Below, in pieces: positions 1 through 25,561 of a stretch of DNA of 25,561 nt (the first letter of the stretch is position 1; each line of letters starts with the position of its first letter). Where the stretch lies: positions 1-25,561 of IMG/VR virus record IMGVR_UViG_3300046462_000338. One strand, given 5' to 3'. The stretch is from a virus. Below the pieces are notes generated by a model. That model searched no databases, was not told the origin of the DNA, and saw only the letters and a list, made by a program, of their open reading frames with translations. A program made the translations under genes and the position numbers.

Positions 1-802
1 TGTTGATGCCGTCGCCCTCGCGAGCACGCGCGTTGGTGTTCGCGCTGACGATCGTCGTGTCGGCCAGGATGTCGCGGAACGGCTCCTGACCGACGAACAG
101 CACAAAATATTCCCTGCCATTCGTCAGTTTGTAAGGCCGAATGCGCGGGTTGGCCTTTTTCGCGATGCGCTTGATCTTGGTCAGGATCGAAGCCGACAAC
201 GGCATGGCGTTGATGTTTGCGCACGACGACGCGAACACGCCGGTGTTGTTGCTCTTGTTGGTACCGAACAGGATGCGATCGGTATTGTTGACTGTCCACA
301 AATTGCGGTCGCTCGCAGCGGCGGAATCCATATAGATGCCGTTGACCCGCTGACCGAACGACGTGCCCAACGCGGCAGGCGCACTCTCCGACGGCACCGC
401 ATACAGGGCGTCGATGATCTCGTCGCGCTGGAGCTCCTTGCCCCAGTCCGACAGCATCGGCTTGGCCTCGGCGAACAGGTCCACCGAGGATTTCTGCTCT
501 TCCGCATTGGAGATCTTGACGGCATTGCGCGCCCAGTCGATCCACATGCGCATGCCGTAGTTGTCGAGCGACTCCTCGTTTCCGACCAGGGCGCCGGTCG
601 ACATCGCCTGGCTCTTGAGACGAGCGATCAGCGGGATATTGATCTGCTCGCCGCCCTTCTTGAGTTCGGTGAACGACCGGATGATCGAATTGACGGCCGA
701 TCCCATGTAGGGCGAGAACAGGTTCTCGCGGATGTATTCGCGGCAGATCTGCCGGCGAAACTGGATTAGTTTATTATTCTGTTGGACGGTAGTGGAAGCC
801 AT
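1..802 (-). CDS. Major capsid protein, N4-gp56/DUF4043 type (C-terminus outside window)
   Basis: Builds the icosahedral head. The visible 267 codons start at the ATG whose complement lies at 800-802, preceded on the minus strand by GGGGAG about 8 bases upstream. The N-terminal third has the features of the N4-gp56/DUF4043 capsid family: a FSPYMG segment near residue 29, a GGEQINIPL strand, and a GNEESLDNYGMRMWIDWARN segment typical of the family's linker and wall region. The gene runs off the left edge, so the C-terminal part is not seen. It lies 34 bases downstream of the scaffold gene, the usual scaffold-capsid order. Family assignment is by recalled sequence pattern, not a search. Confidence 0.85.
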   Translation of the reverse strand, partial: MASTTVQQNNKLIQFRRQICREYIRENLFSPYMGSAVNSIIRSFTELKKGGEQINIPLIARLKSQAMSTGALVGNEESLDNYGMRMWIDWARNAVKISNAEEQKSSVDLFAEAKPMLSDWGKELQRDEIIDALYAVPSESAPAALGTSFGQRVNGIYMDSAAASDRNLWTVNNTDRILFGTNKSNNTGVFASSCANINAMPLSASILTKIKRIAKKANPRIRPYKLTNGREYFVLFVGQEPFRDILADTTIVSANTNARAREGDGIN

Positions 803-836
803 TGGCTATCTCCCCAACGGCTGCCGCGCTTTTCGG

Positions 837-1811
837 TCAGCCGTTGCCATTCATGGCGTAATTGAAGATCGCCTCGTCGGTATTGTCGGCCGCGCCGAGG
901 AGCTCGTTGCTGGTGCTCCCACCGCGCGCCCGGTTAAGCGACGGAGGCAATCGGGTGATGTTGCGCGGGGCACCTTGAGGCCCGCCGTCTCTCTGCTCGC
1001 GCCAGCGAGCAACTGCTGCCTTGACCATGTCCGGATCGTTGAGAAACTCTTCACGCTGCCGCTCGCGATACGCCACGGGATCATTCCCGATATCTCGGAG
1101 AATGGTCTGTTCGCGGTGCCACCGCATCAGCGCCTTGCCCGGATTGGGCGAGGTGTAGATGCGGTTGCCGATCGCTCGGTCGACAGCGTTGTTGGCGTCC
1201 AGTTTTCGCAGGCTCTCGTACGCCGCCTCGAATTCCTTGCCCACGGTTTCGTGGGTTTCCTGGAATGTCTCTTCAATGCGCCGCATCGTGTAGCGCTGCT
1301 CCATCTGCGCCACGACGTACCGCTCGTACCCGTCGGGATCGAGCACCGGATCCGGTTTTGCCGGCGCCGGTGGAGGTTCCTGCCGTTGCTGTGGTTGCTG
1401 CGCGGCCAACAGACGATCGAACCGCGCATTGATCGCAGCAATTTCCTCGCGCGCCGCTTTGGAAGCAGCTTCCGCCGCTTGCCGCTGCTTGCGCTCGGAC
1501 AGCATGGCCGCGCGCAGCCCTCTGGCGTCGCGCGGTTCCTCGGGCTCGGTCTGCTCCTCGGGCTCCTCGCCCGGTTCATCGACCTCTGCGGGCTCTTCAG
1601 GCTCGTCACCGGGCTTTTTCGGCCCGTCACCCTCGGGCGCGGCGGCCTCCTCGGCCTCCTCGTCCTCGGATATGTGCTGCCCTTCCGGCCCGTCGCCCAT
1701 CTCCTCGAGGGAACGGTCGGTATTGTCGAAATCAGGCTCTTCATCGTCGAATGCCGCAGCGTGTAGCTCCTTGTCGGTATTCGCGACGCCGCCTTGGTCT
1801 ATTGGGGACAT
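837..1811 (-). CDS. Capsid scaffolding protein
   Basis: Expected to guide procapsid assembly and then leave. The 324-residue protein is strongly acidic and proline/glutamate rich over residues 20-95 (runs of EEPEE and EEAEEAA), then has a long Ala/Glu/Arg helical segment likely to form a coiled coil, a PAPAKPDPVLDPDGYERYV hinge, and a helical C-terminus. This composition and the position directly before the major capsid gene are typical of phage scaffolds. The reading frame extends 29 codons further upstream, but the ATG at 1811 (MSPIDQGG) has an AGAAAG-like ribosome site and the upstream part is basic low-complexity sequence, so the shorter form is preferred. The two-part element at 1893-1944 lies upstream. 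Confidence 0.75.
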   Translation of the reverse strand: MSPIDQGGVANTDKELHAAAFDDEEPDFDNTDRSLEEMGDGPEGQHISEDEEAEEAAAPEGDGPKKPGDEPEEPAEVDEPGEEPEEQTEPEEPRDARGLRAAMLSERKQRQAAEAASKAAREEIAAINARFDRLLAAQQPQQRQEPPPAPAKPDPVLDPDGYERYVVAQMEQRYTMRRIEETFQETHETVGKEFEAAYESLRKLDANNAVDRAIGNRIYTSPNPGKALMRWHREQTILRDIGNDPVAYRERQREEFLNDPDMVKAAVARWREQRDGGPQGAPRNITRLPPSLNRARGGSTSNELLGAADNTDEAIFNYAMNGNG

Positions 1812-1892
1812 GGTTGGTTTCTTTCTGGGACGAAACGCCCGCTTTTTCCCGCGTGCGACTTGGGCGCCCGATAACCCGCGGCGGCCGGATGT

Positions 1893-1944
1893 CCGCACCC
1901 TAGCCGCGGCGTCAGCGCGAGCCGGCAGTTGTGCACGGGTTTTT
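1893..1944 (-). promoter_or_regulatory. Two-part conserved element upstream of scaffold/capsid genes (copy 1)
   Basis: Read on the minus strand, a 21-base block (1924-1944, containing AAAAACCCGTGCACAACTG) is followed by an 18-base unrelated spacer and then GGCTAGGGTGCGG (1893-1905). The same arrangement with the same spacer length occurs upstream of the portal gene at 11690-11741. This copy ends 81 bases before the scaffold start. The next gene upstream (2091-2681) points the other way, so the scaffold-capsid unit either needs a start signal here or relies on read-through from the tailspike. A late promoter is the simplest reading, with TAGGGT as a possible -10, but no good -35 hexamer is visible. 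Confidence 0.6.
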
Positions 1945-1981
1945 ACGGCCCCACTACATTTTGGTGTTTAGGTACGGCCAG

Positions 1982-1997
1982 ACACAACATCTTGTGT
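1982..1997. repeat. Short inverted repeat upstream of the VPGP-tail gene
   Basis: Perfect six-base arms ACACAA and TTGTGT flank CATC, about 95 bases upstream of the 2091 start, in a stretch visibly richer in A and T than its surroundings. It could be an operator for the cargo gene at 2091. No run of T follows on either strand, so a terminator is unlikely. A six-base repeat can arise by chance. Confidence 0.3.
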
Positions 1998-2090
1998 TCA
2001 TTGAGAAAAATGCCGTTGTTCAAAATTTAGCTGTGGCGATCGGAAGATACCTCCGACTAGACTCGCAGAAACAGCGAGGAAAACAGCCAC

Positions 2091-2681
2091 ATGCGTACCG
2101 CGTTCACAGCACTTCTCGCCGCCTTCATGCTCACCGCCCCGGCCGCCGCCGATACTTATTTCACCCTCGAAACGACCTTGACCGCCTCGCCTAACGTCAT
2201 CCAGGTGGGGGATCGAGCCACATTCACGCTGACCGTAACATTGGTGGCAGACCCGGTCGCCGCTTCAGAAGGAGTGATCATTTTAGGGTCCGCGACGGGC
2301 GGGTTTGCAAATATTTATGATGGCCTTAGCGGCGCATTAATTGGTGGCGGACCTATCCTCGGTCCAAGTGTTCCCGGTCTGCCCTATGTTCAAGAGCTTA
2401 AGTCCGCCCCATACCAAACTCCGGGGGACTTTTTTGCCACTGTTAGCGGAGATATGGAGGTTTCCATAACCTGTTCGCGGGACGCCGCGTCCTGCCCCCG
2501 ACTGGCTAACCCAGAGGGTAATTTCAATCCAGCGGACACCTTCGGATATTTCAGCGCGTCCACCTCCATATCAGTCGTTCCCGGTCCCATCCTTGGCACG
2601 GGCCTCCCCGGCCTCATTCTCGTCAGCGGCGGAATGCTCGGATGGTGGCGGCGAAACCGGAAAGAAGCTAGATGCCAGTAA
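2091..2681 (+). CDS. Secreted protein with VPGP-type C-terminal sorting tail (phage cargo gene)
   Basis: A 196-residue protein with a clear signal peptide (residues 1-20, cut predicted after AAADT-like AxA). The extracellular body is beta-rich, beginning [21 protein letters not shown], which resembles an Ig-like or DUF11-like strand pattern, and has a cysteine pair in [11 protein letters not shown]. The C-terminus is a three-part sorting signal: [13 protein letters not shown], a hydrophobic helix, then WWRRNRK. This is the plan of PEP-CTERM/VPLPA-CTERM proteins handled by exosortase-like enzymes. It is oriented against the surrounding late genes and overlaps the tailspike 3' end by 14 bases, as expected of an independently expressed cargo gene. 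Function of the body is unknown. Start chosen for the signal peptide and a GAGGAAA ribosome site. Confidence 0.8.
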
Positions 2682-5043
2682 TCCTCCAATGCGCCGTAGC
2701 GGCATTGTATCTCACCCTGAGATGAAGAGCGCCGCCTCCTCCGGTAACGTTTGCGCCGAATGCCGTACATGCACTGTCGGAACAGTTAGAGGCTAGACCA
2801 TCTACAATATCATACTCCATACCGTCCTGAACGGAATAGTTGCCATCTGACCCGACATTTCCGGGTAGACTTGAAAATGTTCGGGACAGGCCATTGGCCA
2901 ATCCTGATGTATACCCAGCAGGAAGATTAGGAGTGTTACAGCCGATGAGCGTAATGCCAGTTATCCCGCCTGGATTTGTCGGAACCACCCAATCATCACC
3001 AGTGTGAACTGTGATTTGTCCAACCATATGCTGAGAATTGTTTACGCGATAAGACCCAAAATTTCCGAAGCCAGACAAAGAAATTGTGCCGCCGCCGGAT
3101 GCTGCGCCGCCGCCAGTGCCGCCCGTATAACTGACTGTCGTTCCACTCACGGTCACATTAAATGTGCCGTTTGCCTGCGTCACGTTTAAGCCGGAGACTG
3201 TGGCCTGCGTTCCGCTGGGAAACGACGGAGTTGTGGCCAACGTCAGAACAACAGCACCAGTCCCGGAATTGTATGTGTACGAATTGACCGCAAATCTGTC
3301 TGTGGAAGAGTTACCGACTATTATCGTATTTGCCGATACACCGCTTCCCGTCACTTTCATCCCTAAACCAATCCCGACCCCCGCCGTCAGAGTGCTGAAG
3401 TTTAATATTACACCAGCCCCTCCAGCACTATTGCTGATCGATGCGCCTGCGTCGGTGACGTTATCGGCGTGCTTTCTGCCAAAGCATCCCAACAAAATAC
3501 ATTCATTGGTTCCGCCGGGTGTAAAGTACCACTGAGCCCCATACGTAACACTTGACGGAAGACAGCCCATAAACGTACAGCCAGACAGCCCAGTATCAAT
3601 ATAAATTCCATACTGAGCGGTATATGTCTTCGCAGAGGTGATTGGGTCAACCGCTTCGCCGACCGCTGAACTGCCACCACAGTTGATGAAACTGCAAGAA
3701 GATGCGCCTGTGACATATCCTATGGTGAAATTACCTTCTGTTGTAATTGAAACCAATGACGTGCAAACAATGTTCTGCTTGAAGCGCGAAACGCAGGGCA
3801 CAGGTGATGAAACCACCGAGTTGCGGTTAATTCGATATTTGCCCGCGAACCCCAGACCAAGCCCGCTATCGTTTACAGCTCCACCCCCAGACGGGGAACC
3901 AACCTGTCCAGTTGGGCCTGTGTAGGTGATGGTCGTTCCACTCGCAGCGATCGTATTAGCTGTAATATTAAGTCCGGCAATGTTCAACCCGGAGACTGTA
4001 ATCTGGTCTCCTGGGTTTATGATTGTAGACACAGTCATCGTCAATGTTACAAGTCCAGTGCCGGAGTTGTATGTATAGGAAGCAACGGCGGAATTTGAAT
4101 TGCCATTAGCCGTAACCTGGGCACAGCTTCCGCTGAACGGCACTAGGACCCAATCGGCTAGCGTCGTAAGACCAGACATGAAGATTTCACAGCCTGGAAT
4201 AAACATGGGCTGAGAATTTTGGCCTATAGTTCCACCCACCGTTAGGACATAACTGTTAGCTCCTGATGCTACCGTGCAGGCGCTGGCCCAACCCGCCAAC
4301 ACCCCCATGATCCAGGCAGTGTTGCATTGTTCTATTCCGCATCCGCTGATGGTTGCAGAATTTGACCCATAAAATTGAATAGCAGCCTGATAGGGTGCCC
4401 CACTTCTCCAGCCTTCGATATTAAAATGAAACCCCATAATGCCAAAACTGCCGGTGCTTCCAATCACAGGATCAAAATTCGTTCCTCCGGTGCAATTATT
4501 TAAGCTAGTTTGAAAGACATTATAACCAGAATAAACATTGATCATACCGCCGAAATTGAGATTATTCATTGTCAAGCTGGTGTTGTTTATACGTAATGCT
4601 CCTGATCCAATTACAGAACTGGTATTACTAATGCTTAGATTTGAAATTTCTTCCACGCTGTTGGAGCCATCATCGCCGCAGTCAAAAACAAACCCATTTG
4701 GTAAATTACCAAAAATGGAAGAGGACCAGCGTCCAGCGCCGCGAATGACTCCACTCGTAAAATTAGAACCAATGTTGGTGTTTTTAAGTGAAATTGTACC
4801 CATGACTTTGTAAGCCCCTGGCGGGAAAAACACTATGGCGCTTTTGTTCAGGGTGGAGTACGCCGCATCGATAGCCGCCTGGATTGCCGACGTATCATCG
4901 TGGGTGAAATTGCCCAGCGCGCCAAAGTCTTTGACGTTGAAAACATCAGACCAGCGATCGGCCGGCGTCCGTGTGACGGACAAGCTGGCATTTACCGTAT
5001 TGGTAGACTTGAACAGAACATTCTCGAACGGGACGGTCGTCAT
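2668..5043 (-). CDS. Tailspike with pectate-lyase-like beta-helix
   Basis: Receptor-binding tailspike expected to bind and perhaps depolymerise host surface polysaccharide. In its 791 residues, [33 protein letters not shown] (about 30-62) followed by [13 protein letters not shown] is the classic entry of the Pectate_lyase_3 beta-helix found in phage tailspikes. A long Asn/Ser/Gly-rich helix follows. Two related insertions beginning SYTYNSGTG (about residues 320-395 and 586-660) each end in a Gly-rich loop and look like duplicated carbohydrate-binding or Ig-like modules. The DNA is clearly more AT-rich than the flanking structural genes, suggesting acquisition by exchange. Its ATG overlaps the upstream stop in ATGA. 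Catalytic residues cannot be assigned by eye. Confidence 0.82.
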
Positions 5044-5177
5044 GACGTGATCACCTGATTGCCAAGATCATCCACGACAAAGTTCCCAACATCGTCAATG
5101 ACAGTTAACCCTGAAGGCGCCCCTGCTGGTACCCAGCCGAAATACCCGCCCCCGCGCATCAGCAACAGATACAACAT
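5040..5177 (-). CDS. Small phage protein, 45 residues
   Basis: A short frame translating as MLYLLLMRGGGYFGW followed by a segment rich in VIDD/VVDD repeats, ending VITS. It begins eight bases after a GGAG ribosome site and its stop overlaps the tailspike start in ATGA, so it is very likely translated with the tailspike. The repeated D-D-x-G-N pattern (VIDDVGNFVVDDLGNQV) suggests a small beta structure. Function unknown; possibly a tail accessory or tailspike adaptor by position. Confidence 0.6.
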   Translation of the reverse strand: MLYLLLMRGGGYFGWVPAGAPSGLTVIDDVGNFVVDDLGNQVITS

Positions 5178-5217
5178 GGCATCGCTCCATCATGGCCCAT
5201 CAACTTGTTATCAACCA

Positions 5218-5859
5218 TTATCCCCACGCAGAATATCCGGTAGGCGGAGTAAATGTGAAACTGGTGGTTTTTAGTTGATATACCCCGCTATTCGCAGCGC
5301 CAATCCCATATATAGTCAACATGGGACGCTCCCCAATTCTTGCCCCACCACCGGTATTCCCTGTTCCCGAAGCCCCAGAAGTCGGGTCTCCACCAAGAAA
5401 CCAAACATTATTCAGTGACATATAATAAAATTGATTATCAAAATCAGAAGCATAAGCTATTGTGTCGCCATCGGCTAAAGCAAAAGCCGACCCTAAATTG
5501 TTTCCGTTCCAGCCGTTAGATTGTGAATTGCCATTAAACATAGTAACCGCCTGACTGTTAGGTAATATGCTAGAATCCATGGGGGCGCCGTTAGCTGTTG
5601 TGTCATCCATCACGCCAAAAATCTGGACTGCAATAGCCGGAGCCGTCAATACTTTGATCTCAAAATAATACTTTCCAGGAGCAGAATGCGCTTGCGCCCC
5701 TCTGACGGTGGAATAACTGCTAACTGTGTTAGAAACGGTGTCGTTGGTAATAGTGGTCGTGCTCAAGACAAGATTTGTTCCATGATCTCCCCATACACTT
5801 CCGCCGCCGCCGCCTCCAGCTGTTGGATACCCTCCGACTCCTGTCGTCAGTAATGGCAT
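5218..5859 (-). CDS. SPRY-domain tail protein / adhesin
   Basis: A 213-residue protein. After a Gly-rich stretch at residues 10-22 the remainder resembles a SPRY/B30.2 lectin-like fold: GKYYFEIKV, then VQIFGVMDD, then GDTIAYASDFDNQFYYMSLNNVWF and the closing SFTFTPPTGYSAW strand. SPRY domains at the ends of phage tail proteins serve as binding modules. The start at 5859 (MPLLTTGVGG) lies two bases before the upstream stop; the longer frame to 5988 would run deep into the neighbouring gene and is rejected. Like the tailspike, the DNA is AT-richer than its neighbours, so both look like exchanged host-range genes. Confidence 0.72.
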   Translation of the reverse strand: MPLLTTGVGGYPTAGGGGGGSVWGDHGTNLVLSTTTITNDTVSNTVSSYSTVRGAQAHSAPGKYYFEIKVLTAPAIAVQIFGVMDDTTANGAPMDSSILPNSQAVTMFNGNSQSNGWNGNNLGSAFALADGDTIAYASDFDNQFYYMSLNNVWFLGGDPTSGASGTGNTGGGARIGERPMLTIYGIGAANSGVYQLKTTSFTFTPPTGYSAWG

Positions 5860-5860
5860 G

Positions 5861-6448
5861 TCATGCTGCCTTGAAACCGACAGCGGACACTTTGGTACTC
5901 GCGCCGGTCGTAACATTGGCGCAGAAGATCGCCGTGTTGGCAGTTGGTTGACGCAGTGGAACCGGCAGTGTGATGACGCCCCCGCCATAAACCGGCGCAG
6001 CCGGGATCGTCAAAAGCGTAGTACCGCCCGATCCATCTTGGATGACAACATCGGTTCCGACCGTGGCATGAGAATTCGAGACGATGATCGTGGTGATATA
6101 ATTACGCAAAGACACACCCGGCGCGGCAACCAATGATGTCGTAGTGGTTCCGGTCATCGCTGTGGTGATCGCGCCTTGAACGATGTTGGCGGGCGCGGCA
6201 AGCTGCGTTGTCAATGCCGACTGATCGCTCGCAATCGCAATCGGCACCGAGGCGCTCATGGTTGTCTGGCCGAGCGTGCCGATCTGCGACGTGCTGATCT
6301 TGATCCCGGTCGCGTCAGACAGTATCGCGCCGCCCACATCGTTGAGGCCGACGCGCTGGATCTGTTTTGTCTCGGCGTCCTCCGAGATCGAGTAGGTCGC
6401 GACGTTTGCGCCGGTGCCTGGAGTGACCTTAACGTCTGCGGTTGTCAT
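5861..6448 (-). CDS. Probable tail/baseplate-associated structural protein
   Basis: A 195-residue protein with no membrane segment, rich in Thr, Ala, Val and Gly. The segment VPIAIASDQSALTTQL is a pattern recurring in phage structural proteins of unknown function, and the rest has alternating beta-strand character (YITTIIVSNSHATVGTDVVIQDGSGGTTLLTIPA, then a VPLRQPT strand and a closing KVSAVGF). AGGA lies about 8 bases before the start. It sits in the run of small virion genes between the SPRY protein and the portal, so a role in the tail or receptor-binding complex is inferred. Confidence 0.65.
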   Translation of the reverse strand: MTTADVKVTPGTGANVATYSISEDAETKQIQRVGLNDVGGAILSDATGIKISTSQIGTLGQTTMSASVPIAIASDQSALTTQLAAPANIVQGAITTAMTGTTTTSLVAAPGVSLRNYITTIIVSNSHATVGTDVVIQDGSGGTTLLTIPAAPVYGGGVITLPVPLRQPTANTAIFCANVTTGASTKVSAVGFKAA

Positions 6449-6458
6449 TGTTCTGTCC

Positions 6459-6716
6459 TCACGGATAAGTCAGTGCCAGCAGCAAGCCCATCGGCTGCCC
6501 GGTCGTTCCACCACCACCGCCACCACCTGAACCGACAAAGCTCACGATCGCTGCGCCGGTCGCCGACAGCGTGGTCCCGGCGAGCTCGGCGCCGACGAAA
6601 CTCACCGTCGCCTGGCCGCGCGAAAACAGGATCGCCTGGCCGGGCGGAAGATTGATCCTGCTGCCGCCGTTGATCGACGGCGTCCATATGTCGATGCCGA
6701 TCCCGATGATCGCCAT
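6459..6716 (-). CDS. Small virion-cluster protein with Gly-rich hinge
   Basis: An 85-residue protein. Two similar beta-strand units, GQATVSFVGAELAGTTLSA and GAAIVSFVG, suggest an internal duplication and are followed by a run of Gly residues before the C-terminal strand MGLLLALTYP. No family is recognised. It is codirectional and tightly packed with its neighbours (6 bases from one, 10 from the other), which supports it as a genuine gene. A structural or connector role is inferred only from position. Confidence 0.6.
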   Translation of the reverse strand: MAIIGIGIDIWTPSINGGSRINLPPGQAILFSRGQATVSFVGAELAGTTLSATGAAIVSFVGSGGGGGGGTTGQPMGLLLALTYP

Positions 6717-6722
6717 GCATCA

Positions 6723-7154
6723 TCAGCTTTCCACGATGGTTGAGCCGGCCTTGACGATCGGCGTCACGCCCGCCCCTACGACGATGTTGGGGGTGAGCGT
6801 CCCGCTGTAGAGAATTTTGGTCGCGCCCGAAACTGCCACTCCCACCGAGGCAAATGTTGCCGTCCCACCGGTGCCGCTTGCATAGGCGGCAAACGTGATA
6901 TCCGCGGCCGGGCTTACGCTGGCGCCCGTTACGGTCCATCCAACAGCCGAGCGCGCCACCGTGATGCGAGCATACGGGCTGTAGGAAATCTCGTTGGTGG
7001 ACTGCGTGCCGCCGACGCCGGGATCTGCCGTGTGCAGCGCCACAAACAGGTTTGTCAACGGCGAGGTGGCCGTGTTGTCCGCGATGTTCGCGATGCCCGT
7101 CCCCTGGAAGACAAGCTTGAGCCAATCTCCGTCGAAAACAGTGGACTTACCCAT
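6723..7154 (-). CDS. Phage tail-fibre-like small protein
   Basis: A 143-residue protein. The segment TSPLTNLFVALHTADPGVGGTQSTNEISYSPYARITVARS is a recurrent block in phage proteins annotated as tail-fibre-like or Gp80-like. The C-terminal half is a series of Ala/Gly/Thr-rich strands. The start at 7154 (MGKSTVFDG) is chosen over the ATG at 7172 because GGTGA lies just upstream at a usable distance. Its 5' end faces the divergent HNH gene at 7204 with a 49-base gap. Family memory is moderate; the exact role is not known. Confidence 0.62.
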   Translation of the reverse strand: MGKSTVFDGDWLKLVFQGTGIANIADNTATSPLTNLFVALHTADPGVGGTQSTNEISYSPYARITVARSAVGWTVTGASVSPAADITFAAYASGTGGTATFASVGVAVSGATKILYSGTLTPNIVVGAGVTPIVKAGSTIVES

Positions 7155-7203
7155 GGCATCACCTATTATCAAATGTGGTTGAGTTGAGAGAAGGGGGCGG
7201 CTG

Positions 7204-7809
7204 ATGGCGATGCCACGAGATACTAGACCGATAAAGCCTCACCCGGCTGTCGATCTGACAAATGTCCAGACCATGCGCACTTATGGGCATGTGGGACCGC
7301 ACGTAGCCGTTACATGTCCGGATTGCCAATCTGTCCGTTGGGTACCGTGCAGCGTGTTTCGACATCAAGTAGTTACGCCGAATTACACAGGTGCATGTAG
7401 ACCATGCTGGACTGCACGGCCTAAACTGTTGAAGACCCGCACGCGACGAAATCCGACTGGGCGTCGTGTCGATGACAAGGGCTACATGAGACTTGGCAAA
7501 AATGCCATTTCTGATGCGGACTTGCCGATGTGGTCGAAAATGAAAGGTACCGCTGGTAGTATTCATGAGCATCGCTGGGTGATGGCGAAGCACCTCGGTC
7601 GCGCACTCACCAGTAGTGAAATGGTCGACCACATGAATGGGAACAAAACGGACAACCGGATTGAGAACTTGCGCCTCTACGTCCGCGGCAAGCAACAGCC
7701 CGGCTCTGCTCCCGGCCACGGCACCTACTACCACGAATGGCAGATGGCACTCCGGCGAGTTGCCGAGATTGAAGGCGCGATCAACGGCCATCTGAGTTTG
7801 CCTTTCTAG
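7204..7809 (+). CDS. HNH homing endonuclease (free-standing)
   Basis: A 201-residue nuclease. A zinc-ribbon-like part (Cys 38, 41, 65, 68) precedes a typical phage HNH core: SIHEHRWVMAKHLGRAL around residue 120, then VDHMNGNKTDNRIENLRLY (about 141-159) with the conserved His143, Asn145 and Asn151. These proteins usually cut a homologous intronless or gene-free allele and so spread themselves. It is the only plus-strand gene between the tailspike and the portal, wedged between two minus-strand virion genes with its stop immediately beside the end of the 7810-8055 gene, as expected of an invading element. An AAGGGGG ribosome site lies upstream. Confidence 0.85.
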   Translation: MAMPRDTRPIKPHPAVDLTNVQTMRTYGHVGPHVAVTCPDCQSVRWVPCSVFRHQVVTPNYTGACRPCWTARPKLLKTRTRRNPTGRRVDDKGYMRLGKNAISDADLPMWSKMKGTAGSIHEHRWVMAKHLGRALTSSEMVDHMNGNKTDNRIENLRLYVRGKQQPGSAPGHGTYYHEWQMALRRVAEIEGAINGHLSLPF

Positions 7810-8055
7810 TCACCAGACAGCCACGATGTTTGTTGCGGTCGTGCCGGCGGACAACACGCGATCGACCTGCACCGGAAGCAGAAGCCCAGCCGGGCAAGCG
7901 AAAAACGTCACGTTGTTGCCGGCGATCATTCGCACCGCCAAGTCGCCCTGACCTCCAACATAGAGCGCCCGCGTCGGCGCGATGTTGGTTGTGTCGTTTT
8001 TGGTGATCGCCGCGGCATTGCCCGCCGCAAACGTTGCCGTGTTTTCACCTGCCAT
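7810..8055 (-). CDS. Spike base-like small protein (RCAP_Rcc01079 type)
   Basis: An 81-residue protein whose pattern ITKNDTTNIAPTRALYVG, then GDLAVRMIAGNNVTFFACPAG, then LLPVQVDRVLSAGTTATNIVAVW matches the small family known as spike base protein in the Rhodobacter capsulatus gene transfer agent and widespread in alphaproteobacterial phages. It probably forms part of the head or tail spike attachment. GGAG lies 6 bases before the ATG. Its end abuts the HNH gene coming from the other strand. Assignment is from recalled pattern. Confidence 0.7.
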   Translation of the reverse strand: MAGENTATFAAGNAAAITKNDTTNIAPTRALYVGGQGDLAVRMIAGNNVTFFACPAGLLLPVQVDRVLSAGTTATNIVAVW

Positions 8056-8066
8056 GGTGATCTCCG

Positions 8067-8288
8067 TTATTTTGAATTCGTAACGGTCGAGCCGGCCGTC
8101 GTGATTTGCGGCAGGGCGCGGCCATCGGCGAACGTGATTGTGCCGTTGCCGTAGCTGATCAAGCCTTCACAGTTTTGCGCCGTTCCATTGACCAAAGTGA
8201 ATTTCTCCGAGTTTGGTCCCTGGGCCGGCCAAACGATCGTTGCCGGGTCGCTGCCCTTTTGCGTGTAGATAACTTTGGCCATGGTCAT
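8067..8288 (-). CDS. Small virion-cluster protein
   Basis: A 73-residue protein (MTMAKVIYTQKGSD...) with mixed strands, no transmembrane segment and one Cys. The start at 8288 overlaps the stop of the upstream ADP-ribosyltransferase-like gene in ATGA; a second in-frame ATG two codons later is possible. The sequence NGTAQNCEGLISYGNGTITFADGRALPQIT is not one I can place in a named family. A minor structural role is inferred from its place among virion genes. Confidence 0.6.
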   Translation of the reverse strand: MTMAKVIYTQKGSDPATIVWPAQGPNSEKFTLVNGTAQNCEGLISYGNGTITFADGRALPQITTAGSTVTNSK

Positions 8289-9577
8289 CTAGCCTCTGGT
8301 TGGAACGGAAGAGGGTATTGCTGCTGGCTCGCCGCGCCGCCACCGAGCATGCCGGCTATGCCGTATTTCCGCATGATCTCGATCATCTTCGGATCGAACA
8401 CGACGTAGTTGCTGGTCTGCCCCTCGCCGGATTTTGCGTCGGCAAGCGCGCGAGCCTCTTCGCGGGTCTTAAACGTGGCGTGCGTCTCGCCGCCAGGTCC
8501 CTGAACATGATAGAGGTTTTCGTCCGGACGCAACTCAGTGCGGACGCTGAATTGCGGGCCTGCGCGCGATCCCTGGTCGAGGTACCGGATGCCGGGGATG
8601 CCGGCCTCTTCGTGCAGAATTCTATGCGCAACTTCTGGCGCACCCAATTTCTGAACCAACTGCCCGCCGGTCACATCGCGACCGCCAATTGTGTCCGTAG
8701 CAATCCTCGGCAATTTGCTCTGTATATGCGGCTGCTCGCTCAGCGGCTTATCCCAGTCTAGGAACTGCTCCGGGTGCGCCCCGATGTTTACCTCGTACAT
8801 GTGGCCTTTAATGGGTGCTGGCGTAATCTTCGGAATGTTTCCTCGGTTTAATAAATTTAACGCTTCCGTAAGCATCTGGCGTTCCTGATCATTAGTCGGA
8901 ACTTCCTTCATCAATGTGTTGCGTGCCGCAGCAATATCGCCACCATGCTCATCCACTAATTCAGCTACGGCGTGCGGCACGCTGTTTGGATTAAGAGGTT
9001 CATCACCTACTAATTTTCTTTTTCCAGATAAAGCATCCCGATATTGTTTTGCGACTGCCTCATTCTCGGCCATGTAGAGCCCATGCCCGTAGGCCTGCGC
9101 GCCCTCGCCGGTCCCGATCTTCGACAGGTCGAACTGGGTGAAGTCGTGCGGCGAGCCGTGGTACGCGCGGATACCGGCTCGCTCTGCCGCCTCTGCGCCA
9201 GTTTCAGCCGCGGCATTGAGCGCGCCCTTCGCGCCTGCACCCAGTACACCGGCGGCAAGCTTCGCCGCGCCGCCCACCGGCAGCATGCTGCCGATGTCAA
9301 GCGCCGCAAACGGCACCGGGTTCATCCCGGTCGTCGGCAGCACCTTGCCGGGCTGCGTGATCCCCTGCTGCATGGCGTTGCTGCGCTCGAGAATCTCGCG
9401 GTCGGTCGGGTCGAGATCCATCCAGTACGGCCGCGCCTGCTGCACGACGTTGCCGGCCGCCTCGCGCAGCGCCATGATCGGGTCTTGTGGCTGCGGCACA
9501 GTCTGCCCAGGCTTCGGCACCGCCCACGGATCGTGGTCGACCGGAACCGCAAGGATTGTGCCAAGGTCATCAGCCAC
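8285..9577 (-). CDS. Putative ADP-ribosyltransferase (ART-PolyVal type), possibly an ejected virion protein
   Basis: A 430-residue protein. Residues 1-90 are a Pro-rich leader; 91-130 are a Gly/Ala-rich hydrophobic stretch (DIGSMLPVGGAAKLAAGVLGAG) like those of membrane-interacting ejection proteins. From about 137 it follows the ART fold of phage polyvalent proteins: RAYHGSPHDF (His140), GTGEGAQAYGHGLYMAE (Tyr168, Glu171), and near the end SNYVVFDPKMIEIM with Asp395 where the family often has its last acidic position. ADP-ribosyltransferases move ADP-ribose from NAD to host targets. It overlaps the portal stop by 8 bases and precedes small virion genes, consistent with packaging in the particle. 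Catalysis and delivery are inferred. Confidence 0.7.
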   Translation of the reverse strand: MADDLGTILAVPVDHDPWAVPKPGQTVPQPQDPIMALREAAGNVVQQARPYWMDLDPTDREILERSNAMQQGITQPGKVLPTTGMNPVPFAALDIGSMLPVGGAAKLAAGVLGAGAKGALNAAAETGAEAAERAGIRAYHGSPHDFTQFDLSKIGTGEGAQAYGHGLYMAENEAVAKQYRDALSGKRKLVGDEPLNPNSVPHAVAELVDEHGGDIAAARNTLMKEVPTNDQERQMLTEALNLLNRGNIPKITPAPIKGHMYEVNIGAHPEQFLDWDKPLSEQPHIQSKLPRIATDTIGGRDVTGGQLVQKLGAPEVAHRILHEEAGIPGIRYLDQGSRAGPQFSVRTELRPDENLYHVQGPGGETHATFKTREEARALADAKSGEGQTSNYVVFDPKMIEIMRKYGIAGMLGGGAASQQQYPLPFQPEAR

Positions 9578-11687
9578 GGCGGATAATTCTCACAAATTTG
9601 CCCGGACGCTGTGGATCGTGGGCGTAGTGGTTGCCGTCAGGCGCCAGCATGGCACCGTGGATCGGCGGCGCAGGCGACGGCATAACGGGCTGCGGTTGCG
9701 GCTCTGGCGCCTGCTGTTGCGCCGCGCCTTGCTGCTCAGGCATCGAGCCCTGCGCGCCCTGGTTCGGCGACAACAGCCCCTGCAGCGTCGTGATGTTCTC
9801 CCGCATCGTCTCGTGCACGTTGCTGTGAGCCTCGGTCGCGCTCTTGGTCGCATCCGCACCGGCCTTTTGCGCCTGGGCAACCTTCTGCAGCGTCGACGCC
9901 TTGCGCTCGTCCACATGTGCCAGCGTGCCTTGGATCCGCGCCTGCTCGTGCGCGACCTGCAACTGCGCGAGCTGCTGCTGGATCTGCGCCATCTGCGCCG
10001 CCTGCGGGTTGTTCTGCGCTGCCTGCAGTTTCTGCATGATGCTCGCCTTCACGCTCGACTGCAGCGGTGCGAGCTCGACGAACACGTCCGGCGGGATCTG
10101 CATGCCGGCCTGCGCCATGCCCAGCAGAATATCGAAACTGTCGGCCATCATGTTCACAACGTCCGGGCCCTCGTCGAGGATGATGTCCACGTCGATCTGG
10201 CCGACCGCATTGACCACCACCGGAATGCCGCGCTGGTCTACGTCGACACCGTTGATCTGGATGAACTGCGCCAGCCCCTGATCGTCGTTGACCCTGATCC
10301 AGCGCTCCGCCGTCCAGAACCGCGTGATCGCAAACCAGATCGCGCGATAAACCCGCAGCTTGAAATTGCGATAGCTGATCACAAACGGCCCGAGCTCGGC
10401 CGTCGCGCCCTGCTGCAGCAGGTTGATCGCGCGGCCCGACAGGTTCTTCGGCATTTCGCCCTGTCCCACGCTCGGCGTGACGTTGGCGATCCGCTCGATC
10501 TCCTGCTTGGCCTCCTGCAGGAAGCTCAACTGTGCTGCCAGATCCGCCTGCGTGTCGTCAGGCTTGGCCTGCTTGTTCGGGTTGACCTCGAGCACGCCGT
10601 CCGGCCGCGCCCATTCGCGCCGCGCCGTCTCGACATCATTGACCGCGCCGCGCTCCAGGATCAGCCGCCGGCTATTGCTGATGTGCAACGCCTTCGATCG
10701 CCGCTGGTTGATCTCGTCCTGCGCGCCCTGCATGTCCCGCACAAAACCGTGCCGATCGGCGTCATGGTCGACCGACGCCGAGAACATGATGAACCGAGAG
10801 ATGGTGTGGCCGTCCTGATTGACGAATGGAGAGATATCGCCGTCAATCCATATCTCTCCGACGTAGAAGCACCAATACCACTTGCCGTCCTCGATATACC
10901 AATGTTCCACTAACCTCAAACGCCGCTCGGTAACCAATATCCACTTGTATTCATTGTCCGCATTCGTCGTCATGTCCGAGCCGGTGTTGATGATCCCCGA
11001 GATCAGCTCCTCCTGATCGGGAAACATCTCGATCGCCTCGTTCTCGTCAATCCACTTTCCCAGCCCCATGAAGCGGCAGTCGGAAAAGTCGTCAGAGCGC
11101 GACCGCGGGTCGTAGAAAAAGTCCTCGTTGTAGATCACTTCCAACGAAACGTCCGGGTCCTGGTGGTCGCCCTTCTTGAGCTCGAGCGCGACGCCGCCCA
11201 GGCCCTCGATCGCGGCCTTGCGGCACACTTCGCTGGACATCATCTGCCAGGCCACGCCGTCGAGCACCGCACGGATCGACTGGGTGGCGACCGTCGCGCC
11301 GCTCTCGTTGCGCGGATTGCGCGGGTAGGCTTTCGGGTCCTGGCGTAACCTTTCCACCAACCCCACGATACCGTTGATCTTCGGCGCTACGCGGTTGTAC
11401 GTAATGATCGGCTGTCGCCGGTCCCGCAGCGCCTTCACCGCCTCGGCCGACCACTGTGCGCCATGGTAATACCGGCGCGCGATCTTCTGCTCCTCGATCT
11501 CGGGCTGTTTGGTACCGAGGTAGTCGAGATACTGCCGGCGCAGTTTGGAAACATCGGCCTGCTGGCCCGGCTGCCGCCGGTCTGGCGGCACCATCCGGCG
11601 CGTGACGCTGTCCCCGCCGCCGAGCGTCGACGACGTGCTGCTGTCGTTGTCATAGAAGCCGTAGGCGGTCGGCGCCGTCTGTGCCAT
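9570..11687 (-). CDS. Portal protein, P22-like
   Basis: Forms the dodecameric DNA gate at the head vertex and docks the terminase. It is 705 residues, the large size typical of podovirus portals. Markers are KIARRYYHGAQWS, RRQPIITYNRVAPKINGIVGL, the PRNPRN segment, EVIYNEDFFYDPRSRSDDFSDCRFMG, and the GEMPKNLSGRAINLLQQGA block. The C-terminal 150 residues are Gln/Ala-rich coiled coil (QAAQMAQIQQQLAQLQVAHEQ), matching the long barrel of P22-like portals, followed by a Pro/Gln-rich end. It starts at 11687 only 2 bases after the two-part element at 11690-11741 and ends overlapping the next gene. Confidence 0.9.
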   Translation of the reverse strand: MAQTAPTAYGFYDNDSSTSSTLGGGDSVTRRMVPPDRRQPGQQADVSKLRRQYLDYLGTKQPEIEEQKIARRYYHGAQWSAEAVKALRDRRQPIITYNRVAPKINGIVGLVERLRQDPKAYPRNPRNESGATVATQSIRAVLDGVAWQMMSSEVCRKAAIEGLGGVALELKKGDHQDPDVSLEVIYNEDFFYDPRSRSDDFSDCRFMGLGKWIDENEAIEMFPDQEELISGIINTGSDMTTNADNEYKWILVTERRLRLVEHWYIEDGKWYWCFYVGEIWIDGDISPFVNQDGHTISRFIMFSASVDHDADRHGFVRDMQGAQDEINQRRSKALHISNSRRLILERGAVNDVETARREWARPDGVLEVNPNKQAKPDDTQADLAAQLSFLQEAKQEIERIANVTPSVGQGEMPKNLSGRAINLLQQGATAELGPFVISYRNFKLRVYRAIWFAITRFWTAERWIRVNDDQGLAQFIQINGVDVDQRGIPVVVNAVGQIDVDIILDEGPDVVNMMADSFDILLGMAQAGMQIPPDVFVELAPLQSSVKASIMQKLQAAQNNPQAAQMAQIQQQLAQLQVAHEQARIQGTLAHVDERKASTLQKVAQAQKAGADATKSATEAHSNVHETMRENITTLQGLLSPNQGAQGSMPEQQGAAQQQAPEPQPQPVMPSPAPPIHGAMLAPDGNHYAHDPQRPGKFVRIIRRG

Positions 11688-11689
11688 GG

Positions 11690-11741
11690 CCGCACGCTAG
11701 CCCGTTTCAAGGCGCCCCACGGCAGTTGTGCACGGGTTTTT
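11690..11741 (-). promoter_or_regulatory. Two-part conserved element upstream of portal (copy 2)
   Basis: On the minus strand the 21-base block at 11721-11741 is identical to 1924-1944, the spacer is again 18 bases with a different sequence, and the second block GGCTAGCGTGCGG (11690-11702) differs from copy 1 at one base. The second block ends just 2 bases before the portal ATG. If the block held a -10 (TAGCGT), transcription would begin at or within the start of the gene; alternatively the element acts in RNA as a processing or translation signal. It marks the break between the terminase-side genes and the virion genes. Confidence 0.6.
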
Positions 11742-11754
11742 GCGCCCCAGGTGG

Positions 11755-11815
11755 CCGTTCCTTGCCTTGCCACGCCAGGCCCGGCCTTGCCTCGCAGCGC
11801 CCAGCCTCGCCTTGC
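11755..11815. repeat. GC-rich CTTGCC/CCTCGCC imperfect tandem repeats
   Basis: The 127-base gap between the portal start and the next gene upstream holds at least four spaced copies of CTTGCC or CTCGCC-like units (for example 11761-11766, around 11785 and around 11805), giving the minus strand a GGCAAGGC-rich character. No T-run follows, so this is not an ordinary terminator. It could be slipped-strand expansion or an RNA structural element next to the conserved two-part element. Confidence 0.35.
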
Positions 11816-12159
11816 TAGGGCTTTGTATCGTACACGGTGGCGAGTCTCCGTTCCGACCACTCGTTCAACAGCATCGCCAATTCAATTTTATTGGACGGCG
11901 GCTTGAACTCGGGCAAGGCAACGACCGCCTCGGCCATTTCCATCGCGATCCGCAGCGGCAGCGCCGCCATGATCAGCGCAAGGTCGGTCAGCGCGTCGCG
12001 CGACTGCACGGTGGCGAGCGTCGCGGTGCTCTGCTCGGTCGCCCGCCGGTGCTGGGCGATCGTGTCCTCGATCTCGTCGAGGTCACGATACTTGGCGACG
12101 ACCTCACGATCGCGGTCAATCAGGCGCTTCGGCGCGAACTCGCTAACCGCGTCTGTCAT
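11815..12159 (-). CDS. Hypothetical helical phage protein, 114 residues
   Basis: Starts MTDAVSEFAPKRLIDRD and is almost wholly helical and charged (REVVAKYRDLDEIEDTIAQHRRATEQ), with one amphipathic Ala/Leu segment, LALIMAALPLRIAMEMAEAVVAL, too charged at its end to be a certain membrane helix. The start overlaps the upstream stop in ATGA, so it is translationally coupled. No family recognised. It is the last gene before the gap upstream of the portal. Confidence 0.6.
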   Translation of the reverse strand: MTDAVSEFAPKRLIDRDREVVAKYRDLDEIEDTIAQHRRATEQSTATLATVQSRDALTDLALIMAALPLRIAMEMAEAVVALPEFKPPSNKIELAMLLNEWSERRLATVYDTKP

Positions 12160-12383
12160 CCCTGTTTCTCCTCGTTGGTGTCGATCACGCGGAATTTTGT
12201 GCGCAGCCGCTCGGCCACCAATGCCCGCCGTTGCCGCGCGATCTGCTCGGCCGTCTCCGCAATGTACGGCCCAAAATGGGTCAGGATATATTCGCGCTGG
12301 ACCTCTTCCCTGAAGCGACGCAGGCCCTTGTCCTGTGCGAGGATCATTTGCGCTTCAATCATGGCCTTGATGTCGTCGTCCAT
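12156..12383 (-). CDS. Hypothetical helical phage protein, 75 residues
   Basis: MDDDIKAMIEAQMILAQDKGLRRFREEVQREYIL and onward is a charged alpha-helical protein with no membrane segment or metal site. ATG at 12383 is preferred over the GTG one codon earlier because the upstream gene ends in TGATG with AGGTG a few bases before, giving the same coupled junction as at 12643. The sequence 'FGPYIAETAEQIARQRRALVAERLRTK' suggests a helical bundle. Function unknown. Confidence 0.58.
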   Translation of the reverse strand: MDDDIKAMIEAQMILAQDKGLRRFREEVQREYILTHFGPYIAETAEQIARQRRALVAERLRTKFRVIDTNEEKQG

Positions 12384-12643
12384 CACAGCACCTCAGCCTT
12401 GTCTGGCGGCGGAACCGATTTCCAGACCCCCGATTTCCAGACCCAATATCCTATCTTTCGCCACTCCCACTCGTATTGACCGTCACCGTGTTGAACGTCA
12501 CTTATTGCGCGCGTCCGCGGGTGGTCGTGCGTCATTCGCTTGCCGTCAAACGGACCCCCACAACACTCCCCAGTATGATCATTCCATGGCTCCCCCCTCC
12601 GCTTCCCGACCTTTCGCAACATCTTCGCAGTTTCCCGATCCAT
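12383..12643 (-). CDS. Hypothetical phage protein, 86 residues
   Basis: Reads MDRETAKMLRKVGKRRGEPWNDHTGECCGGPFDGKRM and then a Trp/Tyr-rich part (YEWEWRKIGYWVWKSGVWK). The ECCGGPFDGKR block recurs in small phage and bacterial proteins of unknown function. The start overlaps the large terminase stop by one base in TGATG behind AGGTGCTG; the longer frame to 12772 lies inside the terminase gene in another frame and is rejected. Coupled to the terminase, so likely made late. Confidence 0.58.
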   Translation of the reverse strand: MDRETAKMLRKVGKRRGEPWNDHTGECCGGPFDGKRMTHDHPRTRAISDVQHGDGQYEWEWRKIGYWVWKSGVWKSVPPPDKAEVL

Positions 12644-14154
12644 CACAGCACCTGTATGCTGACCGAGCTCGACCGGTCGCTTTCCTCGTCCTCGTCGCGG
12701 TAGCCGTCGCGCGGCGCCTCGGGCACCGGATGAACGGGCAGCCACGGCCGCGACGAGCAGCCATAACGCCACGCATCCGCGCAGTGATCGTCCGAGTTGG
12801 TGTCGAGATCCTCGACCACCTGCGAGTCATGCTGCAGCACCGGGATGGTTCGGATCGAGGCCACGCACGTCGAGAACACGTACAGCATCGGCTTGCCCAC
12901 GGGCTTTCCCTTGCCGTCCAGCTTGCCCACCATGCGCGAGCGCATCTGATCCCAGCCCGACATCGGCCCGCGCTTGTCGTGCGTCCGCGGCACCCGCGTG
13001 TTGTCCGCCTCGTGAAACGGCACCAGGTTGGCGTTGATCAGCTCCATGTTGATCACCTCGGCGATCGGCGGGCCGCCATCCTGCCGGAAGGTGCTGGGAT
13101 CAAGCACGCCATAAGCCAGTTTGGGATCGCGTGTTTCACGTGAGACAATGCCCTTGCCAACCTGGTCCGCCATCAGTTTCAAGCCCCTCGATCCGTCCTG
13201 TGCCGGATCCTGCGATCCGTACCATTCGCGGTAACAGACCAGCGCGCCGCGCGGCAGCACCTGCTTGGTCTTCGGGTGCTGCCAGTCGTCCTGCACCACC
13301 GCCCACCACACGATCGCGAACGGCGACGCAGATCCCCAGTCGGCCGATCGGAACCGCAGCCAGTCGTCGGGCAGCTCGACCGGCGGAATGACCATCCTGA
13401 CGCTCCAGCAGTCGAAAAAGGCGCCCTCGACGATGTCCCAGTCGCCCATCAGCCACGCTTTGACGAGCGCTTCCGAGCCGAGCCCGCGCAGCCGCGCCGC
13501 ATAGCCAGGATCGGCCTGCGTCAGGATGATATTGTCGGTCAGCCGCGCCGGCACGAACATGCGCGACATGCCGGTGGTCGGGTCGTCGATCACCTCGTAG
13601 CCGCCCGGCGCCGGATTGACGAAATACGACTTCACCCAATGATGGCCCGGCCCGCCCGGATTGGCCGCGGCGCGAATGCGCTTGGTCGCGACCTCGCCCT
13701 TTGCCGAGCGCAAGCGGCCTCGCAGATAGCGGTAGGCGCGGTCAGTCGCCCACTGCGTGAGCTCGTCCCATCCGATCCATGTGTATGCGTGCCCGATATA
13801 GCGCTGCCGATCGCGTTCCTGCTCGAGATACCTGAACCGCAAGTGCGCGCCGTTGCGCCATGTGTATGTTTTCTTCTGTTCGTTCCATTCTGCGCCGGTC
13901 TGCGGGTAAAGATCGTGCGCGCGGCCTATCAGTTCCTCGAGCTCGGGATACGTTCGCCTGAACAGCACGCCCTGCCACGCCTCTCCATAGGTCGGCACGT
14001 CGCGCAGGAAGTCGCCGAGCAGGTAGTCCGACTTGCCGCCGCCGGCCGCCCCGCCGTAGAACAGCTCGTTGCACCACGTTGCGTACATCGCCTCGCTTTG
14101 CGGGCCGGGCTGCGGCGCCCATACGCCGCGAGTTGCGCGCTCAATGCCGCTCAT
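12643..14154 (-). CDS. terL: Terminase large subunit (DNA-packaging ATPase/nuclease)
   Basis: Pumps DNA into the procapsid through the portal and cuts it. The 503 residues carry a Walker A loop GGAAGGGKS (34-42), Walker B YTWIGWDE with Asp130-Glu131, a coupling motif AANPGGPGHHW (about 164-173), and an RNase-H-like nuclease with RSADWG (Asp272), GVLDPS (Asp352) and DDHCADAWRY (Asp460). This is the Terminase_6-like set and appears complete. The start overlaps the upstream gene in ATGA. The C-terminal 30 residues are acidic and Ser-rich. A near-consensus parS 16-mer lies inside the gene at 13132-13147. Confidence 0.93.
   Translation of the reverse strand: MSGIERATRGVWAPQPGPQSEAMYATWCNELFYGGAAGGGKSDYLLGDFLRDVPTYGEAWQGVLFRRTYPELEELIGRAHDLYPQTGAEWNEQKKTYTWRNGAHLRFRYLEQERDRQRYIGHAYTWIGWDELTQWATDRAYRYLRGRLRSAKGEVATKRIRAAANPGGPGHHWVKSYFVNPAPGGYEVIDDPTTGMSRMFVPARLTDNIILTQADPGYAARLRGLGSEALVKAWLMGDWDIVEGAFFDCWSVRMVIPPVELPDDWLRFRSADWGSASPFAIVWWAVVQDDWQHPKTKQVLPRGALVCYREWYGSQDPAQDGSRGLKLMADQVGKGIVSRETRDPKLAYGVLDPSTFRQDGGPPIAEVINMELINANLVPFHEADNTRVPRTHDKRGPMSGWDQMRSRMVGKLDGKGKPVGKPMLYVFSTCVASIRTIPVLQHDSQVVEDLDTNSDDHCADAWRYGCSSRPWLPVHPVPEAPRDGYRDEDEESDRSSSVSIQVL
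13132..13147. promoter_or_regulatory. parS-like palindrome inside terL
   Basis: The plus strand reads TGTTTCACGTGAGACA, one base away from the bacterial parS consensus TGTTTCACGTGAAACA, the binding site for ParB partition proteins. It encodes VSRETR (residues 337-342) of the terminase on the other strand, so codon constraint could contribute. No other copy was noticed in the window. Confidence 0.45.
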
Positions 14155-14390
14155 CGTCGACCCTTACCGATAGTTTTGTTCTCTGCATAAGCCGAAAGAT
14201 CCTCAAGGCGATAGCGAACATTGGCAACAAGCTTCACGTAAGGCGGCCCAATTTTCTTAAATCGCCAGGTTTTCAAGCACGCTGCTGATACGCTTAAAAA
14301 CTGGGCCGCCTCGTCGGACGTTAATAGCCGATAGGGTTCAATTAGAGACTTTGTCGCCCCGTTCTTCTTCCCGTTCTTCTGTTTGCTCAT
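14151..14390 (-). CDS. Small AlpA/excisionase-like HTH protein
   Basis: A 79-residue protein with a basic leader (MSKQKNGKKNGATKS) and then PYRLLTSDEAAQFLSVSAACLKTWRFKKIGPPYVKLVANVRYRLEDLSAYAENKTI, the helix_turn_helix_17/MerR-like layout of AlpA and excisionase proteins. It sits directly before the large terminase, overlapping its start in ATGA. Its start overlaps the previous stop in ATGA as well. It may be a transcription regulator of late genes or a DNA-binding packaging accessory; the true small terminase is better matched by 14808-15317. The longer frame to 14441 is less likely. Confidence 0.72.
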   Translation of the reverse strand: MSKQKNGKKNGATKSLIEPYRLLTSDEAAQFLSVSAACLKTWRFKKIGPPYVKLVANVRYRLEDLSAYAENKTIGKGRR

Positions 14391-14617
14391 ACCGAAGCAC
14401 CCCAGCGTTTCCGTGGCACGATATAGTCGGTCGAGAGCCATTCACGTTGGCGGTTCGCGCGCCACGTCTCCAGATGGGCGCGCTGCTTACTGATCTTCAT
14501 TCCCTCTGTTTGGCGGACGATCACGTACCCGAATTCATACACGAGCGCGCGCCGCGCCGGCGGCATGCGATCGATGTCCGCCATGATCTTAACCGAATTC
14601 GGGTCTGGATTGCTCAC
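14387..14617 (-). CDS. Hypothetical basic phage protein, 76 residues
   Basis: Begins with GTG in a GTGA overlap with the upstream stop. The protein, MSNPDPNSVKIMADIDRM followed by PPARRALVYEFGYVIVRQ and a basic Arg/Trp-rich C-terminal half, has no membrane span and no recognised family. The basic charge and Trp residues would suit nucleic-acid contact. It is part of the tightly coupled run between the two terminase genes. Confidence 0.55.
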   Translation of the reverse strand: MSNPDPNSVKIMADIDRMPPARRALVYEFGYVIVRQTEGMKISKQRAHLETWRANRQREWLSTDYIVPRKRWGASV

Positions 14618-14811
14618 TCAAAGCACCCCAGCGTTGCCACGTCGCCGACGTAGCGCGTGTCCCAGTGCTTGCCCTTGCCGCAGGTGAAAGACGGATCGGG
14701 CGCCGGCGTCCAGAGCATCACCACGATCAGCAGCGCGATCGCCACCACCACGACAACTCCCACGTTGCCCGCCAGATGGTTCAGAAAGGCGCGCCAGCTG
14801 ATCGCGATCAC
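14614..14811 (-). CDS. Small single-span membrane protein, 65 residues
   Basis: Starts with GTG in a GTGA overlap with the terS stop; no ATG is available in a suitable place. After a short N-terminus (IAISWRAFLNHLAGN) a run of Val/Ile/Leu/Ala (about residues 16-34) is a confident transmembrane helix, followed by a Pro-rich outside part with two Cys (FTCGKGKHWDTRYVGDVATLGC). A holin-like or spanin-like role cannot be excluded, but one span with an external Cys pair is not diagnostic, and it lies between terminase genes rather than in a lysis cassette. Confidence 0.55.
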   Translation of the reverse strand: MIAISWRAFLNHLAGNVGVVVVVAIALLIVVMLWTPAPDPSFTCGKGKHWDTRYVGDVATLGCFE

Positions 14812-15317
14812 GAGTGCGCCTTTCCGTTGCCGTTGATCAGCTTCGGCTTGGGCGCGAGCTCGAGCCGGCGCCGCGCTTCCCACTCGGCGCGCGTTTCAGC
14901 CGGCGGGTGGTCGACGAACTGCACACCGACGTTGACGTTCACGTTCGGCGCATCGCTGGCGATGAACATGCCAACGTGCTTACCGAGCAGCTCGAGGCAC
15001 TTGGCTGCAATGTTGGGGTCGTATTTGCGCTTGCCGGGCCGCTCGACGTTTGCGATAAGCCGCTCGAGCACCCATTCCTTTGAAATGCCGAGCTTTTTCG
15101 CTGCGTCCTCGTTTGCCTGCTGCTCGATTTGCAACGTCTCAGCCTCAATGTCGTGAATTCGTAGGGAAATATCCCTACGCTGTAGTAATTTCCAACCGGA
15201 TTGACGATCTTCCCGTTTATAAACAAAGCGATAGCAGGCGCGAGAATTGCCCGCGTGCTGGCCGCGCACAAATGCCTGCGCAAACGCCTCGTGGCGTATG
15301 TTCTTCAACGCCGGCAT
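14808..15317 (-). CDS. terS: Terminase small subunit
   Basis: Recognises the phage packaging site and hands DNA to the large subunit. The 169 residues fit the Terminase_2 plan: an N-terminal helix-turn-helix (RHEAFAQAFVRGQHAGNSRACYRFVYKRE, about 8-36), then coiled helices (DIEAETLQIEQQANEDAAKKLGISKEWVLERL), and the helical KYDPNIAAKCLELLGKHVGMF segment common in this family, with a short basic C-terminus. The start shares one base with the upstream stop (TAATG). The large subunit lies three small genes downstream rather than next to it. Confidence 0.82.
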   Translation of the reverse strand: MPALKNIRHEAFAQAFVRGQHAGNSRACYRFVYKREDRQSGWKLLQRRDISLRIHDIEAETLQIEQQANEDAAKKLGISKEWVLERLIANVERPGKRKYDPNIAAKCLELLGKHVGMFIASDAPNVNVNVGVQFVDHPPAETRAEWEARRRLELAPKPKLINGNGKAHS

Positions 15318-15658
15318 TATTTTGCGGCGCCCTTCATGCGGTCGGCCTGTCGCTGGCTGATCGCGGCTGATTTTACCATCGCGTGCGCACGCTTCGCCAC
15401 CTCGTGCTGGTCCTTGGCGTGCTTGCCGATGTCGCGCATGAGGTCCTTGTCGCCGTGGACCTCCTCGGCGCGCTGCAGCGTCCGCAGGCCGTCCTGGGCG
15501 CGGTAGCGGCGCTCGTCGGCGTCGCCGTCCTTGCCGCCGGCGGCGCGCTGCACCGAATAGCCGATCGCGACGGCTTGCTTCGGGTCTTTGCCTGAAGCAA
15601 TTTCGCGCTTGATGTTCGTCTCGCGCGCCTTCTTCGACTTGCTCTTGATCAGCGGCAT
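15317..15658 (-). CDS. DUF6496-like phage protein
   Basis: A 113-residue basic protein. MPLIKSKSKKARETNIKREIASGKDPKQAVAIGYSVQR is the common N-terminal signature of small phage-associated proteins (DUF6496 in my recollection). The C-terminal half is charged and helical (AEEVHGDKDLMRDIGKHAKDQHEVAKRAHAMVK). Start at 15658 is chosen over the ATG at 15664 because AAGGG lies about 8 bases before the former and almost touches the latter. Function unknown; located immediately before terS. Confidence 0.7.
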   Translation of the reverse strand: MPLIKSKSKKARETNIKREIASGKDPKQAVAIGYSVQRAAGGKDGDADERRYRAQDGLRTLQRAEEVHGDKDLMRDIGKHAKDQHEVAKRAHAMVKSAAISQRQADRMKGAAK

Positions 15659-15673
15659 TGTCATACCCTTTCG

Positions 15674-16201
15674 TTAGGCCCAGCCCTTTTGCCGAACGTT
15701 CGCGGCGAGGCTTGGCGATATCTCGAATTCCACCTTTTTTGCTTCCCTTTTTTCTTCCACGCTAAGCCTCTTCTCGGCACCTTGCTCAGAGGTAGTAATA
15801 GTCTCTTTGTTAAGTGTGGCAGGTAGCGGCCATGCCCTGGCTATGCTTGTGCCATTTAACTTGTTGAATTTGCTATATCTTGCGAAGGCACCTTTTTTGC
15901 CCTTTTCGGACTGTTTTTGAGAATACAATTTCTGCGCGCGTAATTCCTGCTCACACCTTTTGTGAAAAAGAACGCCGTCGCGTGCTCGGAAAAATGCCCG
16001 CACATTTGTGGCGACGGCCATCCATTCGTCGAGGCCGACGCCGACGATCCGGGCGAGTGCACGGTCATTGTCTGGAAGGGGTTCCCGCTGCGCCATGTAG
16101 GCGTCGATAAGCCTGCGATAGGCACCGTCCTCAGCCAACGTGAGGTGGCGCGTATCGTGCGCGTAATCACCAATGTGCCAAGGATACCAGCGCAGGTTCA
16201 T
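15674..16201 (-). CDS. DUF1376 (YdaU-like) phage protein
   Basis: A 175-residue protein. The first 90 residues, RWYPWHIGDYAHDTRHLTLAEDGAYRRLIDAYMAQREPLPDNDRALARIVG, are the DUF1376 domain common in phage early regions, often at the front of replication initiator-like proteins. The remainder is a basic, low-complexity linker (KLYSQKQSEKGKKGAFARYSKFNK) and a charged tail, so any C-terminal replication domain is missing here. Its start overlaps the GcrA stop in ATGA. A role in DNA binding or replication is inferred from family and context. Confidence 0.8.
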   Translation of the reverse strand: MNLRWYPWHIGDYAHDTRHLTLAEDGAYRRLIDAYMAQREPLPDNDRALARIVGVGLDEWMAVATNVRAFFRARDGVLFHKRCEQELRAQKLYSQKQSEKGKKGAFARYSKFNKLNGTSIARAWPLPATLNKETITTSEQGAEKRLSVEEKREAKKVEFEISPSLAANVRQKGWA

Positions 16202-16635
16202 GCGACGCGCGCTCCCGCCCTATGGTAGCCCATGCGTGCGTGCTCTCGGCAGTATGGGCGGCCGCGGTAGACATCCGCCTCGTGCGCGCCGCAGAAATGA
16301 AATTCAGGGCTGCCGACATCGCCGATCGGCCACCTACAACTAAAGTCGGTGAGCTCCATCAGCGAGCACGGCCACGGCGGCTCAGGGGCGCGCTGTGGGA
16401 CGTATTCCGCGGTGGGGGGCTGTCTGACAGCGGGCATTTTTCGGCGCGTCCTTGGTGTGTTTCTGGGCTTTGGCGGGCCATGCCGGGCTTGCTTCAGCGG
16501 GATACCGTTGCGGCGCGCCGCGCCGATGATCGCGTTCTTGCTGCAGCCCAGCTCGAGCCCGATATCGGACGCCGGCCAGCCGCGCCCCGCCAGCTTGCGC
16601 AGCGCCTCGAGCGGCTCGGGGTCGGACCAGTTCAT
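16198..16635 (-). CDS. gcrA: GcrA-family transcription regulator (phage-encoded)
   Basis: GcrA binds the host sigma70 region 2 and acts at promoters with CcrM-methylated GANTC sites in Alphaproteobacteria. This 145-residue copy has the N-terminal HTH (MNWSDPEPLEALRKLAGRGWPASDIGLELGCSKNAIIGAARRNG, 1-44), a Pro/Arg-rich linker, and the C-terminal sigma-binding module CSLMELTDFSCRWPIGDVGSPEFHFCG...PYCREHARMGYH (about 90-138), including Cys90, Cys100, Cys115 and Cys129. Both ends overlap neighbours in ATGA, so it is in the same transcript as the double-HTH protein upstream. It probably redirects host or phage transcription. Confidence 0.88.
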   Translation of the reverse strand: MNWSDPEPLEALRKLAGRGWPASDIGLELGCSKNAIIGAARRNGIPLKQARHGPPKPRNTPRTRRKMPAVRQPPTAEYVPQRAPEPPWPCSLMELTDFSCRWPIGDVGSPEFHFCGAHEADVYRGRPYCREHARMGYHRAGARVA

Positions 16636-17510
16636 ACAGCCTGCACCGATGTTCGTTTGCCATTTGGGCGGCCCGCAGCTTTACGCTTCACCCGCATCTT
16701 GTCCCATTCGGCCAGAGTGCTCGGCAATTCGCCAAAATCCGTGGGAGAATTCTTCTCATCGAGCAGGAATTTTTCCAATTGCATGAATTTATCGAATGCC
16801 TCGCCTAGCTTTTTATCGCTGATCGAGTTACGGCTGTCGGGATGCAAAGCCCGCCGGATGATATTAAATGTCTCCTTGTCCATCAAACCCTTGCGCCGTT
16901 CGTAAAGCGTTTGGGCTTGCTCGATCTGTTCCTTCCAGTGCGGCAGGACGATTTCGTCAATTCGCTTCTTGATCTCATCGCGCACCCGCTGCTCGAATTG
17001 CGCTGCCTGCTGGTGTGCCTGCTGGCGCATCGCGGCATCGAGTTTCTGCTGTGCCGTCATCGACAATGTGGTCGGGTCAATATTGGCAACGGCTTCGCGT
17101 TTGATGTCGACGTGCTCAAGCGCCTGATTGACCGCGCGCTCGCCGAGGCCAACCTCCTCCGCAATCTCTGCTACAGTCAGGCCGGCATCCTTGAGTACAG
17201 CAACTCTTTCCTCGCGCTCGATCGCCTTTGGCAGGCGTTCAGAACGCGGGGCCTTGCCCTTGGGACGGCCGCCCTTTGGGCGCGGAGGTTTATCAGGTGT
17301 TGATAAACCCTCCAGATCGCCGCTAATAGTCGCTTGGCTCACGCCAAGTTGCGTGGCGATCTGCTCCATCGTGAAATTCTGCTTGTAGAGTTTCTCAGCT
17401 ACGGACTTGCGCTGCGCTTTTCGGTCAGCCGTTGACAGGCTCGCCCACACGGCAAGCGGACAATCGCCGGGGCACGTTCTGTCCCCACCCATCGGGCATA
17501 CGCATTTCAT
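16632..17510 (-). CDS. Double-HTH DNA-binding regulator
   Basis: A 292-residue protein. The N-terminus has four Cys (3, 5, 13, 17; KCVCPMGGDRTCPGDC), a likely metal site. Two helix-turn-helix units follow: FTMEQIATQLGVSQATISGDL (about 46-66) and LTVAEIAEEVGLGERAVNQAL (about 111-131), joined by a basic Pro/Gly/Lys linker. The rest is a long Gln-rich coiled coil (RQQAHQQAAQFEQRVRDEIKKRIDE) and a helical C-terminus. The HTHs resemble ParB/Spo0J-type and sigma-like ones without a nuclease domain. GGAG lies 8 bases before ATG. First gene after the terminator at 17550-17575; a 9-bp inverted repeat lies inside it. Confidence 0.72.
   Translation of the reverse strand: MKCVCPMGGDRTCPGDCPLAVWASLSTADRKAQRKSVAEKLYKQNFTMEQIATQLGVSQATISGDLEGLSTPDKPPRPKGGRPKGKAPRSERLPKAIEREERVAVLKDAGLTVAEIAEEVGLGERAVNQALEHVDIKREAVANIDPTTLSMTAQQKLDAAMRQQAHQQAAQFEQRVRDEIKKRIDEIVLPHWKEQIEQAQTLYERRKGLMDKETFNIIRRALHPDSRNSISDKKLGEAFDKFMQLEKFLLDEKNSPTDFGELPSTLAEWDKMRVKRKAAGRPNGKRTSVQAV
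17287..17309. repeat. Perfect 9-base inverted repeat inside the double-HTH gene
   Basis: GGTTTATCA (17287-17295) and TGATAAACC (17301-17309) flank GGTGT, inside the codons for the linker between the two HTH units (STPDKPP). It is rich in A and T for this gene and flanked by further near-complementary bases with a one-base bulge. It could be an operator for a phage regulator, including the gene's own product. Confidence 0.4.
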
Positions 17511-17549
17511 CTCGTTTTCTCCTTGTTACGCGGCACCATGCACGCGAGG

Positions 17550-17575
17550 AAAAAACCGGGGAGTTTCCTCCCCGG
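17550..17575 (-). terminator. Rho-independent terminator
   Basis: On the minus strand CCGGGGAG, a GAAA tetraloop, CTCCCCGG and six T residues form a textbook intrinsic terminator. It lies 10 bases after the stop of the 17585-17983 gene and 40 bases before the start of the 17508-17510 ATG. It separates the immediate-early leftward genes from the regulator/terminase genes and would be a natural antitermination or delayed-early control point. Confidence 0.9.
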
Positions 17576-17584
17576 CCAGGACAA

Positions 17585-17983
17585 TCAATCGCCGTTATTT
17601 TCCGTATGAACCTCTTCGCCGCCCACCGTATTCCGCCGCTGCTTGCGCGAAGCGTGATACCGGCGCAGGACAACACCAAGAGCCATGTTGATGACCGCCG
17701 GCTTTTCCTCGGCGACTTCCGTTGAGCCAATCTCCTTGGCTTTTGCCTGAATCATCTGACACGCAAAGCAGTTGTCGAATGAGAGCGATCCGGTGACAGC
17801 GTGTGCATCATAGGTCGCCCGCAAGAGCTTGCGGTATTGCTCACTCTCGTTGACCAGCATCCGATGAATGTCCTCCACAAGATCATTGAGGGTCCGCTCG
17901 GACTTGATATGCCGAGTCCAATCCTCGATATTCGCCGGGAGGGGTGGAGCGGGATCGCGTCTCAGACTTTGACTTTGGCTCAC
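17585..17983 (-). CDS. Hypothetical early protein, 132 residues
   Basis: Starts with GTG at 17983 behind AGGAG at a normal distance. The protein has a Pro-rich leader (RRDPAPPLPANIEDWTRHI), a helical middle (TLNDLVEDIHRMLVNESEQYRKLLRATYDAH), a two-Cys segment DNCFACQMIQAKAKE, and a basic tail. No family recognised. It is the second gene after the Cro-like repressor on the leftward transcript, after the DnaA-domain protein, and is followed by a strong terminator. Confidence 0.6.
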   Translation of the reverse strand: MSQSQSLRRDPAPPLPANIEDWTRHIKSERTLNDLVEDIHRMLVNESEQYRKLLRATYDAHAVTGSLSFDNCFACQMIQAKAKEIGSTEVAEEKPAVINMALGVVLRRYHASRKQRRNTVGGEEVHTENNGD

Positions 17984-18030
17984 TTTTGCACTCCTACGTT
18001 CAATGCGGGGACACTATGCACCCGCTTCTT

Positions 18031-18052
18031 TAGGTCGGATTGGTCCGACCTA
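18031..18052. repeat. Perfect 9-base inverted repeat at the end of the DnaA-domain gene
   Basis: TAGGTCGGA (18031-18039) and TCCGACCTA (18044-18052) flank TTGG. It includes the TAG stop of the DnaA-domain protein and sits 48 bases upstream of the next gene's GTG. No T-run follows on the minus strand (TAAAGAAGC), so it is either a non-canonical terminator/attenuator or a regulator binding site. Confidence 0.5.
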
Positions 18053-18364
18053 TCTCGGTATTTCCATCACCGACTGCACTGCCCTGACCCACTCCTCGGC
18101 CGTCGCCGTGGCCGGCAGCCGTTGCGCCACGATCACCACGTAGGGATCGATCCTGCGGCAGGCGTGGACCACCGTCGTGTGGTCACGGCCGCCAAATCTC
18201 TGCCCGATCTGCGCGAGTGACATGCGCGTCAGCCGCCGCGCGAGCGCCATCCCAATCATTCGAGGCGTCGAGACAGACGGGCGCTTTATGTGCGACTCGA
18301 TCTCGGCCCGACACAGGCCGAATTCGAGGCACACCGCGCGCTTGATCTGCTCGACGACCAGCAC
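18050..18364 (-). CDS. Free-standing DnaA domain IV-like DNA-binding protein
   Basis: A 104-residue protein matching only the C-terminal DNA-binding domain of the replication initiator DnaA: MIGMALARRLTRMSLAQIGQRFGGRDHTTVVHACRRI (about 36-72), with the signature GGRDHTTVVHA that contacts the DnaA box. The ATPase and DnaB-loading parts are absent. The start is a GTG with GAGG six bases upstream, 15 bases after the Cro-like gene's stop. It could bind host DnaA boxes as a competitor or act as a repressor or replication adaptor; which is not shown by sequence. Confidence 0.85.
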   Translation of the reverse strand: MLVVEQIKRAVCLEFGLCRAEIESHIKRPSVSTPRMIGMALARRLTRMSLAQIGQRFGGRDHTTVVHACRRIDPYVVIVAQRLPATATAEEWVRAVQSVMEIPR

Positions 18365-18379
18365 GAAATCCTCAATGGT

Positions 18380-18586
18380 TCAGCCGGCGTTCACTACTTC
18401 GAGGTTGGTGAAATCCGATGCGGTGACGACGCCGCCGGTGAATTTCTCGATATTCCGGATCGTGTCCCAGTCGGGACGCACGCGGCCGCGCCGTATCCGG
18501 CTCACCGTTGGGCGGGAGCGCCGGATGGCGGTTGCGACCTCGTCATCCGAGAGGTTTTTCTTTCGCATGTAGTCGGACAGGTGCAT
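18380..18586 (-). CDS. Cro-like HTH repressor
   Basis: A 68-residue XRE-type HTH protein, MHLSDYMRKKNLSDDEVATAIRRSRPTVSRIRRGRVRPDWDTIRNIEKFTGGVVTASDF. Size, HTH layout and divergence from a larger XRE repressor at 18673 match Cro of lambdoid phages. The start at 18586 is preferred: the longer frame to 18685 crosses the operator region. There is no ribosome site and the proposed -10 hexamer ends 6 bases before the ATG, so the transcript may be leaderless. It would shut down repressor and early transcription on entry to lytic growth. Confidence 0.82.
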   Translation of the reverse strand: MHLSDYMRKKNLSDDEVATAIRRSRPTVSRIRRGRVRPDWDTIRNIEKFTGGVVTASDFTNLEVVNAG

Positions 18587-18592
18587 GGCCCG

Positions 18593-18622
18593 ACTGTACG
18601 CCCGGCGCACAGCGCAAGTCAA
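18593..18622 (-). promoter_or_regulatory. Leftward early promoter (cro side)
   Basis: On the minus strand TTGACT (18617-18622), an 18-base spacer and TACAGT (18593-18598) form a good sigma70-type promoter. With the usual distance the start site falls on or next to the A of the Cro ATG at 18586, implying a leaderless mRNA. The -10 overlaps one GTAC-centred motif. Confidence 0.68.
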
Positions 18623-18678
18623 GCCTTGTACGCCAGCCCGCATGGACGTACCGTCCGGCTCAGGTGCACCATATGTAC
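18595..18678. promoter_or_regulatory. Cluster of GTAC-centred motifs, putative operators
   Basis: Four GTAC cores occur in the divergent region: 18596-18599 (TGTACGCC), 18628-18631 (TGTACGCC), 18648-18651 (inverted, ACGTACCG) and 18675-18678 (ATGTACAT). The first two share eight bases and sit 32 bases apart, near three helical turns. They cover the -10 of the leftward promoter, the -35 and -10 of the rightward promoter, and the start codon of the repressor. Confidence 0.5.
18626..18654 (+). promoter_or_regulatory. Rightward repressor promoter (cI side)
   Basis: TTGTAC (18626-18631), a 17-base spacer and TACCGT (18649-18654) form a plausible sigma70 promoter, followed by AGGTG at 18662-18666 six bases before the ATG at 18673. 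Both hexamers overlap GTAC-centred motifs, giving the expected arrangement for autoregulation. Confidence 0.55.
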
Positions 18679-19008
18679 ATGGCAAGGCGCCCGGTTCGGC
18701 AACGCATCCAATATCAACCGACCTTCGTTCGCCCGTGGCGCGAACACCGAAATCTTACGCTGGAACGGCTCGCAGATCGGATAGGGATCACCCATGCGAG
18801 CCTTTCGCGGGTCGAGCGCGGCCTGCAACCCTACTCCCAGCCTATGCTGGAAGCCCTCGCAGAAGCCCTAGCGACGGATACCGCATCCCTGTTGATGCGC
18901 GATCCGTCCGATCCCGACGGCATCTGGTCAATTTGGGACCACGCAACGCCCGCCGAGCGCCGGATGATCGTGGATATTGCCAAGACGATCACCAAGACCG
19001 GCACCTGA
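18673..19008 (+). CDS. CI-like XRE-family repressor
   Basis: A 111-residue protein. A basic leader (MYMARRPVRQRIQ) precedes an HTH_3 domain, PTFVRPWREHRNLTLERLADRIGITHASLSRVERGLQPYSQPMLEALAEALATDTASLLMRDP (about 18-80), then a short tail with TPAERRMIVDIAKTITK. It lacks the peptidase domain of RecA-cleaved repressors, so induction would have to work differently. AGGTG six bases before 18673 favours that start; ATG at 18679 is the alternative. It diverges from the Cro-like gene and is first in the rightward arm, so it probably maintains lysogeny. Confidence 0.82.
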   Translation: MYMARRPVRQRIQYQPTFVRPWREHRNLTLERLADRIGITHASLSRVERGLQPYSQPMLEALAEALATDTASLLMRDPSDPDGIWSIWDHATPAERRMIVDIAKTITKTGT

Positions 19009-19138
19009 CCCTCCCCGACTGCCCTAGCAAATCAACGACTTAGCCGGACCACGAAAATATTTGTGCGTGGGGCGCACATTTCTCTGGACAACCATGTGCA
19101 CCCGGTGTACACATGCTCCCACACCAACGGAGCACCAC

Positions 19139-19468
19139 ATGGCCCACGCCCCCACCCCGAATTCCGATGTCACCCACTACGCGGTCCTCTGCGCGCATCA
19201 AGGGCTCGGTTTCTTTGTCGAGCGCGATCTTGAAGCGAGTTGCTCGCGAGCAACCGTGATCGAAGACATCATCAACGGCAACGTCGTACACGTCATGAAG
19301 GTGTTCGCCTTCAATCCGGTGGAGCACACCGCCGACGACATCACCAGCGATATTGCGACCGAGATCGCAAGCCTTCTCAGCCCGGACGACATGATCCCCG
19401 GCGCGCTGATCGACTTCATCGAGGCCAACGCTGGCCTTGAGTACGCCCGCGGCCTCCGAGTTGAATGA
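19139..19468 (+). CDS. Hypothetical acidic early protein, 109 residues
   Basis: Begins MAHAPTPNSDVTHYAVLCAHQGLGFFVERDLEASCSRATVIEDIINGNVVHVMKVFAFNPVEHTADDITSDIATEIASLLSPDD with an acidic helical C-terminus. GGAG lies 7 bases upstream, which fixes the start over the in-frame ATG at 19061. No domain recognised; the pattern of short strands and an acidic helix is reminiscent of small phage proteins that bind host enzymes or mimic DNA, but this is speculation. It follows the repressor by 130 bases. Confidence 0.65.
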   Translation: MAHAPTPNSDVTHYAVLCAHQGLGFFVERDLEASCSRATVIEDIINGNVVHVMKVFAFNPVEHTADDITSDIATEIASLLSPDDMIPGALIDFIEANAGLEYARGLRVE

Positions 19469-19475
19469 GGACAAG

Positions 19476-19931
19476 ATGAGCCGCATTAAACACGGACAGC
19501 GTTACACGCCGGAATATGGGATTTGGCGTTCAATGAAATGCCGATGCGAAAATCCAAATGACAAAAAATATTATCTTTACGGTGGTCGCGGTGTCTCGGT
19601 CGCACCTTCTTGGCGCAATGACTTCACTGCATTCATACGCGACATTGGTCCTCGACCGTCCCGCAAGCATTCGATCGATCGGATTGACACCAACGGAAAT
19701 TATGAGCCTGGGAATGTACGATGGGCAACCATAACGCAGCAGAACAGGAACGCTCGATCGGTGCGTCGCATCTTTTATCACGGAAAGGAAATTCCCATTC
19801 CTGACGCTCTTGAACTTGCTGGCGCAGGAATTGCCAGAGGCACTTTCAGAGCCAGGATCAAATACGGATGGGATCTGATCGAAGCCATCGAAACGCCTCC
19901 TCTTTGGAAGCGTTCACGCGCCGCCGAATAA
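19476..19931 (+). CDS. Mobile-element-associated protein, possible homing-endonuclease-like
   Basis: A 151-residue protein. YGIWRSMKCRCENPNDKKYYLYGGRGVSVAPSWRNDFTAFIRDIGPRPSRKHSIDRIDTNGNYEPGNVRWATITQQNRNAR (about 11-91) is a well-known phage and mobile-element block with conserved Cys, YGGRGV, SIDRID and NVRWAT motifs; relatives are often listed as hypothetical or HNH/AP2-like proteins. A basic C-terminus follows. The start with GAGGACAAG just before ATG is preferred over 19437. AT-richer than neighbours and next to small early genes, it looks like an inserted gene. Enzyme activity is not certain. Confidence 0.7.
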   Translation: MSRIKHGQRYTPEYGIWRSMKCRCENPNDKKYYLYGGRGVSVAPSWRNDFTAFIRDIGPRPSRKHSIDRIDTNGNYEPGNVRWATITQQNRNARSVRRIFYHGKEIPIPDALELAGAGIARGTFRARIKYGWDLIEAIETPPLWKRSRAAE

Positions 19932-19954
19932 CCCTGACAACCGGAGAAACTACC

Positions 19955-20152
19955 GTGAGCTACGAACCATTCGGCCGCCAGCCCAAGCCTGTCACTGTGA
20001 CGATCAACGGCGATCCGGCAGACGTGTCTTTCTGGCTGGCCCTGCTGGCCGGAAAGGCCGAGTTCAGGGGTGACCAAGTCACTCGCGAGATTGGCGCCAA
20101 AACGTTTGGCGTCGGCCGCTTCACCATCTATCCACGCGCTGTGAACGAGTGA
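19955..20152 (+). CDS. Hypothetical small phage protein, 65 residues
   Basis: Starts with GTG (19955) eight bases after GGAG and reads MSYEPFGRQPKPVTVTINGDPADVSFWLALLAGKAEFRGDQVTREIGAKTFGVGRFTIYPRAVNE. Beta-strand dominated, no membrane span. No family recognised. It ends four bases before the next small gene, and codon use matches the surrounding GC-rich genes. Confidence 0.55.
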   Translation: MSYEPFGRQPKPVTVTINGDPADVSFWLALLAGKAEFRGDQVTREIGAKTFGVGRFTIYPRAVNE

Positions 20153-20156
20153 AACC

Positions 20157-20252
20157 ATGAGCCTCGATCGTGAAGCTTCCGACCTGCTCGCGATATTCGC
20201 GCTGGTCATGTTTGTCGGCGCGCTGATGGTGCTGGCCCAGGTGCTCGCATGA
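20157..20252 (+). CDS. Very small membrane protein, 31 residues
   Basis: Reads MSLDREASDLLAIFALVMFVGALMVLAQVLA: a short charged head and one strong transmembrane helix from about residue 11. Its stop overlaps the start of the RecT-like gene in ATGA and it begins four bases after the previous stop, which supports translation. Role unknown; small membrane proteins of this kind occur widely in phage early operons. Confidence 0.5.
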   Translation: MSLDREASDLLAIFALVMFVGALMVLAQVLA

Positions 20253-21277
20253 CCCAGAATGACATCGCGCTCGCCGATCATGTCGGCGAAATCATGGAAC
20301 AGGTCATCATCAAGGGTGACCTGTCGAAACTGAGCCCGATCGAACGGGCGCAGTATTACACCCAGGTTTGCGAAAGCATCGGTCTCAATCCGCTGACCAA
20401 GCCGTTCGAGTACATGAAGCTCAGTGGCAAAGATGTTTTGTATGCCCGCAAGGACGCCACTGACCAGTTGCGCAAGAAATACGGCGTTTCGGTAATCGAG
20501 ATGACCGAGGTTACCCGCGACGGCTTGATGATCGTGACCGTGAAAGTTCGCGACGCAAACGGCCGCACCGACATGGCAAAGGGCGTCGTCAGCCTGAAAG
20601 GACTGCAAGGCGACAACCTGGCCAACGCGATCATGAAAGCCGAGACAAAGGCAAAGCGTCGCGCCACACTATCGATCTGCGGCCTTGGGTTTCTCGACGA
20701 GACCGAGCTCGAAACGATCGCCGAATTGAAACAGCCGCGCGTGCTCAAGAAGGACCACCGCGCAGACTATCACGCGATCCAATTGGAGCTCGACGAGGTC
20801 ATCAGCCAGCGCGGCCTGCAGGACTGGCGTACTGCAAACGCCGATCGCGTCGGTGCGCTGCCGCTGGATTGGCAGAAGCAGATCGACAAGCTGATCGAAG
20901 GCAAGTCGCAGGACATGGACCTCGGCCTACCGGTGCGCAACTGCGGCGAGATCCTCTCCGATCCTGGCCCACAGCGCCCGCAAGAGGAAACCGTTGTGTG
21001 GGATGACGATGTGGAGCTGACGGATGCGGACAATGCGGGGGATGCGCTTGGTCCCCGCCCCTGGCGCCGCGAGGCCGACACGACCGCGGAAGCATATACG
21101 GACTGGTGGGACAGCGTGATCCTGTCAGCCACGCCGTCAAAGCGCGCCGACATCTTGAAGATGTGGAACGATCAGAAAGACTTCCGCGACAAGATCGAGT
21201 GGACCGACGAACATCCGTTCTCCGCGCTCAAGAGGCGGGTGGTCGACGCGCTCGAACTTCTCAAAGCATCGACATGA
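20249..21277 (+). CDS. RecT/Bet-like single-strand annealing protein (probable)
   Basis: A 342-residue protein. Residues 25-155 have the RecT/Bet-like run: KLSPIERAQYYTQVCESIGLNPLTKPFEYMKLSGKDVLYARKDATDQLRKKYGV, then DMAKGVVSLKGLQGDNLANAIMKAETKAKRRATLSICGLGFLDETELE. These proteins coat single-stranded DNA and anneal complementary strands in phage recombination. The C-terminal half (about 165-342) is helical and acidic without a recognised domain, possibly for partner binding. No neighbouring exonuclease (YqaJ or RecE type) is seen in the window. Overlaps both neighbours in ATGA. Assignment is by pattern; Rad52-type or DUF alternatives remain possible. Confidence 0.65.
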   Translation: MTQNDIALADHVGEIMEQVIIKGDLSKLSPIERAQYYTQVCESIGLNPLTKPFEYMKLSGKDVLYARKDATDQLRKKYGVSVIEMTEVTRDGLMIVTVKVRDANGRTDMAKGVVSLKGLQGDNLANAIMKAETKAKRRATLSICGLGFLDETELETIAELKQPRVLKKDHRADYHAIQLELDEVISQRGLQDWRTANADRVGALPLDWQKQIDKLIEGKSQDMDLGLPVRNCGEILSDPGPQRPQEETVVWDDDVELTDADNAGDALGPRPWRREADTTAEAYTDWWDSVILSATPSKRADILKMWNDQKDFRDKIEWTDEHPFSALKRRVVDALELLKAST

Positions 21278-21483
21278 TCGTCATTTGCAAGCCGTTCTCC
21301 GTGATGACGCTAGCCGAGCTGCGCGCCGAGCACGCCAAATGGATGGAGGCGACGCGGTGCGGCGGCTGGGCCGCGAGTTACGAACCCGCGCACACGACGC
21401 GCGACACGCTGGCGACCTGGATCGACCGGCGGGAGCGGGAAACGAAAGGGGGGCGGCATGAAATAGCACGGCACGGGGAATGA
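21274..21483 (+). CDS. Hypothetical small phage protein, 69 residues
   Basis: Starts with ATG overlapping the RecT-like stop (ATGA). MIVICKPFSVMTLAELRAEHAKWMEATRCGGWAASYEPAHTTRDTLATWIDRRERETKGGRHEIARHGE is helical and basic. A longer in-frame start at 21106 would lie inside the RecT-like gene and is not preferred. No family recognised. Confidence 0.58.
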   Translation: MIVICKPFSVMTLAELRAEHAKWMEATRCGGWAASYEPAHTTRDTLATWIDRRERETKGGRHEIARHGE

Positions 21484-21513
21484 GCCTTTCACCTTCAAAC
21501 AAGGATATCCGAA

Positions 21514-22278
21514 ATGAAACGTCTCACACTGGCGGCCATAGCGAGCGCGACGGCGCTGGCCTTCACCGCACCTGCCCAAGCCGACATCGTCCTTTTCGGC
21601 GCAGGCGACATCCTCGGCGCGTTTGTCGACGTTGGTGCGTCAGGGTTCGGTAACGTCCACCGGGCCTTGACTTTGCAGAACAACGGCATCGAGTTCGGCG
21701 CCCACCTGTTCGGCAACGCCTTGCAGGACGAGGCCATCGCCGGGGCTGACAAGGGCGGTACTCCCACCATCGGAGCGTTGGGCTGGAACTCGGGAGCTAA
21801 CGTCGGCATCGGGTTCAACTCGAACCAGACCGGCAACTCCGGCATCACGCTCGACGCCATGCGGCTCACCATCTGGGACACCGCGGGCAATGCGGTGGGC
21901 TCGTTCGCGCTGGCGTCTTCGATCGACTTCAGCGCGGCCATTCTCGCCATCCAACAGGGAAACGGCAACGCCGTTTTCGACTTCGAGCTCGACGCTCAAC
22001 AGAGGGCCGAGTTCAACACCATCCTGGGATTGGCTGGTTCGGCTAACTTCACGGTCGGGCTCAACGCCATCCTTGGCTGCGGTACTACTGCTGAAGGCCA
22101 GACCTTCGGGAGTGGGACCTGCATGTCGTCCAACGACGGAGCGGACAGTTTTGTCTTCTTCGCGCAATCAGCGGCGGCCGTACCCGGCCCGGTTGCTGGT
22201 GCCGGGTTACCTGGGCTGTTCGCGGCGTGTGCGGGCCTCTGGGCGTTCCAGCGGCGTCGGCGCGCGCTCAAGGCCTAA
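21514..22278 (+). CDS. Secreted protein with VPGP-type C-terminal sorting tail (second phage cargo gene)
   Basis: A 254-residue protein with an AAGGA ribosome site, a signal peptide cut after APAQA (residues 1-22), a Gly/Asn/Ala-rich beta body (FGNVHRALTLQNNGIEFGAHLFGN...), and a Cys pair around GCGTTAEGQTFGSGTC. The end VPGPVAGAGLPGL, a hydrophobic stretch, then RRRR closely matches the tail of the unrelated protein at 2091-2681. Such tails are predicted substrates of exosortase-type enzymes that process the motif and move the protein to the surface or matrix; this last step is inferred. It has no similarity in the body to the first, so only the sorting signal is shared. Confidence 0.82.
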   Translation: MKRLTLAAIASATALAFTAPAQADIVLFGAGDILGAFVDVGASGFGNVHRALTLQNNGIEFGAHLFGNALQDEAIAGADKGGTPTIGALGWNSGANVGIGFNSNQTGNSGITLDAMRLTIWDTAGNAVGSFALASSIDFSAAILAIQQGNGNAVFDFELDAQQRAEFNTILGLAGSANFTVGLNAILGCGTTAEGQTFGSGTCMSSNDGADSFVFFAQSAAAVPGPVAGAGLPGLFAACAGLWAFQRRRRALKA

Positions 22279-22489
22279 TCCCAAAACGGCTCAGGCGACT
22301 CATCCCGCCTAAGCCGCCACGAGGCTCCGGCGGCTCCCTGTTGCCCTGCTGCCGGGGCCTCACCGTTCCCGTTGTTCAGGCGGCCACGGTGCCCCGTGCT
22401 CCCGTTTGAACGGCAACCCCGAGGCTCTGGAGCTCAGGGCTCCCCGCCCGCAACCGCCAGGGCCTCGGGGACCATATTTGGAGAATGCG

Positions 22490-22672
22490 GTGCTGGTTGC
22501 CGACACGCTCGTCCTGCGCCAACTGGAGGCAGAGGTGCTGCGCCTACGCACGGTCAACGCCGAGCTGCTCGCGGCGCTTGAAGATATCGCTTCCCGCGTA
22601 GATGAAGGCACGGAGCTTGGGCTGGAAATCAAGGCTTGCGCCGTCATCGCCCGGCTCAGGGCCAATGAGTAA
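22490..22672 (+). CDS. Small coiled-coil phage protein, 60 residues
   Basis: Starts with GTG 6 bases after GGAG. VLVADTLVLRQLEAEVLRLRTVNAELLAALEDIASRVDEG has leucines at heptad spacing, a likely leucine-zipper coiled coil, followed by an Ala-rich helix. Similar short coiled-coil proteins accompany phage regulators. The TTG start at 22406 would add a Pro-rich, low-quality leader. The 211 bases before it after the cargo gene hold only weak hairpins (GCCGCC/GGCGGC at 22311-22332). Confidence 0.55.
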   Translation: MLVADTLVLRQLEAEVLRLRTVNAELLAALEDIASRVDEGTELGLEIKACAVIARLRANE

Positions 22673-22689
22673 GGCTGGAGGCACGTAAA

Positions 22690-23166
22690 ATGACCGAAGT
22701 CGTCCTGCGGAAAACCAACATTGCCGGGCGACCTTGCCTCGTGTCGGTCGACGACGAGGGCGCCGACCTGTTGCACAAGCTGAAGGACGGCCGCGACGTT
22801 GGCTGCGAGGTGATACAGCGGAGAAACCCGCGGCACCATAGGTTATATTGGGCTGCGATAGAGTTCATTTCGATGCATTGCCCAATGTTTGCAGGCGTGC
22901 CGCGCGAAAAAATACACGTCGCACTAAAGCTCGCAACCGGCAGGGTTGACACATTTGTTGACGCGAGCAACGGCAAGGTTTGTTATGTGCCGCAGTCGAC
23001 TTCGTTTGCGGCGATGTCTCAAACCGAATTCAACCTGTTTTTTGATGACGCGGTCCAAGTTATCAGCGAACGCTGGATGCCCGATGGCAGCACGCCCGAG
23101 GAAGTGCGGAAGGAGCTGATCGGGATGGTAGACGGACCTCACGCGCTACAGGAGCAACGAGCATGA
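22690..23166 (+). CDS. DUF1367-like phage protein
   Basis: A 158-residue protein. EVVLRKTNIAGRPCLVSVDDEGADLLHKLKDGRDVGCEVIQRRNPRHHRLYWAAIEFISMHC is the DUF1367 layout found beside NinG/YbcO-like nucleases in lambdoid phages. The middle part (FVDASNGKVCYVPQSTSFAAMSQTEFNLFFDDAVQVISERWMPDG) is in keeping. The stop overlaps the nuclease gene start in ATGA. Probably a partner in recombination or late-early DNA metabolism; biochemical function is not known. Confidence 0.8.
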   Translation: MTEVVLRKTNIAGRPCLVSVDDEGADLLHKLKDGRDVGCEVIQRRNPRHHRLYWAAIEFISMHCPMFAGVPREKIHVALKLATGRVDTFVDASNGKVCYVPQSTSFAAMSQTEFNLFFDDAVQVISERWMPDGSTPEEVRKELIGMVDGPHALQEQRA

Positions 23167-23561
23167 GCGCCGGCCGCATATCTGCGATCTCGCCAGTCGG
23201 TTCATTGCTCAAAACGCTGCGCGAGAGCAAGCGTGGGCGCCGGCCCAAGCGCGAGCTCGCCGCGGGGCACCTCGCGCTGGTCCGCAGGCTGCCATGCATT
23301 TCGTGCGATAACGACAATGGCTGCGAGGCGGCACATCTGCGCATCAACACGGGCGCCGGCACCGGGCTCAAGCCGGGCGACCGCTGGGCGTTGCCACTCT
23401 GCAGCGCATGCCATCGATCGCAGCACGCCGTCGGCGAGGTCACATTCTGGCGCGGCCTTGACCTCGACCCGGTCGGCGTTGCGGTCGCGCTGCACGCCAA
23501 GTCGGGCGACCTGGCGGCCATGCGAGAGTTGGTCTTCGCAGCGCGGGAGCGCCGAAAATGA
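23163..23561 (+). CDS. YbcO/DUF968-like HNH nuclease
   Basis: A 132-residue protein. Core: CISCDNDNGCEAAHLRINTGAGTGLKPGDRWALPLCSACHRSQHAVGEVTFWRGLDLDP (about 45-103), with Cys45, Cys48, His58, Cys80, Cys83, His84 and His88. This pattern is that of the YbcO/DUF968 phage nuclease, thought to act on branched recombination intermediates and found where NinG/Rap sit in lambdoid phages. With the RecT-like protein upstream it gives a likely recombination module. Overlaps both neighbours in ATGA. Confidence 0.82.
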   Translation: MSAGRISAISPVGSLLKTLRESKRGRRPKRELAAGHLALVRRLPCISCDNDNGCEAAHLRINTGAGTGLKPGDRWALPLCSACHRSQHAVGEVTFWRGLDLDPVGVAVALHAKSGDLAAMRELVFAARERRK

Positions 23562-23911
23562 GCCCAGACGATCCCATCACACTCGCCGAAGCCTGCCGGC
23601 TCTACCCTGGCAGCCGGTTCAAGACCGCAACACTGAAATCGGCCGCCGAGAAGGGCTTGCTTGTGATCTTCCGTCTTGGCCGAAGTCTGCATACGACGAA
23701 GGCCTCAATGGATGAGTGGGTGCGTAAATGCCAAGACGCAGGTCGCCGCCGCGGCTCTATCTCGACAGAACCAGGGATCAGTGGATTATCCGAGACGGAA
23801 CGGGCTTCCATCGCACTGGATGCCCTGGAGCAGATCGAGCAGGAGCTGAAAAGAAGCTCTCCGCCTACCTCGCCAAGAAGCACACGCCGCAACGTGGGAG
23901 TGATCCATTGA
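23558..23911 (+). CDS. xis: Excisionase-like HTH protein overlapping the integrase gene
   Basis: A 117-residue protein. ITLAEACRLYPGSRFKTATLKSAAEKGLLVIFRLGRSLHTTKASMDEWVRKC is a winged HTH of the kind found in rhizobial excisionases; the tail contains SSPPTSPRSTRR. Its last 184 bases lie in a different frame inside the integrase gene. I recall rhizobial relatives with the same PPTSP tail opposite the same part of the integrase, so the overlap looks conserved rather than an artefact. Likely steers the integrase to excision. Starts in ATGA after the nuclease. Confidence 0.72.
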   Translation: MSPDDPITLAEACRLYPGSRFKTATLKSAAEKGLLVIFRLGRSLHTTKASMDEWVRKCQDAGRRRGSISTEPGISGLSETERASIALDALEQIEQELKRSSPPTSPRSTRRNVGVIH

Positions 23912-24726
23912 TCGCGGACGTGCTCACCCTCTATGCGCTTGAGGTCGTCCCGCAGAAGCGCTCGGCGCGGAACATCGCCTACAACATTGGCAACCTACGC
24001 CGTTGGTGGGGCGTCAGGCGCGTTTCCGATATCACGGCCAACAATTGCCGCGCCTATGCGGCTACAAAATCCGTGCATGCCGCCCGGTCAGACCTTGAGA
24101 AACTCGCCAGCGCGCTCCAGTACTGGCAGGCCGAGAAGGGCGGCATTGCGATCCTGCCGAGGGTCATCAAACCGGCCCGGCCCGGCAGCCGCGAGCAATG
24201 GCTGACGCGCTCAGAAGCGGCGAGACTGCTTAGCGCGGCGCGACGAGTTCCTCACCTTGCGCGTTTCATCCTGCTGGGCATCTACACCGGCAGCCGATCG
24301 GGTGCGATCCGTGAGGCCGAATGGTCATGGGTGAACTTCCACAGCGGGGTAATGCGCCGCCGCGCCCATGGCGAGGCCGACAGCGCGATCAAGCGCCGGC
24401 CGCCGGTCAAACTGGGATCTAGAATTTTGGCGCACCTGCGCCGCTGGCGCCGCATTGACGGGCCATCTGGCCGCTACATTGTCCATTACAACGGGCAGCG
24501 GATCGCCGATGCTTTCCGCACGAGTTGGCACAAGGCGGTCGCTCGCGCAGGGCTCCCGGATAATGTTACGCCCCACACGCTGCGCCACACCCGTGCCACA
24601 TGGCTGATGCTCGCGGGCGTCGACCTATGGCAGGCCGCGAAGCACCTCGGGATGACGACGCGGGTGCTTGAGGCCACCTACGGGCATCACCGGCCCGACT
24701 TCCAGCGGGACGCCTCAGAAGTATGA
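23728..24726 (+). CDS. int: Tyrosine recombinase (phage integrase)
   Basis: Catalyses integration and excision between attP and attB. The 332 residues contain an N-terminal arm-binding part, a core-binding domain (about 60-150, SDPLIADVLTLYALEVVPQK...), and a complete catalytic set: Arg190 in IYTGSRSGAI, a Lys in the IKRRPPVKLG beta-hairpin, His283-x-x-Arg286 in HTLRHTRA, His306 in AAKHLGM and the nucleophile Tyr318 in EATYGHH. It should be active. The start codon lies inside the excisionase gene. A 22-base direct repeat begins at the integrase stop. Confidence 0.93.
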   Translation: MPRRRSPPRLYLDRTRDQWIIRDGTGFHRTGCPGADRAGAEKKLSAYLAKKHTPQRGSDPLIADVLTLYALEVVPQKRSARNIAYNIGNLRRWWGVRRVSDITANNCRAYAATKSVHAARSDLEKLASALQYWQAEKGGIAILPRVIKPARPGSREQWLTRSEAARLLSAARRVPHLARFILLGIYTGSRSGAIREAEWSWVNFHSGVMRRRAHGEADSAIKRRPPVKLGSRILAHLRRWRRIDGPSGRYIVHYNGQRIADAFRTSWHKAVARAGLPDNVTPHTLRHTRATWLMLAGVDLWQAAKHLGMTTRVLEATYGHHRPDFQRDASEV

Positions 24727-24909
24727 TATCCGTGCCGAAACTGTGCCAACCATGGAAAAAGACAATATGAAAGAAATACATATAATTGGTGGCGGCCTCG
24801 CGGGCGCCGATGACGCCGGACGTAAGTTGTTGAGAAATAAAGACTGCAACGACGGCAATAACAAGAACGTCGCGAGAACCGCTCAATATATCCGTGCCGA
24901 AACTGTGCC
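24726..24909. repeat. Pair of 22-base direct repeats next to integrase, putative attP region
   Basis: Exact copies at 24726-24747 and 24888-24909, separated by 140 bases that are visibly AT-richer than surrounding sequence. Each contains GTGCCGAAACTGTGCC, that is GTGCC repeated at an 11-base interval, near one helical turn, as expected for protein arm-binding sites. The first overlaps the last base of the integrase stop. They may be integrase/excisionase arm sites, att cores left by imprecise recombination, or a tandem duplication. Confidence 0.55.
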
Positions 24910-24912
24910 GCG

Positions 24913-25281
24913 ATGCGCGCCGCGCGACTGACCGCGAAGCTCATCACGCTGATTGTTGCCGGCGGCGTCATGGCGGGAACGCTGGTCATGGCGGCGGCGA
25001 TATTTGCCGGCCAGCGCGATACGGTTGCGCCGAAGGCTGACCGACTCGTGCCGGGGCCGCGGCCCGTCCGCATGATCCCGCTGGCGCCAGCGCCGCCACC
25101 GCCGCCGCCTCAATACGTCGCGCCGCCTCTGATACCGGCCCCGGTCCCACCGCCCGAGCTCGTCCTGCCTGCGCCCGAGCCCGCCGCCAAGCCGCCGCGC
25201 CGGGGCGAGCGCGACATCTGCGCGGCACATCACATGCGGAAGGTGTGGGTCAACACCACATTATGGCGATGCAGGCTCTAG
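24913..25281 (+). CDS. Membrane-anchored Pro-rich phage protein
   Basis: A 122-residue protein. The N-terminus (AKLITLIVAGGVMAGTLVMAAAIFAG) is an uncleaved signal anchor, followed by a long periplasmic Pro-rich region (APAPPPPPPQYV...PAPVPPPELVLPAPEP) and a conserved-looking end, GERDICAAHHMRKVWVNTTLWRCRL, with a Cys/His pair. The plan (anchor, Pro-rich rod, small end domain) would fit a periplasm-spanning protein, but it is not a proven spanin. No clear ribosome site, and the start lies just after the second repeat copy. Confidence 0.6.
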   Translation: MRAARLTAKLITLIVAGGVMAGTLVMAAAIFAGQRDTVAPKADRLVPGPRPVRMIPLAPAPPPPPPQYVAPPLIPAPVPPPELVLPAPEPAAKPPRRGERDICAAHHMRKVWVNTTLWRCRL

Positions 25282-25382
25282 GCGCGGCCGTCATCGTGCT
25301 GCTCGCCGGCTATCTATTGTGGCACGGGCCGCGCTGCACCGGCCCGACGCAGGCTGACCGCTGTTCGATTGGAGGACGGTGA
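25263..25382 (+). CDS. Small single-span membrane protein, 39 residues
   Basis: MAMQALGAAVIVLLAGYLLWHGPRCTGPTQADRCSIGGR: one N-terminal transmembrane helix, then a short tail with two Cys. It overlaps the preceding gene by 19 bases in another frame and shares one base with the next start (TGATG). GGAGG lies immediately before its end, serving the next gene. Function unknown. Confidence 0.5.
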   Translation: MAMQALGAAVIVLLAGYLLWHGPRCTGPTQADRCSIGGR

Positions 25383-25537
25383 TGCACGAAGTTATCAAAT
25401 GCGTGTCCTGCGGGCGGTTCATTCCCTATCGCGAGATGCAGGACGGATCGGCGCGTTTCCATTTTCAGCCAGCCAGTCACAAAGGCCCGGAAGTCTCGGA
25501 ATGGACGTGTTTTCGATGCGTGAGGAGCGGGCGATGA
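25382..25537 (+). CDS. Small zinc-ribbon phage protein, 51 residues
   Basis: MHEVIKCVSCGRFIPYREMQDGSARFHFQPASHKGPEVSEWTCFRCVRSGR has two CxxC knuckles (Cys7-Cys10 and Cys43-Cys46), a treble-clef or zinc-ribbon layout. GGAGG is 5 bases upstream; the stop overlaps the next start in ATGA. Probably binds nucleic acid or protein; family not identified. Confidence 0.65.
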   Translation: MHEVIKCVSCGRFIPYREMQDGSARFHFQPASHKGPEVSEWTCFRCVRSGR

Positions 25538-25561
25538 GCGCAGCTCAGATGAGCAACATCG
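25534..25561 (+). CDS. Start of a further rightward gene (cut by window edge)
   Basis: An ATG in ATGA overlap with the zinc-ribbon gene opens MSAAQMSNI before the window ends. The coupling supports it as a real gene start; nothing can be said about the product. Confidence 0.4.

What the first reader, a model, noticed from the sequence alone, without database searches (positions are those of the whole stretch)
8285..9577. ADP-ribosyltransferase-like protein encoded between portal and virion genes
The YHGSP...GHGLYMAE...NYVVFDP layout matches ART domains of polyvalent phage proteins, and a Gly/Ala-rich hydrophobic stretch precedes it. Its place next to the portal suggests a protein carried in the virion and ejected to modify host targets at infection. 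The last acidic residue is Asp rather than the more usual Glu, so activity needs testing.
Basis: partly seen in the sequence, partly recalled or inferred. Interest (0 to 1): 0.58.

Follow-up and report, generated by a model that had tools for sequence, protein, structure and literature searches.

The report
Phage ADP-ribosyltransferase with swappable loops
A bacterial virus carries, beside its portal gene, an enzyme of the ADP-ribosyltransferase kind that is probably injected into the host, and related viruses appear to swap three segments of it while keeping the catalytic core, which could let them change targets quickly.

Summary
The ORF is real: 430 aa on the MINUS strand, window 8285-9577, overlapping the P22-type portal gene by 8 nt and the next gene by 4 nt. 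Residues 135-412 form an ART domain: Pfam ART-PolyVal E 4.4e-6 (below its cut-off), a confident AlphaFold model, best structural matches to the cyanophage A4 pre-ejectosome (Z 10.2) and PARP/diphtheria-type ARTs (Z 6-8). It groups with the polyvalent-protein ARTs of phages; delivery from the virion is likely but unshown. The gene is accessory: phage phiGT1 has a relative there, its close kin lack it. The unexpected result is mosaicism: four core islands stay alike while the three segments between them are replaced. In 10 of 11 pairs whose flanking DNA is alike (>=78%) on both sides, at least one segment is near background (<=26% identity). In relative L007 another polyvalent-protein domain stands in place of the ART, between the same N-terminus and tail. 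Best reading: a virion-delivered ADP-ribosylating effector whose segments around the active site are exchanged by recombination. Activity, target and virion presence were not tested.

The parts
8285..9577 (-). ART gene, 430 aa, GTG start; overlaps the portal gene by 8 nt and the next gene by 4 nt
9182..9577 (-). N-terminal module, residues 1-132, with Gly/Ala-rich stretch 96-132; kept (76% over 126 aa) in L007 where the ART is replaced
   Evidence: mostly low pLDDT
8342..9175 (-). ART domain, residues 135-412
9041..9172 (-). core island 1, residues 136-179: H140 (9158-9160), Y168 (9074-9076), Y179
   Evidence: H140, Y168, Y179 105 of 105
8798..9040 (-). variable segment A, residues 180-260
8732..8797 (-). 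core island 2, residues 261-282 with FLDWDKP (D274, W275, D276)
   Evidence: Y261 105/105, D276 101/105, D274 91/105
8603..8731 (-). variable segment B, residues 283-325
8564..8602 (-). core island 3, residues 326-338, GIPGIRYLDQGSR with D334 (8576-8578) after strand 4
   Evidence: G326 and G329 105/105, D334 103/105
8414..8563 (-). variable segment C, residues 339-388, just before strand 5; a small b-b-b-a insert in the window
   Evidence: N390 105/105; D395 87 D + 3 E of 105
8288..8359 (-). C-terminal tail, residues 407-430, ends QQYPLPFQPEAR; kept in L007
9570..11687 (-). P22-type portal gene, immediately upstream
   Evidence: PF16510 E 2.5e-98; phrog_156
12643..14154 (-). large terminase gene
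   Evidence: PF03237 2.1e-5; phrog_979 2.6e-37
8067..8288 (-). 73-aa gene translated from the ART stop (ATGA overlap), 77% identical in L001 and L002

Best explanation
The gene encodes a NAD+-dependent ADP-ribosyltransferase effector of the polyvalent-protein (ART-PolyVal) kind, in a short single-effector form. SHOWN: ORF, strand, overlap with the portal gene, ART fold by prediction, invariant H-Y-N plus a near-invariant Asp after strand 4, accessory presence in related phages, and replacement of the segments between the catalytic islands. INFERRED: it is made with the portal late in infection, enters the head or ejectosome through its N-terminal region, leaves with the DNA, and modifies a host macromolecule at the start of infection (host takeover or anti-defence). 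INFERRED: segments A, B and C, which frame the active site, set the target; recombination between phages through the conserved islands exchanges them, so the catalytic core is kept while the target or the escape from host inhibitors changes.
For: Fold: AF2 domain model mean pLDDT 90.3; second-look alignments rank 9k3a_B (cyanophage A4 pre-ejectosome) Z 10.2, rmsd 4.3, 139 aligned, then tankyrase, diphtheria toxin, PARP2/3/14/15 and an anti-CRISPR (6kyf) Z 6.3-8.1; the first 37 listed entries are ARTs, or in one case an anti-CRISPR that I recall to be an ART, and the next, unrelated row is at Z 4.8. Residue H140 falls on the PARP/diphtheria His by the range starts and N390 on the PARP Glu by the range ends (catalytic residue numbers recalled). 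88 of 104 aligned members match ART-PolyVal at E<=1e-3. Delivery: 8-nt overlap with the portal; among same-strand upstream neighbours 12 of 76 match portal phrog_156 and 10 of 76 portal phrog_1216 (a member could match both); relatives fused to internal-virion-protein, lysozyme, DarB-like, PBECR5 and LPD23 regions; vir555 relative lies in a large ORF two genes after an annotated internal virion protein. Accessory: phiGT1 has two genes between portal and gp6, pCB2047-A and EBPR podovirus 2 none. Exchange: 10 of 11 pairs with like flanks have a replaced segment; L001/L002 99.1% DNA identity over 3250 nt ending at residue 337, then different segment C; L083/L052 A99 B26 C30 and L083/L090 A44 B98 C8.
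Against: No activity, target or virion data for this protein. Foldseek's own PDB search gave no match at E<=0.001 for either model. The Pfam match is under the curated cut-off and covers 40 of 140 profile positions. The third catalytic residue is Asn, not Glu or Asp, so an inactive or altered enzyme is possible. The N-terminal module has low model confidence and no known targeting signal. That the segments set the target is untested; searches for other carriers of the window's own segments A and C found none. Most sequences are metagenome contigs.
Confidence: 0.6

Rival explanations
1. An ART-fold pseudoenzyme or binder: NAD or ADP-ribose binding without transfer, because the catalytic Glu position is Asn; used as a structural part of the ejectosome or as a decoy.
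For: N390 in 105 of 105; the A4 pre-ejectosome ART has Thr at the equivalent residue 1587.
Against: H140, Y168, Y179, Y261 and N390 are all invariant. ParT is described as R-Y-N and Arr as having its Asp on strand 4, both counted among ADP-ribosylating enzymes (PMC7827354, passages); D334 after strand 4 is 103 of 105. The gene is absent from close kin of phiGT1, so it is no essential structural part there.
Confidence: 0.17
2. An intracellular late or lysogenic effector (superinfection exclusion, anti-defence or toxin) made in the infected cell, not carried in the virion; the place beside the portal is just where accessory genes are tolerated.
For: Accessory insertion in phiGT1; solo form; the window phage has an integrase (PF00589); the structural list contains an anti-CRISPR ART (6kyf), a kind that can act from inside the cell (recalled).
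Against: Overlapping reading frames with the portal make it a late product; relatives are parts of giant proteins with internal-virion-protein and lysozyme regions; the closest solved fold is a pre-ejectosome chain.
Confidence: 0.22
3. The apparent segment exchange is ordinary fast drift, or chimeric metagenome assembly at the conserved islands.
For: Loops evolve faster than cores; islands of 85-97% DNA identity could confuse assemblers; the L001/L002 junction coincides with a drop of flanking identity from 99.1% to 87.6%, that is, an ordinary recombination point.
Against: Drift: at 4-fold sites pairs such as L056/L074 (88%) are far above random pairs (45, sd 14) yet A is 25% and B 15%, while L021/L028 at 71% keep A 96% and B 97%. 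Assembly: in WIN/L001, L056/L074, L087/L042 and L083/L090 the DNA on both sides of the gene is of one lineage, so each contig would need several wrong joins inside one gene.
Confidence: 0.12
4. Toxin-antitoxin or DarT-like module with the 73-aa downstream gene as the antitoxin.
For: 4-nt overlap with the small downstream gene.
Against: In phiGT1 the small gene after the ART is also present, 79% identical, in pCB2047-A that lacks the ART; the window's small gene shows no similarity to it, so that test is indirect. No antitoxin family was matched.
Confidence: 0.04

Closest known systems
ART-PolyVal / Tox-ART-HYD2 domains of phage polyvalent proteins (PF18760; Iyer et al. 2017, PMC5512222)
   Same: H on strand 1, Y on strand 2, NYVVF-type strand 5; phage origin near head genes; relatives inside giant multidomain proteins
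   Different: Full Pfam profile not matched; FLDWDKP and YLDQGSR islands; invariant Asn before VVF; single-domain short protein; exchanged segments A-C
ART domain of the cyanophage A4 pre-ejectosome (PDB 9k3a chain B, taken here to be A-4L ORF27 by residue numbers)
   Same: Best structural match of both models, Z 9.8 and 10.2; YHGT and GSGTYF motifs
   Different: 1717-aa protein; no significant sequence match by profile comparison (E 0.16); Thr at the N390 place
PARP/tankyrase and diphtheria-group ARTs
   Same: Fold and H-Y positions
   Different: Catalytic Glu replaced by Asn; large inserts; no eukaryotic accessory domains
T4 Alt (head-carried ART)
   Same: Proposed mode: carried in the head, injected, modifies host proteins (PMC5512222 section read)
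   Different: Alt is of the R-S-E clade; here H and Y
phiGT1_5 of Sulfitobacter phage phiGT1 (QLB38217.1)
   Same: 387-aa solo relative, 32% identity, two genes after the portal and before scaffold and head genes
   Different: Second gene after the portal, no insert in segment C; annotated only as hypothetical
Polymorphic toxins and phage tail-fibre tips
   Same: Constant part with exchanged variable part
   Different: Here exchange is at three internal segments within one catalytic domain, besides whole-domain replacement in L007

Membership tests
ART superfamily | ART fold | tested here: met
   AF2 plus second-look alignment: 37 top entries all ART or ART anti-CRISPR (recalled for 6kyf), Z 6.3-10.2, next row 4.8; Foldseek E-values not significant
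ART superfamily, H-Y class | His on strand 1 and Tyr on strand 2 | tested here: met
   H140 and Y168 105 of 105; strands 136-142 and 167-170
ART superfamily, H-Y-E | Glu on strand 5 | tested here: not met
   N390 105 of 105; position inferred from range ends
ART-PolyVal (PF18760) | Pfam curated score | tested here: not met
   27.9 bits against 31.2, E 4.4e-6, 8-47 of 140 positions; relative L005 reaches 35.0
ART-PolyVal / Tox-ART-HYD2 | Asp on strand 5 (H-Y-D) | tested here: inconclusive
   D395 at the end of strand 5 is D in 87 of 105; which Asp the authors meant could not be seen; a full-length PF18760 match has Ser there
Polyvalent protein | 2 to 15 different domains in one chain | tested here: not met
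   One Pfam domain in the window protein; relatives meet it
Virion-packaged ejected effector | Present in virions and delivered | not testable with these tools
   Context only; phiGT1 virion mass spectrometry is in print but its table and figure could not be read
T4 Alt/ModA/ModB (R-S-E) | Arg, Ser, Glu active site | tested here: not met
   His and Tyr instead
NAD+-dependent transferase | Catalytic activity | not testable with these tools
   Needs an assay

The most novel reading that the evidence does not exclude
A phage effector diversified combinatorially: one conserved ADP-ribosyltransferase core with three interchangeable segments around the active site, exchanged between phages by recombination at the conserved catalytic islands, plus replacement of the whole catalytic domain between a constant N-terminus and tail. 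Each phage would thereby carry its own target specificity, in the manner of tail-fibre tips or antibody loops. A side claim is an H-Y-N active site with an invariant Asn and an Asp after strand 4.
Probability: 0.42. Interest if true: 0.76.

Novelty: new variant of a known kind. Interest (0 to 1): 0.56.

Why it matters
Phage ARTs next to head genes are known, but their targets are mostly unknown. If the three segments set the target, natural pairs that differ in one segment only (L001/L002 in C; L083/L052 and L083/L090 in A, B, C) are ready-made swaps that would show which part chooses the substrate. The invariant Asn at the Glu position gives a direct test of how ARTs without the third acidic residue work, an issue described as unclear for ParT and Tpt1 (PMC7827354, passages).

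Tried and rejected
Rejected: D395 as the key catalytic residue. R-S-E/Alt family. The N-terminal match to a small terminase C-terminal domain (Pfam E 0.1, PDB E 0.07) is too weak to use. NCBIfam had no match.

Led nowhere: sequence profile against PDB sequences gave only tankyrase motif-2 matches at E about 2. Profile comparison with the A4 ART was not significant. A4 ART relatives: only its own contig. The A4 structure paper is not held. phiGT1 virion mass spectrometry: outline, sections 19 and 40 and passages seen, Table S3 and Figure 1 not. N-terminus scan: 4 loci, L007 the only one without the ART. Window segments A and C as queries: no relatives. L007 replacement domain: one other relative, no Pfam/PHROG match in L007 itself.

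Literature on segment exchange in phage ARTs: one search with six terms found 4 papers, seen as a listing only, none of which by title or abstract start describes it; this does not show that it is unpublished.

Rows dropped before counts: L030 (the window), L031 and L048 (same contig as L002) before the domain search; 116 domains gave 105 unique with the window; A2 and A7 leave out L096, 103 of 104 relatives given; 76 of 78 upstream and 70 of 71 downstream neighbours were scanned, near-duplicates dropped; of 24 flank-alike pairs 2 are copies within one protein. The 11 pairs come from five groups of sequences, so they are not independent.

Full report
What is there. The window is a virus record of 25,561 bases. 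The ORF lies on the minus strand at 8285-9577, 430 aa, GTG start. Its start overlaps the end of the P22-type portal gene by 8 nt and its stop overlaps the ATG of a 73-aa gene by 4 nt. Upstream on the same strand are portal and large terminase, downstream a tail-fibre-like PHROG, a Gp80-like protein, a pectate-lyase-like spike and a scaffold-like acidic protein ('scaffold-like' is my reading of composition and place).

Fold. AlphaFold with 104 aligned sequences gave the full protein at mean pLDDT 77.0, with the ART region near 90 and the N-terminus low; the domain alone gave 90.3. Foldseek against PDB had no match at E<=0.001 for either model. The second-look aligner, which can only re-rank Foldseek's first 1000, put 9k3a_B, cyanophage A4 pre-ejectosome, first with Z 9.8 (rmsd 4.0, 136 aligned) and 10.2 (rmsd 4.3, 139 aligned), followed by tankyrases, PARPs and diphtheria-group toxins. 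In the domain search the first 37 of the 50 listed entries are ARTs, counting an anti-CRISPR (6kyf, Z 6.3) that I recall to be the ART AcrIF11; the first unrelated entry is at Z 4.8. BFVD has 26 matches at E<=0.001, several named ART-PolyVal-like. I take 9k3a_B to be A-4L ORF27 because H1426 of that protein falls on H140; the entry's sequence itself was not seen.

Active site. In 105 unique domains (104 relatives and the window) H140, P143, Y168, Y179, Y261, G326, G329 and N390 are invariant; D334 is 103, D276 101, D274 91 and D395 87 of 105. The range ends hold a constant offset for PARP1 (e.g. 406 to 1004), tankyrase 2 (410 to 1158), PARP2 (408 to 576) and PARP3 (408 to 532); with the recalled catalytic Glu of each (988, 1138, 558, 514) all four fall on residue 390, if the last strands align without a gap. 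The range starts put the recalled catalytic His on residue 140. So N390 stands at the Glu position. Iyer et al. give H-Y-D with the Asp in strand 5 for polyvalent ARTs (section read); D395, at the end of strand 5, may be the Asp meant, but it is not invariant here, and a full-length PF18760 match from G052 has Ser there. A review describes ParT as R-Y-N and Arr with its Asp on the fourth strand (PMC7827354, passages), so Asn with a strand-4 Asp is not without precedent.

Family and context. Protein sizes range from about 270 aa to 3948 aa; large ones carry PBECR5, LPD23, phage lysozyme, inorganic pyrophosphatase or histidine phosphatase domains beside the ART and PHROGs named internal virion protein and DarB-like. 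Of 76 scanned same-strand upstream neighbours 12 match portal phrog_156, 10 portal phrog_1216, 7 large terminase phrog_2; of 70 downstream neighbours 4 match each of the two portal PHROGs. In 50 contigs of at least 17.2 kb a P22-type portal was found in 16. Two reviews state that phage ARTs often lie near head genes and are probably injected (PMC5512222 section and passages; PMC9503650 passages).

Accessory gene. phiGT1 has two genes, the second a relative of the window ART, between portal and a 75-aa gene. In pCB2047-A the portal is followed directly by the homologue of that 75-aa gene (79% identity), and EBPR podovirus 2 has the same order by position. The ART is therefore not needed for building these virions.

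Segment exchange. Between the window and L001 the portal is 88%, TerL 97%, the two small downstream genes 77% and 83% identical, but the ART protein 55%. By region: N-terminus 83%, island 1 80%, 184-258 26%, island 2 79%, 285-322 30%, island 3 88%, 339-388 17%, island 4 94%, tail 83%. Among 5460 pairs, the 11 with core identity 90-95% have median identity 23% in A and 31% in B; shuffled controls give 17 (sd 3) for A and 16 (sd 4) for B. Four-fold sites show that this is not old divergence: L056/L074 88%, L089/L107 85%, L087/L042 82% against 45 (sd 14) for 600 random pairs, with A and B at 15-32%; L021/L028 at 71% keep 96% and 97%. Four-fold identity alone is inflated by GC-rich codons (many pairs with low core identity pass 75%), so I also required like flanks. 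24 pairs have alike DNA on both sides of the gene, 2 of them copies in one protein; 11 of the others have at least 78% on both sides. In 10 of these 11 at least one of A, B, C is at 26% or less; L018/L023 is the exception. They fall into five groups of sequences, four of which show replacement. Segments change independently: L083/L052 A99 B26 C30; L083/L090 A44 B98 C8; L087/L057 A25 B94; L003/L001 A100 B100 C12. In L009/L054, L050/L055 and L070/L067 blastn finds almost nothing alike but the ART region. Segment C is bimodal: 76 of 105 have at most 23 residues, mostly 6, and 29 have 38-62. It lies just before strand 5, where R-S-E ARTs have the ARTT loop that governs target choice (PMC7827354 passages); that it does so here is inference.

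Domain replacement. L007 keeps the N-terminus (76% over 126 aa) and the last 21 residues (71%) but has some 380 other residues between them. A relative of that stretch, 52% identical, lies in L133 inside a 1770-aa protein directly before an ART of this family, and there overlaps a DUF7178 match (E 4.9e-7). The slot thus takes different domains from the polyvalent pool.

Verdict. The fold is as good as settled. Enzymatic activity is likely, virion delivery likely, target setting by segments A-C plausible; none of the three was tested. The ART itself is a member of a known kind in a short form; the exchange of internal segments is the part I could not match to anything known to me or found in one search.

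Noticed in passing
window 2091-2681 + and 21514-22278 +: Two ORFs end in a PEP-CTERM-like tail (VPGP...GLPGL, hydrophobic stretch, basic end); no Pfam match at 0.01. Odd in a phage record; the label is recalled.
   Followed up: partly
window 7204-7809 +: HNH_3 endonuclease gene on the opposite strand inside the minus-strand virion operon (PF13392).
   Followed up: partly
window 23728-24726 +: Tyrosine integrase (PF00589): the phage is probably temperate.
   Followed up: no
L007 737-1885; L133 about 3001-4116: A domain standing in place of the ART, in L133 overlapping a DUF7178 match; two viral loci only.
   Followed up: partly
window 8414-8563 -: The segment C insert looks like a free-standing b-b-b-a unit: matches to WRINKLED1 (Z 4.5, rmsd 2.0), 9jwa (Z 4.8, 31% identity) and a Dicer dsRBD (Z 3.0).
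   Followed up: partly
L102 2826-14129: 3768-aa protein with tandem ART copies; the first has lost FLDWD and YLDQ but keeps the Asn.
   Followed up: partly
L126 3540-9464 (vir555): A relative of this ART in a virus assigned to methanogenic archaea, in a large ORF two genes after an annotated internal virion protein.
   Followed up: no
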